Part shown: piece by piece, positions 1 through 64,000 of the stretch
Numbering within the stretch: position 1 is the stretch's first letter
Layout: each line of letters opens with the position of its first letter
Made by a program: the position numbers and the translations under genes
The notes under the pieces: generated by a model
Database searches by the model: none
The model's input: only the letters and a program-made list of their open reading frames with translations
What the model was told of the DNA's origin: nothing
NCBI GenBank assembly: GCA_022841375.1
Contig: JALHRQ010000001.1
Location: forward strand, 248,001-312,000
Source: Burkholderiales bacterium
Lineage (GTDB): Bacteria > Pseudomonadota > Gammaproteobacteria > Burkholderiales > SG8-41
Direction: 5' to 3'
DNA length: 64,000 bases

Positions 1-3000
1 GTATAGGCGCTCAAGATCACCGCATCGCCCGGCGGATTCGGTCCCGGCGACAGCACGCTGAACTGCGCCGGATTGGAGCGCGGCGTGACGTAGGTCGAAC
101 CGACAGCGGCGGTCGGATCGCGGCCGAACGCGACATAACCGTTGGTGTATTCCTCGTAAGTACGGCCGGCGCTCGCGGCCGCCGCGGCATTGGCATAATT
201 CGTATTGAAGGTATAACGATAATAAGCCCCCTCAACGAGACCTGCAGTGCCGGCGGCTTGCTCGCCGGCAAAAGCGCCGCGTACGCGACCGCCATAGCTC
301 TGGCTGGGTGCGCACCCCGGACCAAAACAACTGACACTCAGCGCATCGGATGTGCTGACATTGAAACCGCCGTTGCTGATAGGCGCCTCGTCGGCTCTGG
401 CGTTGAACAGCAAACCACCCGCAGTCGGCATGCTGACACTCAGGCCCAGGCTGACCAGCGAGCGGTCAAAATCGACCGCCAGACGTGCGCGCTCGAGCAC
501 GCCGACATTGCCGAAATTGTCGGTCGGGCTGGTCGCCGCCACTTTGCTGTAGTTGTGGGTGCCGGTGACGCCGGTAAAACCACCGGTTGGCACACCCTGA
601 CGGATCAGCCAGTGCGCGCTGCCGAGGATCGGATCGAGATAGGCATCGCCGGTCAGGGTATCCAGCACGTTGATGGCGCCGCCCTGCCAGCGGCCGAGGC
701 GGATGATCGGATCGGCATAACCGGTGGGCGTGTATTCGTAATGTTCCGCCGCCACCGACCCCGACGCGCCGAACGACACCTGCGCGTTGGCCAGCGGTGT
801 CGGCACGCGAAAATTGGTCGTAGTCGCTGCGACATCGTCACCGCGGTCGAACACCACGTAACTGGTATCGAAAATGCGCACCAGATTGCCGGCCGCATCG
901 AACATCACATTGTTACTGGTTCGGGGTCCGTTATAAACAAAGCCGGGGTTGGCCGTAAGCCCGCTGACAGTGTCGCGAATGCTGCCGAAATAAACCCCGC
1001 CAGTGGGTATGCCGCCGATTCCGCCCGTCGAATATAAAACTTCGTTACGCACATTGGCGCTGCCATTGAAATTACTTAGCACACCCGTTGCAGGTGCCGC
1101 CGCAGAATTCAGCACTGCCACACCGTGAATGTAATCAGCATCCAGCCCGTTGTCGGTCATTACACCCGGCGCAGGAACAAAACCGTAAGACAGCCCCACG
1201 CCGGTACCGACCGCCCCTGTTGCCGTACCGCCAAAAGTCCCTCCAACTTCACCCACATAGCCACCGGGCGCGCAATTCGCACCCGTGCAACTGATAACAC
1301 CGGGGGCTTCGAAAAATAATCCTCCGACGCTGCCGTCGCGCATCAATGGGACGTTGGGGGTGGAAGCCGTGATGTTGAGATCACGCGCACTGATGTTGAC
1401 CACATCGGCTGTGCTGAATCCCAGGTTGAGCGCAGCGCTCGCGGTCTGGGCGCTGAAGTTTGCAGCCACGCTCGCCGAATTAAGTGTTCCAACGTTGCCG
1501 AAGGAATCCGTCGGTCGCGTCGCCGCCGTGAGCGCATAGTTGGCGGTACCGGTCACCGTCTGCACGTTATTGACCGGGCCGTAAAAATTGGAAAGCGTGG
1601 ATGAATTTCCCGGCATCAATCCGATCAGCCAGTGCGCACTGGCAGGACCTAACAGACGCGTAAACGGCCCAACCACGTTCGCATTGTCATCAACGACAAT
1701 CTGTCCACCCTGGATGCGGCCCAAGTAAACCGTATTGTCAGGCGCCTTGAAAAGGTCGAGGGCCAAACCGCCGCTGAATTTCACGTTGGCATCGTCGATG
1801 TTGTCAGTCGGTCCCGGCCCTTCAAATGAGGTGTTGCGCATTTCAACCAGACTCTTGTTGCCATCCAGCACGTAATTGGTATTTGACACGGGTGCGATCG
1901 AACCCATGAAGGAGCGAATCGTGCCTGCGGATGGCGCCTGGCTAGAGGCCATATGGCCGAAGTTGGCGCTGGCCACCGCCGGGTTGTTGTACTGCGCCTG
2001 CTGGTAATTCGTCGCCACGGTGCCAGCCGCCGTCTGGGTGTTGGCCAATTCAGTCGTAGTGGTGGCTACAGCAGCCACGGCCGCACCTTGCGCCGTCGAG
2101 GCTGCAGTAGCCTCGGTCTGCGCGGCGCCGGCCTGGGTGCCTGCCGCGTTTGCCTGTGTTTCGGCCGAGCTTGCCGCAGTGGTGGCTGCGGTAAATGCCG
2201 TCCCGGCTGCGGTCGCCTGAGTTTGCGCGCTACCCGCCTCAGTCTGTGCCGTGCCCGCTGCGGTTTGCGCGGTGCCGGCGCTGGCTTGCGCGCTGGTTTT
2301 TGCGCTGCCCGCAGCACCGATGCTGGTCTGGGCGCTGGCGATGTTGCTCTGTGCACTACCCGCCGCAGTGCTTGCATTGCCCGCAGCAGTTGTTGCCGCC
2401 GCTTGCTGGCCTGATACCGAAGAAGCCTGCGTGGTAGCCGTACCGGCCAGCGCCGTAGCATTGCCCGCAGCAGTCACTGCCGCAGTCACTGCCGTAGTGG
2501 CAGCAGTCACCGCGGATTGCGCCGCCGACAACTGGGTGTTCGCCGTTGTAGCTGCCGTCTGCGACTGAGCCTGCGCAGTCTGCGCCGCCGTCAGTTGCAC
2601 CTGGGCATCGCCCAACCGCGCGAGAGCCGTAACCATTGCGGCCTGGGCCCCGGCGAAATCCCCGGCGTTCTGCTTCACCAGCGCATCCGACGCCGCCACC
2701 TGCGACGCCGTGGCCGCAACTTGGGCCAAACCGGCTGCTGTCTGTGCCGCGGCTACGCCGGCTGCGGCCTGCGCGGAGAGTCCGGTCACGGCAGATTGCG
2801 CCGTGGCAATGGTGGTGTTACTGCTATTCGCCTTGGCAAGCTGCGCGTTCGCTGCCGCAAGAGCGGTATTAGCATCCGTCAACGCCTGTTGTGCGGCAGC
2901 AATTGCCGCGGTCAGCGCAGCATTTGCAGTTTGCGCGCTGCTCAGCTGCGTATTAGCAGTTGCTAAATCTCCGGAGGCTGCCGTCAGCGATGTTTGTGCT

Positions 3001-5042
3001 GCCGCCTGGTTGCTGGCAAACGTCACGTTGAAATTCGTCGCATTCGTCAGCGCGGTATTGGCATTCGTCACACTGGTGGTGGCATTGGTCAAAACCGTCG
3101 TCGCCGCCGTTTTCGCATTGGTGAAGTTGGTGTTTTCGGCTGTGGCCGTTCCCAGAGCAGCGTTCGCCGCCGTCATCCCGGTATTCGCCGTAGCCACATT
3201 GGTTCCGGCATTGGTCTTGGCCGTATTGAACGCTGCAGTCTGGGTTGCGGCATTGGTTGCGGCAGCCTGCACCAGCCCGTCGCTGCCCTGCACCTGCGTC
3301 AATGCAGCCTGCGTGGTGGTATTGGCCGGCACGGCGTAAACCGGGTCGGCAAACGCACCGTTGGCAGCAATCGCGGCAGCGGCCTGCGCGGCCTGTGTTT
3401 CAGCCGTGGTACGCGTGGATGCTGACAATGCGGCATTGGTGCCAGCCAGCGCAACATCCGGAGCAGGAAGTGCATTGACGGTGGTCACCGCCGTTTGCGC
3501 GTTGCCGATCGCAGTGTTGGCAGTACTGATCGCGGAATTGGCCACCGCCAGGCTCGCTGGCGCGCCCGGCAAAGCACCGACTGCTGTCGTTGCCGAGCCG
3601 ATCGCCGTGTTCGCGGCTGCGACAGCACTGCTTGCCGCCGTCAGATCCGCCATTGCACCCAGGGAAACCAAAGCGGTCTGCCCGGTGTTCAAATTGGCAG
3701 TGGTAGTGGCAATCGCCGAAGTTGCAGCAGTCAGGTCAACCGGCATCAGCAAAGCTGCGGCAGTCACTGCGGTTTGTGCAGCGGTAATGTTGCTGCCTGC
3801 CGTGATGATCGCGGTCGTTGCCGGCGCAACACTGACCGGCGCAATCACGCCAATGGCGGTAATAGCGGTATTGGTCTGTGTTTCAAAAGTCAGCGCCTGG
3901 GTATGCGCACCGACTGCGAGATTAGCGTCGACCTGCGCTTCGGTGGCAGCCTCCTGCGCCTGTGCTGCGTAAGCCCCCTGCGATATCGGCGCATTAGTGC
4001 CAGAAGGCGTGGAAACTGTCTGATTGGTCAGGTCGACTTTTAGCAAACCACTATCAGTTGAGCCTGTTACCTCCTGCGTGATTATGGTCGGTGCAGATGG
4101 GTTACTGCCGCTGCCCGTACTGGAAGTAGTCGTAGTGTTGGTGGACGTCAACGGGCCCGAAGTATTATCGACGATGGCCGTCGAGCGCACTTCGGACGGC
4201 GCGGCGGCCACCGTCGGCGCCGGCGTGTCAGCCGTTTTTTCCGCAGCAGGAGTACCCTGTGAATCCTGGCTCTGCCCGCCCGCACCACCCGCTCCCGCAG
4301 CAGGCTTGGCTGCCGGTTTGGGTGCAGCTGCCTGCTTTTCCTTTTCCGCAGCTGCCTGTTTTTCCTTCTCGGCCTCCTTCTGCTGCTGCGCCTGGTTTAC
4401 CGGCGGCGTCGCCTTGAAAATATCGGGCATTACCGGCAACAGTTGCGGCGCTTGATTGGGCGCGGCAAAACCAACCTGGTTCGGCGCGATGTTCACCGAG
4501 CCCTGCGGCGTGGCAATGAAGGCGGTGCCGACGTTAACCTTGTCGTAGGTACCGGGCGGCGTCGGCGGTTGTGGCGCACCCGCCGGCACCGGCGGGATGA
4601 AAAACGGTTCGTGGTCGGTGCCGCGGATGCCGATGGTTGCGGTCAGCGTGCCGATCCTGTAGTTGTCCTTGTTGGTGCGGCCGATGACGCCGGTGATGGT
4701 ACGGAAGCCGCCCTTCACCAGCGACATGAAGGCGTTCTCGGTGCCGTCTTCCTTACCTGAGAATTTATACTGGTCTATGCGCAGTTCGGTCTGCGGTCGC
4801 ACGGCGAGAATGCCGCCGTCCGACATTTTCAACTGCGTGGACGCGCCGCTGCCGGTGAGCACGGTGTCGCCTTCGTTGAGCAGATCGCCTTTTTTCGCTT
4901 CGCGCATCACGCCGGCCTTGTCGCGGATCTTCACGTCGCCGGCGGAAAACTGCACCGTGCCGATATTGGCCCAAACACTGCCGCAGGACAGGAACATGGC
5001 CAGGACTGCGGCAACGATGCGTAGGATATGAAGTGACTTCAT
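1..5042 (-). CDS. Giant FecR-domain surface protein, candidate Slam substrate (partial, C-terminus beyond left edge)
   Basis: The minus-strand frame is open from the ATG at 5042 to the window edge, giving about 1,680 residues with no stop. AGGAGG lies just upstream of the ATG. A Sec signal peptide ends near VWA (residue 25). A FecR-type domain follows (about 30-170, with TATIGIRGTDHEP near residue 137), then a Glu/Lys/Ala linker with repeated EKEKQAAA (about 215-255). An Ala/Thr/Gln-rich stalk fills about 351-1026, and two tandem barrel-like units follow (about 1048-1278 and 1371-1602), sharing SAHWLI, TDxFGNVG and CxGxxCAP. FecR domains in such large proteins usually act as extracytoplasmic or surface modules rather than sigma regulators. 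The Slam-type gene 70 bases upstream suggests outer-membrane translocation of this protein; that is inference. The signal peptide contains FLSC, a poor lipobox, so a soluble or surface-anchored form is possible. Function unknown. Confidence 0.85.
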   Translation of the reverse strand, partial: MKSLHILRIVAAVLAMFLSCGSVWANIGTVQFSAGDVKIRDKAGVMREAKKGDLLNEGDTVLTGSGASTQLKMSDGGILAVRPQTELRIDQYKFSGKEDGTENAFMSLVKGGFRTITGVIGRTNKDNYRIGTLTATIGIRGTDHEPFFIPPVPAGAPQPPTPPGTYDKVNVGTAFIATPQGSVNIAPNQVGFAAPNQAPQLLPVMPDIFKATPPVNQAQQQKEAEKEKQAAAEKEKQAAAPKPAAKPAAGAGGAGGQSQDSQGTPAAEKTADTPAPTVAAAPSEVRSTAIVDNTSGPLTSTNTTTTSSTGSGSNPSAPTIITQEVTGSTDSGLLKVDLTNQTVSTPSGTNAPISQGAYAAQAQEAATEAQVDANLAVGAHTQALTFETQTNTAITAIGVIAPVSVAPATTAIITAGSNITAAQTAVTAAALLMPVDLTAATSAIATTTANLNTGQTALVSLGAMADLTAASSAVAAANTAIGSATTAVGALPGAPASLAVANSAISTANTAIGNAQTAVTTVNALPAPDVALAGTNAALSASTRTTAETQAAQAAAAIAANGAFADPVYAVPANTTTQAALTQVQGSDGLVQAAATNAATQTAAFNTAKTNAGTNVATANTGMTAANAALGTATAENTNFTNAKTAATTVLTNATTSVTNANTALTNATNFNVTFASNQAAAQTSLTAASGDLATANTQLSSAQTANAALTAAIAAAQQALTDANTALAAANAQLAKANSSNTTIATAQSAVTGLSAQAAAGVAAAQTAAGLAQVAATASQVAASDALVKQNAGDFAGAQAAMVTALARLGDAQVQLTAAQTAQAQSQTAATTANTQLSAAQSAVTAATTAVTAAVTAAGNATALAGTATTQASSVSGQQAAATTAAGNASTAAGSAQSNIASAQTSIGAAGSAKTSAQASAGTAQTAAGTAQTEAGSAQTQATAAGTAFTAATTAASSAETQANAAGTQAGAAQTEATAASTAQGAAVAAVATTTTELANTQTAAGTVATNYQQAQYNNPAVASANFGHMASSQAPSAGTIRSFMGSIAPVSNTNYVLDGNKSLVEMRNTSFEGPGPTDNIDDANVKFSGGLALDLFKAPDNTVYLGRIQGGQIVVDDNANVVGPFTRLLGPASAHWLIGLMPGNSSTLSNFYGPVNNVQTVTGTANYALTAATRPTDSFGNVGTLNSASVAANFSAQTASAALNLGFSTADVVNISARDLNITASTPNVPLMRDGSVGGLFFEAPGVISCTGANCAPGGYVGEVGGTFGGTATGAVGTGVGLSYGFVPAPGVMTDNGLDADYIHGVAVLNSAAAPATGVLSNFNGSANVRNEVLYSTGGIGGIPTGGVYFGSIRDTVSGLTANPGFVYNGPRTSNNVMFDAAGNLVRIFDTSYVVFDRGDDVAATTTNFRVPTPLANAQVSFGASGSVAAEHYEYTPTGYADPIIRLGRWQGGAINVLDTLTGDAYLDPILGSAHWLIRQGVPTGGFTGVTGTHNYSKVAATSPTDNFGNVGVLERARLAVDFDRSLVSLGLSVSMPTAGGLLFNARADEAPISNGGFNVSTSDALSVSCFGPGCAPSQSYGGRVRGAFAGEQAAGTAGLVEGAYYRYTFNTNYANAAAAASAGRTYEEYTNGYVAFGRDPTAAVGSTYVTPRSNPAQFSVLSPGPNPPGDAVILSAY
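240..930 (-). repeat. Second copy of tandem barrel-like unit in the giant FecR protein
   Basis: This segment encodes a unit that mirrors the one at 1205-1900. Shared landmarks are GSAHWLI (603-620 here, 1623-1640 there), TDNFGNVG against TDSFGNVG (508-521 and 1495-1508), and CFGPGCAP against CTGANCAP. Landmark offsets range from 960 to 1,020 bases, so the copies have diverged with small indels. The Gly-rich stretch RGAFAGEQAAGTAG near the end resembles the last strands of TbpB-like eight-stranded barrels (GxFxGxxAxxxGG). The barrel fold is an inference from this pattern. Confidence 0.7.
1205..1900 (-). repeat. First copy of tandem barrel-like unit in the giant FecR protein
   Basis: It encodes roughly residues 1048-1278 of the giant protein. 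It starts near VSNTNYVLDG, passes GPASAHWLI, TGTANYAL and TDSFGNVGTL, and ends with CTGANCAPGGYVGEVGGTF. The order of landmarks matches the copy at 240-930. Alternating hydrophobic residues and a Gly-rich end are consistent with beta strands. Confidence 0.7.
1965..3990 (-). repeat. Low-complexity Ala/Thr/Gln stalk region of the giant FecR protein
   Basis: About 675 residues are made almost only of Ala, Thr, Gln, Ser, Asn and Val, with short degenerate repeats such as AQTAAGTAQTEAGSAQTQA and TANTALTNAT. Pro and aromatic residues are almost absent. The pattern suggests a long helical or coiled-coil stalk like those of trimeric or filamentous surface proteins. The degenerate repeats make this stretch prone to length change by recombination, and it generates many spurious open frames on both strands. 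Confidence 0.75.
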
Positions 5043-5112
5043 GGCAACCTCCTGCTTTGCGCTGCCGGAATAATTTCCAGCCGTGCCTGAACATCAAAAT
5101 ACCGCGGTCTGC

Positions 5113-6486
5113 TCAGCGAAAATCGCGGCGAACAGTAACTGAATAATCAGTGCGCTTGTAGTCGTTGATTTGTATGTTCGAATCATTGCGGATGCGCAGC
5201 ACCTGCGGACGCACCGTCCAGTCGCGGTCCCAGCGCCAGGTGACACCAACCACGCCGTCATACTGCTTGTCTTCTCTAAGCGTCTGGAACGCCGCATTTA
5301 CCAGGTCATATTTGCCCACCTGGGCACCCATTGATGCAAACAGGTCGAGATCATCGCGCAGACGATATTGCCCGCCGAGACGCAGGCCGGTGATGTCCTT
5401 GTTGCCATCGGCCCGGTTGTTGATGGCATTTTCCGAACCAACGAACGCGTTCATCGTGATCGCACTGGCGCCGTCAGCAAACAGCCGCAAGTAACCGCCA
5501 CCCACCAGGGTCTGGTCGAAATCGTTCACCGTCAGTGCCGTCTGCTCGAACCGGTAGCGGTTGTGCTGCGCAAAACCGAGCAGGACGTTCGCCGGGTTGA
5601 TCAAATAACGCACGTCGGCGGCCATGCCCGAACTGGTACGGTTGGGGTTATGGTCGAGATTGAAATTTTCGGCGTTGACACCCAAACGGAACAGCGCGGA
5701 CTGCGTGGCGAAGGAAACCCCGCCCTGCGCGCCATAACTTCCGTAGTCAAAGGTATCTGCATTTCGGTTGACACGCTGGCGCGCCGACACTCCACCGTAC
5801 AGCGCGACACCTTCACCGATGATATGGTTGATATCAGCGCCCGCTGCATACGTCGTGTAGTTGTCCGCGCGCTGCACGTTGCTCGGATCGAGCGTAAAAA
5901 TCAGGTTTCCCAGCGCCGGCACCTTGACCGACGTCGACGCTGACGAGTTGTTGACGTTGGTGTCGCGACCGATTCCGAATTCGGCGTAGCCCGTAATCTG
6001 GGTCTGGCGGATCTTCGACCGTTCCTCGATAGCCTTCAGATAACGCTCGACTGTCTGGCGTGCGGCCGGCGGCGGATTCTGCTGCTGCACGGTTTCAAAT
6101 TCGGTCTTCGCCCGCGGCAAATCGCCCAATTGAAAGTAGGCGCGCGCCATATCCAGCCGGGCGCCTGCAAAATTCGGGTTGACCGCCAGTACGCGCTCGA
6201 AGGCCAGCGTGGCCTTGTCAGCGCGCCCGCTATCGAGTGCAGCGATGCCCAACAGGTAATCAAAGCGGGGATCCCCGGCATACTGATCCTCGAACGGCGA
6301 CAGCAGCAGGTAGGCTTCGGCCGCCTTGTTCTCGCTCACCAGCCGTTCGGCACGCACCCTATCAAGTTCTGCAGCCAGCACTGCCGGAATAGAGATGCAC
6401 AAAGCGAATACCAATGCCGGCAGCACGCGCAATGCGTACGACCTCCAACCCACGCTACGATGCATGATCCCCAAGTTCAACACCAT
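5113..6486 (-). CDS. Slam-like outer-membrane translocon (TPR domain plus C-terminal beta-barrel)
   Basis: 457 residues. A signal peptide (hydrophobic core RVLPALVFALCI, cleavage near LAA at about 39) precedes TPR-like helices at about 40-150 (for example KATLAFERVLAVNPNFAGARLDMARAYF, shown here in part: FERVLAVNPNFAGARLD). A barrel region from about 165 to the end opens with GYAEFGIGRDTNVNN and closes with DYSVTVRRDF. TPR followed by a barrel starting GxGxDTNxN is the architecture of Slam proteins (DUF560), which move lipoproteins or soluble haemophilin-type proteins across the outer membrane. The gene lies 70 bases upstream of the giant FecR gene on the same strand, so they probably form one transcript. 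An alternative start is the ATG at 6465; neither has a strong ribosome-binding site. A generic TPR porin-like protein is the main alternative. Confidence 0.75.
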   Translation of the reverse strand: MVLNLGIMHRSVGWRSYALRVLPALVFALCISIPAVLAAELDRVRAERLVSENKAAEAYLLLSPFEDQYAGDPRFDYLLGIAALDSGRADKATLAFERVLAVNPNFAGARLDMARAYFQLGDLPRAKTEFETVQQQNPPPAARQTVERYLKAIEERSKIRQTQITGYAEFGIGRDTNVNNSSASTSVKVPALGNLIFTLDPSNVQRADNYTTYAAGADINHIIGEGVALYGGVSARQRVNRNADTFDYGSYGAQGGVSFATQSALFRLGVNAENFNLDHNPNRTSSGMAADVRYLINPANVLLGFAQHNRYRFEQTALTVNDFDQTLVGGGYLRLFADGASAITMNAFVGSENAINNRADGNKDITGLRLGGQYRLRDDLDLFASMGAQVGKYDLVNAAFQTLREDKQYDGVVGVTWRWDRDWTVRPQVLRIRNDSNIQINDYKRTDYSVTVRRDFR

Positions 6487-6716
6487 GGCCCCGCCTTTAT
6501 CCGTTGACCGGATTTATTGTTGCGTTTGCGGCGCGCTTCGTAGCTTCGTGGTTTTGAAACTGATGCGCTGGCGCAATTTATTTTTGCATTTCAACAATAA
6601 GTATAGGCCTATTCAACTATGCGCAACATCCAATCATGGAGGCAGTCCTGGAATAGGCATCTGCACTGCAATTCTAAAATATCATTTAAAACAATAACTT
6701 ATAAGTATTAACCATT

Positions 6717-8057
6717 CTACTCGACTAACAACGACACAAAATCCTCATATTTATTGCCCGTACCGCGAGGAATGTCGTTGACTTGTTGCAATGTGATGCG
6801 GAAGGGATAACCCAGGCAGTCCTGTAAAGCAGCGATCAGCCGGACATGTTCATTGCCAGCCAGCGCTCGTTTGATCACCAGCCGCGCTTCGATATGATCA
6901 ATGGCGTCCTGCACCAGCTGGATCTGCACGATCGGTGCGATGTCACGCCAGCTTTCAGCAGGAAAACTCGGCCAGTGACGCACGCCATCCGGGCGCACCA
7001 CCATGTTGCGCTGCCGGCCGACAATACGCCGCAACACCGGCAGACCGCGGCCGCAAGCGCACTGCTCGCCGACCTCCGCATAATCGCCATTGGCATAACG
7101 CAGCAGCGGCATGGCGAAATTATGCAGGGTCGAGACGACTACGCGCCCCGTATCGCCGGGCCGGCAGGGTTCGCCCGACTCATCAAGCACTTCGACAATC
7201 AGATTCTCAGCCTGCACGTGGTAGTGCTCGCATTGCGGGCACTGCAGCGCGATATAACCCAGTTCTTCCGAACTGTAGCTGTCGATGATCTCCACGCCCC
7301 AGGACTCGCGTACATCGGCGCGCGCATCCGGCCGCAGCATCTCGCCGTAGGTGCGCACGTGGCGCAGCCGCGGCAGGCGCAAACCCATCTCGCGGCTGCG
7401 CCGCGCCAGCATATGGATATTGGTGGCAAAGGAAATCACGTAGTCCGGGTCTTCCTCGACCAGCCAGCGCAACTGTTCATCAAGATCAGCAGACAGTCCG
7501 CGCACCACCGAAGGGCCGGTCGCAAACGGCATGGTGGCGGGACCCCAGTGGTCCAGCCTGCCCTCGGATGTCTTGCTGCGAATCGCCGCCAGCTTGCCGT
7601 GCAAATCACGCCGGTGCCAGAGATGGTCGCGCAGCAGAAAGGAATTCCACAGCAATTGCGTCCAGCCGGTGCCGCGCGTCAGCAGCGGTCGCCCCATCGA
7701 ACCGGACGAACCGGTGGTGACCATCGGGCCGTGGGACGACGGCGGCGCCGCGCTGTGCATGGCCTCGCCCGCGTCTTGAATGTCGTGGCGTTCGGTAATG
7801 GGCAATTCGCGGTACTGCGGCCAGCCGGCGACGCCCGCAGCCCATGGCGCAAAGCGCTCACGGTAATAAGGCACCGTGAGCACGGCGTGGCGGAATACTT
7901 CGGCAAACTGCCGCAACTGCTGCATTTGCAGGCGTTCAATCGCCTGCCACTGCGACTGCTCCAGTTGCAGCTGCAGGGCCAGCAACCGGGCGGCATGGTC
8001 ATCCGGCATCGCCGGCCAAGTCACACCGGGCACCGCGGAGCGTGTCAGTTCCAGCAT
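6717..8057 (-). CDS. PaaK-like adenylate-forming ligase (phenylacetate-CoA ligase / F390 synthetase family), copy 1
   Basis: 446 residues, the usual length for PaaK-type acyl-CoA ligases, which activate a carboxylic acid with ATP as acyl-AMP and transfer it, usually to CoA. The nucleotide-binding loop TTGSSGSMGRP lies at about 114-124, the YSSEELGYIA aromatic/AMP motif at 261-270, and a hinge with CACGRGLPV and GRQRNM at about 333-355. Cysteines in CPQC (273 and 276) and CAC (333 and 335) could bind a metal, as in some PaaK relatives. It is paralogous to the gene at 9040-10416 and divergent from the methyltransferase between them (100-base shared gap). The substrate is not predictable; an aromatic acid is the family default. 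A 230-base AT-rich gap separates it from the Slam-like gene downstream. Confidence 0.8.
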   Translation of the reverse strand: MLELTRSAVPGVTWPAMPDDHAARLLALQLQLEQSQWQAIERLQMQQLRQFAEVFRHAVLTVPYYRERFAPWAAGVAGWPQYRELPITERHDIQDAGEAMHSAAPPSSHGPMVTTGSSGSMGRPLLTRGTGWTQLLWNSFLLRDHLWHRRDLHGKLAAIRSKTSEGRLDHWGPATMPFATGPSVVRGLSADLDEQLRWLVEEDPDYVISFATNIHMLARRSREMGLRLPRLRHVRTYGEMLRPDARADVRESWGVEIIDSYSSEELGYIALQCPQCEHYHVQAENLIVEVLDESGEPCRPGDTGRVVVSTLHNFAMPLLRYANGDYAEVGEQCACGRGLPVLRRIVGRQRNMVVRPDGVRHWPSFPAESWRDIAPIVQIQLVQDAIDHIEARLVIKRALAGNEHVRLIAALQDCLGYPFRITLQQVNDIPRGTGNKYEDFVSLLVE

Positions 8058-8157
8058 CAGCTATTGCAAGGCATCGCGCTTGGGGGAAGTTTCAGTGTAG
8101 CACCCGCATGCCGGATTACCGCCGGGTTAAGATGCCGCCTTCCTTTGAGTGCTGCGC

Positions 8158-9033
8158 ATGAATACTGAAGATGAACCGCTGGAGATCAGCGCGCCTGTAG
8201 CCTGGGAACTCGCCGCACGATATTGCCGGCTGGATCCGGCTACAGGCGTGACCTGCGCCTGGAATCACGGACTCTGGCAACTATTGCGGCTGATGGGCAT
8301 TGCGGGCACTGCCGCCCGTCGCGGCGAATTCTATCGCCGTGAAATCCGCAAGGCGGCAGAAAACAGAAACGAATTAAACATCCTGGTTTCCGGGGCATCG
8401 GATTATGCAATGCTGGCGCAGATCACCCGCGAATTCGCCGGACTGCAGACCAAACCCGTCATTACCGTCCTCGACATCTGCGAGACGCCGCTGCGGCTGA
8501 ATCGCTGGTATGCCGAGCGTTCAGGACTGTCGATTCAAACGGCGCAATCCGATTTTCTCTACTATACGCCGGACCAGCGATTCGATCTGATCTGCGCCGA
8601 CTCATTTATCGGCCGCTTCCCGCACGAGCTATGGCAACGAGTCGCCGGCCGCTTTCATGCGCTGTTGCAGACTGGCGGCAGATTGCTCACCGCCAGCCGG
8701 CTGCGGACCGCAGATGCATCGCCGCGCATCCGCTTCCCCGCCGATCATGTGGCGCCTTTCCGTGACACGGTGCGTGCAAACATGCTGCAAGCCGGCGCGC
8801 CGGCGGGTTTTGAACTTGAACACGTCACGGCAGCTGCGGAACAGTACGCGCGGCTGCAGGTCAACTATCCGCTGCATTCTGAAGCCAGTCTGCTGGCCCC
8901 ACTGGAACAGGCTGGCTTCATGATTGAAAGCCGGGATCATCATTTGCACACGGCGGGAAAGATTGAAGGCATCCACGCGCCCTCGGTCGCCGCCGCCAGC
9001 ACATTTCTGCAGGTCGTGGCGATACGACGTTAA
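8158..9033 (+). CDS. Class I SAM-dependent methyltransferase
   Basis: 291 residues from the ATG at 8158; the frame also allows a GTG at 8149. The N-terminal helical part (about 1-70) is followed by a Rossmann-type core: motif I NILVSGASDYAML (about 74-86), acidic residue D106 in VLDICE after the second strand, and FDLICADSF as the post-motif II strand. The glycine-rich loop is GASDY rather than the classical GxGxG, but the order fits class I methyltransferases. The gene sits between two paralogous PaaK-like ligases and converges on the second with only 6 bases between the stops. A role in modifying the acid handled by the ligases is inference. Substrate unknown. Confidence 0.7.
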   Translation: MNTEDEPLEISAPVAWELAARYCRLDPATGVTCAWNHGLWQLLRLMGIAGTAARRGEFYRREIRKAAENRNELNILVSGASDYAMLAQITREFAGLQTKPVITVLDICETPLRLNRWYAERSGLSIQTAQSDFLYYTPDQRFDLICADSFIGRFPHELWQRVAGRFHALLQTGGRLLTASRLRTADASPRIRFPADHVAPFRDTVRANMLQAGAPAGFELEHVTAAAEQYARLQVNYPLHSEASLLAPLEQAGFMIESRDHHLHTAGKIEGIHAPSVAAASTFLQVVAIRR

Positions 9034-9039
9034 TCGCAG

Positions 9040-10416
9040 TCAGTGGCGCGGTGCGGCCACTTCTGAAATGAAGTCCTCATACTTGCCGCCGGCACTGCGC
9101 GGAATCTCCGTGCAATAGCTGAACGTCACCTCAAAACCGGCGGGCACAGAGGACAACAGCTGTCTGCGCAACCGTTGTTCCTGCGCCGCGTCCAGCGGCA
9201 CATCAACCACCAGCCGCGCTTCGATCCGGTCAAACGACTTCTGCACCAGCTGGTGCTGACGGATGCCGAGTTCGCGCGACAAGCCGCGCAAACCAAACGA
9301 CGGCCAGAATTGTTTGCCGTTCGCCAACAGCAGCATGTTGCGTGCGCGACCGAGAATGCGGGTGATCACCGGTAACCCCCTGCCGCAAGCGCAGGGCTCT
9401 CCGACCTCGGCCCGATCGCCGATCTCGTAACGGATCAGCGGCATCGCAAAATTATGCAGCGTGCTCACCACGATGCGGCCAATCTGCCCGGGTGCGCAGT
9501 TACGGCCTTCATCGTCGATGACCTCGACCAGCAGCGAATCCGCCATCACATGATAATGCGACGCCTGCGGACACTGCAGCGCGATGTAGCCGCATTCGTT
9601 CGAAGAATACATGTCGACCACCGGAATCCCCCAGGCCTCCCGGCACAGCTCGCGCAAATCGGCCGGCAGCGCCTCGCCGCGGGTGCGCGCTTCGCGTAAC
9701 CAGGGCATGCGGATGCCGTGCTCGATGCAATGCTGCGCCAGCGCCGCCAGATTGGTGGGATGGGACAGCAGATAGGCGGGTTGCTGGCGTTCGATCCAGC
9801 GGATCTGGGTCTCGATATCGCGGGCCACCGGCAGCGTTGATGCCGGGCCAGTGTGGATGATGCCCTCGGTTGCGGCGCCCCAGTTGTCAATTTCGTTTTC
9901 GCTGACGCCCTGCCGGATTGCCGAAAGTTTGGCGCCGAGATCACGCTGGTGCCAGACATGTTCGCGCAGCGTCAAGGCTTTCCAGATCAGGCCGTCGAAC
10001 GCGGTACGCAACACGCTGACCGGGGAACCGGTCGATCCCGAGGTATGGATCGCGCCAACCTGGCCGTGCTGCGGATACGGCGCGCTGCTTGTCAGTTCGG
10101 TGTAGTGGTCCTGCAGATGGCGCCGCGTCAGCAGCGGAAAACGCTGAAAGATTTCCCAGGTCAGGCCAGTGTGCGGCGTCCAGAATTCAGACAGCCGCTG
10201 GCGATAATAAGGAACGGTGTTGACGGCGTGCGCCAGTTCCAGCGAGAGCTGGCGCAACTGCAAAGCCTGCAATTCCTGCGGCACCAGCCACTGCGTACGC
10301 TCCAGCTGGAACACCAGCGCCAATACCTGCGTCGAAGCGGGTTGCGGCAACGTGGGCCACAGTACACCGGGTAAACAGCTTTCGATCCGCCAATCCGGAG
10401 CCGCAGAGGGGATCAC
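9040..10416 (-). CDS. PaaK-like adenylate-forming ligase, copy 2
   Basis: 458 residues with the same domain order as the ligase at 6717-8057: TSGSTGSPV nucleotide loop at about 125-133, YSSNECGYIAL at 270-280, STLHNFAMPLIRYEIGD in the hinge region, and CACGRGLPVITRILGRARNM before the C-terminal subdomain. The first copy's CPQC motif is CPQA here, so one possible metal-binding Cys is lost. It lies 31 bases downstream of the decarboxylase gene on the same strand. The gap holds TATAAAG-like sequence that may act as its own promoter. Reaction by family: ATP-dependent activation of a carboxylate to an acyl adenylate and thioester. Specificity unknown. Confidence 0.8.
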   Translation of the reverse strand: MIPSAAPDWRIESCLPGVLWPTLPQPASTQVLALVFQLERTQWLVPQELQALQLRQLSLELAHAVNTVPYYRQRLSEFWTPHTGLTWEIFQRFPLLTRRHLQDHYTELTSSAPYPQHGQVGAIHTSGSTGSPVSVLRTAFDGLIWKALTLREHVWHQRDLGAKLSAIRQGVSENEIDNWGAATEGIIHTGPASTLPVARDIETQIRWIERQQPAYLLSHPTNLAALAQHCIEHGIRMPWLREARTRGEALPADLRELCREAWGIPVVDMYSSNECGYIALQCPQASHYHVMADSLLVEVIDDEGRNCAPGQIGRIVVSTLHNFAMPLIRYEIGDRAEVGEPCACGRGLPVITRILGRARNMLLLANGKQFWPSFGLRGLSRELGIRQHQLVQKSFDRIEARLVVDVPLDAAQEQRLRRQLLSSVPAGFEVTFSYCTEIPRSAGGKYEDFISEVAAPRH

Positions 10417-10447
10417 AAATATTACTTTATAATCAAATACTTGCGAA

Positions 10448-12700
10448 CTACTGAACGTCGATCACGCAATCGACGAAATAACGCAACTCGCCGCTGCTGG
10501 CATCGGACACCAGCCCGTGGATATCGGTGTCGAAACCCGGAAACTGCTGATTGAAAGACTGTGCAAACTGCAGATAACGCACGATCGTTTTGTTGAAACG
10601 TTCACCCGGGATCAGCAGCGGAATGCCCGGCGGATAAGGAGTCAGCAGCACGCTGGCCACCCGCCCTTCCAGCTTGTCGATTTCGACGCGTTCAATCTTG
10701 CGATGCGCCATGCGCGCCCAGGCCTCACCCGGCGGCATCGCCGGCTGCATGTCCGATAGATACATCTCGGTGGTCAGCCGCGCGATGTCATTGGCCTTGT
10801 AAACGCCGTGAATCTGTTCGCACAAATCCTTCAAACCGATTTTTTCATACCGCGGATGCGCGGTCAGGAACTCCGGCAACACGCGCCACAGCGGCTGGTT
10901 GTTGTCGTAATCATCCTTGAACTGCTGCAACTCGGTGACCATGGTGTTCCAGCGGCCCTTGGTGATGCCGATGGTGAACATGATGAAAAAGGAATACAGG
11001 CCGGTTTTTTCGACAATGATGCCGTGTTCGGCCAGATACTTGGTCACCACCGCCGCGGGGATGCCGGTCTTGGCGAATTTGCCGGTCACGTCCAGACCCG
11101 GGGTGATCACCGTGGCCTTGATCGGATCAAGCATATTGAAGTTCGGCGCAAGATTGCCGAAGCCGTGCCAGCGCTCCGACGGCCGCAGCATCCAGTCGTC
11201 GCGGTTGCCCACACCCTCGTCCGACAGCCGTTCCGGCCCCCACACCTTGAACCACCAGTCCTTGCCGAACTCGGCGTCGACCTTGCGCATGGCACGGCGG
11301 AAATCCAGCGCCTCCATGATCGACTCTTCGACCAGCGCAGGGCCGCCCGGCGGCTCCATCATTGCCGCGGCGACGTCGCACGATGCGATGATCGCGTACT
11401 GCGGCGAAGTCGAGGTGTGCATCAGATAGGCCTCGTTGAAAGTGTCGTAGTCAAGTTTGCGCGTCTCGCTGTCCTGCACCAGGATCTGCGAAGCCTGCGA
11501 CAGACCCGCCAGCAGCTTGTGCGTCGACTGCGTCGAAAACACCACCGACTCCTTGGTCCGTGGCCTACCCAGACCGATGGCATGCATGCCGTGGTAGAAC
11601 TTGTGGAAGGTCGCGTGCGGCAGCCAGGCTTCGTCGAAATGCAGCGTGTCGATCTTGCCGTCGAGCATCTCCTTGATGATATCGACGTTGTAGAGAATGC
11701 CGTCGTAGGTGCTTTGCGTAATCGTCAGGATGCGCGGCTTGGACTTCGACAGCGATTTGGCGGCGAAGGGATTGGCCTTGATTTTTTTCTCGATGTTCTC
11801 CCAGCGGAATTCTTCCAGCGGGATCGGGCCGATGATGCCGAAATGGTTGCGCGTCGGCATCAGGAACACCGGCACCGCGCCGGTCATGGTGATCGCGTGC
11901 AGGATCGACACATGGCAGTTGCGGTCGACGATCACCACGTCGCCCGGCGCCACAGTCGAGTGCCACACCATCTTGTTCGAAGTCGAGGTGCCGTTGGTAA
12001 CGAAGAACAGGTGGTCGCAGTTGAAAATGCGCGCGGCATTGCGCTCGGAAGCCGCCACCGGCCCCGAGTGATCGAGCAGCTGGCCTAATTCATCGACGGC
12101 GTTGCAGACGTCGGCGCGCAGCAGATTCTCGCCGAAGAACTGGTGAAACATCTGTCCCACCGGGCTTTTCAGGAACGCGACACCGCCGGAATGCCCGGGG
12201 CAGTGCCACGAATACGAGCCGTCCTGCGCGTAATGCGTCAGCGCGCGGAAAAAAGGCGGTGCCAGGCTGTCTAGATAGGACTTGGATTCGCGCACGATAT
12301 AACGCGCGACGAATTCCGGCGTGTCCTCGAACATGTGAATGAAACCGTGCAGTTCGCGGAGCACGTCGTTGGGGATGTGGCGCGAGGTCTGGGTCTCGCC
12401 ATAGAGAAAGATCGGAATGTCGGCGTTGCGGAAACGGATGGCCTTGACGAAGGTACGCAGTTCGCCGATGGTGGACTCCAGCTCGCTCGGAGAAAAGTCG
12501 TCATCATCGACCGACAGGATAAATGCAGAGGCGCGCGACTGCTGCTGCGCAAACGATGACAGGTCGCCGTAACTGGTGACGCCGAGCACTTCCAGCCCCT
12601 CCTCCTCCAACGCCTTGGCCAGCGCGCGGATGCCGAGGCCGCTGGTATTCTCCGAGCGGAAGTCTTCGTCGATGATGATGACCGGAAAACGGAAGCGCAT
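10448..12700 (-). CDS. Orn/Lys/Arg decarboxylase (PLP-dependent, probably arginine decarboxylase type)
   Basis: 750 residues, the usual length of AdiA/CadA/SpeF-type enzymes. The N-terminal response-regulator-like wing domain occupies about 1-130 (VIIIDEDF, ILSVDDDDF). The PLP-binding core has HCPGHSGG (166-173), TNGTSTSNK (235-243), FDEAW (355-359) and the Schiff-base lysine in STHKLLAGL (K395). The family decarboxylates a basic amino acid to the polyamine or diamine, for acid resistance or polyamine synthesis. Betaproteobacterial members are often annotated as arginine decarboxylases, but by eye I cannot separate arginine from lysine or ornithine specificity. The start ATG at 12700 has CAGAGG upstream. 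It follows the mrp gene after 203 bases, so it may be transcribed separately. Confidence 0.85.
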   Translation of the reverse strand: MRFRFPVIIIDEDFRSENTSGLGIRALAKALEEEGLEVLGVTSYGDLSSFAQQQSRASAFILSVDDDDFSPSELESTIGELRTFVKAIRFRNADIPIFLYGETQTSRHIPNDVLRELHGFIHMFEDTPEFVARYIVRESKSYLDSLAPPFFRALTHYAQDGSYSWHCPGHSGGVAFLKSPVGQMFHQFFGENLLRADVCNAVDELGQLLDHSGPVAASERNAARIFNCDHLFFVTNGTSTSNKMVWHSTVAPGDVVIVDRNCHVSILHAITMTGAVPVFLMPTRNHFGIIGPIPLEEFRWENIEKKIKANPFAAKSLSKSKPRILTITQSTYDGILYNVDIIKEMLDGKIDTLHFDEAWLPHATFHKFYHGMHAIGLGRPRTKESVVFSTQSTHKLLAGLSQASQILVQDSETRKLDYDTFNEAYLMHTSTSPQYAIIASCDVAAAMMEPPGGPALVEESIMEALDFRRAMRKVDAEFGKDWWFKVWGPERLSDEGVGNRDDWMLRPSERWHGFGNLAPNFNMLDPIKATVITPGLDVTGKFAKTGIPAAVVTKYLAEHGIIVEKTGLYSFFIMFTIGITKGRWNTMVTELQQFKDDYDNNQPLWRVLPEFLTAHPRYEKIGLKDLCEQIHGVYKANDIARLTTEMYLSDMQPAMPPGEAWARMAHRKIERVEIDKLEGRVASVLLTPYPPGIPLLIPGERFNKTIVRYLQFAQSFNQQFPGFDTDIHGLVSDASSGELRYFVDCVIDVQ

Positions 12701-12903
12701 GATGCCTCTGCTGGAGTAGGTGGGTGTCGGAAAACTATTGGAGGATGTGCTGACAGCGCAGTAGCGTCATGCACACGATCAAACGCCGCGCCGTCACAGG
12801 CGGCTGCGCGCCGTAACGGCGCATCGGGCGGTAATCGCGGAATTCAGCACGCCGCTATCTTAGCGCCGAATCCCGCGGCTTCGAAAGGATTTCCCCGCCC
12901 GGA

Positions 12904-13992
12904 CTATGTGTTTTTTACAACGATTTTCGGGAACGCCGCCGAGTGGTCCTGCTGCTTCTCGGCGATCTTCACCGCCACACGGCGGGCGATCTGGCGGTAG
13001 ATCTCGGAAACCCGGCCGTCGGGGTCGCTGACCACGGTCGGCTTGCCGGAGTCGGCATGCTGGCGGATGTGGATGTCCAGCGGCAGCGAGCCAAGCATTT
13101 CGACGTTATAGTCGGTGCCCATGCGATTGCCGCCGCCTTCGCCGAAGATGTGTTCTTCGTGGCCGCACTTGCTGCAGATATGCAGCGACATGTTCTCGAC
13201 AATGCCGAGAATGGGAATACCCACCTTCTCGAACATCTTCAGGCCCTTGCGCGCATCGATCAGTGCGATGTCCTGCGGCGTGGTGACAATCACCGCACCG
13301 GTCACCGGAACGCGCTGCGCCAGCGTCAGCTGGATGTCGCCGGTGCCCGGCGGCAGGTCGACGACGAGGTAATCGACGTCATGCCATTTGGTTTCATTGA
13401 GCAACTGCTCCAGTGCCTGGGTGACCATCGGACCACGCCACACCATCGGCGTTTCGGTGTCGATCAGAAAGCCGATCGACATCGCCTGCAGACCGTGGCC
13501 TTCCATCGGCTCCAGCGACTTGCCGTCCTTGGATTCCGGCCGTCCGGAAATGCCCAGCATCATCGGCTGCGACGGGCCGTAGATGTCGGCATCGAGCACG
13601 CCGACAGTGGCGCCTTCAGCAGCCAGCGCCAGCGCGAGATTGACAGCGGTGGTGCTTTTGCCGACGCCGCCCTTGCCCGACGCAACCGCGATGATGTTCT
13701 TCACCCCCGGAATCAGCTTCACGCCGCGTTGCACCGCATGAGACACGATTTTGATCGTCACATTGACTAACACGCTGCCCACGCCGGGCAGCATTTTCAG
13801 TTTGGCGGCGATTTCCTTGCGAATCGGTTCGACCTGGCTTTTCGCCGGATAACCTAACAGGATATCGACGGACACGTTGTTGCCGTCAATCTTGATGTTC
13901 TTCGCCGATTTGCTGGTGACGTAGTCGGTTTTGGTATTGGGATCGACGAGCTGCTTCAGCGCGCTCTGTACGTCCTGTTCGGTGATGGCCAT
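12904..13992 (-). CDS. apbC: Mrp/ApbC (NBP35-like) iron-sulfur cluster carrier ATPase
   Basis: 362 residues from MAITEQDVQ; a longer open frame from 14061 exists, but the family begins at this point. An MIP18/DUF59-type domain (about 5-85) precedes the deviant Walker A P-loop ASGKGGVGKST (about 104-114), LDADIYGPSQP, VDLPPGTGD and the conserved CxxC in ICSKCGHEE (C273 and C276) that holds a bridging [4Fe-4S] cluster between subunits. The protein binds and transfers Fe-S clusters to apoproteins in the cytoplasm. It is divergent from metG, an arrangement widespread in proteobacteria, with a 211-base shared intergenic region. Confidence 0.92.
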   Translation of the reverse strand: MAITEQDVQSALKQLVDPNTKTDYVTSKSAKNIKIDGNNVSVDILLGYPAKSQVEPIRKEIAAKLKMLPGVGSVLVNVTIKIVSHAVQRGVKLIPGVKNIIAVASGKGGVGKSTTAVNLALALAAEGATVGVLDADIYGPSQPMMLGISGRPESKDGKSLEPMEGHGLQAMSIGFLIDTETPMVWRGPMVTQALEQLLNETKWHDVDYLVVDLPPGTGDIQLTLAQRVPVTGAVIVTTPQDIALIDARKGLKMFEKVGIPILGIVENMSLHICSKCGHEEHIFGEGGGNRMGTDYNVEMLGSLPLDIHIRQHADSGKPTVVSDPDGRVSEIYRQIARRVAVKIAEKQQDHSAAFPKIVVKNT

Positions 13993-14150
13993 GATTCGGG
14001 TTCCATTTGATTGCTTTGGTGAGGCGCGATTGTATCGGCATACCCCTGCCTCACCAACCACAACCCCATGTCGGAAAAGGTTTTTTCGTCCAAGGCGGCC
14101 GGCCGCACAGAACCGTGACCGATGCCCTGGGTAAGCAGCGAAAGTTTGTT

Positions 14151-14158
14151 GTTATAAT
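14151..14158 (+). promoter_or_regulatory. Probable extended -10 promoter of metG
   Basis: The sequence contains TATAAT at 14153-14158, preceded by TGT, a TGn extended -10. It lies 45 bases before the metG start. No good -35 is visible, which is acceptable for an extended -10. Confidence 0.5.
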
Positions 14159-14203
14159 TCAATCCTTTAGCTTCACCCATCTGACTTTCACCCGACTGCA
14201 TCC

Positions 14204-16318
14204 ATGCCTCGTCGCCGCATCCTCGTCACCTCCGCGCTGCCCTATGCCAATGGCGCCATTCATTTGGGCCATCTGGTCGAGTACATCCAGACCGACATCT
14301 GGGTGCGTTTCCAACGGATGCAGGGCCACGAGGTGCATTACGTCGGTGCCGACGACACCCACGGCACGCCGGTGATGCTGCGCGCCGAATCCGAAGGCCT
14401 GACGCCGGAACAGTTGATCGAACGGGTGTGGAAGGAACACGACCGCGACTTCAAGAATTTCTCGGTCGGCTTCGACAATTATTATTCGACGCACTCGCCG
14501 GAAAACCGCGCGCTGTGCGAGGAAATCTACGGCAAGCTCGAACAAAGCGGACTGATCACCAAACGCCCGGTCGAACAGTTCTACGACCCGGTCAAGGCGA
14601 TGTTCCTGCCCGACCGCTTCATCAAGGGCGAATGCCCGAAGTGCGGCGCGAAGGACCAGTACGGCGATTCCTGCGAAGTCTGCGGCGCCACCTACAGCCC
14701 GACCGAACTGAAAAATCCCTATTCGACAGTGTCCGGCGCGGAACCGGTGCGCAAATCATCGGAGCACCACTTTTTCAAATTATCCGACCCGCGCTGCGAA
14801 GGTTTCCTGCGCCGTTACACCCAGGGCGAAGGCCATCTGCAGTCCGAAGCCGCCAACAAGATGAAGGAATGGCTGGGCGAGGCCGGTGAAGGCAAGCTGT
14901 CGGACTGGGACATCTCCCGCGACGCCCCCTACTTCGGCTTCCCGATTCCCGGAACCGACGAGAAAAAGTTCTTTTATGTCTGGCTCGACGCCCCGGTCGG
15001 CTACTTCGCCAGTTTCACCCACCATGTACGCAGCAAAAAACTGGGCGAGCACCTGCTGCAGGATTTCCTGCGCCCCGGCAGCCACACCGAAATGGTGCAT
15101 TTCATCGGCAAGGACATTCTCTACTTCCACGCGCTGTTCTGGCCGGCGATGCTCGAACACGCCGGCTTCCGCACGCCGAGCAAGGTGTTCGCCCACGGCT
15201 TCCTGACGGTCAACGGCGAAAAGATGTCGAAGTCTCGCGGTACCTTCATTACCGCCAACAGTTTCATTGAGCAGGGGTTGAATCCGGAATGGCTGCGCTA
15301 TTACTACGCTGCAAAACTGGGGCCGACGATGGAAGACATCGACCTCAACCTTGATGATTTCGTGGCAAGGGTCAATAGCGACTTGGTGGGTAAGTTCATC
15401 AACATCCTGAGCCGAGCCAGCGGATTTGTAGTCAAGCACTTCGATGGACAGCTGCTGGAGCCTACGCCGGACATGCAAGGCAAAGAAGTAAGCTGGCCCG
15501 CAACCTTCCGAGCAATTGCCGCGGCAGAAGAGGCGAAAGAGGCTTACGAAGGACGCGAATACGGAAAGGCCATGCGCGCCATCATGCGGCACGCCGACCG
15601 TATCAATGAGCTTTTCGATGCCGCAAAACCCTGGGAACTCGCAAAGAAGAATGATGCGGAATCTCGCAACCTTCTCCATACGGTATGCAGCGACTGCATT
15701 TCCGGATTCAAGGTTTTAACTTATGCATTAGCACCAATCTTGCCCGTCACGTCAGAGCGAATCGCCAAGCTACTGAATTTGCCACTCCCATTAAAGTGGG
15801 TAAATATTGATCTTCCGTGCAAAAAAACTCTTCCTTACGAACACCTGATGACCCGAGTCGACGCTAAACAAATTACTGCGCTGACCGAAGTCAACAAGGA
15901 AAGCCTCAAACCCGCCGCACCCGCGCCGCATTCGCAGCAGCGCCATGCCCAGCACCAGGAGAACGCCGTGGAAGCCGCAACCGAACCAGCAACCATCTCG
16001 ATCGACGATTTCACCAAGATCGACCTGCGCATCGCGCGCATCGCCAACGCCGAACACGTCGAAGGCGCCGACAAGCTGCTGAAGCTGACGCTGGACGTCG
16101 GCGAACTCGGCACCAAACAGGTGTTCGCCGGCATCAAATCGGCCTACGACCCGGCGACGCTGGTCGGCCGGCTGACGGTGGTGGTCGCCAATCTCGCGCC
16201 GCGCAAGATGAAATTCGGTATGTCCGAAGGCATGGTGCTCGCCGCCAGCGGCGACGCGCCCGGCCTGTTCATCCTGTCCCCGGATTCCGGCGCCCAGCCG
16301 GGCATGCGCGTCAAATAA
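14204..16318 (+). CDS. metG: Methionyl-tRNA synthetase
   Basis: 704 residues. It charges tRNA-Met with methionine in the cytoplasm. The class I signature HLGH is at residues 20-23 and KMSKS at 340-344. A zinc knuckle with CPKC and CEVC lies at about 146-164, and an EMAP/Trbp111-like C-terminal tRNA-binding domain covers about 605-704 ([14 protein letters not shown]). The order and length match the dimeric two-part bacterial MetG. The middle segment, about 15290-15890 (anticodon-binding domain and linker), has clearly lower GC (about 40-47 percent in 60-base blocks at 15661-15840) and different codon choice from both flanks, suggesting a recombination patch. Confidence 0.95.
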
Positions 16319-16343
16319 CCGGTCAGCCAGCCCCGCACACACC

Positions 16344-17438
16344 ATGAGCGGCAACCGCAACTTCCTCTGCACCGTCGTTTTCATCGACATCGTCGAGTTT
16401 TCGAAAAAGCCGGTGGCGGAACAGATGCGGATCAAGGACCAACTCAACCATCTGCTCGCGGGCGCGTTGCGCGAGGTGCCGGTCAAAGACCGCATCATTC
16501 TCGACACCGGCGACGGCGCCGCGGTCAGTTTCCTCGGCGACCCCGAGGATGGCCTGTTTCTCGGCCTCGCGCTGCGCGATGCGCTGGCCGCCGGCAACAC
16601 GCTGCAATTGCGCACAGGCATCAACCTCGGCCCCGTGCGTCTGGTCAAGGACATCAACAACCAGCCCAACATCATCGGCGACGGCATCAACGTCGCGCAG
16701 CGGGTGATGGGCTTTGCCGCGGTCAACCAGGTGCTGGCGTCGCGCTCCTACCACGAAGTCATCGCCGCGCTGTCAGCGGAACACGCGCAGCTGTTCACCT
16801 TCGAAGGCGCGCGCACCGACAAACATGTGCGCGAACACGAAATTTATGCACTGGGCACCGCGCCTGCTCCGCAGCGTGCGCCGCGGGAAAAAGCCGCACA
16901 TGCCGCGGCCTTTGAAAAACTCGGCAGCACCGCGTCGACCGCGCGCACCGGCGTGATGCGCCGGCCGCTGCTGGCCACGGCATTGGCGGTGGCGCTGATC
17001 CTCGGCACCGCCATCGCGCTGCGCCTGACCTTGCGCGCACCGGCGGATATGCCGGCTGAAATGACTGAAAACTACGCGCCGCGCGCCAAACGCACGACAC
17101 CGGATCCCGACGTCAAAAGCGCGGCCGTTAAAACAAAACCCGAAGCGAAAACCGAGACACCGCCAGCCACCAAGTCTGTCCGCAAAACCGAAACCCGGGC
17201 GCCAACTACCGAACCCGCGGCCAATGCGACCACCGGCACCGTGCGATTGAACGTGCTGCCCTGGGGGGAAGTCTATATCGATGAACGCAAATACGGCGTG
17301 GCGCCGCCGTTGCGCGACGTCGCACTGAAGCCCGGATCGCACCGCATCGAGATCCGCAATCCCGGCTTCGCGTCCTACGTGCAACTGGTCGACGTCAAGG
17401 CCGGCGAAGAGATTAGAATCCGGCATCAGTTCCGATGA
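16344..17438 (+). CDS. Class III nucleotide cyclase-domain protein with transmembrane helix and PEGA domain
   Basis: 364 residues. An N-terminal cyclase homology domain (about 6-165) has the metal-binding aspartates D15 in FIDIVEFS and D57 in DTGDGAAVSF, and GDGINVAQRV carrying the Asn/Arg pair used in catalysis, so activity is possible. A charged linker leads to a hydrophobic helix at about 213-233, then a Pro/Lys/Thr-rich stretch and a PEGA domain at about 297-364 (VLPWGEVYIDERKYG, LKPGSHRIEI), a module usually outside the membrane. It is the first gene of a three-gene run with a TPR lipoprotein (ATGA overlap) and a Ser/Thr kinase. Inference: a membrane sensor joining envelope state to cyclic-nucleotide or kinase signalling. 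Whether it makes cAMP, cGMP or nothing cannot be told here. Confidence 0.8.
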   Translation: MSGNRNFLCTVVFIDIVEFSKKPVAEQMRIKDQLNHLLAGALREVPVKDRIILDTGDGAAVSFLGDPEDGLFLGLALRDALAAGNTLQLRTGINLGPVRLVKDINNQPNIIGDGINVAQRVMGFAAVNQVLASRSYHEVIAALSAEHAQLFTFEGARTDKHVREHEIYALGTAPAPQRAPREKAAHAAAFEKLGSTASTARTGVMRRPLLATALAVALILGTAIALRLTLRAPADMPAEMTENYAPRAKRTTPDPDVKSAAVKTKPEAKTETPPATKSVRKTETRAPTTEPAANATTGTVRLNVLPWGEVYIDERKYGVAPPLRDVALKPGSHRIEIRNPGFASYVQLVDVKAGEEIRIRHQFR

Positions 17439-17872
17439 GATACGCCATGCGCCTATTTGCCCTGCTGCTGCTGATCCTGCCCCTGCTGACCGGCTGTGAA
17501 GCCGTGCAAAAGGGCATGAAGGATATTTCGGACTCGCTCGACTTCGACAAGGAGCGCGCCAAGTCCCAGGAAGCCGCGCTACCGAGCGCCGAAGCGCGCC
17601 TCAAAACCGGCATCACGCAGTATGAGGAAGGCAACTACGCCCAGGCCCAACGCACGCTGCAGTCGGCGCTGGTCAATGGACTGGTTTCGCGCACCGACCA
17701 GGCGCGGGCCTACAAATACCTCGCCTTCATCTATTGCGTCACCGATCGCGTCCCGCAATGCCGGCAGGAATTCGGCAATGCGATTACGGCAGATCCTAAA
17801 TTCACGCTCACTGCTGCCGAAGCGGGACACCCGACCTGGGGACCGGTGTACCGCAGCGTGCGCGGACGCTGA
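17435..17872 (+). CDS. Small TPR-like lipoprotein
   Basis: 145 residues. The start ATG overlaps the stop of the upstream cyclase gene (ATGA), implying translational coupling; a second in-frame ATG lies four codons on. A type II signal peptide with lipobox LLTGC puts the lipidated cysteine at about residue 21. The rest forms helical TPR-like repeats (KTGITQYEEGNYAQAQRTLQ; ARAYKYLAFIYCVTD). It ends 13 bases before the kinase gene. Lipoproteins of this kind act as scaffolds. Here it may link the PEGA-domain cyclase and the kinase at the envelope, but that is inference from gene order only. Confidence 0.75.
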   Translation: MRYAMRLFALLLLILPLLTGCEAVQKGMKDISDSLDFDKERAKSQEAALPSAEARLKTGITQYEEGNYAQAQRTLQSALVNGLVSRTDQARAYKYLAFIYCVTDRVPQCRQEFGNAITADPKFTLTAAEAGHPTWGPVYRSVRGR

Positions 17873-17885
17873 AAACCGCACGACC

Positions 17886-19130
17886 ATGACCCAGCCTGCG
17901 CAATTCGGCCGCTACGACGTCGTCGCCGAAATCGGACGCGGCGCGATGGGCGTGGTTTACCGCGCGCTCGACCCGATGCTCGAACGTACGGTGGCGATCA
18001 AGACCATCAACATGGCGCTGGATCCGGGCGAGATGGAGCACTACGAAAAACGCTTCACCATCGAGGCGCGCGCCGCCGGCGGACTGAACCATCCCAATAT
18101 CGTCATCATTTACGACATCGGCCGTAGCGGCGACCTCGCCTACATGGCGATGGAATTCCTTGAAGGCCGCGAACTGAAGGAGCTGATCGCCGGCAAGGAA
18201 CTCACGCCGGACCGCGCGCTGGACATTGTCGCGCAGGTCGCCGACGGTCTCGCCTACGCCCATGACCACGACGTCGTGCATCGCGACGTCAAGCCCGCGA
18301 ACATCATGATTCTCAAGGACGGTCGGGTAAAAATCACCGACTTCGGCATCGCGCGCATGCGCACCGCCGACGTGCGCACGCAGACCGGCGTGGTGCTCGG
18401 TTCGCCGCGCTACCTGTCGCCGGAACAGGTGCTGGGCAAACGCTGCGACGCACGCGCCGACACCTTCTCGCTGGGCGTGATCCTCTACGAGATGGTCACC
18501 GGCCAGCCGCCGTTCAACGGCATCGACGTCAATTCACTGATGTTCCAGATCGTCAATTTCACGCCGCCGCCGCCAAGCAGCATCAATCCGGCGCTGCCAC
18601 CGATGCTCGATCTGATCCTCGCCAAAGCCCTGGCCAAAACCGCCGATGAGCGTTATGCCGGCATCGCCGAATTCGCCGCTGACCTGCGCACCTGCCGCCA
18701 ACATGGTGCCGCAACAACAATGCCTCTGACCCCGGCTGCGGCACCGCAGATGATTCCGGATCCCGCCGATCCGTTCGCCGACACCCTGCCCTCGTCCCGG
18801 GCCGATGACCGCAGCACGACGATACCGGGCAACGGCGTCGCCGACACGCTTCCCGCACGCGGACTGGCCAAAGGTTTCGATTCAATGGCGGCGACAATGC
18901 GCCTCGCCGCGCAAACCGGCGCCATCACCGACCCCGACGCCCTCGCGGCTACATTCGGCGTCAGCCGCCACGCCATCGACGCCATGGTGATCGACGCCGA
19001 TCCCCCGCCGCAGCCGCAAGCGATGCCGCAGTCGCAACGGGTCGTCCCATGGTCGAAGCAGGATCGCAGAATATTCCTGGTGTCCGTTTCAGCAGCCGCC
19101 GTCATTGGCGCACTCATCGTGTTGCTCTGA
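17886..19130 (+). CDS. Hanks-type Ser/Thr protein kinase with C-terminal membrane helix
   Basis: 414 residues from the ATG at 17886 (a longer frame reaches upstream inside the lipoprotein gene). The kinase domain covers about 8-270 and has all key residues: glycine loop GRGAMG (17-22), VAIK lysine K39, alpha-C Glu E60, HRDVKPAN (132-139, D134) and DFG (152-154). A kinase with these parts should be active. About 120 residues of Pro/Ala/Asp-rich tail follow, then a single membrane helix at about 393-412 and almost nothing after it, so the enzyme is cytoplasmic and tail-anchored, without the PASTA sensor of PknB. It is the third gene of the cyclase, lipoprotein and kinase run. Targets unknown. 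Confidence 0.88.
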   Translation: MTQPAQFGRYDVVAEIGRGAMGVVYRALDPMLERTVAIKTINMALDPGEMEHYEKRFTIEARAAGGLNHPNIVIIYDIGRSGDLAYMAMEFLEGRELKELIAGKELTPDRALDIVAQVADGLAYAHDHDVVHRDVKPANIMILKDGRVKITDFGIARMRTADVRTQTGVVLGSPRYLSPEQVLGKRCDARADTFSLGVILYEMVTGQPPFNGIDVNSLMFQIVNFTPPPPSSINPALPPMLDLILAKALAKTADERYAGIAEFAADLRTCRQHGAATTMPLTPAAAPQMIPDPADPFADTLPSSRADDRSTTIPGNGVADTLPARGLAKGFDSMAATMRLAAQTGAITDPDALAATFGVSRHAIDAMVIDADPPPQPQAMPQSQRVVPWSKQDRRIFLVSVSAAAVIGALIVLL

Positions 19131-19140
19131 AAGACCTGAC

Positions 19141-20250
19141 ATGCGCATTACCGCCGTTGAGGCCATCGCAATCGACATTCCGCTGGACAAAAATTTCGGC
19201 GGCTCGACCTACAGCGTGCTCAAACGCTCGACCGTGATCACCCGGCTGCGCACCGCCGAGGGCCTGGTCAGCGAGGTTTACAACGGCGACAACCGTGCCC
19301 ACGGCGCCCAGATCGCCCACCTGGTGGAAAACGATCTGTTTAATGTCGTCAAGGGTCTGTCGATCTACGAGCGGGAATTGGCGTGGCAACGCATGTTTGC
19401 GCTGACGCATTCCGCCAGCGACAAGAAACTGCTGCTCGAAGCCATCGCCTGCATCGACTGCGCGATCTGGGATCTCACCGGCAAAGCCCTCGGCAAATCC
19501 GTGCGCGAACTGATCGGCGGTTACTCTGACCGTCTGCCGGTCATTTCGATCGGCGGCTATTACATGCCGGGCAAGACCCACGCCGACATCGGCCGCGAGG
19601 TCGAGTCCTACCGCGACTTCGGCATGGCGGGCTGCAAATTCAAGGTCGGCGGACTGTCGCCGGAAGAGGACGCGCAGCGTGTCGCCCTCGCACGCAAGGC
19701 CGTTGGTGGCGATTTCATCCTTTGTGTCGATGCCAACCGCGGCTGGGCCGCTGAAGATGCGATCCGCTTCGCACGACTGGTCGAGCCGTACAACATCCGC
19801 TGGTTTGAAGAGCCCTGCCACTGGTACGACGACGCCGCGCAAATGGCGCGGGTGCGCCATTCGATACCGATTCCGGTCGCCGCCGGCCAGAGCGAGATCA
19901 CCAGCCACGCGATCCGCCGTCTGATCGATGCTCGCGCAGTCGATCTGATCAATTACGACGCCTCCGAAGGCGGCGGCGTCACCGACTGGCTGCGTGCTGC
20001 CGGCATGGCGGCGGCATCCGGGCTGTCGATGGCGCACCACGAAGAAGCGCAGATTGCCAGCCATCTGCTCGCCGCCGTGCCGCACGGTACCTACGCCGAA
20101 TGTTTCGCCGATCCGCAGCGCGATCCGGTATGGCAGCAGATGTGGATCAACCGGCCCGCAATCAAAGATGGGGTAATGATGGTCGCCACCGCCCCCGGTT
20201 TCGGCATCGAGCTGGATCCGGATATGGTGCAACGATTCCGCAGCAACTGA
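19141..20250 (+). CDS. Mandelate racemase/muconate lactonizing family enzyme (enolase superfamily)
   Basis: 369 residues from the ATG at 19141 (an upstream in-frame start at 19105 would overlap the kinase gene). The capping domain (about 1-125) is followed by a TIM-barrel core with the KxK motif (K166 and K168 in GCKFKVGG), metal ligands D197 (VDANRGW), E223/E224 (WFEEPC) and E252 (AGQSE), and a C-terminal His motif SMAHHEE (H299/H300). The Lys pair plus His is the mandelate racemase subgroup pattern: proton abstraction next to a carboxylate, giving racemisation or acid-sugar dehydration. The substrate is not readable from sequence. It is followed after 28 bases by a SulP anion transporter, which could supply an organic acid. 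Confidence 0.88.
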   Translation: MRITAVEAIAIDIPLDKNFGGSTYSVLKRSTVITRLRTAEGLVSEVYNGDNRAHGAQIAHLVENDLFNVVKGLSIYERELAWQRMFALTHSASDKKLLLEAIACIDCAIWDLTGKALGKSVRELIGGYSDRLPVISIGGYYMPGKTHADIGREVESYRDFGMAGCKFKVGGLSPEEDAQRVALARKAVGGDFILCVDANRGWAAEDAIRFARLVEPYNIRWFEEPCHWYDDAAQMARVRHSIPIPVAAGQSEITSHAIRRLIDARAVDLINYDASEGGGVTDWLRAAGMAAASGLSMAHHEEAQIASHLLAAVPHGTYAECFADPQRDPVWQQMWINRPAIKDGVMMVATAPGFGIELDPDMVQRFRSN

Positions 20251-20278
20251 ATCGGCGCACAAACCTTAGCAAGGAAAC

Positions 20279-21910
20279 ATGATGATTCGTTTACCCGCTT
20301 TCCGGCCGCGGCTGTTCGAAATGTATGGCGAATACAATGCCGCACGCCTGCGCTCCGACATTCTCTCCGGCATTACCGTGGGCATACTCGCACTGCCGTT
20401 GGCGATTGCCTTTGCCATCGCTTCGGGAATGACGCCGGAGTCCGGGATTTATACCGCGATCATTGCCGGCTTTATCATTTCCGTATTCGGCGGCTCGCGA
20501 GTGCAAATCGGCGGACCCACCGGCGCGTTTATCGTCATTGTCTACGGCATCGTGGTTAATTATGGCGTCGCCAATCTGCTGATCTGCACGCTGATGGCCG
20601 GTGTGATGCTGCTGGCGATGGGCCTGCTGCGTATGGGCACCTGGATCCGCTTCATCCCGGTTTCGGTGATCAGCGGTTTCACCAAAGGCATTGCGGTGCT
20701 GATCCTGCTCTCGCAGTTCAAGGATTTCCTTGGACTCACCACAGAGAAACTGCCGGCGGAGTTTTTCGCCCAGATCAAGGTGCTGTGGCATGCACTGCAC
20801 ACCATCAGTTGGCCGACGGTCGGGTTGAGCCTGGCCTGCCTGATGCTGATCCTTGCGTGGCCGAAAAAGTGGCGGGTCGTACCCAGCCCGATCATTGCAC
20901 TGGTGTTCGGCACAGTAGTCGTCGCCGTTGTGGGCCTTCCGGTGGAAACCATCGGCACCAAATTCGGCGGCATTCCGCAAACACTGCCGTCTTTTGCATT
21001 CCCTGAACTGACGCTCGAAACACTGCGTCATCTGGTGTCGCCGGCGATCGCCATCGCGCTCCTCGGCGCCATTGAGTCCCTGCTGTCGGCCACTGTCGCC
21101 GATAACATGATCGACGACCGGCACAACCCAAACCAGGAATTGATCGCACAGGGTATCGCCAACATCGTCGCGCCGCTGTTCGGCGGATTCTGCGCCACCG
21201 GCGCGATCGCCCGCACCAGCACCAATGTGCGCATGGGTGCTTTCGGTCCGATTTCGGGCATCGTGCACGCGCTGATGCTGCTGCTGGTGATCCTGGTAGC
21301 AGCCCCGCTGGCGAAACACGTGCCGCTGGCCGCGCTGTCCGCGATCCTGGTGGTGGTTGCCTGGAATATGGGCGAGTGGAACCATTTCACCGAAATGCGC
21401 CGTTACACGATGAACTACCGCGCCATCCTGCTGGCGACTTTCGCGCTCACCGTGGTGTTCGACCTGACCGTCGCAGTCGAGGTCGGCATGGTGATGGCTG
21501 CGCTGTTTTTCATCACCCGGGTCTCTTCGCTGACCGACATCGTCGACGACGGCCCCGACACCATCGCCGGCGACCGCGTGCGCTCTTACGAACTGTTCGG
21601 CTCGTTGTTCTTCGGCTCGGCCAACCGCATCGAACCGCTGCTGGAACGCGCCGATCCATCCGATCCGGCGCGCGTCGTCGTGCTCGATATGCAAAAAGCG
21701 CTCAACGTTGACACCACCGGCCTCGACATACTGGAAACGCTGCGCCGGAAAATGGAAAAAAACGGCAAGACGCTGATCATCACCGGTGCCGGCGCACAGC
21801 CGATGTCGCTGTTTAAACGCTCGGGATTTGCCGATAAAATCGGCGCTGATCATCTGCTCCCGCACCGTGCCACCGGAATTGCCCGTGCGCGCGAAATCGC
21901 CGGCAGTTGA
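20279..21910 (+). CDS. SulP family anion transporter with STAS domain
   Basis: 543 residues, two adjacent ATGs (20279 and 20282) behind AAGGAA. The N-terminal SulP signature runs through DILSGITVGILALPLAIAFA; there are about 12-14 hydrophobic segments to residue 410 and QIGGPTGAFIVI in the third segment. A cytoplasmic STAS domain occupies about 430-543 (VVVLDMQKALNVDTTGLDIL, GKTLIITGA). SulP proteins move sulfate, bicarbonate, or dicarboxylates (DauA type). No sulfate-assimilation or carbonic anhydrase gene is next to it, so the substrate is open. The downstream acylphosphatase begins 4 bases after the stop, suggesting co-transcription. Confidence 0.9.
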   Translation: MMIRLPAFRPRLFEMYGEYNAARLRSDILSGITVGILALPLAIAFAIASGMTPESGIYTAIIAGFIISVFGGSRVQIGGPTGAFIVIVYGIVVNYGVANLLICTLMAGVMLLAMGLLRMGTWIRFIPVSVISGFTKGIAVLILLSQFKDFLGLTTEKLPAEFFAQIKVLWHALHTISWPTVGLSLACLMLILAWPKKWRVVPSPIIALVFGTVVVAVVGLPVETIGTKFGGIPQTLPSFAFPELTLETLRHLVSPAIAIALLGAIESLLSATVADNMIDDRHNPNQELIAQGIANIVAPLFGGFCATGAIARTSTNVRMGAFGPISGIVHALMLLLVILVAAPLAKHVPLAALSAILVVVAWNMGEWNHFTEMRRYTMNYRAILLATFALTVVFDLTVAVEVGMVMAALFFITRVSSLTDIVDDGPDTIAGDRVRSYELFGSLFFGSANRIEPLLERADPSDPARVVVLDMQKALNVDTTGLDILETLRRKMEKNGKTLIITGAGAQPMSLFKRSGFADKIGADHLLPHRATGIARAREIAGS

Positions 21911-21914
21911 GCCT

Positions 21915-22202
21915 ATGCCGATAACTGGAACGATCGCCCGCCGCCTTGTGGTCCGCGGCCGCGTGCAAGGTGTGGGCTACCGCAATTACATCGAATACAA
22001 GGCCAATCAGCTGGGTGTGAAAGGCTGGGTGCGCAACCGCCTCGATGGCAGCGTGGAAGCGGTCGTGCAGGGGGATCTCGCCGCGGTTGCGGAAATCATC
22101 GAATGTGCAAAACGTGGCCCGCGAGCGGCAGAAGTTGCCAGTGTCGAAATCGGCGATGCCGAAGGGGAACACCACAGCTTTGCCGTGCACACTACGGAAT
22201 AG
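21915..22202 (+). CDS. acyP: Acylphosphatase
   Basis: 95 residues, the standard length. It hydrolyses the carboxyl-phosphate bond of acyl phosphates in the cytoplasm. The phosphate-binding loop RGRVQGVGYRNY carries catalytic R23, and the second signature GWVRNRLDGSVEAV carries N41. The ATG at 21915 begins 4 bases after the SulP gene, without a strong ribosome-binding site in between, which points to translational coupling with the transporter. Confidence 0.92.
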   Translation: MPITGTIARRLVVRGRVQGVGYRNYIEYKANQLGVKGWVRNRLDGSVEAVVQGDLAAVAEIIECAKRGPRAAEVASVEIGDAEGEHHSFAVHTTE

Positions 22203-22224
22203 TGTTTTAAATCAATAACTTAAG

Positions 22225-22341
22225 TTATAGTGCCGACGCCGGCACGCCGCGGCACATGGCGCCAGCCCTCGCCACCAGCTGCTCCGCCTCAGCCTTGCGA
22301 TCCAGCGCATCCAGCACCAGCGGGGACACCGCGTGAAAAAA
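22225..22341 (-). other. Open reading frame continuing in phase after the dnaE stop (38 codons)
   Basis: Directly after the TAG of dnaE, the same frame continues for 38 sense codons to a TAA at 22225-22227, encoding protein-like sequence such as SPLVLDALDRKAEAEQLVA. It has no start of its own near dnaE. It may be the eroded end of a former downstream gene, or chance in GC-rich DNA. Rightward of it, AT-rich sequence with TAACTTAAGTTA (a 12-base palindrome) at 22216-22227 lies next to the acyP stop. Confidence 0.3.
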
Positions 22342-25300
22342 CTACTCTGCACCGCCCTGCTCGATAGTGCTGCCATAGACCACTCTGACATTTTCCGGAC
22401 GCAGCCACTCCGACAGCGACCGGATCAGATCCTCGTTGATGTTGACCTGCCACGCCGGCCCCAGCTTGACCTCGCAGCGCGCGCCGTTGCTCGAATACTC
22501 GACGGCCACCGGGCAGGAACCCTGGCGGTGCGGCGCCAGCAATTCTTTGAGCTTATTGCCCGACGACTGGCCGTTGCAGATCAGTTTGATGCCGCGGGCG
22601 TAACGGTTGCGCGCCTCATTCAGATCAAGGATGTTCAATGCCTCCAGCCGCAGCGCATTGTCGCCGCCCCCATTCTCACTTTCAGCTTCAGCGCTGCGAT
22701 AGCGTTGACGGCCGCGGATTTCCATCACCAGCAATTCATCTTCGCGCAGCTTGTGGCGGAAACGGTCAAAGGCCTCCCGGAACACCACGATCTCGTGTTT
22801 GCCGGTGTCGTCGGCGAGCAGCACTATGCCCATGCGCCCGCTGGCGGTGTTTTGCACGCGCACCGACAGCACCACGCCGGCGACGCTGATCGAACGGCCG
22901 GCAATATCGCTGGCCGTCTGCAGTTCACCGAGCTTGCGGCCGACCATGCGCCGCACTTCATCGCGATAGACATTGAACAGGTGGTCGCTGCGGTAATACC
23001 CGAGCGCCAGTTTTTCGTTCTGCAGCAGTTCCTTCTTGCTCCAGCGCGGCACATTCGCCGGCGCCACCACGCGCGGCGCATCGACCGCATCACCAAACAA
23101 ACTGTTCTGCGACGCCGAGCGGCTGGCCTGCTCCGCTGATTCCAGCGCGAGGCCGACGCAGGCGATCAGTTCGGCGCGATTGTCGTTGACGCTGTCGAAG
23201 GCGCCGGCACGCACCAGCGATTCAACCACGCGGCGGTTGACCAGGCGCTTGTCGACACGGTGGCAGAAATCAAACAAATCCTTGAATGGCCCGCTCGCCT
23301 CGCGCACTTCGACAATATGATTGATCGCGCCTTCGCCGGTGCCCTTGATGCCGCCAAGGCCGTAACGGATGCGTTTCACATCCACCGGTGCAAACCGGTA
23401 GCCGCCGGCATTGACGTCGGGTGCCAGCACTTCGAGACCGTTGTCGCGCGCGTCATCGACCAGCTGCTGCACCTTGTCGGTGTCGTTCATCACTGCCGAC
23501 ATATTGGCCGCCATGAACGCGGCCGGGTGGTGCGCTTTCATATAAGCGGTCTGGTAGGCCACCAGCGCGTAGGCCGCGGCATGTGACTTGTTGAAGCCGT
23601 AGCCGGCGAACTTCTCCATCAGGTCGAACAGCTCGTCGGCCTTGCGCTGATCCAGCCCGTTTTTCGCAGCGCCCTCTCGGAACAGACCGCGATGCTCGGC
23701 CATTTCCTCGGCCTTTTTCTTGCCCATCGCGCGGCGCAGCAGGTCGGCGCCGCCGAGGCTGTAGCCGCCGATGATCTGCGCCATCTGCATCACCTGCTCC
23801 TGATACACCATGATGGCGTAGGTCTCGGACAGGATGCTTTCGACACGCGGATCGGGATAGGTGAAACGTTTGCCGTGTTTGCGCGCGCAGAATTCCGGGA
23901 TCAGTTCCATCGGGCCCGGACGATACAGCGCGACCAGCGCGATGATGTCGCCGAAGCGGTCGGGCCTCGCGCTTTTCAACATGTCGCGCATGCCACGCGA
24001 TTCAAACTGGAACACGGCCGAGGTATTGGCCTGCTGGAATATCGCGTAAGACGCCTTGTCATCCAGCGGCAGTTTTTCCAGCTGCAGTGTCGATGCCGGG
24101 TCAAGCTGGCGGATATAGCGGATCGTCCAGTCGAGAATGGTCAGCGTGGTCAGACCGAGAAAGTCGAACTTCACCAGGCCGATGGATTCGACGTCGTCCT
24201 TGTCGAACTGGCTGATCGCCGAGTTCGACGCGTCGGCGATATACAAGGGGCAGAAATCGGTGAGTTTGCCCGGCGCGATCAGCACGCCGCCGGCATGCAT
24301 ACCGACATTCCGTGTAAGACCCTCGAGCGTGCCGGCGAGTGCCAGCAGCTCGGCCACTTCCTCTTCGTTTTTCTCGCGCTCGGCCAGTTGCGGCTCCATC
24401 TTGCGCGCCTCGGCCAGCGTGATCAGCTTGCCCGGCTGGAACGGAATCAGCTTCGCCAGCTGGTCGCAGAAGTTGTAACCGAGGTCGAGCACGCGGCCGA
24501 CGTCGCGCACCACGGCCTTGGCCGCCATCGTACCGAAGGTGGCGATCTGCGACACCGAGTCCTCGCCATAACGCGCCTTGACGTAATCGATGACGCGGTC
24601 GCGCCCCTCCTGGCAGAAGTCGATATCGAAGTCGGGCATCGATACCCGTTCCGGATTGAGGAAGCGTTCAAACAGCAGGTTGTAACGCAGCGGATCGAGG
24701 TCGGTAATGCCCAGGCTGTACGCCACCAGCGAACCGGCGCCCGAGCCGCGACCCGGGCCGACGGGGACGCCATTGTTCTTGGCCCAGTTGATGAAGTCGG
24801 CAACTATCAGGAAGTATCCCGGGAAACCCATCTGCACGATGGTCCTGGTTTCAAATTCGAGACGCTCGCGATACACCGGTTCCTGCTTCGCGCGTTCGGC
24901 GGCTTCCGGATACAGCTCGGCCAGACGCGCGGTCAATCCGTCGCCAGCGCAGGCACGCAAATGCTGTTCAAGGCTGACGCCCTCGGGCGTCGGATAATGC
25001 GGCAACCGGCTTTTGCCGAGCGTCAGGCCCAGCGTGCAGCGTTTGGCGATCTCGACCGAATTCTCGAGAACCTCCGGCACATCGGCGAACAACGCTGCCA
25101 TCTCGGCCTGGGTCTTGAAATACTGTTCGGTGCTGAACCGCCGCGGACGGCGCTGATCAGAGAGGATGTAGCCTTCGGAGATGCACACGCGCGCTTCATG
25201 CGCCCGATATTCATCGGGTTTGAGAAACTGCACCGGATGCGTCGCCACCGCCGGCAGCCCCAGTTCACCGGCCAGTTGCAGCGCGCGGCCGACATGCATT

Positions 25301-25863
25301 TCAACCGGCACTGACGCCGCGCCGACGGTCATCGCCTGCGCACCCAGCCGCTGCACTTCAAGATAAAACCGCCCGGGGAACAAACGGGACCAGTCCAGCG
25401 CCAGCCGGCGTGCGTTGTCATCCTGCCCGGCAACCAGCGCCTGGCCAACGTCACCCTGATGCGCGCCCGAGAGTGCGATCAGCCCGCCGGTGCCGACTTG
25501 TTCGAACCAGGACTTCATCACTTCGGCACGGCCGCGATACTGGTTGCTGCGATAAGCCCGAGTCAGCAGTTCGCACAGCCGCAGGTAGCCGTCATGGTTC
25601 TGCGCCAGCAGCAATACGCGAAACGGGTTGTCGCGGTCGGTCTCGTTGCTCAGCAGAAAGTCGCAACCAATGACCGGTTTGATGCCCTGGCCTCGTGCTT
25701 CCTGGTAAAACTTGACCATGCCGAACACATTGCCGAGATCGGTCAAGGCCAGTGCCGGCATACCGTCGGCTTTCGCCGCCGCCACCGCATCCTCGATGCG
25801 CACGATGCCATCGACGATGGAAAACTCGCTGTGCAGGCGGAGGTGGACAAACGACGGTTGCAT
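22342..25863 (-). CDS. dnaE: DNA polymerase III alpha subunit
   Basis: 1,173 residues, the usual length of a DnaE replicative polymerase, which synthesises DNA in the holoenzyme with beta clamp and epsilon. The N-terminal PHP domain begins at HLRLHSEFSIVDG; the catalytic palm contains the aspartates of PDFDIDFCQEGRDR (about 408-421); a helix-hairpin-helix and an OB-fold domain follow at about 990-1080 (ISVAGVVLSVRVQ). The gene stands alone on the minus strand between acyP (convergent) and an alpha/beta hydrolase (divergent, 195-base gap). A long open frame antisense to it is only a codon-bias shadow. Confidence 0.97.
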   Translation of the reverse strand: MQPSFVHLRLHSEFSIVDGIVRIEDAVAAAKADGMPALALTDLGNVFGMVKFYQEARGQGIKPVIGCDFLLSNETDRDNPFRVLLLAQNHDGYLRLCELLTRAYRSNQYRGRAEVMKSWFEQVGTGGLIALSGAHQGDVGQALVAGQDDNARRLALDWSRLFPGRFYLEVQRLGAQAMTVGAASVPVEMHVGRALQLAGELGLPAVATHPVQFLKPDEYRAHEARVCISEGYILSDQRRPRRFSTEQYFKTQAEMAALFADVPEVLENSVEIAKRCTLGLTLGKSRLPHYPTPEGVSLEQHLRACAGDGLTARLAELYPEAAERAKQEPVYRERLEFETRTIVQMGFPGYFLIVADFINWAKNNGVPVGPGRGSGAGSLVAYSLGITDLDPLRYNLLFERFLNPERVSMPDFDIDFCQEGRDRVIDYVKARYGEDSVSQIATFGTMAAKAVVRDVGRVLDLGYNFCDQLAKLIPFQPGKLITLAEARKMEPQLAEREKNEEEVAELLALAGTLEGLTRNVGMHAGGVLIAPGKLTDFCPLYIADASNSAISQFDKDDVESIGLVKFDFLGLTTLTILDWTIRYIRQLDPASTLQLEKLPLDDKASYAIFQQANTSAVFQFESRGMRDMLKSARPDRFGDIIALVALYRPGPMELIPEFCARKHGKRFTYPDPRVESILSETYAIMVYQEQVMQMAQIIGGYSLGGADLLRRAMGKKKAEEMAEHRGLFREGAAKNGLDQRKADELFDLMEKFAGYGFNKSHAAAYALVAYQTAYMKAHHPAAFMAANMSAVMNDTDKVQQLVDDARDNGLEVLAPDVNAGGYRFAPVDVKRIRYGLGGIKGTGEGAINHIVEVREASGPFKDLFDFCHRVDKRLVNRRVVESLVRAGAFDSVNDNRAELIACVGLALESAEQASRSASQNSLFGDAVDAPRVVAPANVPRWSKKELLQNEKLALGYYRSDHLFNVYRDEVRRMVGRKLGELQTASDIAGRSISVAGVVLSVRVQNTASGRMGIVLLADDTGKHEIVVFREAFDRFRHKLREDELLVMEIRGRQRYRSAEAESENGGGDNALRLEALNILDLNEARNRYARGIKLICNGQSSGNKLKELLAPHRQGSCPVAVEYSSNGARCEVKLGPAWQVNINEDLIRSLSEWLRPENVRVVYGSTIEQGGAE

Positions 25864-26058
25864 AGCGCGCTATTTTACGGTGTGCCGACACCGGGATTAA
25901 TGCGTGCGGGCAGGTTTGTTTTACTCCAATAAAATCCGCCACATAGCGGCGCCTGCTGCGTACGTTATGGGCAACAGTCCGCAACAGGCACCGGCCGGCC
26001 GGATGAATCGCTGCGGAAATGCCGCATAATTCCGCGCACATTGAACCCGCATGACCCG

Positions 26059-26922
26059 ATGAAACCCAGTCACTCGACCTTTCACCCGTTCAACGGCCTG
26101 CGCCACCATGTGCGAACCTGGGGCGACCCTGCGGCGCCGCCGCTGTTCCTGCTGCACGGCTGGATGGATGCTGCAGCTTCTTTCCAGTTTGTCGTCGACG
26201 CACTGCAGCGTGACTGGCATGTCATTGCCCCCGACTGGCGCGGTTGCGGTCTCTCCGGTTGGGCGCCCAACGGTTACTGGTTTCCCGATTACTACGCCGA
26301 TCTTGAAACCCTGCTCAATATTTACACTCCGGAAGCGCCGGCACGGTTGGTGGGACACAGCATGGGCGGCGTGATCGCCTGCACGTATGCCGGCCTGCGC
26401 CCACAGCGGGTGGCGCAGGTAATGTCGTTGGAAGGGTTTGGCCTGGCACGAACCAGTCCTGACGATGCGCCCGAACGTTATCGCCGCTGGCTGGATGAAA
26501 TGGCCGAGGAGCCCCGCTTCAGGATCTACGGCTCATTCGATGCCCTGGCCGCCCGGCTGCAGAGCGACAATCCGCGGTTGACGCCGGAGAAGGCGCAGTT
26601 CATCGCCCGTGCCTGGGCGCATGAAACAGCGACCGACAAGATTGAACTGCTGCATGACCCGCGCCACAAACGCACGAATCCGGTGCTGTACAGGATGGAA
26701 GAACTGATTGCGTGCTGGCGGCTGTGCACGGCTCCAACCCAGTGGGTGTTTGCACGCGACTCCAAAGGCACGGGTTATCTGGAAGACACCCCGGAACAAC
26801 TGGCCGAACGCAAAAACGCGTTCAGCGACTACCAGGAAGCGTGGATCGATGACGCCGGACACATGATGCACCATGACCAGCCGGAGGCCGTGTCGCGCCT
26901 GATTGAAAATTTTATCGAATGA
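26059..26922 (+). CDS. Alpha/beta hydrolase
   Basis: 287 residues from the ATG at 26059 (TTG at 26041 is an alternative). Alpha/beta-hydrolase landmarks are the oxyanion-hole HGW (33-35), PDWRGCGLS in the cap approach, nucleophile elbow GHSMGG (S101) and a C-terminal catalytic His in DDAGHMMHHDQPE. No signal peptide, so it is cytoplasmic. The family covers esterases, lactonases, dehalogenases and C-C hydrolases. The sequence alone does not choose between them, and the neighbours (dnaE, a microprotein) give no pathway hint. Confidence 0.85.
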   Translation: MKPSHSTFHPFNGLRHHVRTWGDPAAPPLFLLHGWMDAAASFQFVVDALQRDWHVIAPDWRGCGLSGWAPNGYWFPDYYADLETLLNIYTPEAPARLVGHSMGGVIACTYAGLRPQRVAQVMSLEGFGLARTSPDDAPERYRRWLDEMAEEPRFRIYGSFDALAARLQSDNPRLTPEKAQFIARAWAHETATDKIELLHDPRHKRTNPVLYRMEELIACWRLCTAPTQWVFARDSKGTGYLEDTPEQLAERKNAFSDYQEAWIDDAGHMMHHDQPEAVSRLIENFIE

Positions 26923-26993
26923 ACGCGCGGAAGGAGATGCGCAAGTGATGCGTCATTCAGTCCGGGGCACTGTTGCACCCCGGACGATGCAGG

Positions 26994-27155
26994 TCAGTCC
27001 TGCAGGATATGCGGGTAGGCAAATCCGGCCGTCAGCAGAAATACGAATACCTTGCCGACGTATTTCATTTTTTCTGATCCATTCATATCCTTGAATTTCT
27101 TGCCGCTGGGCGCCGCCGCTTCACTGGCCTGCGCAGCCGGTGTTTTTTTAGACAT
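26994..27155 (-). CDS. 53-residue single-pass membrane microprotein
   Basis: ATG at 27155 preceded by AGGAG at proper spacing; stop TGA at 26994-26996. The product starts MSKKTPAAQASEAAAPSGKK, is Lys/Ala-rich and presumably cytoplasmic at the N-terminus, and has one hydrophobic segment (VGKVFVFLLTAGFAYPHIL) near the C-terminus. The clear ribosome-binding site and the hydrophilic-to-membrane layout support a real gene. An AT-rich stretch with TTATAAA lies just upstream. It is divergent from the Asp/Glu racemase gene. I do not recognise the family; function unknown. Confidence 0.7.
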   Translation of the reverse strand: MSKKTPAAQASEAAAPSGKKFKDMNGSEKMKYVGKVFVFLLTAGFAYPHILQD

Positions 27156-27369
27156 GGAAAACTCCTGTGGTTAAGGTTTTATAAATGACAGTCAAACGAA
27201 TCCGCCGCGTAACGCCAGCCCGGCAATCGCCGGAACCGCGGGAGCAAGCCGCCCGCATTCGGACCCGCTCACACGATGCACGACCGTACGTGAAAATTGC
27301 GTGAAGCTTGCACCCCGGAGCGGCGCCTGTGACACTGACTACGCCGGTTTCCCCCTGCGACAGCCCTCA

Positions 27370-28098
27370 ATGAACAAAACCCTGATCCCCCCCCTACTCG
27401 GCGTGCTCGGCGGCATGGGCCCGCTCGCCACGGCCGATTTTCTCGCCAAACTGGTGGCGGAAACCCCGGCCGCCCGCGACCAGGACCACATCCCCTACGT
27501 CGCCTGGGGCGTGCCGCAGATCCCCGAGCGTCCGGCCGCCATCCTTGGCGGCGGCGAGTCGCCGCTGCCGTACATGCTGCGCGGCATCGCAAAGCTGAAA
27601 CAGGCGGGCGCACAGGCCGTGGCCATCGCCTGCAACACCGCGCACTACTGGTATGACGATCTGGTGCGGGAGGGTAAGTTGCCGATACTGCACATCGCCG
27701 ATGCGGTCTGCGACCTACTGGCCGAGCGCGGCATCACCAGCGGCACAATAGGCTTGATCGGCACCGACGGCACGATCATGGCCGGGTTCTTCCAGAGCCG
27801 CTTCGCCGCGCGCGGCCTGGGCTGCATCACCAGCAGCCGCGCAGACCAGGATCAGCTGGTGCTGCCGGCGATTGCCTGCGTCAAGGCCAATGACCTGGAT
27901 CGGGCGCACCGGTTCGCAGTGCAGGCGGTGGAAAATCTGCGCGCCGCCGGCGCCCGTGCCGTGGTGCTGGCCTGCACTGAAATGCCGCTGGCGTTGGAAC
28001 ACGCACCCAGTCCAGCTACGGCGCATTGCATCGACGCCACCCGCGCGCTGGCGCGCGCTTGCGTGGCCTGGCATCGCACTGCGATGCGGCCATGCTAA
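27370..28098 (+). CDS. Aspartate/glutamate racemase family protein
   Basis: 242 residues from the ATG at 27370. The N-terminal GVLGGMGPLAT motif and the two catalytic cysteines in AIACNTAHY (C88) and VLACTEMPL (C202) are those of cofactor-independent Asp/Glu racemases, which interconvert L and D forms by two-base proton transfer. It lies 153 bases upstream of a complete glutamate/aspartate-type ABC importer on the same strand, which fits use of imported acidic amino acids. Relatives also act on hydantoins or as maleate isomerases, so the exact substrate is inferred. Confidence 0.85.
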   Translation: MNKTLIPPLLGVLGGMGPLATADFLAKLVAETPAARDQDHIPYVAWGVPQIPERPAAILGGGESPLPYMLRGIAKLKQAGAQAVAIACNTAHYWYDDLVREGKLPILHIADAVCDLLAERGITSGTIGLIGTDGTIMAGFFQSRFAARGLGCITSSRADQDQLVLPAIACVKANDLDRAHRFAVQAVENLRAAGARAVVLACTEMPLALEHAPSPATAHCIDATRALARACVAWHRTAMRPC

Positions 28099-28251
28099 CC
28101 ATTTGTAAACAATCAGCTTTCTGAATGATTGCCGGCGCAGGGCTGCTGGACAAAACGGACTGCTTGCCTTAGATTGACCTGCGCAACCATTCCATGCCGT
28201 ACCGCCTCAGGCGGCGCGGACACTCACCTACCCGCTACAGGAGTTTCCCCC

Positions 28252-29172
28252 ATGTTTCGCTTCACGCATCTGGTGGCTGCCATTGCCGCCGCGAGCCTGC
28301 TCACTGCGCCGGTGCAGGCACAGGAACTGACCGGCACGCTGAAAAAGATCAAGGACACCGGCGTCATCAAGGTCGGCCACCGTGACGCCTCCGTGCCCTT
28401 CTCTTACCTTGATGACCAGCAGAAACCGATCGGCTACGGCATGGACATCTGCGCGAAAATTGTCGACAGGGTCAAAGCCGAACTGAAAATGCCGAATCTG
28501 AAAGTCGAATTCGTGCCGGTAACCTCGCAGACCCGGATCCCGATCCTGGCCGGCGGCAACATCGACATGGAATGCGGCTCGACCACCAACTCGGTGGAAC
28601 GGCAAAAGCAAGTGGCCTTCGCCCCGACCTACTTCGTGACCGGCACCAAGATCATCGTCAAGAAAAGTTCGGGCATCAAAGGCTACGATGACCTGAAGGG
28701 CAGGACCGTGGTCTTCACCCAGGGCACCACCAACGAACGCGCGATGAAAGCCTACAACGACGAGAAGAAACTGGGCATCAACTTCATCCCGTCCAAGGAC
28801 CACGCTGAATCGTTCCTCGCCGTCGACACCGGCCGCGCGGTCGCCTTCCCGATGGACGACATTCTGCTCTACGGCCTGAAAGCCGGCGCCAAGAACCCGA
28901 ATGATTTCGAAGTCATCGGCGAATTCCTGTCGGACGACCCTTACGCGATCATGCTGCGCAAGGACGACCCCGCGTTCAAGAAACTGGTCGACGACACAGT
29001 GGCGGGTCTTTACAAGAGCGGCGAGATCAACAAGCTCTACACCAAGTGGTTCGAGTCAAAAATCCCGCCCAAGGGCATCAACCTGAGTTTCCCGATGTCC
29101 GATGGCCTGAAAACGGCGATCAAGAATCCCAACGACACCGGTGTCGGCGCCTGCGGCAGGATGAAGTGCTGA
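28252..29172 (+). CDS. gltI: Glutamate/aspartate-type ABC transporter periplasmic binding protein
   Basis: 306 residues from the ATG at 28252, which follows ACAGGAG. A signal peptide ends near VQA (about 23). The mature protein has the family 3 binding-protein pattern (GVIKVGHRDASVPFSYLDD; DMECGSTTNSVERQKQVAF), close to GltI. It captures acidic amino acids in the periplasm for the two permeases and the ATPase downstream. A strong terminator-like hairpin follows its stop, which would let the binding protein be made in excess over the membrane parts. Confidence 0.9.
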   Translation: MFRFTHLVAAIAAASLLTAPVQAQELTGTLKKIKDTGVIKVGHRDASVPFSYLDDQQKPIGYGMDICAKIVDRVKAELKMPNLKVEFVPVTSQTRIPILAGGNIDMECGSTTNSVERQKQVAFAPTYFVTGTKIIVKKSSGIKGYDDLKGRTVVFTQGTTNERAMKAYNDEKKLGINFIPSKDHAESFLAVDTGRAVAFPMDDILLYGLKAGAKNPNDFEVIGEFLSDDPYAIMLRKDDPAFKKLVDDTVAGLYKSGEINKLYTKWFESKIPPKGINLSFPMSDGLKTAIKNPNDTGVGACGRMKC

Positions 29173-29193
29173 TTACGGCCTGATATACATAGG

Positions 29194-29223
29194 ATCGGGG
29201 AGCCCAGGCTCCCCGATTTTTTT
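29194..29223 (+). terminator. Rho-independent terminator/attenuator between gltI and gltJ
   Basis: Perfect 11-base inverted repeat ATCGGGGAGCC / GGCTCCCCGAT (29194-29204 and 29207-29217) followed by a run of seven T. It is placed inside an operon, so partial termination after gltI is likely. Confidence 0.8.
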
Positions 29224-29251
29224 ACCGTCCTTTCGCGCTAGACTGGACCCC

Positions 29252-29977
29252 ATGGACTTCAGTTTCCTTTCCCAGCCCGCCTTCTCCGGCGGAGGCACCT
29301 ATCTCGACTGGGTAATCTCCGGGATCAAGTGGACACTGCTGGTATCCATCCTTGCCTGGATCATCGCCTTCACCATCGGTTCAGTGCTCGGCGTCCTGCG
29401 CACCACCCGGGTGGCATGGTTGAGGACCCCGGCCACCGCCTACGTCGAGCTATTCCGCAACGTGCCACTGCTGGTGCAGATGTTCATCTGGTACTTCGTG
29501 GTTCCGGAAATCCTGCCCAAGGCGCTGGGCACTTGGATGAAACAGGGCATGCCGATGCCCGAATTCTGGAGCGCTGTGCTTGCGCTAGGCTTCTATACCG
29601 CCTCACGAGTCGCCGAGCAGGTGCGTTCGGGCATTCAGTCGATCCCCGCTGGCCAGACTCAGGCCGCGCTTGCAACCGGTCTGACCATGCCGCAGGTCTA
29701 CCGCCACTTACTGCTGCCGATGGGTTATCGCATCGTCATCCCGCCGCTGACTTCGGAATTCCTGACCATTTTCAAGAATTCGTCGGTGGCGCTGACCATC
29801 GGCGTACTCGAAATGACCGCGCAGGCGCGGACCATTTCCGAATATACGTTCCGCACCTTCGAGATTTTCTCGCTCGCCACCGTGGTCTATGTGCTGATCA
29901 CGCTGGCGGTCACCGTGCTGATGGAATTCGTCGAGCGCCACGTACGGGTGCCCGGCTACATCGGAACCGGAAAATAG
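29252..29977 (+). CDS. gltJ: Glutamate/aspartate ABC transporter permease
   Basis: 241 residues with about five membrane helices and the HisM/GlnP-type permease signature (VELFRNVPLLVQMFIWYF; the EAA-loop region ATGLTMPQVYRHLLLPMGYR). The start ATG at 29252 lies 28 bases after the terminator hairpin; the stop is 2 bases before the next permease. It pairs with the following gene to form the membrane channel. Confidence 0.9.
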   Translation: MDFSFLSQPAFSGGGTYLDWVISGIKWTLLVSILAWIIAFTIGSVLGVLRTTRVAWLRTPATAYVELFRNVPLLVQMFIWYFVVPEILPKALGTWMKQGMPMPEFWSAVLALGFYTASRVAEQVRSGIQSIPAGQTQAALATGLTMPQVYRHLLLPMGYRIVIPPLTSEFLTIFKNSSVALTIGVLEMTAQARTISEYTFRTFEIFSLATVVYVLITLAVTVLMEFVERHVRVPGYIGTGK

Positions 29978-29979
29978 CC

Positions 29980-30669
29980 ATGTTCACCGGTTTTGACGTT
30001 GACGTCATCCAGCGCGCGCTTCCCTACCTGTGGCAAGGCATGCTGTTCTCGCTGGGCCTGACCCTTCTGGCGATGGTCGGTGGCATTATCCTGGGGACCG
30101 TGCTGGCCCTGATGCGGCTGTCGAGCTACAAGGTGCTGACCCTGCCGGCTGGCGGCTACGTCAACCTGCTGCGCTCTACTCCGCTAATCTTGGTGATTTT
30201 CTGGTTTTATTTCCTGGTGCCGATTGCGGTCAAGCAAATTACCGGTAACCCATACGCCTCGGGCATCGGCCCTTTCTACTCGGCTCTGATCGCCTTCACC
30301 CTGTTCGAAGCCGCCTATTACTGCGAAATCATTCGTGCCGGCATCCAGAGCGTGCCTTCCGGTCAGGTCAACGCCGCCTATGCTTTAGGCCTCAACTACT
30401 GGCAGGCAATGATCCGGGTGGTGCTGCCGCAGGCCTTCCGCAATATGGTGCCGATCCTGCTGACCCAGGGCATCATCCTGTTCCAGGACACCTCACTCGT
30501 TTACGTCGTCGGCCTGACCGACTTCATGGGCGCGGCCAGCAAGGTCGCGCAGCGCGACGGGCGGTTGGTCGAAATGTACCTGTTCGCCGCACTGGTCTAT
30601 TTCATCTTCTGTTACTTCGCGTCTTATTTCGTCAAGCATCTGCATACCCGCATCACGCCACCGCGCTAG
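29980..30669 (+). CDS. gltK: Glutamate/aspartate ABC transporter permease
   Basis: 229 residues from the ATG at 29980, 2 bases after gltJ (longer upstream frames are shadows inside gltJ). Same permease family, with VNLLRSTPLILVIFWFYF and the EAA loop ALGLNYWQAMIRVVLPQAFR. It is the second half of the importer channel and is followed 14 bases later by the ATPase gene. Confidence 0.9.
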   Translation: MFTGFDVDVIQRALPYLWQGMLFSLGLTLLAMVGGIILGTVLALMRLSSYKVLTLPAGGYVNLLRSTPLILVIFWFYFLVPIAVKQITGNPYASGIGPFYSALIAFTLFEAAYYCEIIRAGIQSVPSGQVNAAYALGLNYWQAMIRVVLPQAFRNMVPILLTQGIILFQDTSLVYVVGLTDFMGAASKVAQRDGRLVEMYLFAALVYFIFCYFASYFVKHLHTRITPPR

Positions 30670-30683
30670 GAAAGCACCCCACC

Positions 30684-31418
30684 ATGTCCATGATCGAATT
30701 CAAGAACATCAGCAAATGGTACGGCAGCTTCCAGGTGCTGAAGGACTGCAGCACCCACATCGACAAGGGCGAAGTGGTCGTGGTCTGCGGACCGTCCGGC
30801 TCCGGCAAGTCGACGCTGATCAAGTGCGTCAACGGCCTCGAGCCATTCCAGCAGGGCGAACTCATCGTCAACGGCCAGTCGGTCGGCGACAAAACCACAA
30901 ACCTGCCGCAGCTGCGCGCAAAAATCGGCATGGTGTTCCAGCATTTCGAACTGTTCCCGCACATGAACGTCACCGCCAACCTCAACCTGGCCCAGGTGAA
31001 AGTGCTCGGGCGCAGCGTCGACGAGGCCACCGCCAAGTCGCAGATGCTGCTCAATCGCGTCGGCATGATCGACCATGCGCACAAATTCCCGGGCCAGCTC
31101 TCCGGCGGTCAGCAGCAGCGGATCGCCATCGCCCGCGGCCTGGCGATGGATCCGGTGGCGATGCTGTTCGACGAACCGACGTCCGCCCTGGACCCGGAAA
31201 TGATCAATGAAGTGCTCGATGTGATGGTCGAACTGGCACAGGAGGGCATGACCATGATGTGTGTGACCCACGAGATGGGATTTGCACGCAAGGTCGCCCA
31301 CCGCGTGATCTTCATGGACAAGGGCGAAATTGTCGAGGACGCGCCCAAGGCCGATTTCTTCGGCACGCCGCGCTCGGAACGCGCGCAGCAGTTCCTGTCG
31401 AAGATTCTCCACCACTGA
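30684..31418 (+). CDS. gltL: Glutamate/aspartate ABC transporter ATP-binding protein
   Basis: 244 residues. Walker A GPSGSGKST (about 34-42), Q-loop VFQHFELFPHMN, ABC signature LSGGQQQR, Walker B AMLFDEPTSALDPE and the switch histidine in CVTHEM are all intact. This is the polar amino-acid importer ATPase that drives GltJK. Last gene of the operon; the next gene has its own promoter-like sequence. Confidence 0.95.
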   Translation: MSMIEFKNISKWYGSFQVLKDCSTHIDKGEVVVVCGPSGSGKSTLIKCVNGLEPFQQGELIVNGQSVGDKTTNLPQLRAKIGMVFQHFELFPHMNVTANLNLAQVKVLGRSVDEATAKSQMLLNRVGMIDHAHKFPGQLSGGQQQRIAIARGLAMDPVAMLFDEPTSALDPEMINEVLDVMVELAQEGMTMMCVTHEMGFARKVAHRVIFMDKGEIVEDAPKADFFGTPRSERAQQFLSKILHH

Positions 31419-31433
31419 CCCGCCGCACGCAGG

Positions 31434-31463
31434 TAGAATGCGCGCTTTTCAGGGAAAGCGCGC
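31434..31463 (+). promoter_or_regulatory. Promoter-like -10 and hairpin upstream of the YkgJ-type gene
   Basis: TAGAAT at 31434-31439 resembles a -10 box. It runs directly into an imperfect hairpin, GCGCGCTTTTC paired with GAAAGCGCGC (31440-31463). The hairpin would form at the very 5' end of the mRNA and lies about 20 bases before the start codon. Role unproven. Confidence 0.35.
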
Positions 31464-31484
31464 GGCAGCGCCGCGCCTCACAAC

Positions 31485-31880
31485 ATGGCTTCGAGCACCG
31501 CAAAAAAGAAATCTGCCGTTCTTTACGATTGCAGCAAATGCCCCGGCTATTGCTGCAGCTACCCGCTGATTGAAGTCGGCAAGCGCGACATCCAGCGCCT
31601 CGCCAAACATTTCGACATTACCTACGCCCAGGCGGAATCGCGTTACACGCGCTTTGACCGTTCCGAAAAGGTGCGCTCGCTGAAACAGCAGGACGACAAG
31701 CACTTCGGCAAAATCTGCGCGCTGTTCGACACCAAAAAGCGCCAATGCACAGTTTACGAATCACGCCCCGGCGTCTGCCACGAGTATCCGGACGGTAAAC
31801 GCTGCGGCTACTACGAGTTCCTGCAGTTCGAACGCGAACACCAGGGCGATCCGAAGTTCGTCGCCACCACCGACAACTAA
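31485..31880 (+). CDS. YkgJ-type cysteine-cluster protein
   Basis: 131 residues. A cysteine cluster CSKCPGYCC (C16, C19, C23 and C24) is followed by CALFDTKKRQC, GVCHEYP and RCGYYEF; eight Cys overall match the zinc/iron-chelating YkgJ (UPF0153) domain. The family is thought to bind a metal or Fe-S cluster; its biochemical role is not established. It stands between gltL and the convergent argE-like gene, 9 bases from the latter's stop. Confidence 0.8.
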   Translation: MASSTAKKKSAVLYDCSKCPGYCCSYPLIEVGKRDIQRLAKHFDITYAQAESRYTRFDRSEKVRSLKQQDDKHFGKICALFDTKKRQCTVYESRPGVCHEYPDGKRCGYYEFLQFEREHQGDPKFVATTDN

Positions 31881-31889
31881 GTCAAAAGC

Positions 31890-33071
31890 TTACGGATTCC
31901 CGGCCACCAACCGGGCTCCCAGCCGGCGCAGGAAGGTTTCGCACTGCGCGACCTGCTCGAGCGTGACGAATTCATCCGGCTTGTGCGCTTCGCGGATCGA
32001 ACCCGGTCCGCAAACAATGGTCGGCACGCCCGCCACCTGGAAATGTGCAGCCTCGGTGCCGAAAGACACCTTGGCGATATCACCGTGGCCCGATAACTCC
32101 TGTGCGAGCGCAGTGATTCCGGCTTCGGGCCCCGTATTCAAAGCCGGCATTGCCGATTTTTTCACCAGCGAAAAGCCGCAGCGCGGATCGACCGCCTGCA
32201 TTTCCGGCTCGATCACCGTGCGCACATGGTTTTCAAACTCGCGCAGCAGCGCCTGCGGATCATCACCCGGCAGGTTGCGGAACTCGAAATCAAAAACACA
32301 CTCATGCGGCACGATGTTCAGCGCCGTGCCGCCGTGGATCACGCCGGTGTGTACTGTCGTGTAAGCCACGTCGAAACCGCGGTCATAAGGGCCGCGGTCG
32401 CGGTGCCGCCGCGCCATCTGTTTAAGAAACGCCACCGCTTCGGCAGCCGCCTCCACCGCGTTGACGCCGTAGGGTGCATAGGCCGAATGCGAAGCCAGCC
32501 CGCGCACGGTGCAGCGGTAACTCTGCTTGCCCTTGTGTGCGATCACCGGCCGCATTTCGGTGGGCTCGCCGACGATGCAGCCATTGGGCCGGATGCCGGC
32601 CTGCTGCAGGTCGGCAAGCAGCCCGTGCACGCCCAGGCATCCGACCTCCTCGTCATAACTGAAAGCCAGATGCAGCGGCGAGCGCAGGCCCTGACGCACC
32701 AAACCGGGCACCACGGCCAGCACACAGGCGATGAAGCTTTTCATGTCGGTCGTGCCGCGGCCGTAAAGCCGCCCGTCGCGTTCAGTGACTACAAAAGGAT
32801 CGGTGGCCCAGTCCTGACCTTCCACCGGCACCACATCGGTATGCCCGGACAGCACGATGCCCGGTGCAGTGCGCGGGCCCAGCGTCGCAAACAGATTGGC
32901 CTTGCGTTTATCGTGGTCGAACGTCAGCCGGATGTCTGCATCGAGTGGCCGCAGATATTCGCGCACATAGTCGATCAGTTCGAGATTGGAATCGCGGCTG
33001 ACGGTCGGGAAGGCGATCAGCTTGCGGATCAGCTCCAGCGTCTGCGCAGAAGGCGCGGCATGCGGCGTCAT
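31890..33071 (-). CDS. argE: Acetylornithine deacetylase-like M20 peptidase
   Basis: 393 residues from the ATG at 33071; the open frame extends 37 codons upstream but the family begins here (MTPHAAPSAQTLELIRKL). M20 zinc-peptidase landmarks are the metal His and Asp in SGHTDVVP, GRGTTDMKS (bridging Asp), SYDEEVGCLG (catalytic Glu) and a C-terminal IREAHKPDEF His. It hydrolyses N-acyl amino acids, typically N2-acetylornithine to ornithine. Many Burkholderiales carry several ArgE paralogues with other substrates. The divergent peptide-type ABC importer (97-base gap) suggests a peptide or N-acyl amino-acid scavenging role. Confidence 0.8.
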   Translation of the reverse strand: MTPHAAPSAQTLELIRKLIAFPTVSRDSNLELIDYVREYLRPLDADIRLTFDHDKRKANLFATLGPRTAPGIVLSGHTDVVPVEGQDWATDPFVVTERDGRLYGRGTTDMKSFIACVLAVVPGLVRQGLRSPLHLAFSYDEEVGCLGVHGLLADLQQAGIRPNGCIVGEPTEMRPVIAHKGKQSYRCTVRGLASHSAYAPYGVNAVEAAAEAVAFLKQMARRHRDRGPYDRGFDVAYTTVHTGVIHGGTALNIVPHECVFDFEFRNLPGDDPQALLREFENHVRTVIEPEMQAVDPRCGFSLVKKSAMPALNTGPEAGITALAQELSGHGDIAKVSFGTEAAHFQVAGVPTIVCGPGSIREAHKPDEFVTLEQVAQCETFLRRLGARLVAGNP

Positions 33072-33168
33072 CAGAAAAACATCCGTCGTTAAAAGGCCAG
33101 CATAGGCAGGCCCCCATGCACTGTCAACGCAGCCGGGGAATCCACTGCTCATGGGGTATGCTTGCGCC

Positions 33169-34743
33169 ATGAAATCCGCCACTCTGATTCAGGCTTCACG
33201 CCTGCTGCTGTGCGCCTTGATCGCGGTGACAGCCGTTCAAGCCCATGCAGCGGAACTGCGCATCGGCCTGTCCGGCGAAGTCACTTCGCTCGATCCGCAA
33301 TTCCTCGCCGCGCAACCCAATCTCACCGTGGCACGGCATATCTTCGAATCGCTGACGGATGTCGACCCGCAGACCAGACTCATTCCCGGTCTCGCCGAAC
33401 GCTGGCGCGCCATCGACGCCACCACCTGGGAATTCAATCTGCGCCGCGGCGTGAAATTCCACGACGGTTCGCCATTCACCGCAGAAGATGCCGCGTTTTC
33501 ACTGGCACGACCGCTGTCGATCAAGGGCAGTCCCGGCGGCTTTGCCGCTTACGTGCGCGCCATTGCATCCACCACGGTAGTCGACACACACACACTGCGC
33601 GTCAAAACAAAATATCCGTACGGCGCGCTGCCCGAAGACCTGAACTCGATCCTGATCGTTTCAAAAAAACATGCACTGAACGCCGGCCCCGAGGATTTTG
33701 ATTCCGGGCGCGCGCTGGTCGGCACCGGTCCATACAAATACCTGCGCTATCAACGCGGCGACCGGCTGGAACTGACGCGCCACGAGCAGTGGTGGGGCAA
33801 GGCGCCGGCGTGGGACAAGGTCACGCTGCGCATTGTCCCCGCCGATCCGTCGCGCACTGCTGCGCTGCTTGCCGGCGAACTCGACGCGATCGAACACGTG
33901 CCCTCGGCCGATATAAAAAATGTAAATAAAAACAACAAGTTAAATGTTACGCAGACGACATCCTGGCGCACCATCCTGTTGCACCTTGATCAATACCGGA
34001 CGCAGCCGCCGGGCGTCAGCGACCTCAACGGCAAACCGCTGGCCGCCAACCCGTTCATGGACCTGCGCGTGCGCCGCGCGATCTCCAAGGCGATCAATCG
34101 AACCGCCATTGCGGAGCGCGTGATGGAAGGCCTCGCCGTACCCGCCGCCAATATCGTGTCGCCGGGTGTGTTCGGCTACAACAGCGCACTCAAGGCCGAG
34201 CCCTACGATGCGGAAGGCGCCAAACGCCTGCTCGCCGAAGCCGGCTACCCCCACGGTTTTCGCGTAACACTCGCCGGCCCCAACAATCGTTACATCAACG
34301 ATGAGCAGGTATTGCAGACCGTCGCGCAGTTGCTGACGCGTGTCGGCATCCAGACCCGCGTTGAAGCGGCACCGATGTCAGCCTTCCTCGGCCGCGTGCG
34401 CAAAGAAGAAACCAGCTTCGCGCTGCTCGGCTGGGGATCGTTTGCCGCCGATCTGTCGCTGCGTTCGCTGGTCGCCGCCCCCAATGCCGACAAGGGCTAT
34501 GGCGCATGGAACTGGGGCCGTTACGCCAATCCGAAAGTCGAAGCCTTGATGGAGCAGGCACTGGGCAGCGTCGATCGCACCAAACGCGAAGCACTGGCGC
34601 GCGAAGCCGGCACGCTGGCGATGCAGGACCTCGCCTTCATCCCCCTGCACCATCAGGTGGTCAGCTGGGCGATGCGCGCCAACCTGAACTATGTGCCGCG
34701 CACCGATGAGTTCACCTTTGCCCATCACTTCACACCACGCTGA
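33169..34743 (+). CDS. Peptide-type ABC transporter substrate-binding protein (family 5)
   Basis: 524 residues from the ATG at 33169 (33151 is an in-frame alternative). A signal peptide ends near AHA (about 28). The family 5 fold is shown by LDPQFLAAQPNLTVARHIFE, WEFNLRRGVKFHDGSPFTAED and the conserved RRAISKAINR region. It binds oligopeptides, nickel, opines or other solutes in the periplasm and feeds the two permeases immediately downstream. It is divergent from an ArgE-like deacylase. Confidence 0.88.
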   Translation: MKSATLIQASRLLLCALIAVTAVQAHAAELRIGLSGEVTSLDPQFLAAQPNLTVARHIFESLTDVDPQTRLIPGLAERWRAIDATTWEFNLRRGVKFHDGSPFTAEDAAFSLARPLSIKGSPGGFAAYVRAIASTTVVDTHTLRVKTKYPYGALPEDLNSILIVSKKHALNAGPEDFDSGRALVGTGPYKYLRYQRGDRLELTRHEQWWGKAPAWDKVTLRIVPADPSRTAALLAGELDAIEHVPSADIKNVNKNNKLNVTQTTSWRTILLHLDQYRTQPPGVSDLNGKPLAANPFMDLRVRRAISKAINRTAIAERVMEGLAVPAANIVSPGVFGYNSALKAEPYDAEGAKRLLAEAGYPHGFRVTLAGPNNRYINDEQVLQTVAQLLTRVGIQTRVEAAPMSAFLGRVRKEETSFALLGWGSFAADLSLRSLVAAPNADKGYGAWNWGRYANPKVEALMEQALGSVDRTKREALAREAGTLAMQDLAFIPLHHQVVSWAMRANLNYVPRTDEFTFAHHFTPR

Positions 34744-34755
34744 GGACAGCTCGTG

Positions 34756-35724
34756 ATGACCTATGTGCTGCGGCGGCTCGCATGGAGCCTGGCGACACTG
34801 TTGGTGATGTCGTTGCTGGTCTTCGCCGGGGTTTATGCCATCGGCAACCCGGTGGATCTGCTGATCAATCCGCAGGCTGACCAGGCGGAAATCGCCCGCG
34901 CCACCGCGCTGCTCGGCCTCGACCGACCGTTGTGGGAACAGTACTGGAGGTTTTTCCGCGGCGCCTTGGGCGGCGATCTCGGCATCTCCTTCGCTGCCAG
35001 CGTGCCGGCCATCACCCTGATCCTCGAACGCATGCCGGCCACGCTGGAACTCGCACTGACGGCGATGCTGATCGCAGTCACGCTGGGCATCCCTCTGGGC
35101 CTGCTCGCGGGCCTGCGCCCCCGGTCATGGCTGGCGCGTTCGATCATGGCACTGTCCACAGTGGGTTTCGCATTGCCGACGTTCTGGGTCGGACTGATGC
35201 TGATCATGGTGTTCTCGGTGCAACTGGGCTGGCTGCCAACCACGGGCCGCGGCACCACCGTTGATGTATTTGGCATTCCGTTAAGCATGTTCACTGTCGA
35301 TGGCCTGCGCCACCTGCTGCTGCCGGCAACTACGTTGGCCCTGTTCAAACTCGCACTGCTGATCCGCCTGACCCGCGCCGGCACGCAGGATGCGATGTTG
35401 CAGGACTACGTGCGTTACGCCCGCGCCAAAGGTCTCAGCGAAAGCGCGGTCGTACGTTCACACGTACTGCCCAACATCCTGATTCCCATCGTCACTGTCG
35501 CCGGCCTCGAACTCGGATCGCTGATCGCCTTCGCCATCGTCACTGAAACCGTATTTGCATGGCCCGGCATGGGCAAGCTGCTGATCGATTCCATCAACGT
35601 GCTCGACCGCCCGGTGATCGTCGCCTACCTGCTGGCGACGGTCTGCCTGTTCATCCTGATCAACCTGCTGGTCGACCTGCTCTATGCAGTGCTTGATCCT
35701 CGCGTAAAGTCGGGAACAACTTGA
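34756..35724 (+). CDS. Peptide-type ABC transporter permease (DppB-like)
   Basis: 322 residues from the ATG at 34756 (GTG at 34753 possible), 12 bases after the binding-protein stop. N-terminal MTYVLRRLAWSLATLLVMS and about six membrane segments match DppB/OppB. The EAA region YVRYARAKGLSESAVVRSHVL contacts the ATPase. It overlaps the next permease gene by one base. Confidence 0.9.
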   Translation: MTYVLRRLAWSLATLLVMSLLVFAGVYAIGNPVDLLINPQADQAEIARATALLGLDRPLWEQYWRFFRGALGGDLGISFAASVPAITLILERMPATLELALTAMLIAVTLGIPLGLLAGLRPRSWLARSIMALSTVGFALPTFWVGLMLIMVFSVQLGWLPTTGRGTTVDVFGIPLSMFTVDGLRHLLLPATTLALFKLALLIRLTRAGTQDAMLQDYVRYARAKGLSESAVVRSHVLPNILIPIVTVAGLELGSLIAFAIVTETVFAWPGMGKLLIDSINVLDRPVIVAYLLATVCLFILINLLVDLLYAVLDPRVKSGTT

Positions 35725-36602
35725 TGATTGCCGCCACTGCGCCGACCGGCGTGCTTGCAGCCAGCTACGCACGCGACCGTATCGCCCTGATAGCGTTCTG
35801 GCTGCTGCTTGTACTGTTGTTCGCTGCGCTTGCCGCACCCTGGCTGGCCCCGCAAAACCCGTACGATCTGGCACAACTCGACATCCTCGACGCCAAACTC
35901 GCGCCCGGCACGCAAAGCAGCGCCGGACTGACCTATTGGCTGGGCACCGACGATCAGGGACGCGACATGCTGTCGGCCATCCTTTACGGCCTGCGTATCA
36001 GTGTTGGCGTCGGCATTGCCTCCACCGCGCTGGCGCTGGCGCTGGGACTGACCGCCGGAATGATCGCCGCCCGTGCCGGCGGCTGGATCGACGGGCTGAT
36101 CATGCGCATCGTCGACCTGCAGCTGTCCTTCCCGGCGATCCTGGTCGCGCTGATACTGCTCGCACTGACCGGCCAGGGTATAGACCGCATCATTCTCGCG
36201 CTGGTAGTCGTGCAATGGGCGTATTACGCACGAACCGTACGCGCTGCAGCACTGGTCGAATTACGCAAGGAATATGTCGAAGCTGCGGTGTGCATGGGCG
36301 TCAGTGAAGCGCGCATCCTGCTGAGCCATGTGCTGCCCAATGTGCTGCCGCCGGTGATGGTGGTGGCCACGGTGCAGATTGCGCAGGCCATCGCGCTGGA
36401 AGCCACGCTGTCCTTCCTCGGGCTCGGCCTGCCGATTACCGAACCGTCGCTGGGCCTGCTGATCGCCAACGGTTACGCCCATTTGCTGTCGGGCAAATAC
36501 TGGATCAGCTTTTTCCCCGGTTTGGCCCTGCTGGCCACCATCGTCGCCATCAACCTGGTCGGCGACCGGCTGCGCGACCTGCTGAATCCGCGACTGGGCT
36601 GA
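35724..36602 (+). CDS. Peptide-type ABC transporter permease (DppC-like)
   Basis: 292 residues from the ATG at 35724, inside the TGATG junction with the upstream permease, so translation is coupled. DppC-type features are LGTDDQGRDMLSAILYGLRI and the EAA loop YVEAAVCMGVSEARILLSHV. No ATPase gene follows: the next feature is a 53-residue microprotein and then a convergent gene. The ATP-binding subunits must therefore be encoded elsewhere or be shared. Confidence 0.9.
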   Translation: MIAATAPTGVLAASYARDRIALIAFWLLLVLLFAALAAPWLAPQNPYDLAQLDILDAKLAPGTQSSAGLTYWLGTDDQGRDMLSAILYGLRISVGVGIASTALALALGLTAGMIAARAGGWIDGLIMRIVDLQLSFPAILVALILLALTGQGIDRIILALVVVQWAYYARTVRAAALVELRKEYVEAAVCMGVSEARILLSHVLPNVLPPVMVVATVQIAQAIALEATLSFLGLGLPITEPSLGLLIANGYAHLLSGKYWISFFPGLALLATIVAINLVGDRLRDLLNPRLG

Positions 36603-36693
36603 TTCCGGGCCGGGCGCGGGACCGCGCTGTTAATCAGGATTTAATGCGGGCGCTCCACAATGACGCCGTCGATCAACCCAAAGGAGTCCTGCC

Positions 36694-36855
36694 ATGCATC
36701 CCTCGCTTAAACAGTTCATCACCCGGTATGTGGCCGTCATCGGTGCCGCGCTGTTTACGGTCGTTGTCGTGGCATTTCTGACAACCCCGTACAATTCGGG
36801 CGGTCATCCCGGAGAGGTACGCATCACTGCTGCACAACCGACGCATTTCAGTTAA
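36694..36855 (+). CDS. 53-residue single-pass membrane microprotein
   Basis: ATG at 36694 preceded by AAAGGAG at ideal spacing; TAA at 36853-36855. The product begins MHPSLKQFITRYVAVIGAAL, with one hydrophobic segment (about 13-30, VAVIGAALFTVVVVAFL) and a short polar tail, so it is a small inner-membrane protein. It is followed 12 bases later by a strong hairpin terminator. It may be the last gene of the peptide-importer transcript (91-base gap) or independent. No family recognised. Confidence 0.7.
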   Translation: MHPSLKQFITRYVAVIGAALFTVVVVAFLTTPYNSGGHPGEVRITAAQPTHFS

Positions 36856-36866
36856 CGGTTGAACGC

Positions 36867-36894
36867 AAAAAAAAGCCGGGCATGACCCGGCCTT
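36867..36894. terminator. Rho-independent terminator, mainly for the minus-strand Bug gene
   Basis: GCCGGG-CATGA-CCCGGC hairpin (36875-36891) flanked on the left by eight A, which becomes a U run on the minus strand. It ends the molybdenum hydroxylase/ubiD/Bug operon and separates it from the plus-strand microprotein gene. Confidence 0.85.
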
Positions 36895-36917
36895 TGCTGC
36901 ATATGGTAAAACTGCGA

Positions 36918-37886
36918 CTACTGCTGCTGGATGCCGACCTGCGCCGCCACCTTGCGATAACGTTCCAGTTCGCTGCGAATACGCTTGGTGAATTCTTCCG
37001 TGCCCATGGTCGTGGTTTCCGCACCACCGACCGTGGCGTAACGCTTTTTGATGTCGGGATTTTTCAGCACATCCGCCGACGCCTGGTAAAGCTTGCTGAT
37101 GACCTCTTTCGGCGTACCTTTGGGTGCGAACAGACCGACCCAGATCGAGGCGTCAACCCCGGGTATACCGGCTTCCTGAGCCGACATGTAGTCGGGCACC
37201 TGGGGCGAGCGTTTGGCTGTGGTCACGCCCAGCACCTTGACGCGTTTCGCCATCAGATGCGGCAGCACACCGGGCAAACCCGCCACCGTGAATACCACCT
37301 CATTGCCGGCCACCGCCGATACCGCCGGCGCACCTCCCTTGTAAGGCACATGCAAGGCCTTGGCGCCAGCAGCATTGACCAGCCATTCGGTAGCCATATG
37401 ATTGACGGAACCGGTGCCGGGCGAGCCGAAAGTGAGTTGACCCGGTTTGGCTTTTGCGCCGGCAATCAGGTCCTTCATCGAATTGAACGGCGAACTGGCA
37501 TGAACCACCACCAGCATTGGCGCATCACTGACCATGATGATCGGCGTGAAATCGCGCTCGACGTCGTAAGGCATGCTTTTGAACAACACCGGGTTGACCG
37601 ACATCTCGCCGGTGTGTGCGGCCAGAAGGGTGTAGCCGTCAGCATTGGCGCGGGCCGTGGTGCCGGTGGCAATAAAGCCGTTGGCGCCCGGCCGGTTGTC
37701 GACGACAAACTGCCAGCCTTTGTCTTCGATGATCTTGTTGGTGAGGATGCGCGCCGAGGTATCAACGACACCACCGGGCGCAAACGGCACCAGCACACGA
37801 ATCGGTTTGATCGGATAGTTGTCGGCGGCTTGTGCGGTCGTCGCAAACATCGCTGCAAGTATCACGGGAAGGAATGAGCGCATCAT
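36918..37886 (-). CDS. Bug/TctC-family periplasmic solute-binding protein
   Basis: 322 residues with a signal peptide ending near TAQA. Typical Bug family pattern: YPIKPIRVLVPFAPGGVVDT at the start of the mature protein, VVDNRPGANGFIATG, and LTFGSPGTGSVNHMATE around the ligand pocket. Such proteins bind carboxylates or neutral solutes for tripartite tricarboxylate transporters. No TctA or TctB membrane gene is in the window. It is the last gene of the minus-strand operon with UbiD and the molybdenum hydroxylase, 38 bases after ubiD, which suggests that it captures the substrate of those enzymes. Confidence 0.88.
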   Translation of the reverse strand: MMRSFLPVILAAMFATTAQAADNYPIKPIRVLVPFAPGGVVDTSARILTNKIIEDKGWQFVVDNRPGANGFIATGTTARANADGYTLLAAHTGEMSVNPVLFKSMPYDVERDFTPIIMVSDAPMLVVVHASSPFNSMKDLIAGAKAKPGQLTFGSPGTGSVNHMATEWLVNAAGAKALHVPYKGGAPAVSAVAGNEVVFTVAGLPGVLPHLMAKRVKVLGVTTAKRSPQVPDYMSAQEAGIPGVDASIWVGLFAPKGTPKEVISKLYQASADVLKNPDIKKRYATVGGAETTTMGTEEFTKRIRSELERYRKVAAQVGIQQQ

Positions 37887-37924
37887 AAAATATCCTTAAT
37901 TATCAATAACTTATTCTGTTATAC

Positions 37925-39379
37925 TTATTTGAACAAATCCTGCCATTTGGCGCGAACCTGCTCCTGCAATTCCTTGCTCGCTTCGGCCACCGGCGGGAAC
38001 TCATGCAAATGGTCATACGGCCGGCAGGCGTCGATGATCGCCTTGGAGTTGAACGGCGCGTTGTAGCGGTAGGCAACAAACATCGGATCGTTTTTCGAAC
38101 CCATGCCGCGCTTGATGATGTCGATATCAACTTCCGGATCGGTGCGTGTCGCCACCGCCCACATCACTTCCTGCAGGTTGGACGGATCGATATCTTCGTC
38201 CACCACCACGGTGTAACGCGACATATAGGCGCCGACACCGCACTGGTTGAGGATATGCCCCGCCTGCCGTGCATGACCCGCATAACGCTGGCGGATCGCC
38301 ACCACGTTGAACATGCGCGCGCCGCCGATCTCGTGCGCCCACACGCTGTGCACATCGGGCACACCAGCCGCCAGCAGCGCATCGAACAACAATGCTGAAC
38401 GCATCACCGCCTTGGAGTAGGAATAATCGTTCGGCGGTTTCGCCGGCGGACTGCCGACAATGATCGGATCATTGCGGTAATACACCCGCTCGATGGTCAT
38501 CATCGGCGCCTTGCCTTCCTTGCCGGGGTAATAGCCGTGGAATTCGCCGAACGGCCCTTCGGTTTTGACATCCCCCGGGTGGCAATAACCTTCGAGCACG
38601 ATTTCGGCACCCGCCGGTATCGGCAAGCCGGTCAGTTCGCCCTGCACCACCTGCACCGGTTCACCAAGTATCGCGCCGATGTAGTTGTATTCACACATGC
38701 CGAACGGCACTTCGATGCCGGAAATCAGGTAGCCCAGCGGATCGCAGCCGATGACGATCGCCACTGGAAACGGTTTACCCGCCTTCATGTATTTTTCGTA
38801 TTGAATCGCGCCGTGTTTGCCGGGAATCATGTCGAGACCGACATGATTTTTATCAAAGGCCTGCACCCGGTAAGTCCCGACGTTGACCCAGTCGGAATCA
38901 AAATCCTTGGTCACCACACAGCAGCCGGTGCCGATATACGGCCCGCCATCCTTTTCGTGCCACAGCGGCGACGGAAATATGTTGATGTCGACATCCTTGC
39001 CGGATTGGATGTTTTCAAACACCGGCCCGGTCTCCACCGGCACCGGATCGTATTTCGGCGCCTCGGTCTGCCAGCCTTTCGGGCGACCGCGCAATTTCTG
39101 CACCAAATCATTATGTTTGCGTTCAACCGGCAAGCGCAGGATGGACGACAGCCGCGCCGGACTGGCCGTGCTGCAGGTCAGGATCCGGAAACCTTTCGGG
39201 TAACCCTTGATCTCGTCGAAGAGCAGCGCTGGTGCGCCGTCGATCTTGACGTTGAGTTCGCTGATTGCGCCCAGTTCCAGCCGGGCATCGGCGCCCTTGA
39301 CGTCCTTCAGTTCACCCAGTGACCGCGCGGTATCCAGCCAGGCACGCAAATCCAGGGGGTTGCCTGCGGGACGTTTCAT
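37925..39379 (-). CDS. UbiD-family prenylated-FMN-dependent (de)carboxylase
   Basis: 484 residues from the ATG at 39379, 2 bases after the upstream stop (a TTG two codons earlier is in frame). Conserved cofactor and active-site parts: NVGTYR (167-172) for prenyl-FMN and metal binding, and TEGPFGEFHGYY (273-284) containing the catalytic Glu pair E274 and E279. The family reversibly decarboxylates aromatic, heteroaromatic or unsaturated acids, using prenyl-FMN made by UbiX; no ubiX is nearby. Its place behind the three subunits of a molybdenum hydroxylase suggests catabolism, not ubiquinone synthesis. Furan-, pyrrole- or hydroxybenzoate-type acids are candidate substrates. Confidence 0.88.
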   Translation of the reverse strand: MKRPAGNPLDLRAWLDTARSLGELKDVKGADARLELGAISELNVKIDGAPALLFDEIKGYPKGFRILTCSTASPARLSSILRLPVERKHNDLVQKLRGRPKGWQTEAPKYDPVPVETGPVFENIQSGKDVDINIFPSPLWHEKDGGPYIGTGCCVVTKDFDSDWVNVGTYRVQAFDKNHVGLDMIPGKHGAIQYEKYMKAGKPFPVAIVIGCDPLGYLISGIEVPFGMCEYNYIGAILGEPVQVVQGELTGLPIPAGAEIVLEGYCHPGDVKTEGPFGEFHGYYPGKEGKAPMMTIERVYYRNDPIIVGSPPAKPPNDYSYSKAVMRSALLFDALLAAGVPDVHSVWAHEIGGARMFNVVAIRQRYAGHARQAGHILNQCGVGAYMSRYTVVVDEDIDPSNLQEVMWAVATRTDPEVDIDIIKRGMGSKNDPMFVAYRYNAPFNSKAIIDACRPYDHLHEFPPVAEASKELQEQVRAKWQDLFK

Positions 39380-39381
39380 GG

Positions 39382-39852
39382 TCAACCTTTGCGTTTGGCG
39401 GCAGCAAGCCGCACGGCCTTGATGATTTCAGGATAGGCCGCGCAGCGGCACAGATTGCCCGCCAGGTAATGGCGGATTTCGTCGTCCGTCGGATTCGGAT
39501 GCGCATCCAGCAGTTGCCGCGTCATCAGCACAAAACCCGGCGTGCAGAAACCGCATTGGAAGGCGCCGGTTTCGATGAAGGCCTGCTGCACCACATCCAG
39601 CTTTCCGTCGGCGGATTCCTCAATCGTGCGCACATCGGCGCCGTCGATCAGCGGCGCCAGTGTCAGGCAGCCCGACACTGCCGAGCCGTTGACGATCACC
39701 GTGCAACAGCCGCACAGGCCCTGGCCGCAGCTTTCGCGCGCACCGAACAGGCCCTCGCCCTGTAGCACCTCCACCAGATTTTGGTGATTGCCGACCTGCG
39801 CCGAAACCAGGCGCCCGTTCAGAGTGAATTCAATATTGCGATGTGTAGTCAC
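39382..39852 (-). CDS. Molybdenum hydroxylase small subunit, two [2Fe-2S] clusters (CoxS-like)
   Basis: 156 residues. The plant-ferredoxin-type cluster is bound by C42, C47, C50 and C62 (ESCGQGLCGCC); the second cluster by C100, C103, C135 and C137 (CGFC and CRC). This is the electron-transfer subunit of xanthine dehydrogenase-type hydroxylases. It is encoded between the large subunit gene and ubiD on one transcript. A 140-base gap containing an inverted repeat separates it from the large subunit gene. Confidence 0.92.
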   Translation of the reverse strand: MTTHRNIEFTLNGRLVSAQVGNHQNLVEVLQGEGLFGARESCGQGLCGCCTVIVNGSAVSGCLTLAPLIDGADVRTIEESADGKLDVVQQAFIETGAFQCGFCTPGFVLMTRQLLDAHPNPTDDEIRHYLAGNLCRCAAYPEIIKAVRLAAAKRKG

Positions 39853-39869
39853 TTAAAATCCTGAAATCT

Positions 39870-39978
39870 GCCACAGAGGGCACAGAGTTCACGGAGAACA
39901 CCCAGAACAGAAACAACGACCGGAATGTGGCCTGTTTTGGCTTTTGCAGTCCTCTGTGCTCTCTGTGCCCTCTGTGGC
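39870..39978. repeat. Inverted repeat between the large- and small-subunit genes
   Basis: GCCACAGAGGGCACAGAG at 39870-39887 is perfectly complemented by CTCTGTGCCCTCTGTGGC at 39961-39978, and pairing continues imperfectly inward for about 12 bases. Each arm is built from CACAGAGRG-like subrepeats. It resembles dispersed CACAGAG-rich elements seen between genes in many proteobacteria. It may form a long hairpin that affects relative expression of the two subunits. Confidence 0.8.
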
Positions 39979-39992
39979 TAAAGTTTTTGAAT

Positions 39993-42299
39993 TTAATCTT
40001 CCAGCGGCTTGCCCGCTTGCGCGCGCAAGCCGCGATAAACCGCTTCCGCCGTCAGCGGCAGGCTGGTCAGCCGCACGCCGACCGCATCATCAATGGCGCT
40101 GGCAATCGCCGGAGACACGCCGAAGGTGCCGCTTTCACCAACGCCTTTGGCGCCGAAGGGACCGGACTGCTGCACCATGTCGACGGCTTCGTTTTCCATG
40201 ACCAGCGGCACATCGCGGATGCCCGGAATCTTGTAATCCGCCAGCGACGCGTTGGTGCACTGACCGGCATCAAAATCCATGCGTTCGAACAACGTGAAAC
40301 CCAGTTGCATCATCGTCGCGCCGGAAATCTGCGTCTCGACAATGGCCGGGTTCACCGGACGACCGACATCGACCAGATTAACCAGACGCGTAATTTTGAA
40401 TTCACCGGTCTCGGTATCGACTTCAACTTCGGCACCGGTCGCGCCGATCATCCAGAACGGCGTCGCGTTGTCGGTCTGACCCGAAGCGTCGGGTGAGGTG
40501 TAGGTCGGAATGTAACTGCCAATGCCGACAATATTGCCCGCCTGCATGCCGTATTTCTTGCGGAAGATATCGGGAATCGGCGTGGTTTCCGCCGACAAAC
40601 CCACATCCTTCGCCAGTTGCATCAGCTTGTCGCGCGCGTCTTCAGCGGCCAGTTTTACGGCATGCCCCATGTGGTAGGTCGAACGCGAACCCAGCGTCGC
40701 CATGTCGTACGGCGTGACATCGGTATCGGGATGAACAACGGTGACGGATTCAACGGGAATGCCCAGCGCCTCCGCCGCAAACTGCGCCATCGCAGTGTCT
40801 GAGCCCTGCCCCATGTCGACAGTGCTGCAATACACCATGCAGCTGCCATCGGCGCTGACATTGACGATGGCCACCGAGGTCGTCGGAGAAATGCTAGCCT
40901 TGAAACCGATGGCAATGCCGCGACCGCGACGTAGCGTGCCCTTGCCGTTATCAACAACCACGCGATCGAAGGCTTTTTCCCAGTTCATGCGCTCAGCGAG
41001 ACGCTCCAGCACTTTTTCGATGCCCGCGTCGCGCATCAGTGTGCCCGTTGCCTGCGGCCGGCCTTCGCGCAGGATGTTCTTGCGGCGAATCGCCAGCGGA
41101 TCGATGTTCAGCGCCTTGGCAATCATGTCGGTGTGGCTTTCGTAAGCCCACACCAGCTGCGGGATGCCGAAGCCGCGCAATGCGCCCGCCGCCGGCAGAT
41201 TGGTATACAGCGCGTAGGAATCGATGCTGACGTGATCGATGTCGTACGGTCCAGGCGCGGTGAAACCCGATTTCTGCGTCACCCGCGGACCAATGTCGGC
41301 ATAGGCGCCGCCGTTCCACCACACCTCGCATTCGCGTGCCGTAACTTTTCCTTCCTTGGTGACGCCGCTTTTGATGCGCAGCGTCGCCGCGTGTTTGGTG
41401 ATCTGATAGAACTGCTCTTCCATCGTCAGTGCGATTTTTACCGGGCGGCCGGCCAGCAATGCTGCAGCAGCCGTCAGCGCTTCGGTCTTGATATAGAGCT
41501 TGGCGCCGAAGCCACCGCCCAGATAAGGCACCTTCACCCGCACCTTGTTTTCAGCCCAGCCGAGCAGGCGTGCAATTTCGATGCGCACGAACGACGGGCT
41601 TTGCGACGCGGTGTGAATCACCAGTTGGTTAGGCGTCGGGTCAGCGACAGTGACAAACGGCTCCAGCGGCACATGCAGCACCTGCTGGGTGCGGAAGGTG
41701 TGTTCAAAGACATGGTCCGCTTCGGCAAATGCCTTCTGCGCATCGCCGCGGCGCAGATGGAAATCCAGTGCGATATTGGTGTCGCGTTTGCCCTTGAGAT
41801 GTTTCAGATCCGGAAATGTGCCCGCCGGCTTGAGCACTTCATGCACAATCGCCTTCGATGTCATCGCCTCGACTTCATCAAAAACCGCAGGCAATTCTTC
41901 ATAATCGGCATCAATCAACTGGGCCGCCGCTTCTGCAACATGCGGATCGGCCGCCAGCACCAGCGCCACCGGTTCACCGACGTGATGCACCTTGTCGACC
42001 GCCAGGATCGGCTGATCGTGGAAGGCCGGGCCGTAATAGGGTTCCGGAATCAGCTTGATGATATCGGCCGCGGTATAGACCGCATACACGCCGGGCACGG
42101 CTTGTGCGGCAGACACGTCGATGCCGCGGATGCGCGCATGCGCCACGGTGCTGCGATAGACCTTGCCATAGAGCATCCCGGGCAGCCGCAGGTTGTGCAC
42201 ATACTCGGCCTTGCCGGTGACTTTAGCCTGCGCCTCGACGCGCGGAATGGAGCGGCCCATGGCCGCGCCGGAATTGGATTTACCCAGTATTGTCGCCAA
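39993..42299 (-). CDS. Molybdenum hydroxylase large (molybdopterin-binding) subunit, CoxL-like
   Basis: 768 residues, the expected size. It belongs to the xanthine dehydrogenase family: GLY-rich cofactor motifs (YLGGGFGAKLY; AGALRGFGIPQ) and the C-terminal GVGESG with the catalytic Glu. The AYxCSFR loop of true aerobic CO dehydrogenase is absent; the corresponding stretch reads AGALRGFG. So this is a hydroxylase or dehydrogenase for another substrate, probably an aromatic or heteroaromatic compound or its CoA ester. It works with the FAD subunit (42333-43187) and Fe-S subunit (39382-39852). Confidence 0.9.
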   Translation of the reverse strand: MATILGKSNSGAAMGRSIPRVEAQAKVTGKAEYVHNLRLPGMLYGKVYRSTVAHARIRGIDVSAAQAVPGVYAVYTAADIIKLIPEPYYGPAFHDQPILAVDKVHHVGEPVALVLAADPHVAEAAAQLIDADYEELPAVFDEVEAMTSKAIVHEVLKPAGTFPDLKHLKGKRDTNIALDFHLRRGDAQKAFAEADHVFEHTFRTQQVLHVPLEPFVTVADPTPNQLVIHTASQSPSFVRIEIARLLGWAENKVRVKVPYLGGGFGAKLYIKTEALTAAAALLAGRPVKIALTMEEQFYQITKHAATLRIKSGVTKEGKVTARECEVWWNGGAYADIGPRVTQKSGFTAPGPYDIDHVSIDSYALYTNLPAAGALRGFGIPQLVWAYESHTDMIAKALNIDPLAIRRKNILREGRPQATGTLMRDAGIEKVLERLAERMNWEKAFDRVVVDNGKGTLRRGRGIAIGFKASISPTTSVAIVNVSADGSCMVYCSTVDMGQGSDTAMAQFAAEALGIPVESVTVVHPDTDVTPYDMATLGSRSTYHMGHAVKLAAEDARDKLMQLAKDVGLSAETTPIPDIFRKKYGMQAGNIVGIGSYIPTYTSPDASGQTDNATPFWMIGATGAEVEVDTETGEFKITRLVNLVDVGRPVNPAIVETQISGATMMQLGFTLFERMDFDAGQCTNASLADYKIPGIRDVPLVMENEAVDMVQQSGPFGAKGVGESGTFGVSPAIASAIDDAVGVRLTSLPLTAEAVYRGLRAQAGKPLED

Positions 42300-42332
42300 A
42301 ACGATGCTCCTGAATTCGCACTTCTTATTCTG

Positions 42333-43187
42333 TTAAGCGGCCAGCGCCTGTTTAACCGCGCGTGCGGCATACACCCGCAACATTTCGCGCTTGTAAGCGG
42401 CCGAACCGCGGGCATCACCAACGACTTCGGCCTCCGCAGCTGCTGCTTCTCCGGCACGCGTCAGCACGGCATCGCTGACCGTCGCACCGTTCAGCACCGC
42501 TTCGGCATCACGCAGCCGCACCGCTTTTTCCGTCGCCGCACTGACCACCACGCGCGCGTCCTGAATCACCTTGCCGTCAGTTGCAAACGATACGGCAACC
42601 CCCAGCGCCGGCCAGTCATCGGCGGTGCGGGTCGTGCATTTGATGTATGCGGAACGGCGCCCGGCCTGTGATGGAATCCGCACTTCACTGATCAGCTCAT
42701 TCTTTGCCAGCGCGGTTTCGTAATAACCGGTGAACAGATCGGCTATCGCCAGAGTACGCGCGCCCTTGACGGACACCGCGGTCAGCTCTGCATCCAGCGC
42801 TATCATCACCGGCGGCAGATCCATATGCGGATCGCCATGCGCAAGGTGCCCGCCCAGCGTGGCAACATTGCGTACCCGGACATTGGACAGCGTCTGCATC
42901 GCATGAGTAATCACCGGCGCGGCCTTGCGCACCATGGCCGAACCGCCGATCGCGGTCAGTGTCGCCAGCGCGCCGATGCGCAAGACCCCGCTGTCCGACT
43001 GGATCGCCGCATGCTGCGGCTCGACGCCGCGCAGGCTCACCAGGCAGGTCGGCTGAAACACGCCGGTTTTCATCATCAGCATCAGCGCGGTGCAGCCGCC
43101 GAATGCGCGCACTGACGGATCATCGGTGTTGAGCAGCGCCAGCGCATCCTGCAGCGAACGCGGCTCCGCGAGTTCGAACGGCGTCAT
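42333..43187 (-). CDS. Molybdenum hydroxylase FAD-binding medium subunit, CoxM-like
   Basis: 284 residues with the FAD-binding PCMH pattern: AFGGCTALMLMMKTG near the N-terminus and NVRVRNVATLGGHLAHGDPH for the flavin pyrophosphate. The C-terminal CO-dehydrogenase flavoprotein domain follows (about 175-280). It passes electrons from the Fe-S subunit to an acceptor. It overlaps the CoxG-like gene upstream by four bases (ATGA) and precedes the large subunit gene by 33 bases. Confidence 0.9.
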   Translation of the reverse strand: MTPFELAEPRSLQDALALLNTDDPSVRAFGGCTALMLMMKTGVFQPTCLVSLRGVEPQHAAIQSDSGVLRIGALATLTAIGGSAMVRKAAPVITHAMQTLSNVRVRNVATLGGHLAHGDPHMDLPPVMIALDAELTAVSVKGARTLAIADLFTGYYETALAKNELISEVRIPSQAGRRSAYIKCTTRTADDWPALGVAVSFATDGKVIQDARVVVSAATEKAVRLRDAEAVLNGATVSDAVLTRAGEAAAAEAEVVGDARGSAAYKREMLRVYAARAVKQALAA

Positions 43188-43648
43188 GCCGCCCCCTGTG
43201 TTGCGCCGGCAAAAGCCGCGCCCAGATTTTTTGCGAACTGTTTTTCCATTTCCTTGGCTTTGGCTTTCAGAACCGGTTGCCCGATGCTGCCCAGCTTGCC
43301 GGTCAGCGCGGTATCGATTTCATACTGGATTTTGGTGGTGCCGTCGCCGGCGTCGATCAGTCGGGTCGTCGATGTCGCAGTAAGCCGGCCGACCAATCCC
43401 ATCGGCGCGCCCTCGATCTTCGCGGCAATAACTTCAGGCGGTGTGACTTCCGTCAACTCGACGGACACCTTGAACTTGAAAGTCATGTAGGCCACTTTGG
43501 TTTCCAGCACCGCATCGAAGCATTGGTCATCACGCGGTGTCAGATCACGCACGCCCTCGATGCAGGATGCAAAAAAGTGGATGTCCTGCAGTTTTGCGAA
43601 GACGGCATCGCGCGTGGCGCCAACTGTAATCTCCCCCGTAAATTTCAT
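43184..43648 (-). CDS. CoxG-like SRPBCC-domain protein
   Basis: 154 residues of the carbon-monoxide-dehydrogenase subunit G family: MKFTGEITVGATRDAVFAKL at the start, GVRDLTPRDD, and a C-terminal amphipathic helix with many Lys. CoxG proteins have a hydrophobic SRPBCC pocket and, in CO and hydrogen oxidisers, help deliver electrons or quinone to membrane carriers. As first gene of the operon, it probably gives the molybdenum hydroxylase access to the respiratory chain. That role is inferred from CoxG work in other bacteria. Confidence 0.85.
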   Translation of the reverse strand: MKFTGEITVGATRDAVFAKLQDIHFFASCIEGVRDLTPRDDQCFDAVLETKVAYMTFKFKVSVELTEVTPPEVIAAKIEGAPMGLVGRLTATSTTRLIDAGDGTTKIQYEIDTALTGKLGSIGQPVLKAKAKEMEKQFAKNLGAAFAGATQGAA

Positions 43649-43730
43649 TATTTTTTCTGTCGCAGTAAAAGCCGGCTACTGTACTGTCAGCCCCTTTTAA
43701 AATCAATGTGCGCGTCCATCATTAAACGCC

Positions 43731-43766
43731 AAAAAAATCCCCCGGCGCGCAGGCGCGACGGGGGAT
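43731..43766 (-). terminator. Rho-independent terminator of the upstream Bug gene
   Basis: ATCCCCCG / CGGGGGAT inverted repeat (43737-43744 and 43759-43766) with inner GC-rich pairing, followed on the minus strand by a run of seven U. It separates the Bug gene at 43786-44760 from the CoxG-led operon. Confidence 0.85.
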
Positions 43767-43785
43767 GGATTTACAAAGCCTGCAA

Positions 43786-44760
43786 TCAGTCGGCGTAAAC
43801 GCCGGCTTTCTTGATGATCGGCCCCCATTTGTCGATTTCGGCCTTCAGATGCTTCGCCAGCGATTCGGGCGTCGCACGATCAGCCGACACCGGTTCGGCG
43901 CCAAGCTTCGCCATCGATTCCTTGAACTGTGGATCCTTGATTGCGATGTTCAGTGCCAGGTTCAGCTTGTCGAGCACCGGCTTCGGCGTGCCCTTGGCGA
44001 CATACAGGCCGTGCCATACCGCGACTTCGAAATCCTTCAGGCCCTGTTCATGCAGCGTCGGCACGTATTGCAGCGAAGGGACCCGCTTCTTGGTGGTAAC
44101 GCCGAATACCTTGACCTTGCCGGACTGGATGGCGCCGGTGGTGTTGGTGGTCTGGTCGCACATCAGGTCGACCTGATTGCCCATCAGCGCCGACATTGCC
44201 GGACCGGTCCCCGTGTAGGGAATGGTCTGGATATCGGACTCGATACGCGACATGAACAGCAGGCCGCACAGATGAGATGCCGCGCCCAGGCCGGCATTGC
44301 CCATGTTCAACTTGTCCTTGTTCGCTTTGACGTAGGTGACAAAGTCTTTGTAGTTATCAGGCGGCAAGCCGGTACGCGCAATCAGCGTCATCGGCACATC
44401 GGCCACCTGGCCGATGTATTCAAAATCGGTCAGCGGATTGAACGGCAGCTTGCGATACAGCGCCGGCGCAGTGGACATGCCGATGTGGGCGATCAGCACC
44501 TGATAACCATCGGGCTTGGACTTGGACACTAGTGCCGGAGCCAGCGTACCGCCGGCACCGGCGCGGTTTTCAACGATGACCTGCTGCTTCATCGTTTTGG
44601 TCATGTGCTGCGCGAGATTACGCGCCAGCGTATCGGTGGGGCCACCGGCCGCGAACGGCACAACCAGCGAAACCGGGCGGGTCGGATACTCCTGGGCTGC
44701 TACCGTTCCCCCGAACGCCGACACCAACATTGCTGCAACTACGGAAATTACTCGTAACAT
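43786..44760 (-). CDS. Bug/TctC-family periplasmic solute-binding protein
   Basis: 324 residues from the ATG at 44760 (the open frame reaches 44838 but a signal peptide starts at MLRVISVVAAMLVSAFG). The mature protein begins YPTRPVSLVVPFAAGGPTDT, the Bug signature, with VENRAGAGGTLAP and NMGNAGLGAASHLCG following. It shares the family fold with the genes at 36918 and 50029 but is clearly diverged. It lies just upstream of the hydroxylase operon with a terminator between, so it is likely a separate unit with a related substrate. Confidence 0.88.
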   Translation of the reverse strand: MLRVISVVAAMLVSAFGGTVAAQEYPTRPVSLVVPFAAGGPTDTLARNLAQHMTKTMKQQVIVENRAGAGGTLAPALVSKSKPDGYQVLIAHIGMSTAPALYRKLPFNPLTDFEYIGQVADVPMTLIARTGLPPDNYKDFVTYVKANKDKLNMGNAGLGAASHLCGLLFMSRIESDIQTIPYTGTGPAMSALMGNQVDLMCDQTTNTTGAIQSGKVKVFGVTTKKRVPSLQYVPTLHEQGLKDFEVAVWHGLYVAKGTPKPVLDKLNLALNIAIKDPQFKESMAKLGAEPVSADRATPESLAKHLKAEIDKWGPIIKKAGVYAD

Positions 44761-44791
44761 ATTGATTCCTTTACTATAAAAGAACCCCTGA

Positions 44792-44821
44792 AAACAAAAC
44801 CGCCGCGGAAGACCGCGGCGG
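44792..44821 (-). terminator. Rho-independent terminator of rhlE
   Basis: CCGCCGCGG-AAGA-CCGCGGCGG hairpin (44800-44821) followed on the minus strand by TTTTGTTTT. It sits 35 bases beyond the rhlE stop and before the Bug gene. Confidence 0.85.
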
Positions 44822-44855
44822 CATGCAACATCAACCACTATCTCTGGACCACATA

Positions 44856-46130
44856 TTAGCGCGGGTTAGCAGCGCCGCGCTTGGCATTGCCGCCACGGTA
44901 GGCCGGGCGACCATTGCCGTTGCCGCGAGACGGCGGCGCACCGCGGCGACCGTTGTTTGCGGAACGGCGCGGCGCTTCGCTGCGCATCGGATTCTTGGCT
45001 TCGAAACCCGGCACCGACCAGCGCTCAATGGTCTGACCGATATAACGTTCGATCAGCTTCAATTGGCGGATATCGTCCGATGACGCGAACGAAATCGCGG
45101 TTCCCATCGCGCCTGCACGGCCGGTGCGGCCGATGCGATGTACGTAGTCTTCCGCCACTTTCGGCAGGTCGTAGTTGATGACATGGCTGATGCTGGCCAC
45201 ATCAAGGCCGCGAGCCGCCACATCGGTGGCCACCAGGATCCGGACCGCGCCGCTGCGCAGTTTGGCCAGTGTACGGTTGCGCTGCGACTGGTTCATGTTG
45301 CCGTGCAGTGCCGCTGCTTCGTGACCGCCGTGAAACAGTTTGTCGGCCAGACGATCCGCGCCGTGCTTGGTCGCGGTGAAAACGATGGCCTGGGCCTGGC
45401 ATTCTTCGCGCAACACGTGTTCCAGCAGACGATGCTTGTGGCTGCCGTCGTCAACATAGTGCAGGCGTTGTTCGATGTTTTCGTGCTTGGTTTGCGCGCC
45501 GGCCACTTCGATCAGTTTCGGTTCACGCAGCAGTTCGCGGGCAAGCTTTTCAATTTTGCCGTCCAGCGTCGCAGAGAACAGCATGGTCTGACGTGTGGCT
45601 GGCGTTTTCGCGGCAATGCGCCGCACCGGCTCAATGAAGCCCATGTCGAGCATACGGTCGGCTTCGTCCAGCACCAGCAATTCGAGGCGGGAAAAATCCA
45701 CTTTGCCCTGGTCGATGAAATCGATCAGGCGGCCCGGGGTGGCCACCAGCACGTCCAGCGATTGCTCAAGCAGGCGGCGCTGTTTCGGATAAGGCATGCC
45801 GCCGAGCACCGTGCCGGTGCGCATATGACGGGAGAATTTGCAGTATTTGTCGACCGCTTCGGTGACCTGCATGGCGAGTTCGCGGGTCGGTGTCAGCACC
45901 AGCACGCGCGGGCCGCGACCGTGGCGCACCGGCGCCAGGCTCAGCCGCTGCAGCGCCGGCAGCACGAAGGCTGCGGTTTTGCCGGTACCGGTCGGTGCCG
46001 ACACCATCAGATCGAAGCCGGTCAGCGCTACGGGAATCGCCTGCGCCTGTACGGGCGTCGGTTCGATGTAACCCGCGGCGGCCAGAGCCTGCACGAGGGC
46101 GGGATTCAGATTAAGAGAAGCAAAAGACAT
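44856..46130 (-). CDS. rhlE: DEAD-box ATP-dependent RNA helicase, RhlE type
   Basis: 424 residues. Q motif (EPTPVQAQAIP), motif I SAPTGTGKT, DEAD in VLDEADRML, SAT, and the helicase C-terminal motifs ARGLD and HRIGRTGRAG are all present. The tail after about 375 is Arg/Gly/Asn-rich (RRGAPPSRGNGNGRP), a usual RNA-binding extension. It remodels RNA in ribosome assembly and mRNA decay. It has an unusually long upstream gap of 529 bases shared with typA. Confidence 0.9.
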   Translation of the reverse strand: MSFASLNLNPALVQALAAAGYIEPTPVQAQAIPVALTGFDLMVSAPTGTGKTAAFVLPALQRLSLAPVRHGRGPRVLVLTPTRELAMQVTEAVDKYCKFSRHMRTGTVLGGMPYPKQRRLLEQSLDVLVATPGRLIDFIDQGKVDFSRLELLVLDEADRMLDMGFIEPVRRIAAKTPATRQTMLFSATLDGKIEKLARELLREPKLIEVAGAQTKHENIEQRLHYVDDGSHKHRLLEHVLREECQAQAIVFTATKHGADRLADKLFHGGHEAAALHGNMNQSQRNRTLAKLRSGAVRILVATDVAARGLDVASISHVINYDLPKVAEDYVHRIGRTGRAGAMGTAISFASSDDIRQLKLIERYIGQTIERWSVPGFEAKNPMRSEAPRRSANNGRRGAPPSRGNGNGRPAYRGGNAKRGAANPR

Positions 46131-46659
46131 TGTTAGATACTTTCAAAAAACATAACGACTGCGGAAAAACCGCGGCCGCAGAGCTTCGGTCCACGCAAAA
46201 GACCAACAGAAGCGCAGCAAACGGACGCCCGCGCTGATGCGCCGGAGTTACGTTCGCACTACCTCTGTGAACTTTGCGGCCTCTGCAGGCAACAACGGCT
46301 CATCAGCAATAAACGCGCAGGAAATGCCACTACTGCTAGGCATGCCGCGACAAAGTCGCGGTGGCGGCCACCGGCGCACGGGTATCGTCGCTAACCGTGG
46401 CGGAAGCAGCTTTTCAGAGAAGGGAGCTGAAATCGAAGGGGTCAGGGACAGATGCATCCTGCAGTGCACAAAAAACACTATGCCCTTGCAAGGTGCGCGC
46501 ACTATACCTGCAAGTATCGGAAATGGCTAGGTTTTTTCCCGGTCACCAGAGGAAAATGGTTACGCCCGTTCACCTGAAGGGCAGGGAAAAGTCAGAAAAT
46601 TCAAGGTAATAGCGACATGTGCATGCTACAATCCGCCCCTTTTTTCCAAGGCCATTGCC
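46131..46659. other. Long intergenic region between divergent rhlE and typA
   Basis: 529 bases without a convincing gene; the open frames here have no ribosome-binding site and composition unlike the neighbours. It holds a perfect hairpin CCGCGAC-AAA-GTCGCGG at 46345-46361 without a T run, and the typA promoter near 46627. Long leaders are common in cold-shock-responsive RNA helicase genes, so the left half may be the rhlE 5' untranslated region. This is inference. Confidence 0.4.
46624..46632 (+). promoter_or_regulatory. Probable extended -10 promoter of typA
   Basis: TGCTACAAT forms an extended -10 (TGn plus TACAAT at 46627-46632), 28 bases before the GTG start. No clear -35 is visible. 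Confidence 0.5.
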
Positions 46660-48501
46660 GTGTCCGCCATTGAACAACGCCCGCTACGCAACATAGCCAT
46701 CATCGCTCACGTTGATCATGGCAAAACCACCCTCGTCGACAAACTGTTGCGTCAGTCCGGCACCTTCGCCGCCCACGAACAGATCACCGAGCGGGTAATG
46801 GACTCCAATGACCTGGAGCGCGAACGCGGCATCACCATTCTGGCGAAGAACTGCGCGGTCACCTGGAAAGGCACCCTGATCAACATCGTCGACACCCCCG
46901 GGCATGCTGATTTCGGCGGCGAGGTCGAGCGCGTGCTGTCGATGGTCGACGGCGTGTTGTTGCTGGTCGATGCCGTCGAAGGCCCGATGCCGCAAACCCG
47001 TTTCGTAACGCGCAAGGCGCTGGCGCTCGGTCTGAAACCCATCGTTGTCGTCAACAAGGTGGATCGCCCCGGTGCGCGCGCCGACTGGGTGGTCAATCAA
47101 ACCTTCGACCTTTTCGACAAACTGGGTGCGACTGAAGAACAACTCGATTTCCCGGTGGTCTACGCATCAGCGCTGAATGGATATGCCGGCAACAACCCTG
47201 ACGTGCGCGAAGGTACGCTGGACCCGCTGTTCGACGCCGTGATCGCCCACGTGCCGATGCGCCCCGACGATCCGAATGGCCCGTTGCAATTGCAGATCTG
47301 CTCGCTGGATTATTCCAGCTATGTCGGCAAAATCGGCATCGGTCGCGTCAACCGCGGCCGCATCCGCCCCGGCCAGCAGGTTGCCGTATTGAAAGGACCG
47401 GATTCGACCCCCACGATGGCCAAAATCAACCAGGTGCTGGGTTTCCGCGGCCTTGAGCGTGTCCAGATCACCGAAGCCCAGGCCGGCGACATCGTGTTGA
47501 TTAACGGCATCGACGAAGTCGGCATCGGCATCACGCTGTGCGACCCCGAAAAACCGGAAGCGCTGCCGATGCTGAAAGTGGATGAACCCACACTGACCAT
47601 GAATTTCCAGGTCAACACTTCTCCGTTGGCCGGCCGCGAAGGCAAGTATGTCACCAGCCGCCAGCTGCGCGAGCGTCTGCAACGCGAAATCATGAGCAAC
47701 GTCGCGCTCAAGGTGAATGAAACCGATGACGCCGATGTGTTTGAAGTATCGGGCCGCGGCGAACTGCACCTGACCATCCTGCTCGAAAACATGCGACGCG
47801 AAGGTTACGAACTCGCCGTATCGCGTCCGCGCGTGGTCATTCGCGAATTGAACGGCGAAAAGCAGGAACCGTACGAGATGCTGACAGTCGATGTCGACGA
47901 GACCAACCAGGGCGCAGTGATGGAAGCGCTGGGCGCACGTCGCGGCGACCTGCAGGACATGCAATCAGACGGCAAGGGCCGCGTGCGTCTGGATTACCGC
48001 ATTCCGGCTCGCGGCATGATCGGCTTCCAGTCGGACTTCATGACCATGACGCGCGGCACCGGCGTCATGAGCCACGTGTTCGACGACTACGGCTCGATGA
48101 AGCCGGACATGGAAGAACGCCGCAACGGCGTGTTGATCTCGGCAGAGGACGGCACCGCCGTCGCCTACGCACTGTGGAAACTGCAGGAGCGCGGCCGCAT
48201 GTTCGTCAGCCCGGGCGATCCGCTTTACGAAGGCATCATCATCGGCATCCACAGCCGCGACAACGATCTTGTTGTCAATCCGATCAAGGGCAAACAACTC
48301 ACCAACGTGCGCGCTTCCGGCACCGACGAAGCGGTGCGCCTGGTGCCGCCTATCCAGGTCACCCTGGAATCAGCGATCGAGTTCATCGCCGACGACGAAC
48401 TCGTCGAAATCACGCCGAAGTCGATCCGCATCCGCAAGCGTTATCTGAAGGAGCACGACCGCAAGAAGGCGAGCCGTGTCGACCAGGCCACCGCCGCCTG
48501 A
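46660..48501 (+). CDS. typA: Ribosome-associated GTPase TypA/BipA
   Basis: 613 residues from a GTG start at 46660 with AAGG about 7 bases upstream. G1 [10 protein letters not shown] (about 16-25), G3 [11 protein letters not shown] and G4 NKVDRPGA are intact, followed by EF-G-like domains and the TypA-specific C-terminus ([17 protein letters not shown]). It binds ribosomes in a GTP-dependent way and helps 50S assembly and stress or low-temperature growth. The last 26 bases overlap the start of the EamA gene. Confidence 0.95.
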
Positions 48502-49387
48502 TCGCAGTCACGACCTGACGCCGGCAGCCGTTTTGGTGCCGGCGTTGTTCGTTGTGTTATGGAGCACCGGTTTTATCGGTGCCCGGCTGGGTCTACCCCA
48601 TGCCGAACCGCTGACCTTCCTCACCCTGCGCTACGTCGCGGTAATTGCACTGATGCTGCCGCTTGCACTGGCGCTGCGCGCGCGCTGGCCAGCCACCCCG
48701 GGCGAAGCGCGGCACATTGCCGTGGCCGGCATCCTGATCCAGGGCGGTTACCTCGGCGGCGTATTCAGTGCAGTGTATGCCGGCATGTCGGCCGGCGTGG
48801 TCGCGCTGATCGTCGGCATGCAACCACTGCTGACCGCTGCCGCGGCCGGACGCATGCTCGGGGAGCGCGTCGCCCTGCTGCAATGGGGCGGACTCGCGCT
48901 GGGCCTGATTGGTGTCGCACTGGTGGTTTCGCAAAAAATGTCGCTGGACGGCATGTCCACGCACAGCCTGTTGCTGGCATTGCTGGCGCTGGCCTGCATT
49001 ACCCTGGGAATGCTGTACCAGAAACGTTACTGCCCCTCGTTCGACCCACGCACCGGTTCGGTAATCCAGTTCGCGGCCGCACTGGCAGTCACCCTGCCGC
49101 TGGCACTCGCCCTTGAAACCATGCAGGTGCGCTGGACCTTGGAGTTCATCATTGCACTGGGCTGGCTGGTGCTGGTACTGTCAGTAGGCGCGACAACCAT
49201 GCTGTTCCGGCTGATCGAGCGCGGCGCGGCAACCCGCGTGACCAGCCTGTTCTACCTGACGCCGGCCGTGACCGCATTGATGGCCTGGCTGATGTTCGGA
49301 GAAACGCTCAGCGCGATGGCCGTCACCGGCATGCTGATTGCGGTTGCCGGGGTCGCGCTGGTCAATCGCTATGCCGCAAAAAAATGA
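48476..49387 (+). CDS. EamA/DMT-superfamily membrane transporter
   Basis: 303 residues from a GTG at 48476, inside the end of typA in another frame. Ten hydrophobic segments form two EamA halves ([20 protein letters not shown] starts the first; [20 protein letters not shown] is typical of the second). Such proteins usually export amino acids or small metabolites across the inner membrane. If the overlap start is wrong, an internal GTG at 48536 would cut into the first membrane helix, which makes it less likely. Confidence 0.85.
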
Positions 49388-49406
49388 GCGCGCAAAGGAT
49401 GCAGGA

Positions 49407-49811
49407 ATGAGTTCACCACAGGAAAGTCCGGCGCAAACCCCCTATGCAATGCTCGGCAGCGACGCCGGCGTCCGCGCCCTGGTCGACCGTTTCTACGATC
49501 TGATGGGCGAGGTTCCGGAATATCACGGCATCCGCAAAATGCACCCGCAGGATCTGTCGACCTCGCGCGAAAAACTCTACCTGTTTCTTTGCGGATGGCT
49601 GGGCGGGCCGCCGCTATATGTCGAAAAATACGGTCACCCGATGCTGCGCGCGCGCCATCTGCCGTTCGCGATCGGCGTCGCCGAACGCGACGCCTGGCTG
49701 GCCTGCATGCTGCAGGCGATGGAAGACACCCATGTCGAAGAAACGCTGCGCACGGCGCTGCTCAAAGCGTTTTACGGCACCGCCGACTGGATGCGCAACC
49801 AGCCCGAATAG
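49407..49811 (+). CDS. Group II truncated haemoglobin
   Basis: 134 residues from the ATG at 49407 (ATG at 49371 gives 12 more residues overlapping the transporter end). Haem-binding features: Y30 at the B10 position (DRFYDLM), GWLGGPPLYVEKYGHPMLR, proximal His H84 in RARHLPF and W97 at G8. The Tyr/Trp pattern defines group II (TrHbO-like) globins, which bind O2 tightly and may act in oxygen or NO handling. The gene follows the EamA transporter by 19 bases. Another O2-linked clue in the window is the FNR-type box before nrdJ. Confidence 0.88.
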   Translation: MSSPQESPAQTPYAMLGSDAGVRALVDRFYDLMGEVPEYHGIRKMHPQDLSTSREKLYLFLCGWLGGPPLYVEKYGHPMLRARHLPFAIGVAERDAWLACMLQAMEDTHVEETLRTALLKAFYGTADWMRNQPE

Positions 49812-50028
49812 TACACAGCCGGCCCAATAAATCCATGCAGCGCCCTGTGTAGCGGTACGGGGGGCAGGCTAGCGGAAAACTGGCGGCTGCGCGGCACCGC
49901 GGGCACGGAAAACGCCGGCGACATCCTGTTCACGTTGCGCTTCGACTGACCGGAAACAGTCCGATATACAAGCGCTTGCAAGTTCCATAAAATGGCCCAC
50001 CACAATCCAAAATAGATCGGAGGAGATC

Positions 50029-51012
50029 ATGGTAAAAAAACTTGGAAAGCTCTTGGTATCCGGGGCCGCTGTCGTTGCAGTGACCGCCTTGTCGGGCATT
50101 GCTTCAGCCCAGGAAACCTGGCCGACACGGGCCATCCGCATCATCAATCCGTTCCCGGCAGGCGGCGGCACCGACGCCTTTGCACGCCCGCTCGCAGCGC
50201 GCCTCAATACCGAACTCGGCCAGCAGGTGCTGATCGAAAACCTCGGTGGCGCCGGCGGCACGCTGGGCGCATCGGTCGCGGCCAAAACGCCGGGCAATGG
50301 CTATAACTGGTTCATGGGCGCAGTGCATCACACCATCGCCGAAACGCTCTACACCAAACTTCAGTACAGCCTGGAACGCGATTTCCTGCCGGTCACGGTC
50401 GCCGCGTATGTGCCGAGCGCTGTCGTCATCCACCCGTCGATTCCCGCCAAAACCGTCAAGGAACTGATCGCGCTGGAGAAAAGAAATCCCGGCAAGATCA
50501 ATTTCGGCTCCGCGGGTTACGGCACGACGCACCACATGAATGGCGAACTGTTCAACCTGATCACCGGCACCAAACTGACTCATGTGCCGTTCAAGGGCGC
50601 AGGTCCGCTGACACCGGCACTGATGTCCGGCGAAGTGGATATGGCTTTTGACGGCATGGGAACGGCGGCGCCGAACATCAAGGTCGGCCGCCTGCGCGCA
50701 CTGGCGGTGACCACCGCCAAACGCTCGACGCTTTTGCCCGATGTACCCACGCTACAGGAATCCGGCGTCAACATGGACGTCACGACGTGGTATGCACTGT
50801 GGGCGGTCAAAGGCACGCCCAAGCCCATTGTCGACCGCATGTATGCGGCAACGATCAAGGTCATGGCGCTGCCTGAAGTCAAAAAAGTCTGGGATTCACT
50901 GGGTGCAGCGCCCGGTGGCCAGAGCCCTGCCGAGATGGAGAAATTCGTGAAGCAGGAAATTGCCACCTGGGGCAAGGTGGTCAAGGCGTCCGGTGCCAAA
51001 GTCGACAACTGA
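50029..51012 (+). CDS. Bug/TctC-family periplasmic solute-binding protein
   Basis: 327 residues, start behind GGAGGAG, signal peptide ending near ASA (about 27). Bug signature WPTRAIRIINPFPAGGGTDA at the start of the mature protein, then IENLGGAGGTLGAS and INFGSAGYGTTHHMNGE. It overlaps or abuts malonyl-CoA decarboxylase at its 3' end, so the two are probably co-transcribed. The link to malonate or a related acid is an inference. No TctA/TctB is nearby. Confidence 0.88.
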   Translation: MVKKLGKLLVSGAAVVAVTALSGIASAQETWPTRAIRIINPFPAGGGTDAFARPLAARLNTELGQQVLIENLGGAGGTLGASVAAKTPGNGYNWFMGAVHHTIAETLYTKLQYSLERDFLPVTVAAYVPSAVVIHPSIPAKTVKELIALEKRNPGKINFGSAGYGTTHHMNGELFNLITGTKLTHVPFKGAGPLTPALMSGEVDMAFDGMGTAAPNIKVGRLRALAVTTAKRSTLLPDVPTLQESGVNMDVTTWYALWAVKGTPKPIVDRMYAATIKVMALPEVKKVWDSLGAAPGGQSPAEMEKFVKQEIATWGKVVKASGAKVDN

Positions 51013-52318
51013 TACCGCCGCAAATTCGGAGACGGGCCTGCTGGCCCGTCTCTGGAACGGCGTTACGGAACGCAGCCGCACGCTGCGCGACCGCCGCCGA
51101 CAGAACTGGCTCGCTGAAGCAGCAGAAACGCTCTACTCGGAGCTGGGTGAAGCCTCAGGTGTGGCGCTGGCCCGGCGCATCCTCGACCGTTATGCCACTT
51201 TGCCGCCGCAAGGCAAGCTGGAGTTTCTACAGGTTCTCGCTACGCGGTTTGCCGCCAACCCGCAACGGCTTGATGCCGCGATTCGCGCTTATTTTGCGGA
51301 CCCGCATCCGGCGATGATCCGTCAAGTCCATGAAGCCTCGGATTCACGCCGCCCCGAACTGCTGCGCCGCCTGAATTTTGCGCCCAGTGGCACCGCCAGC
51401 CTGCTACGCATGCGCGAAGACGTAATCGACCAGTTGCACGAGCACCCGGAACTCGGCGAAGTGGATGCTGATTTCGAGCACCTGTTCCACTCATGGTTCA
51501 ACCGCGGCTTTCTGCAGCTGCGCCCCATCGACTGGCACACCCCTGCGGTGGTACTCGAAAAAATCATCCGCTACGAAGCCGTGCATGAAATTTCCGGCTG
51601 GGGTGATCTGCGGCGTCGCCTCGACCCGCCGGACCGCAAGTGCTTCGCTTTTTTTCACCCGACGCTCGCTGATGATCCGCTGATTTTCGTCGAAGTCGCG
51701 CTGACCCACGACATTCCGGATGCCATCGCACCATTGCTCGCCGACGGGCGGATGCCGATCAATCCGCGCACCGCACGCACTGCGGCGTTTTATTCGATTT
51801 CCAACTGCCAACGCGGATTGCGCGGCGTATCGTTCGGCAATTTCCTGATCAAACAGGTGGCGGCGGAACTCAAACGTGATTTCCCGCTGCTGCGCACCTT
51901 CGCCACGCTGTCGCCGGTGCCGGGTTTCATCGGCTGGTTCAAACGCACGTATCCGGAATCGCCGCTGCTGCAGGAAATGTCACGCCCCGACTGGCATACC
52001 GATCCGGTTCTGGCCGGTCAGTTGCGCCCGGGATTGCAGGATAAAGCGGCCGAATATCTGCTCGAAGCCAAGAACGCAGCGGGACGCCCCGTCGACCCGG
52101 TCGCCCGCTTCCATCTCGGCAACGGCGCCAGCATTGAAAACATCCGCTGGCTGGGCGATCCCTCGCCCAAAGGCCAACAGCAAGGCGCCGGATTTATGGT
52201 TAATTACCTCTACGACCTCGACAATATCGAGGCCAACCACGAAGCACACGTCAAACACGGCACCATCTTCGCGTCACCGCGGGTTCGCGTGTTGCGCGTC
52301 AATCGCAACAACAGCTGA
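50993..52318 (+). CDS. Malonyl-CoA decarboxylase
   Basis: 441 residues from a GTG at 50993; the open frame starts at a TTG at 50960 preceded by AGGA, which is also possible. Either start lies within the Bug gene. The N-terminal helical domain (to about 170) is followed by the acetyltransferase-like catalytic domain with the Ser of CQRGLRGVSFGNFLIKQV and the His of FHLGNGASIENIRWLGD. It converts malonyl-CoA to acetyl-CoA and CO2. Bacterial homologues function in malonate use or in controlling malonyl-CoA. No malonyl-CoA synthetase gene is in the window. Confidence 0.9.
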   Translation: MPKSTTDTAANSETGLLARLWNGVTERSRTLRDRRRQNWLAEAAETLYSELGEASGVALARRILDRYATLPPQGKLEFLQVLATRFAANPQRLDAAIRAYFADPHPAMIRQVHEASDSRRPELLRRLNFAPSGTASLLRMREDVIDQLHEHPELGEVDADFEHLFHSWFNRGFLQLRPIDWHTPAVVLEKIIRYEAVHEISGWGDLRRRLDPPDRKCFAFFHPTLADDPLIFVEVALTHDIPDAIAPLLADGRMPINPRTARTAAFYSISNCQRGLRGVSFGNFLIKQVAAELKRDFPLLRTFATLSPVPGFIGWFKRTYPESPLLQEMSRPDWHTDPVLAGQLRPGLQDKAAEYLLEAKNAAGRPVDPVARFHLGNGASIENIRWLGDPSPKGQQQGAGFMVNYLYDLDNIEANHEAHVKHGTIFASPRVRVLRVNRNNS

Positions 52319-52328
52319 TCTGCGCCGC

Positions 52329-52910
52329 TTAGCGTTTGCTGCCCAACAGCGTGCCGCGGCAGTTGCGCACACCGCAATGGCAGGGATGTTCGCGCTTCAG
52401 TTTCGGCGTGTGCCGCTCTTCCAGCACAAGGCTGTAGTCATATGACAATTCCTGACCCGGTCTGATCGCGCGTATTGCGTCGATAAAGACGCGACCATCC
52501 TCCTCATTGGCCTCGCAATTCGGTGCGCAGGAGTGATTGATCCATCGCGCCGCTCCGCCGCGCCTGGTCGCATCAATAACCACCTTGTCGGTCGCTGCAA
52601 ACAGCATGGTGTGCGAAGAGCCGTCATGCAGATCGCCGTAACGGCGGTCAGCCTCGGCATGAGACATGCGCTCACCGGTGTATTCGATGATGCGCGCGTT
52701 CTTGGCAATCGCATTGACGGCAAAAACACCACGACCGTGAATCGGCGAATTACGCACCGCTACGCGCGGTTTTGCAGTCTTCTTGACGGCGGTTTTCTTG
52801 GCGCCGGCTTTACGTTTTATCCCTTTGTTTTTTTTGGGGTTTTTTGATGGGTCTTTTAACTTTTTACGGGATGCAATTGCGGTTTTCGACTGCGTTTTTT
52901 TATTGCTCAT
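52329..52910 (-). CDS. SET-domain protein-lysine methyltransferase with lysine-rich histone-like N-terminal tail
   Basis: 193 residues. Residues 1-48 are about one-third Lys with Ala/Pro/Ser (KNPKKNKGIKRKAGAKKTA), like bacterial histone H1-like tails. The SET domain (about 50-165) has HGRGVFA, the SAM-binding RWINHSC (123-128) and catalytic ELSYDYS (154-160); a post-SET zinc motif CHCGVRNC (C177, C179 and C184) follows. All parts for activity are present. The start overlaps the upstream dehydratase stop by four bases. Homopolymers of eight and six A in the tail could slip during replication. Targets may be ribosomal or nucleoid proteins, or its own tail; none is shown by the sequence. Confidence 0.85.
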   Translation of the reverse strand: MSNKKTQSKTAIASRKKLKDPSKNPKKNKGIKRKAGAKKTAVKKTAKPRVAVRNSPIHGRGVFAVNAIAKNARIIEYTGERMSHAEADRRYGDLHDGSSHTMLFAATDKVVIDATRRGGAARWINHSCAPNCEANEEDGRVFIDAIRAIRPGQELSYDYSLVLEERHTPKLKREHPCHCGVRNCRGTLLGSKR

Positions 52911-54652
52911 CGTTTGCGCGGTGCCTGAGTGGTGATTTCAGTTTTCAAAAATGCAAAGTCGCAGCCCTCGTCGGCCTGCGTAATCTGCTCCATAAACAAC
53001 TTGCGGTAGCCGCGACCGTCAGCCTTGCGCGGCTTCGGCGCTTTCCATTTTTTGCGGCGTTCGGCCAGTTCGGCATCACTGACCAGCAGTTCGAGCTTGC
53101 GCGCCGGCACATCGAGCCTGATACGGTCGCCGTTCTGCACCAGGGCCAGTGTACCGCCGACCGCGGACTCCGGTGTGACGTGCAGCACGATCGCGCCGAA
53201 CGCGGTGCCGCTCATGCGCGCATCGGAAATCCGCACCATGTCCTTGACGCCCTTGGCTGCGAGTTTTTTCGGAATCGGCAGATAACCGGCTTCCGGCATG
53301 CCCGGGGCACCAATCGGTCCGGCGTTTTTCAAAACCAGGATGTCGTCGGCTTTGACATCGAGCTTCGGATCATCCACACGTTCCGCCATGTCCGGCAGTG
53401 ATTCGAATACCACCGCACGCCCTTCGTGCCGGGTCAGCTTCGGATCCATCGCCGCCTGCTTGATGATCGCGCCACCCGGCGCCAGATTGCCGCGCAGGAC
53501 GGCGATGCTGCCGCCGGCAAACACCGGATCCTTGAATTTGCGCACGACCTTCTGGTCCCACGCCGGCGGCGCGGCCGCCAGATCCTCACCCAGCGTCTTG
53601 CCGGTGACCGTTTTCGCCTTGAGATTCAATTGATGCTTGAGTTCGCGCAGGATCACCGCCAGGCCACCGGCCTTGTACAGATCCTCCATGTAACCTTGAC
53701 CCGTCGGCTTCAAGTCGACCAGCACCGGGGTTTCACGGCCCATTTTGTCGAAGGCATCCAGGTCGAGCTTGATGCCCAGACGCCCTGCCATTGCTGTCAG
53801 ATGCACAATGGCATTGGTGGAACCGCCGATGGCGAACAACACGCGCAGCGCATTCTCGAAAGCCTCGACGGTCATGATCTTGTCGGGCGTCAGTTTTTCC
53901 TTCGCCATCGCCACCGCGCGAGCGCCGCTGGCTTCGGCCTGGCGCAGACGGTCCGCCATCACTGCGGGCACGCAGGACCCACCGGGCAGCATCATGCCCA
54001 TCGCTTCGCTGCACAGCGCCATCGTGCTCGCCGTGCCCATCACCATGCAGGTGCCGGCGGAAGGCGCCAGCTTGTTATTGATCTCGCCGATCTCCTGTTC
54101 GGAAATCTCGGTGGCGCGGTACTTGCCCCAGAAACGCCGGCAATCGGTGCAGGCCCCCAGACGTTCGCCCTTGTGATCGCCGGTGATCATCGGCCCAGTC
54201 ACCAGCATGATCGACGGCACATTGGCGCTCGCCGCGCCCATCAACAGCGCCGGCACCGTCTTGTCACAGCCACCGATCAGCACCACGGAATCGACCGGCT
54301 GGCCGAGCATCATCTCCTCGGTATCCATCGACATCAGATTGCGCAGATACATGCTGGTCGGGTACGCAAACGACTCGTGCAGCGTGATCACCGGAAACTC
54401 CACCGGCAAGCCGCCGGCGAGCATCACGCCGCGTTTGACCGCCTCGATCAGTTCCGGAACATTGCGGTGGCAGGCGTTGAAGCCGCTGAAGGTATTGGTA
54501 ATGCCGACAATGGGCCGATCCAGCGCTTCGTCGGTGTAACCCATGGCCTTGACGAAGGCTTTGCGCAGAAACAGCGAAAATCCCTCGTCACCATACGCCG
54601 TAAGACCTTTTCGCATGCCGCTTTTCACCGTCTTGCCGCTCTTTTTTGCCAT
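52907..54652 (-). CDS. IlvD/Edd-family dehydratase, sugar-acid dehydratase type
   Basis: 581 residues. Fe-S and active-site motifs: GFNACHRN, GGCDKT with the lysine expected to be carbamylated, and GACTDCRRFWGKY. NLMSMDTEEM and ITLHESFAYPTS resemble aldonic-acid (arabonate-like) dehydratases more than housekeeping IlvD, whose first motif usually differs. It dehydrates a 2,3-dihydroxy acid to a 2-oxo acid. The operon order is enoyl-CoA hydratase, malate/lactate-type dehydrogenase, this gene, then the SET gene (ATGA overlap). Branched-chain amino-acid dehydratase function cannot be excluded. Confidence 0.82.
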   Translation of the reverse strand: MAKKSGKTVKSGMRKGLTAYGDEGFSLFLRKAFVKAMGYTDEALDRPIVGITNTFSGFNACHRNVPELIEAVKRGVMLAGGLPVEFPVITLHESFAYPTSMYLRNLMSMDTEEMMLGQPVDSVVLIGGCDKTVPALLMGAASANVPSIMLVTGPMITGDHKGERLGACTDCRRFWGKYRATEISEQEIGEINNKLAPSAGTCMVMGTASTMALCSEAMGMMLPGGSCVPAVMADRLRQAEASGARAVAMAKEKLTPDKIMTVEAFENALRVLFAIGGSTNAIVHLTAMAGRLGIKLDLDAFDKMGRETPVLVDLKPTGQGYMEDLYKAGGLAVILRELKHQLNLKAKTVTGKTLGEDLAAAPPAWDQKVVRKFKDPVFAGGSIAVLRGNLAPGGAIIKQAAMDPKLTRHEGRAVVFESLPDMAERVDDPKLDVKADDILVLKNAGPIGAPGMPEAGYLPIPKKLAAKGVKDMVRISDARMSGTAFGAIVLHVTPESAVGGTLALVQNGDRIRLDVPARKLELLVSDAELAERRKKWKAPKPRKADGRGYRKLFMEQITQADEGCDFAFLKTEITTQAPRKR

Positions 54653-54798
54653 TGGAATTACCTCTTCTCTGCTGCTTCATTTAATGCGTCATCAAGGATG
54701 CGCAAAACACTGAAACTGCCTGCGTCGGGAGTCCGACAAGATAGCGGATGCCCCTTCCGCGGCGCAAGTAGCTTCAGCGCCCAGTCACCCAATCCCGC

Positions 54799-55860
54799 TC
54801 AAAAAGGCAGCATGTCCTTGAGGCCGGTATCGCGCGCAATGGATGCCAGGCTCTGCAGCGTGTCCTCTGGCAACAGCAGGCCGTCGCGGCGGTTTGCCCT
54901 GTCGTTGTTGGCTTCAATCTCGCCGGGATAAAACACCTCATCGCTACCCTGCGCCAGCGGCACCGATTTTAATTCGGCGATGTACTGCTCCATGCGCGCA
55001 TTGAATTGCGCCAAGGGCTGCAGCGCTTCGATGTTGACGGCAATCATGAAGTGGCCGCAGTTGCTCTTTTCGGCGGTCTTGTACGGACTGTGTACGCCCG
55101 ACAGGAACCCGCTGCCGGTGAGCACGCCGGACAGCACATCGACCATCATTGCAATCGCATAACCCTTGTGTCCGGCCATCGGCAGCACGATACCTTCAAT
55201 CGCCGCCTGCGGATCGGTGGTCGGCGCACCATCCTTGTCAATCGCCCAGCCTTCCGGGATCGGCTGGCGCTGGTTGTGCGCCAGATAGATCTTGCCCCGC
55301 GCCACACCGGTATTGGCCATGTCCATCAGGAACGGCGGATGTTTGCCGGCGGGTGTGGCGACCGACCAGGGATTGGTGCCGATGATTTTCTTGCGACCGC
55401 CCCACGGCGCCATCGCCGGCCCGCCGTTGGTGGTCAGCAGCATCACACAACCCTCCAGCGCACCGAGCCGGGTGTAATACATGCAGGTGCCGAAATGATT
55501 CGACATGCGCACGCCAACCGCCGCGATGCCATGCTGTTTGGCGCGCTTCACCGCCTCGCGGGTCGCCAGCAAGGTCAGCACATGACCGACGCCGTCGTGC
55601 CCGTCGATCACCGCCATCGCACCGGCATCGACCACAAATTCGGGTTTGGTCACTGCATCCATGACCTTGTTTTGCAAGCGCTCCAGATACCAGCCCAGGC
55701 GCAGCACGCCATGCGACTGGTGCCCCCACAGGTCGGCCTGCACCAGCGTATCGGCAAGAAGGCGCGCATCGGCTTCCGGCATGCCGGCACCGGCATAAAC
55801 CGCAGTGGCAAATTCGTTCAGACGTGCAGCATCGACGCGCGCGTTCCCGGTCGAATTCAC
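54799..55860 (-). CDS. Malate/L-lactate dehydrogenase family (Ldh type 2) oxidoreductase
   Basis: 353 residues. The type-2 family fold is recognised from LWGHQSHGVLRLGWYLERL, VGVRMSNHFGTCMYYT (substrate His), and GTNPWSVATPAGKHPPFLMD for NAD(P) binding. Members reduce or oxidise 2-hydroxy acids such as malate, sulfolactate or ureidoglycolate with NAD(P). The ATG is 2 bases after the enoyl-CoA hydratase stop and the gene precedes the dehydratase by 146 bases, so it belongs to the same catabolic operon. Specificity unknown. Confidence 0.88.
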   Translation of the reverse strand: MNSTGNARVDAARLNEFATAVYAGAGMPEADARLLADTLVQADLWGHQSHGVLRLGWYLERLQNKVMDAVTKPEFVVDAGAMAVIDGHDGVGHVLTLLATREAVKRAKQHGIAAVGVRMSNHFGTCMYYTRLGALEGCVMLLTTNGGPAMAPWGGRKKIIGTNPWSVATPAGKHPPFLMDMANTGVARGKIYLAHNQRQPIPEGWAIDKDGAPTTDPQAAIEGIVLPMAGHKGYAIAMMVDVLSGVLTGSGFLSGVHSPYKTAEKSNCGHFMIAVNIEALQPLAQFNARMEQYIAELKSVPLAQGSDEVFYPGEIEANNDRANRRDGLLLPEDTLQSLASIARDTGLKDMLPF

Positions 55861-55862
55861 TT

Positions 55863-56651
55863 TCAGTTGCCCTTGAATTGGGGCGGACGCTTCTCGATGA
55901 AAGCGCGCAGCGCCTCCTTGGTGTCTTCGGTGCCGCGCAGCTTGTTGTTCATCGTGTTCTGCAGTTCCAGCTGCTGCTCGACGTCCTGCTCCCAGGCGCG
56001 CCGCAACGCAACCTTGGTCATCTGCACCGCGATCGGCGCCTTGCTGTTCAGTTTGCGTGCGAGCGCCATGGCTTCATCCATCAATTTGTCGTGCGCCACG
56101 ACCTTCGTTGCCAGCCCCCAGGCCAGCGCCTGCTGCGCGTCGAACGGCTCACCCAGCAGGCAAATCTCGGCAGCCCGGGCATGTCCCACCAGCCTCGGCA
56201 AATACCAGGTCGCCGTCTCCCCCATCAGGCCGCGCTCGACAAAATTGACGCCGAAATTGGCCTGCTCGCTGAGAATGCGGAAGTCGGCAGCAAACGCCAT
56301 ATTGCAGCCGGCGCCGCGGGTGACGCCGTTGACTGCGGCAATCACCGGCTTGTTGATCTGGCTGAAACCGATTGCGTAGTAATACTTCATGTCGAACAGC
56401 GGTTGCGGTGCGGTGCCGCCACCACCCGTCTTTTCGGCTTCGTGACGCGCCTTCAGATCAGCGCCCGAACAAAAACCACGACCGTTGCCGGTGGCAATGA
56501 TGGTCCATACGTCCGGGTCGGCTTCAGCGGCACGCAGCACCTGCTCTATTTCGTTGCGCATCACGTTGTCGATGGCGTTCAGCCGCTCGGGCCGGTTGAG
56601 TCTGAGGATGCCGACGTGGTCACACAATTCCCATTGAATGGCTTGATACAT
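55863..56651 (-). CDS. Enoyl-CoA hydratase/isomerase family protein
   Basis: 262 residues from the ATG at 56651, behind AAGGA; the open frame extends to 56858 but only crotonase sequence starts here. Crotonase landmarks: GRGFCSGADLKARHE for the CoA/oxyanion hole and AAVNGVTRGAGCNMAFAADF for the second hole. The residue after the second hole is not the classical Glu pair of simple enoyl-CoA hydratases by eye, so isomerase or other crotonase chemistry is possible. First gene of the four-gene minus-strand operon. Confidence 0.85.
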   Translation of the reverse strand: MYQAIQWELCDHVGILRLNRPERLNAIDNVMRNEIEQVLRAAEADPDVWTIIATGNGRGFCSGADLKARHEAEKTGGGGTAPQPLFDMKYYYAIGFSQINKPVIAAVNGVTRGAGCNMAFAADFRILSEQANFGVNFVERGLMGETATWYLPRLVGHARAAEICLLGEPFDAQQALAWGLATKVVAHDKLMDEAMALARKLNSKAPIAVQMTKVALRRAWEQDVEQQLELQNTMNNKLRGTEDTKEALRAFIEKRPPQFKGN

Positions 56652-56983
56652 GAAATTGTCCTTCCCCTGCGCTATATTGGAAATTTTAATTAACTGCCTG
56701 GATTTTGATACTTGGATTTTTCGTTCGGCGTTGCACGATGTGCAAGCCCGTCCCGTTTCGACCCCGGAGAATAACTTAAGCGAATTGTCAAGGCCGACAG
56801 AATACCGTGCCAGACGCAACCGGCCTAGCAGAACGGACGCAAAAACAATATGTTGCAAACTTTGATTAAAGTCAAATCATCGGGCTTTTCAGCGCCACTT
56901 TGCAAGCGCATACTGCACGCCAAATTGCTTTCACAAAAACATTGGCGCCCAGTCAGCGCCGCTGACAGAAAGGTCAAGAAGAC
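56652..56983. promoter_or_regulatory. Divergent promoter region of the crotonase operon and nrdJ
   Basis: 332 bases without a gene. The left part is AT-rich (ATTTTAATTAA) and probably carries the crotonase operon promoter. The right part has an FNR-type box at 56862-56875 and a 108-base leader before the nrdJ start. I see no B12 riboswitch (no B12-box-like consensus) and no pair of NrdR boxes. Confidence 0.5.
56862..56875 (+). promoter_or_regulatory. FNR/ANR-type operator upstream of nrdJ
   Basis: TTGATTAAAGTCAA matches the dyad consensus TTGAT-N4-ATCAA at nine of ten positions. It lies 108 bases before the nrdJ start. An FNR-type activator would raise nrdJ transcription when oxygen is low. 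Confidence 0.55.
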
Positions 56984-59854
56984 ATGAATGAATCCGCCCT
57001 CGGCGCCGCCAGCGCCGTCGCACTCTCCGAGCAGGAAATCAGCCGCGACACCCTCCTCGAGAAATACGCCAAGGGCAAGGAAACCAGCATCACCGATGTG
57101 CGACGACGAGTCGCCCGCGCGCTCGCCCTGGTAGAGGCCGAAGACCAGCGCGCCCTCTGGGAAAAACGCTTTTTGCAGGCCCAGGAAGAAGGATTCATCC
57201 CCGCCGGCCGCATCAACTCCGCCGCCGGCGTGCAGCTCGCGGCCACGCTGATCAACTGTTTTGTACAACCGGTCGGTGATTCGATCTCGGAAACGGTTGA
57301 TGGCCGACCCGGCATCTACATCGCATTGCAGGAAGCCGCTGAAACCATGCGTCGCGGCGGCGGCGTCGGTTACGACTTCTCTTCGATTCGTCCCAAAGGT
57401 GCTGAGGTCAAAGGCACCCAGTCCAACGCCAGCGGCCCGGTGTCGTACATGCGCGTATTCGACCGCTCGTGCGAAACCGTTGAATCCGCCGGCTCGCGCC
57501 GCGGTGCGCAAATGGCTGTGCTGCGCTGCGACCACCCTGATGTTGAAGAATTCATCCACGCCAAGGACAAGGGCGACCTCACCAACTTCAACATTTCCGT
57601 CGGCGTCACCGACATTTTCATGGAAGCCGTGGAAAAAAACGGTGACGTTGAACTGGTGCACCGCTCCAAACCCAATGCCAAGCAAATGGCCAAGGGTTCG
57701 TATCAGCGCGAGGACGGCCTTTGGGTTTATCGCAAAGTGCCGGCGCGTGATCTGTGGGAACAGGTCATGCACTCGACCTACGACCACGCCGAGCCCGGCA
57801 TCCTGTTCATCGACCGCATGAACAAGGACAACAATCTCAATTACTGCGAAACCATCGAGGCCACCAATCCCTGTGCCGAACAACCGCTGCCGCCCTATGG
57901 CTGCTGCTGTCTGGGTTCAATCGACCTGACCAAATTCGTCAAGCAGCCATTCGCCGAAAACACCAGCTTCAATTTCGAACACTTCGGCCGCGTCGTTGCT
58001 GTCGCCACGCGCATGCTCGACAACGTGCTCGATGTCACTGCCTGGCCGCTGAAGCAGCAACAGGAAGAAGCCGCGAACAAGCGCCGCGTCGGTTTGGGTT
58101 TTACCGGACTCGGCGACGCGCTGATCATGCTGCGCCTGCGCTACGACACGCCCGAAGCCCGGCAGATGGCGGCAAAGATCTCCGAAGCAATGCGCGACGC
58201 CTCTTACCGCGCCTCTGCCGACCTCGCCCGTGAAAAAGGTGCGTTCCCGCTGTTCAATGCCGACCTGTACCTCAGCGGCACCAGCTTCGCCGCGCGCCTG
58301 CCCGACGACATCAAGCAGATCATCCGCAAGCAAGGCATCCGCAACAGCCACCTGCTGTCGATCGCCCCCACCGGCACGATCAGCCTGTCGTTTGCCGACA
58401 ATGCATCGAACGGCATCGAACCGCCTTTTTCCTGGACCTACACCCGTAAAAAGCGCATGCCTGACAACACCATGCGCGAATTCGCGGTTGAAGACCACGC
58501 GTGGCGCCGTTACAAGGCCGAAGGCGGCAACACCGAGAAACTGCCGCCGTGGTTTGTCACCGCGCTGGAAATTTCGGCGCGCGCGCACGAGGAAATGGTC
58601 GCAGCCGTCGCTCCCTTCGTCGACACCAGCATTTCCAAGACCGTCAACGTGCCTGAAGACTATCCGTACGCAGAATTCCAGGATCTCTACTTCCGCGCCT
58701 GGAAATCGGGGCTGAAGGGACTCGCCACTTATCGCCCGAACAGCATCCTCGGTTCGGTGCTGTCGGTGGAACCGACCAGCAAGGAAAAAGCGCCCCAGGA
58801 TTTCCGCGCTGACGACGTCAACCGCCGCATCCAGATCCAGTCGCTGCCGGCTCCGGTGCTGGCCAGCCTGCGCTGGCCCGGCCGCCCGTCGATGACCGCG
58901 GGCAATCCGGCGTGGACCTACATGATCGAACATCCCCACGGTGCCTTCGCGGTGTTTGTCGGCCACGTTGAAAACGAACACAACCATGCCTTCGAAGTCT
59001 GGGTCAACGGCAGCGAACAGCCGCGCGGCCTCGGCGCCGTCGCCAAGACGCTGTCGATGGACATGCGCGCCGACGATCCGGGCTGGCTCAAGCTCAAGCT
59101 CGATTCACTGGCCCGCGCCGGCGGCGATGAACCCTTCGACATGACCTTCCCGCCGCTGGGCGAAGTCAAACGCATGCCTTCAGTGGTCGCTGCCTTCGCC
59201 CAGGTTGTGCGCTGGCGTGCCGATCAACTCGGTGCACTGACTTCCCCCGGCGAAGCACTGTTCGGCCAGTCTGCCACGCCGGTACTCGACGCGATGTTTG
59301 CACCGAAGGAACCCAAAACCGGCACCGACGGCACGATGTCATGGACCGTCGATGTACTGAACCCGCGCACCGGTGATGATTTTGTTCTGGGCATCAAGGA
59401 AATCACCCTCCCCGACGGCGTCACCCGCCCGTACTCGATGTGGCTTGCCGGCGAATACCCGCGCGCACTCGACGGCCTGTGCAAGATCCTCTCGCTCGAC
59501 ATGCGCGTGATGGATCCGGCCTGGATCGGCATGAAGCTGAAGAAATTGCTCGAGTTCCCGGAACCGCTGGGCGACTTCATGGCCTTCGTACCCGGTGAAC
59601 GCAAGCAGGCCACCTACCCGTCGACGGTGGCCTATGTTGCGAGCCTGATCCTGCACCGCTACGCGATGCTCGGCATCCTCGACGCAAACGGCGCGCCGCT
59701 GACGCAGATGGGCATCCTTGAAGCCCCGGAACGCAGCACTGAACCCAAAGTCATGAAAGGTTCACGCTGCCCCGAGTGCGGCAATTCAACGCTGATCCGC
59801 AAGGACGGCTGTGATTACTGCACGGCCTGCGGATTCACCGGCACCTGCGGTTAA
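56984..59854 (+). CDS. nrdJ: Class II (adenosylcobalamin-dependent) ribonucleoside-diphosphate reductase
   Basis: 956 residues, the usual size of long NrdJ. It reduces ribonucleotides to deoxyribonucleotides with a B12-generated thiyl radical and does not need oxygen. The catalytic parts include the Cys of [13 protein letters not shown], the [10 protein letters not shown] finger loop and the C-terminal redox Cys set in CPECGN and [13 protein letters not shown]. The TSCPD-type region and further C-terminal repeats (two similar blocks at about 640-740 and 780-880, each with AxxLSLDMR-like ends) match the family's extension. A terminator follows. Confidence 0.93.
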
Positions 59855-59867
59855 ATAACTCTGACCC

Positions 59868-59903
59868 CAAAACAACGGCCGGGATATCCCGGCCGTTGTT
59901 ATT
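59868..59903. terminator. Bidirectional terminator between nrdJ and the RDD gene
   Basis: AACAACGGCCGGGA / TCCCGGCCGTTGTT, a perfect 14-base inverted repeat (59871-59884 and 59887-59900), with A/T-rich flanks on both sides. It serves the plus-strand nrdJ and the convergent minus-strand RDD gene. Confidence 0.85.
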
Positions 59904-59949
59904 TCAACTGCACTGCAATGAAGCTATCGCGCTGGTATGGATGACGCAC

Positions 59950-61884
59950 CTAGCGCGCGCCGGCCTTGCGCAACTGGTCGACGGTCTTGTTATCGCGACT
60001 GCGCTGGGCATGACTCAGCACCGAGCCGTCGCGTCCGATGCGATTGGGATCGGCGCCGTTGTTCAGCAGCAGTTGGACCATCGCGATATCCCCGTTTTCG
60101 GCGGCAATCATCAGCGGCGTGGTGCCGGTCGAATCGGCGCGATCGACCCAGATGCCGGCCGCCATGGCCTCGGCCGCCCCTGCGTGGTCGCGGTTGAGCA
60201 CCGCGCTCATCACGTCGTTGTACTTCGGGGCAGGCGCAGCCGGCGCTACAGCAACCACTGGCGCAGGACTTGCCGCCTGGGGAACAGGCGCAGGCCGGCG
60301 TAGCGCAGTCTTGCGCTCCGCCTTCGGTGCTTCGACTGCGGCTGATGCCACCACGGGCGCAGGGGCTGCAGGAGCAACAACACTCTGTGCAGCAGCCTTG
60401 GCCGGAGCGGGTGGCGGCGTTGCAGCCGCAGGAGCGGCGGCAAGCGCTGCCGGTTTGTCTGCGCCAGCAACGGCGACGGGCGCGCTGGCGACGGCGGCTG
60501 CAGTTCCGCCGCGGGTCACCGTAAATGGATAGTCGCGCTTCAACAATTCCATAGCGGCAAAAAGCTCGACCCGCGCCACCGGCGCACCAAAACTGTAGGT
60601 GTAAAGACTTCCGCCCTTCGCAGTGCTGCGGACCGGCACTTCAACACCCTGCGCATCGTAACCGGTGGCCCCCAGAAAATTGTCGGGATTGCCGGAAACG
60701 GCGAGCGACACCTTGTCCCCTTCAAACGATTTCACCGTGGCCTTGATCGGGCCCACCGGCAGTTCTTTGCCGACATCGGCAGACTTCGCCGTGGCTTGCT
60801 GGATGTTAACCGGCAGTTCCAGGTGCAGCACGCCCTCGACCTTTTGCACATCCGGCTTTGCCGTTCCTTTGGTGACGCGCACGCTGCGCGTCCCTGAGAG
60901 GTGCGGCACGCCGGTCTTGTCCGGCGACAGATTGACGTTGAGGAAACTGGCTTTCTCAAACGAGCTGCCACTGTCGTAATGATCGATGCCTTTTGCATCA
61001 AGCACCCGATCAATGGTGACGCTGACCCGCCCGCGCTCCAGACCCGGCAGGGGAGGCATCAGCACCCGCAGCCAGAAACTGTCGCTGAACTGGGTATCGA
61101 GATGGACAATCCCGGCACCGGCACGCGCGCTGGATGGTTTGTCGATGCCCGACAAGGGCGTGGCGAGCAGCTTGTCGATTTCCGGTGAACCGGCGGCGAC
61201 CGGCGCCGGCGTGGATTTCTGCGGCGCCGGAGTTGCGGCCGGCTTTGGCGGCGGCGCGCTTTTCGGCATTTCCCTGGCGACCTTGTCGTGATGCGCCGCA
61301 GTTCCCTGCATTTCGTCCATCGCCTGCGGCAAATAGATTTCGGTGACGTAGTAATAAGCACCATAACCCGCGATCGCCAAAGCAACGATGGTCGCAGCCA
61401 CTGCCTTCAGCAAGTTCGACGGCCCGGTACGCACCACCAGGCAACCGGCCATCATGTCGTGCAGCCCCTGCTTGCGGGCGGTAAAGGCCGCCAGCAGGAA
61501 ACCGACCATCAGGATCAGCGAAGAAAGGATCTTGGCCAGGTTGCGCAGCAGTGACTTTACAAACGAGGTGCGATCGCCTTGGAGATCGGTCACCTGCAGC
61601 CCCATCAGGCTCTTGCCGAAGGTCGCCTGCCGCGCCGAACTTTCCATCATCGGCCAGTACAGCAACTGCAGAATGAAAAACGCGATGTTGCCGATCAGCA
61701 CGCCGGTGGCGCCCATGGCCATGAACAGAACGACCATCAGCACCACGCCGATCACGGTGATGATCGCGGAATCCAACATCACCGCAATGAACCGCGCCCA
61801 GAATCCGCCGTATACAACACCCCCGGCACCCGCAGTTGCAGATTCCGCGGGCATTTCCACCATCACTTTATGATTGCCGAACAT
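59950..61884 (-). CDS. RDD-family membrane protein fused to a Pro/Ala linker and C-terminal ankyrin repeats
   Basis: 644 residues. An N-terminal RDD domain (about 20-150) has the initial Arg/Asp (FWARFIAVMLDS) and further Arg-containing helices, with a predicted fourth membrane helix at about 158-175 (AVAATIVALAIAGYGAYYYV). An alpha/beta-poor central domain (about 250-470) contains VHLDTQFSDSFWLRVLMPPL and similar beta-like sequence. A long Ala/Pro/Val-rich linker (about 475-575) leads to two ankyrin-type repeats (TGTTPLMIAAENGDIAMVQL; LLNNGADPNRIGRDG). I know no characterised protein with this set. The ankyrin end is on the same side of the membrane as the central domain if the helices are counted correctly. 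Function unknown. Confidence 0.8.
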   Translation of the reverse strand: MFGNHKVMVEMPAESATAGAGGVVYGGFWARFIAVMLDSAIITVIGVVLMVVLFMAMGATGVLIGNIAFFILQLLYWPMMESSARQATFGKSLMGLQVTDLQGDRTSFVKSLLRNLAKILSSLILMVGFLLAAFTARKQGLHDMMAGCLVVRTGPSNLLKAVAATIVALAIAGYGAYYYVTEIYLPQAMDEMQGTAAHHDKVAREMPKSAPPPKPAATPAPQKSTPAPVAAGSPEIDKLLATPLSGIDKPSSARAGAGIVHLDTQFSDSFWLRVLMPPLPGLERGRVSVTIDRVLDAKGIDHYDSGSSFEKASFLNVNLSPDKTGVPHLSGTRSVRVTKGTAKPDVQKVEGVLHLELPVNIQQATAKSADVGKELPVGPIKATVKSFEGDKVSLAVSGNPDNFLGATGYDAQGVEVPVRSTAKGGSLYTYSFGAPVARVELFAAMELLKRDYPFTVTRGGTAAAVASAPVAVAGADKPAALAAAPAAATPPPAPAKAAAQSVVAPAAPAPVVASAAVEAPKAERKTALRRPAPVPQAASPAPVVAVAPAAPAPKYNDVMSAVLNRDHAGAAEAMAAGIWVDRADSTGTTPLMIAAENGDIAMVQLLLNNGADPNRIGRDGSVLSHAQRSRDNKTVDQLRKAGAR

Positions 61885-62003
61885 GGTTGCACCCTCCCCT
61901 TTAGAGTTACAACACCGACTTCAATACGACAGAGCGCAGCCTACACCCTCCTATTAGTCGCGGACAACAAACGATGGGGGCAAAAGATTGCCGTGAAAAC
62001 GCG

Positions 62004-62033
62004 TTGACGCTGCGCGTAGCCGCCTTTTAACAT
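62004..62033 (+). promoter_or_regulatory. Possible sigma-70 promoter of the RraA-like gene
   Basis: TTGACG (62004-62009) and TAACAT (62028-62033) with 18 bases between them; the start codon is at 62056, behind a strong GGAGGAG. The -10 matches the consensus in four of six positions. Confidence 0.4.
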
Positions 62034-62055
62034 GACCCGCTATACCGGAGGAGCA

Positions 62056-62796
62056 ATGACTGCAAAAACAACCAAAACCACCCTCGGCAAACTGCCGCGC
62101 GACGCCATCCGCATGTTGGAACTGCCGCGCGTCGCGCCTGAAATCATTGAAGGCTTTCGCAATCTGGTTGATCTTACCGGCACGCTGTCCGACGCCTGTG
62201 ATGAATTGGGCCTGGTAGCGATCATTCCCGGTTATGTGCTGCCGCCGGTCAATCTCTGCAAACGTATCGTCGGCCCGGCGCTGACCGTGCGCAACATCGC
62301 GCATGCCACGCAGATCCACAAAGCCGCCACCGACAAGACCAGTGGCCAGGGTGAAACCGAAGCGCACAACCTCGCCGAACCCGGCGATGTTCTGGTCATT
62401 GAAGGCGTGATGGGCTGCTCCAACATGGGCGGCCAGTCGGCGACCATCGCCAAACGTCAGGGCTTCATCGGCGCCATCGTCGATGCCACGGTGCGCGACC
62501 CCGACCAATACCGCGGCATGGACTGGCCGGTGTGGTGCAAGGGTTTCACGCCGATCACCGGCAAATGGCGCATGCAAACGGTTGAAGTCAATGGCACCGT
62601 GCAGATTTGCGGCATTCAGGTCAAACCCGGCGACATCATCTGTGCCGATGATGCCGGTGTTGCGGTGATTCCGCACGAAAAAGCGGCGCAGGTGCTGGAA
62701 GCCGCGCGTAAGATCGATGCCGGCGATACCAAACGCAAAACCGACATTGATGCCGGCGCCAGCGTCGCCGATTTGATTACCAAAAAATACAAGTAA
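62056..62796 (+). CDS. RraA-family protein (possible aldolase/decarboxylase)
   Basis: 246 residues from the ATG at 62056 behind GGAGGAG; an upstream in-frame ATG at 62032 lacks such a site. RraA/HMG-aldolase-type features: TLSDACDEL near the N-terminus, GPALTVRN, and GAIVDATVRDPDQYRGM, containing the Arg/Asp pair used for substrate and metal binding in 4-hydroxy-4-methyl-2-oxoglutarate aldolases. Members with this set can cleave or decarboxylate 2-oxo acids; others only inhibit RNase E. The gene leads a probable operon with a sulfatase 27 bases on. Confidence 0.82.
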   Translation: MTAKTTKTTLGKLPRDAIRMLELPRVAPEIIEGFRNLVDLTGTLSDACDELGLVAIIPGYVLPPVNLCKRIVGPALTVRNIAHATQIHKAATDKTSGQGETEAHNLAEPGDVLVIEGVMGCSNMGGQSATIAKRQGFIGAIVDATVRDPDQYRGMDWPVWCKGFTPITGKWRMQTVEVNGTVQICGIQVKPGDIICADDAGVAVIPHEKAAQVLEAARKIDAGDTKRKTDIDAGASVADLITKKYK

Positions 62797-62823
62797 ACAA
62801 AACACGCAATACGGAGGAGAACC

Positions 62824-64000
62824 ATGAGCGAAGCCACCAACCTGATATTCATCATGTCCGACGAGCACAACAAGCGCGTGCTCGGTTGCGCCGGGCATCC
62901 GATGATCAAGACACCCAACCTCGATGCACTGGCCGCACGCGGCACGCGTTTCACTTCGGCGTACACCAACTGCCCGATCTGCGTGCCGGCGCGTGCGTCG
63001 TTTGCCACCGGCCAGTACGTGCACAAGATCCGTTACTGGGACAACGCCATTGCCTACGACGGCAAGATCCCCACCTGGGGCCACCGCCTGATGGCGCAGG
63101 GTCACCATGTCGCATCCATCGGCAAGCTGCATTACCTGGATTCGGAAGCCAAACGCAACGGCTTTGACGAGGAGATTCTGCCGCTGCATATCGTCAATGG
63201 CGTGGGCGACCTACTGGGCCTGATCCGCGAGGAACTGCCGCGGCGCTCGGGCTCGGCCAACCTCGGCCCCGAGGCCGGGCGCGGCGAATCGGAATACACC
63301 AAATATGATCGCGACATCGCCACCGAGACGGTGAAGTGGCTTAAAACCCGGGCGCCGGCGCTGAAAGCCAAGCCCTGGGCTTTATACGTAGGCTTTGTTT
63401 CGCCGCACTTCCCGCTGATCGCGCCGCCGCAGTTCTACGACATGTATCCGGAAGACGCCGTGCCGTGGCCCAATATGTATGACCACGACCAGCGCCCGCA
63501 TCACCCTTTCATCGACGCCATGCGCAAGAGCATGTGTTACGACGATCCTTTCGATGCGCCAATGGTGCGCCGCGCGATCACCGCCTACTTCGGCCTGACT
63601 TCATTCATGGATGACAACGTCGGCAAGATCCTGCGCACGCTGGAAGAGACCGGTCTGATGAACAACACCCGGGTTGTTTATTCATCCGACCACGGCGACA
63701 ACCTCGGCACCCGCGGCATGTGGGGCAAGTCGACGATGTACGAAGAATCCGCCGGCATCCCGATGATCCTCGCCGGCCCCGGTGTGCCCGCCGGCAATGT
63801 CTGCGACACGCCGGTGACACTGGCCGACGGCTTCCCGACTTTCATCCACGCCCTCGGCGCGAAATCCAATCCCGACGATGCCACGCTGCCGGGCGTCTCG
63901 CTGATCGACATTGCACAGGGCAAGGTGCCGGCGCGCACCATCCTCTCCGAATATCATGCAGCCGCCTCGATGTGCGGCGCCTTCATGATCCGCCACGGGC
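62824..64000 (+). CDS. Sulfatase-family hydrolase (partial, cut by right edge)
   Basis: At least 392 residues, start behind GGAGGAG. Alkaline-phosphatase-superfamily sulfatase: metal-binding DEH at the N-terminus (FIMSDEHNKR), PNLDALAARGTRF, and CPICVPARASFATGQ with the CxPxR motif whose Cys becomes formylglycine; SDHGDNLGTRGMWGKS supplies further metal ligands. No signal peptide, so it is cytoplasmic. The layout resembles choline-sulfatase or phosphonate monoester hydrolase relatives. Pairing with an RraA-like aldolase suggests use of a sulfated or phosphonylated organic compound; substrate unknown. C-terminus lies beyond the window. Confidence 0.85.
   Translation, partial: MSEATNLIFIMSDEHNKRVLGCAGHPMIKTPNLDALAARGTRFTSAYTNCPICVPARASFATGQYVHKIRYWDNAIAYDGKIPTWGHRLMAQGHHVASIGKLHYLDSEAKRNGFDEEILPLHIVNGVGDLLGLIREELPRRSGSANLGPEAGRGESEYTKYDRDIATETVKWLKTRAPALKAKPWALYVGFVSPHFPLIAPPQFYDMYPEDAVPWPNMYDHDQRPHHPFIDAMRKSMCYDDPFDAPMVRRAITAYFGLTSFMDDNVGKILRTLEETGLMNNTRVVYSSDHGDNLGTRGMWGKSTMYEESAGIPMILAGPGVPAGNVCDTPVTLADGFPTFIHALGAKSNPDDATLPGVSLIDIAQGKVPARTILSEYHAAASMCGAFMIRHG

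Follow-up and report, generated by a model that had tools for sequence, protein, structure and literature searches.

Two adjacent minus-strand genes at the start of the window (the whole 64,000-nucleotide stretch of DNA that was analysed) probably form an exporter-cargo pair of the type 11 secretion (T11SS, Slam) kind, with export predicted. The upstream gene encodes a Slam-like outer-membrane protein, and the downstream gene encodes a protein with a FecR head, read here as a dedicated, mostly non-lipidated cargo whose architecture would be new within a known system. In many betaproteobacteria from the environment, the gene of a predicted Slam-type outer-membrane exporter lies directly before that of a FecR-headed protein with one to six small beta-barrels at its end. 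Proteins of this predicted surface or secreted type have apparently been overlooked.

Organization of the locus

The two adjoining minus-strand genes described in the earlier note were recovered at 5113-6486 and 3-5042. The features of the locus are as follows.

5113..6486, minus strand: Slam-like (T11SS / DUF560) outer-membrane protein gene, 457 aa, with TPR helices (aa 43-159) and a 14-strand beta-barrel (aa 162-456)
5043..5112, minus strand: 70-bp gap from the Slam-like stop to the FecR start codon, carrying a ribosome-binding site
3..5042, minus strand: gene of the predicted FecR-headed cargo, first 1,680 of 2,281 aa in the window, running past window position 1
4968..5042, minus strand: probable Sec signal peptide, aa 1-25 (...SVWA/N), without a standard lipobox, as read from the sequence
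4443..4967, minus strand: FecR head, about aa 26-200, with a PF04773 match at aa 59-143 (33 bits, cut-off 24)
1923..4397, minus strand: low-complexity linker and Ala/Thr-rich stalk, aa 216-1040, a probable alpha-helical coiled coil (heptad periodicity measured on aa 356-1018)
1095..1886, minus strand: C-terminal unit 1, aa 1053-1316, handle and barrel by homology to unit 2 (unit HMM 134 bits)
114..923, minus strand: C-terminal unit 2, aa 1374-1643, handle and small barrel (unit HMM 144.5 bits, AF2 model, Foldseek)

The full FecR-headed gene in the assembly (L005:8197-15042(-)) is stop-free over its 2,281 aa. It starts with the ATG at 5042, just downstream of an AGGAGG. Scans for promoters and terminators gave nothing above chance, and no such pattern lies in the gap 5043..5112. 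Five neighbouring genes scanned with Pfam encode two AMP-binding proteins, a methyltransferase-like protein, a Sel1 protein and a thymidylate synthase; none of the five is an exopolysaccharide gene. A profile search of the genome returned a single PF04575 match, no PF01298 match, and four matches to the C-terminal unit, all within the FecR-headed gene.

The Slam-like protein

PF04575 (SlipAM) is the sole outer-membrane-barrel family above its cut-off in the window Slam-like protein, with 23.2 bits in the protein scan (cut-off 22) and 24.4 bits in the genome scan. TPR_19 scores 44.9 bits (cut-off 25), while PF24575 (TPR_Slam) stays under its cut-off, at 20.2 of 35.2. PF04575 is found at E<=0.01 in 48 of the 51 members of the Slam-like alignment A3, the window protein counted, and at E<=0.1 in only 14 of 22 members of the more mixed alignment A1. 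The AF2 model (pLDDT 90.0) contains 14 strands and the N-terminal TPR helices at aa 43-159. Passages of the literature give 14 strands for the Slam barrel (PMC5449769) and 16 for PgaA, some of which is also picked up by PF04575 (PMC8406197).

Foldseek placed BcsC best (E 1e-11) and PelBC at rank 7 among the best 50 PDB matches of the model. No Slam structure is among these 50, so the ranking is unable to favour Slam. Likewise, a PDB sequence search returned mainly TPR proteins, with no Slam among the matches listed. The TPR domain, the 14-strand model and the PF04575 match agree with the Slam layout that had been proposed for the upstream gene. The protein resembles Slam exporters (DUF560, PF04575) in its N-terminal TPR domain, its 14-strand barrel and an adjoining gene whose product has a small barrel at the C-terminus. 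It differs from them in that PF04575 is barely above cut-off and TPR_Slam below it, and in that it belongs to a group of predicted exporters from environmental, mostly betaproteobacterial assemblies that are coupled to FecR-headed proteins.

Head and stalk of the FecR-headed protein

The PF04773 match came from searching the first 214 aa of the protein. When all 2,281 aa were scanned with Pfam, no family was returned; therefore, the FecR head is visible only if searched apart or genome-wide. An NCBIfam scan of the whole protein gave only a sub-threshold Lsa33 match across the FecR region. Pfam confirmed FecR in 10 of 10 head pieces chosen, while the scores of the family head model are partly circular, as it was trained on the family's own heads. 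N-termini of the FecR-headed proteins are signal-like, as judged by eye, and a lipobox-like pattern is present in 5 of 103 heads (duplicates counted).

In FecR regulators, a cytoplasmic part and a membrane-spanning part precede the FecR domain. The protein does not have this sigma-regulator layout: its PF04773 match begins at aa 59 behind a signal-like N-terminus, which leaves no room for a cytoplasmic domain and a helix. The PF04773 domain is common to both, but here it lies behind a probable signal peptide, as part of a predicted cargo to which it is fused. In Lysobacter, the gene of a classical FecR regulator shares an operon with that of a TbpB-like lipoprotein that depends on Slam (PMC11233812).

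The stalk (aa 356-1018) consists of 34% Ala and 18% Thr. Its hydrophobic autocorrelation has a heptad pattern, with 0.222 at lag 7, 0.198 at lag 14 and 0.226 at lag 35 (estimated chance SE about 0.04); the heptad is seen by autocorrelation only, the single-frequency spectrum not being above shuffles. The FecR head, long low-complexity stalk and length of more than 1,680 residues in the earlier note stand, its signal peptide is a probable one, and its "at least two" C-terminal units become four.

The C-terminal units resemble TbpB and LbpB barrels

The four units, at aa 1053-1316, 1374-1643, 1714-1942 and 2006-2280, were defined with a unit HMM that was trained in rounds on the FecR-headed family itself, so that its counts and scores are partly circular. 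The window (aa 1-1680) covers units 1 and 2 entirely. The AF2 model of unit 2 (window:93-1025(-); pLDDT 83.1, pTM 0.82) consists of a beta handle and a small barrel. By DSSP, the barrel part has nine strand segments, of which two are short; the eight strands of the expected barrel are therefore our reading, in which the two short segments count as one. Among 421 Foldseek matches of this model, the top three are LbpB, LbpB and TbpB (prob 0.96, 0.94 and 0.84), which are weak in E (0.012-0.029) and TM (0.26-0.32). That LbpB and TbpB are the nearest PDB folds is in line with the proposed TbpB type. Porins, OmpA and phospholipase A are also among the weak matches.

Sequence profiles point in the same direction. 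With hhalign, 71 units from short proteins aligned to 35 TbpB_B_D segments over 126 columns with P=5.3e-5, the value from one of four unit alignments tried, another of which gave 1.7e-4; the best of 20 shuffles gave 0.48 and the reversed control 0.45. Alignment A2, led by the window's unit, reached only P 0.002-0.004, over two strands. PF01298 (TbpB_B_D) is below cut-off for every unit tested with Pfam; specifically, it matches two family units outside A2 weakly (E 0.004 and 0.0013), and the 85 A2 units have no match to it at E<=0.1. The lipoprotein C domain was not recognised in the A2 units in the same scan, also at E<=0.1, and a PDB sequence search with the unit profile gave no match at E<=10. 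By sequence comparison, the units would work like TbpB_B_D and are probably its distant kin, not Pfam members.

Conservation of the gene pair

The two genes adjoin in nearly all relatives examined, and the adjacency that had been expected holds from both sides. A FecR gene lies just downstream of 77 of 83 Slam-like genes, with a median gap of 16 bp. Conversely, a unit-bearing gene with DNA available on its upstream side was identified solely with the unit profile in 46 regions; of these, 44 have a Slam-like gene upstream and 44 have a FecR head. The relative L066 has the same layout, including the four units, with a Slam-like gene 72% identical; because it recurs there, the arrangement in the window is not due to chance. 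Among 79 retained loci, 29 are named as Gallionella, Sideroxydans, Ferrigenium or Ferrovum type. These are iron oxidisers and are not host-associated.

The 74 distinct complete FecR-headed proteins range from 428 to 2,949 aa, with 26 over 1,000 and nine over 1,500. A single unit is present in 32 of them, the family maximum is six, and in 72 of the 74 a unit, by homology, ends no more than 16 aa from the C-terminus. Thus, of the new class of giant stalked substrate put forward earlier, the predicted FecR-headed cargo architecture stands, and giant size as a typical trait does not. FecR-only forms of 273-302 aa also exist. Eight loci, six of them named Gallionella or Gallionellaceae, keep the Slam-like gene and the FecR head without any unit and form one clade (SH-aLRT 96); a unit search found no unit elsewhere in seven of the eight genomes. 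Because this clade keeps the predicted exporter and the head, retention of the pair does not invariably depend on the barrel. That the Slam-like gene evolves faster in this clade was considered and dropped, as it is not evident from branch lengths. L116, labelled head-only in the 83-gene set by a filter artefact, carries a unit. L094 and L107 look like frame-split genes, and no unit was seen in L141.

Among two-unit proteins, the terminal unit shows the highest conservation in 44 of 48 pairs, and among three-unit proteins in 83 of 93; in four-unit proteins this holds for only 15 of 31 pairs. Against the closest relative, unit 2 (77%) is slightly above unit 4 (75%). Slam-like distances correlate with those of the terminal unit at r 0.78 and with those of the first unit at 0.46, the latter dropping to 0.01 once the terminal unit is removed. 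Their correlation with the FecR head is above that of any unit (r 0.89; 0.71 once the terminal unit is removed), although this may only mirror shared descent and a cleaner alignment.

Proposed mechanism and alternatives

In the proposed mechanism, the Slam-like and FecR-headed proteins would be made from one transcript, and Sec would take the latter across the inner membrane. In the periplasm, the Slam-like protein would recognise its last handle-barrel unit and move the chain across the outer membrane. The FecR head, coiled-coil stalk and extra units would then end up outside, on the cell surface or released from it, as a long fibre that bears several binding modules. The last unit is assumed to be the targeting signal and the extra units effector copies.

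A tentative extension, to which we give limited credence, is that the FecR head is a non-lipid anchor, docked in the periplasm on the Slam-like TPR domain, with the stalk passing through or beside the 14-strand barrel and holding one to six handle-barrel modules outside. The result would be a surface fibre held by its own exporter. Such an anchor would account for the head and the exporter being the most tightly co-evolving parts, for the rarity of lipoboxes, and for the head outliving the barrels in one clade. The last observation, together with the close tracking of the head by Slam-like distances, would also suit a FecR-headed protein that stays periplasmic in an envelope complex with the Slam-like protein, for example with a stalk that spans the distance between cell wall and outer membrane and docks on the TPR domain. 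The units would then be periplasmic binding modules, and nothing would be exported. We regard this as unlikely, because the units resemble the barrels that mark exported proteins in known T11SS cargo and because of the caveat on the head correlation given above.

That the Slam-like protein is a TPR-barrel for exopolysaccharide export, of the BcsC/PgaA/PelB kind, with the FecR-headed protein as an accessory, is suggested by the Foldseek ranks of BcsC and PelBC and by the PF04575 matches to some PgaA. This is very improbable, given the 14 rather than 16 strands of the model, the five neighbours without a polysaccharide gene, PF04575 as the sole barrel family above cut-off, and a structural ranking in which Slam had no entry. 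It is similarly hard to credit that the C-terminal units are membrane-inserted, autotransporter-like barrels with the FecR head as passenger. They are indeed small C-terminal barrels with porins, OmpA and phospholipase A among their weak matches, but the best matches are the soluble barrels of LbpB and TbpB, and the units stand in tandem (up to six), with a handle in front of each to the extent that they were modelled. The last residue of an outer-membrane barrel is usually aromatic; among the 72 complete proteins that bear units, it is K or R in 47 and F in one.

Relation to known cargo

As predicted T11SS cargo, the FecR-headed proteins are comparable to TbpB, LbpB and the haemophilins, which share the C-terminal handle and small barrel; TbpB has two such pairs, and in haemophilin-type cargo the lipid anchor can be absent. 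Unlike these, the present proteins have a FecR head, in many cases followed by a long stalk, carry between one and six units and reach 2,949 aa, with a lipobox being rare; for nearly all of the units tested, Pfam does not detect the sequence kinship. According to section 15 of PMC12282271, predicted T11SS cargo already includes proteins with two to three handle-barrel pairs; therefore, tandem barrels alone are not new. In the Sphingomonas, Psychrobacter and Pls-like proteins of that section, there are two to three such pairs, or the handle is preceded by a long alpha-helical repeat. At the N-terminus they carry Pro-Thr or PTD repeats or the Pls helix, and the majority are lipidated, whereas here the N-terminus is a FecR domain, the lipobox is rare and the taxa are others. 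Two T11SS surveys (PMC8406197, PMC12282271) looked for cargo within SSN clusters 1 and 3 through its resemblance to barrels already known, using the TbpBBD domain or BLASTp. The word "FecR" was not found in the main text of three T11SS/Slam papers.

The conserved pair is suited to testing exporter recognition, as it offers internal and terminal barrels within one chain, with the barrel-less clade as a natural contrast. The units also represent a predicted cargo type whose barrel is hardly seen by Pfam. PF01298 has a match in 18 of 250 sampled genomes of the order, two of these being weak matches to the FecR-headed units themselves, and the units are present in 51 of the 250.

Organization of the two-gene locus

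The earlier note described two adjacent minus-strand genes, one for a Slam-like protein and one for a large FecR protein, and both are in place as claimed. In the source assembly (4.08 Mb, 66 contigs) the window corresponds to C1:248001-312000. The FecR gene continues past its left edge and is complete in the neighbouring stretch, L005.

Window 5113-6486 (-), Slam-like gene, 457 aa
L005:8197-15042 (-), whole FecR gene, 2,281 aa, stop-free, end past the window's left edge

The two genes are 70 bp apart, with AGGAGG preceding the FecR ATG and no terminator-like site found in the gap. From N- to C-terminus, the FecR protein contains a signal-like N-terminus, a FecR domain (33 bits; cut-off 24), a linker with an Ala/Thr-rich stalk, and four units sharing 27-38% mutual identity, each probably a handle followed by a small barrel.

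The Slam-like protein has TPRs and matches PF04575 at 23.2 bits (cut-off 22). In alignments of its relatives, PF04575 is found at E<=0.01 in 48 of 51 A3 members, the window protein included (best E 8.6e-22), and at E<=0.1 in only 14 of 22 members of A1, a more mixed alignment. The predicted structure (pLDDT 90.0, pTM 0.73) contains TPR-type helices and 14 strands; Slam is described as a TPR domain plus a DUF560 barrel with 14 predicted strands (PMC5449769), and the PgaA cluster was left out of a T11SS survey partly for its predicted 16-strand barrel (PMC8406197). The top Foldseek match is BcsC, and no Slam structure is among the 50 matches listed.

The Slam-like and FecR genes are paired across relatives

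Relatives of the Slam-like gene were confirmed in genome contigs in 354 cases; the analysis used the 80 best of these, at 79 loci, and with the window's own locus scored 83 genes. A same-strand FecR-head ORF lies downstream of 77 of them; measured from the end of the Slam-like gene, its start falls between -501 and +187 bp (median 16; n=77), and we take the negative distances to be over-long ORF starts. Among the six without an adjoining FecR, three are at a contig edge (L076, L085, L123), two have none (L075, L135), and at L134 a FecR and unit protein lies 2 kb downstream (L134:13351-15276), with a long Gly-Gly-Thr-Gly repeat preceding the FecR domain. PF04773 was checked on ten FecR pieces, and every one scores over the cut-off. 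Within the window's own family, a FecR head stands beside 25 of 30 Slam-like genes from 30 fetched regions, counting split ORFs once and excluding the weak L065 match; three exceptions are at a contig edge (L061, L062, L064), L063 has none, and L041 has unit-bearing ORFs with no recognised head. At L036/L066 (5302-18286), L092 and L103, two pairs stand in tandem on one strand, which suggests pair duplication; just one giant is present in the L066 tandem.

The pairing also shows when the search starts with the units. Used by itself, the unit profile has matches in 51 of 250 genomes sampled from the order. In 52 regions fetched around a subset of these matches, the local model finds a unit ORF in 48. 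Two of these are truncated by the contig end. In the other 46, the unit ORF is preceded on its strand by a Slam-like gene in 44 (all but L212 and L232), and a FecR head is present in 44 (all but L198 and L213). In a sample of this kind, PF04575 has matches in 60/250 genomes and PF01298 in 18/250; PF04575 occurs with the unit in 32 genomes and with PF01298 in 16, and the unit occurs with PF01298 in 3.

The C-terminal units probably resemble TbpB-type handle-barrel modules

In the Pfam scan, unit 2 of the window matches no family, and the units aligned with it (A2) give no credible one, only scattered weak single-member matches, none to PF01298. An AF2 model of a 311-residue piece, built with the window sequence and 84 relatives, has pLDDT 83.1 and pTM 0.82. 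Handle strands occupy residues 40-142 and nine strand segments residues 156-302; in our reading the model divides into a handle and a predicted barrel, which would have eight strands with the short pair at 220-234 counted as one. The top three of 421 PDB matches (Foldseek, E<=10) are the LbpB N-lobe (two chains) and TbpB, at modest E values of 0.012-0.029 and TM-scores of 0.26-0.32.

Profile-profile comparison points the same way, with P as single-comparison values and four unit alignments tried. Specifically, A2 against 35 TbpB_B_D segments gives P=0.0041 for the whole unit and 0.0023 for the barrel part, the alignment being confined to the first two strands of the barrel (the best of 30 shuffles and the reversed control both give 0.24). 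For 71 units from short proteins, P=5.3e-5 over 126 columns that extend through the barrel, where the best of 20 shuffles gives 0.48 and the reversed control 0.45; a 21-sequence motif subset gives P 1.7e-4. Further controls with the Slam barrel and the FecR head give 0.9 and 0.6. PF01298 is weakly matched, under its 26-bit cut-off, in two family members, L191 (18.1 bits) and L231 (19.6 bits), and L191 also carries FecR (39.3 bits).

Architecture of the proposed cargo and co-variation with the predicted exporter

The FecR-head proteins that are complete, distinct and over 420 aa number 74 and range from 428 to 2,949 aa; units are present in 72 of them. The 72 carry one (32 proteins), two (14), three (15), four (9), five (1) or six (1) units, the last of which finishes within 16 aa of the C-terminus; the exceptions among the 74 are L059 and L141. 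Counting duplicates, a lipobox-like pattern is present in five of 103 heads. Because hydrophobic autocorrelation of the stalk peaks at 7, 14, 21, 28 and 35, we read it as a probable coiled coil.

Between proteins of the same architecture, the terminal unit is the best conserved in 44/48 two-unit, 83/93 three-unit and 15/31 four-unit pairs, which are non-independent. Over 40 exporter-cargo pairs, Slam-like distances correlate with those of the head (r=0.89), terminal unit (0.78) and first unit (0.46), shared descent accounting for part of these correlations. Partial correlation with the exporter is 0.71 for the head given the terminal unit (0/500 permutations as high), 0.22 for the terminal unit given the head (2/500), and 0.01 for the first unit given the terminal unit (211/500). 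On sequence distances, these values show the FecR head as the exporter's closest companion, and the pattern is consistent with a link between the terminal unit and the exporter and with turnover of the internal units.

Proposed export and a clade without barrels

T11SS outer-membrane proteins reportedly export cargo that can be lipidated or soluble. Its targeting signal probably lies in a C-terminal 8-strand barrel, and handles, helical repeats and duplicated handle-barrel pairs stand ahead of that barrel (PMC8406197, PMC12282271). By analogy, the FecR protein would be exported by the neighbouring Slam-like protein and would reach the surface or the outside.

Eight loci are evidence against this reading. 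L095, L098, L099, L102, L106, L110, L111 and L113 encode a full-length Slam-like protein whose FecR-only partner is 273-302 aa long. A search of these loci found no units, and a unit match is absent from seven of the eight genomes, which are MAGs and possibly incomplete. The loci form a single clade (SH-aLRT 96) amid unit-bearing rows, most simply explained by one loss of units; the pair is therefore able to persist without barrels. Two readings follow: the Slam-like protein may have the FecR head itself as client or partner, or the role of the barrel-less pairs may have changed. All eight FecR-only proteins end in phenylalanine, behind a short variable tail.

The word FecR does not occur in the main text of PMC12282271, PMC8406197 or PMC5449769, and a full-text search of open-licence papers found none that names both FecR and a surface lipoprotein assembly modifier. 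The two open-licence papers found to combine FecR with T11SS or Slam terms, in the passages retrieved, mention it only as a regulator or without connection: in one, a classical FecR regulator is encoded in the same operon as a lipoprotein that is TbpB-like and Slam-dependent (PMC11233812), and in the other FecR appears in an unconnected gene list (PMC12075148). Because these searches returned no such FecR cargo, we rate the cargo architecture and the exporter group as new; the T11SS/Slam system itself is known.

Genomic surroundings

The following genes flank the pair.

L005:6169-6963 (+), thymidylate synthase (PF00303, 436 bits)
L005:7430-8128 (+), Sel1-repeat gene
Window 6717-8057 (-), AMP-binding (CoA-ligase-like) gene, match under the Pfam cut-off
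Window 8149-9033 (+), methyltransferase-like gene, match under the Pfam cut-off
Window 9040-10416 (-), AMP-binding (CoA-ligase-like) gene, match over the Pfam cut-off

The first two lie just past the cargo gene. Nucleotide and one-carbon genes are reported close to T11SS genes (PMC12282271), and the thymidylate synthase here may be a coincidence. Immediately upstream of the Slam-like gene, the two AMP-binding genes bracket the methyltransferase-like gene on the opposite strand. The same genome (G000) has three more FecR-domain matches, at C12:60660-60959 (+), C29:10636-10896 (-) and C1:820029-820280 (-), the last under the cut-off, all distant from its sole PF04575 match.
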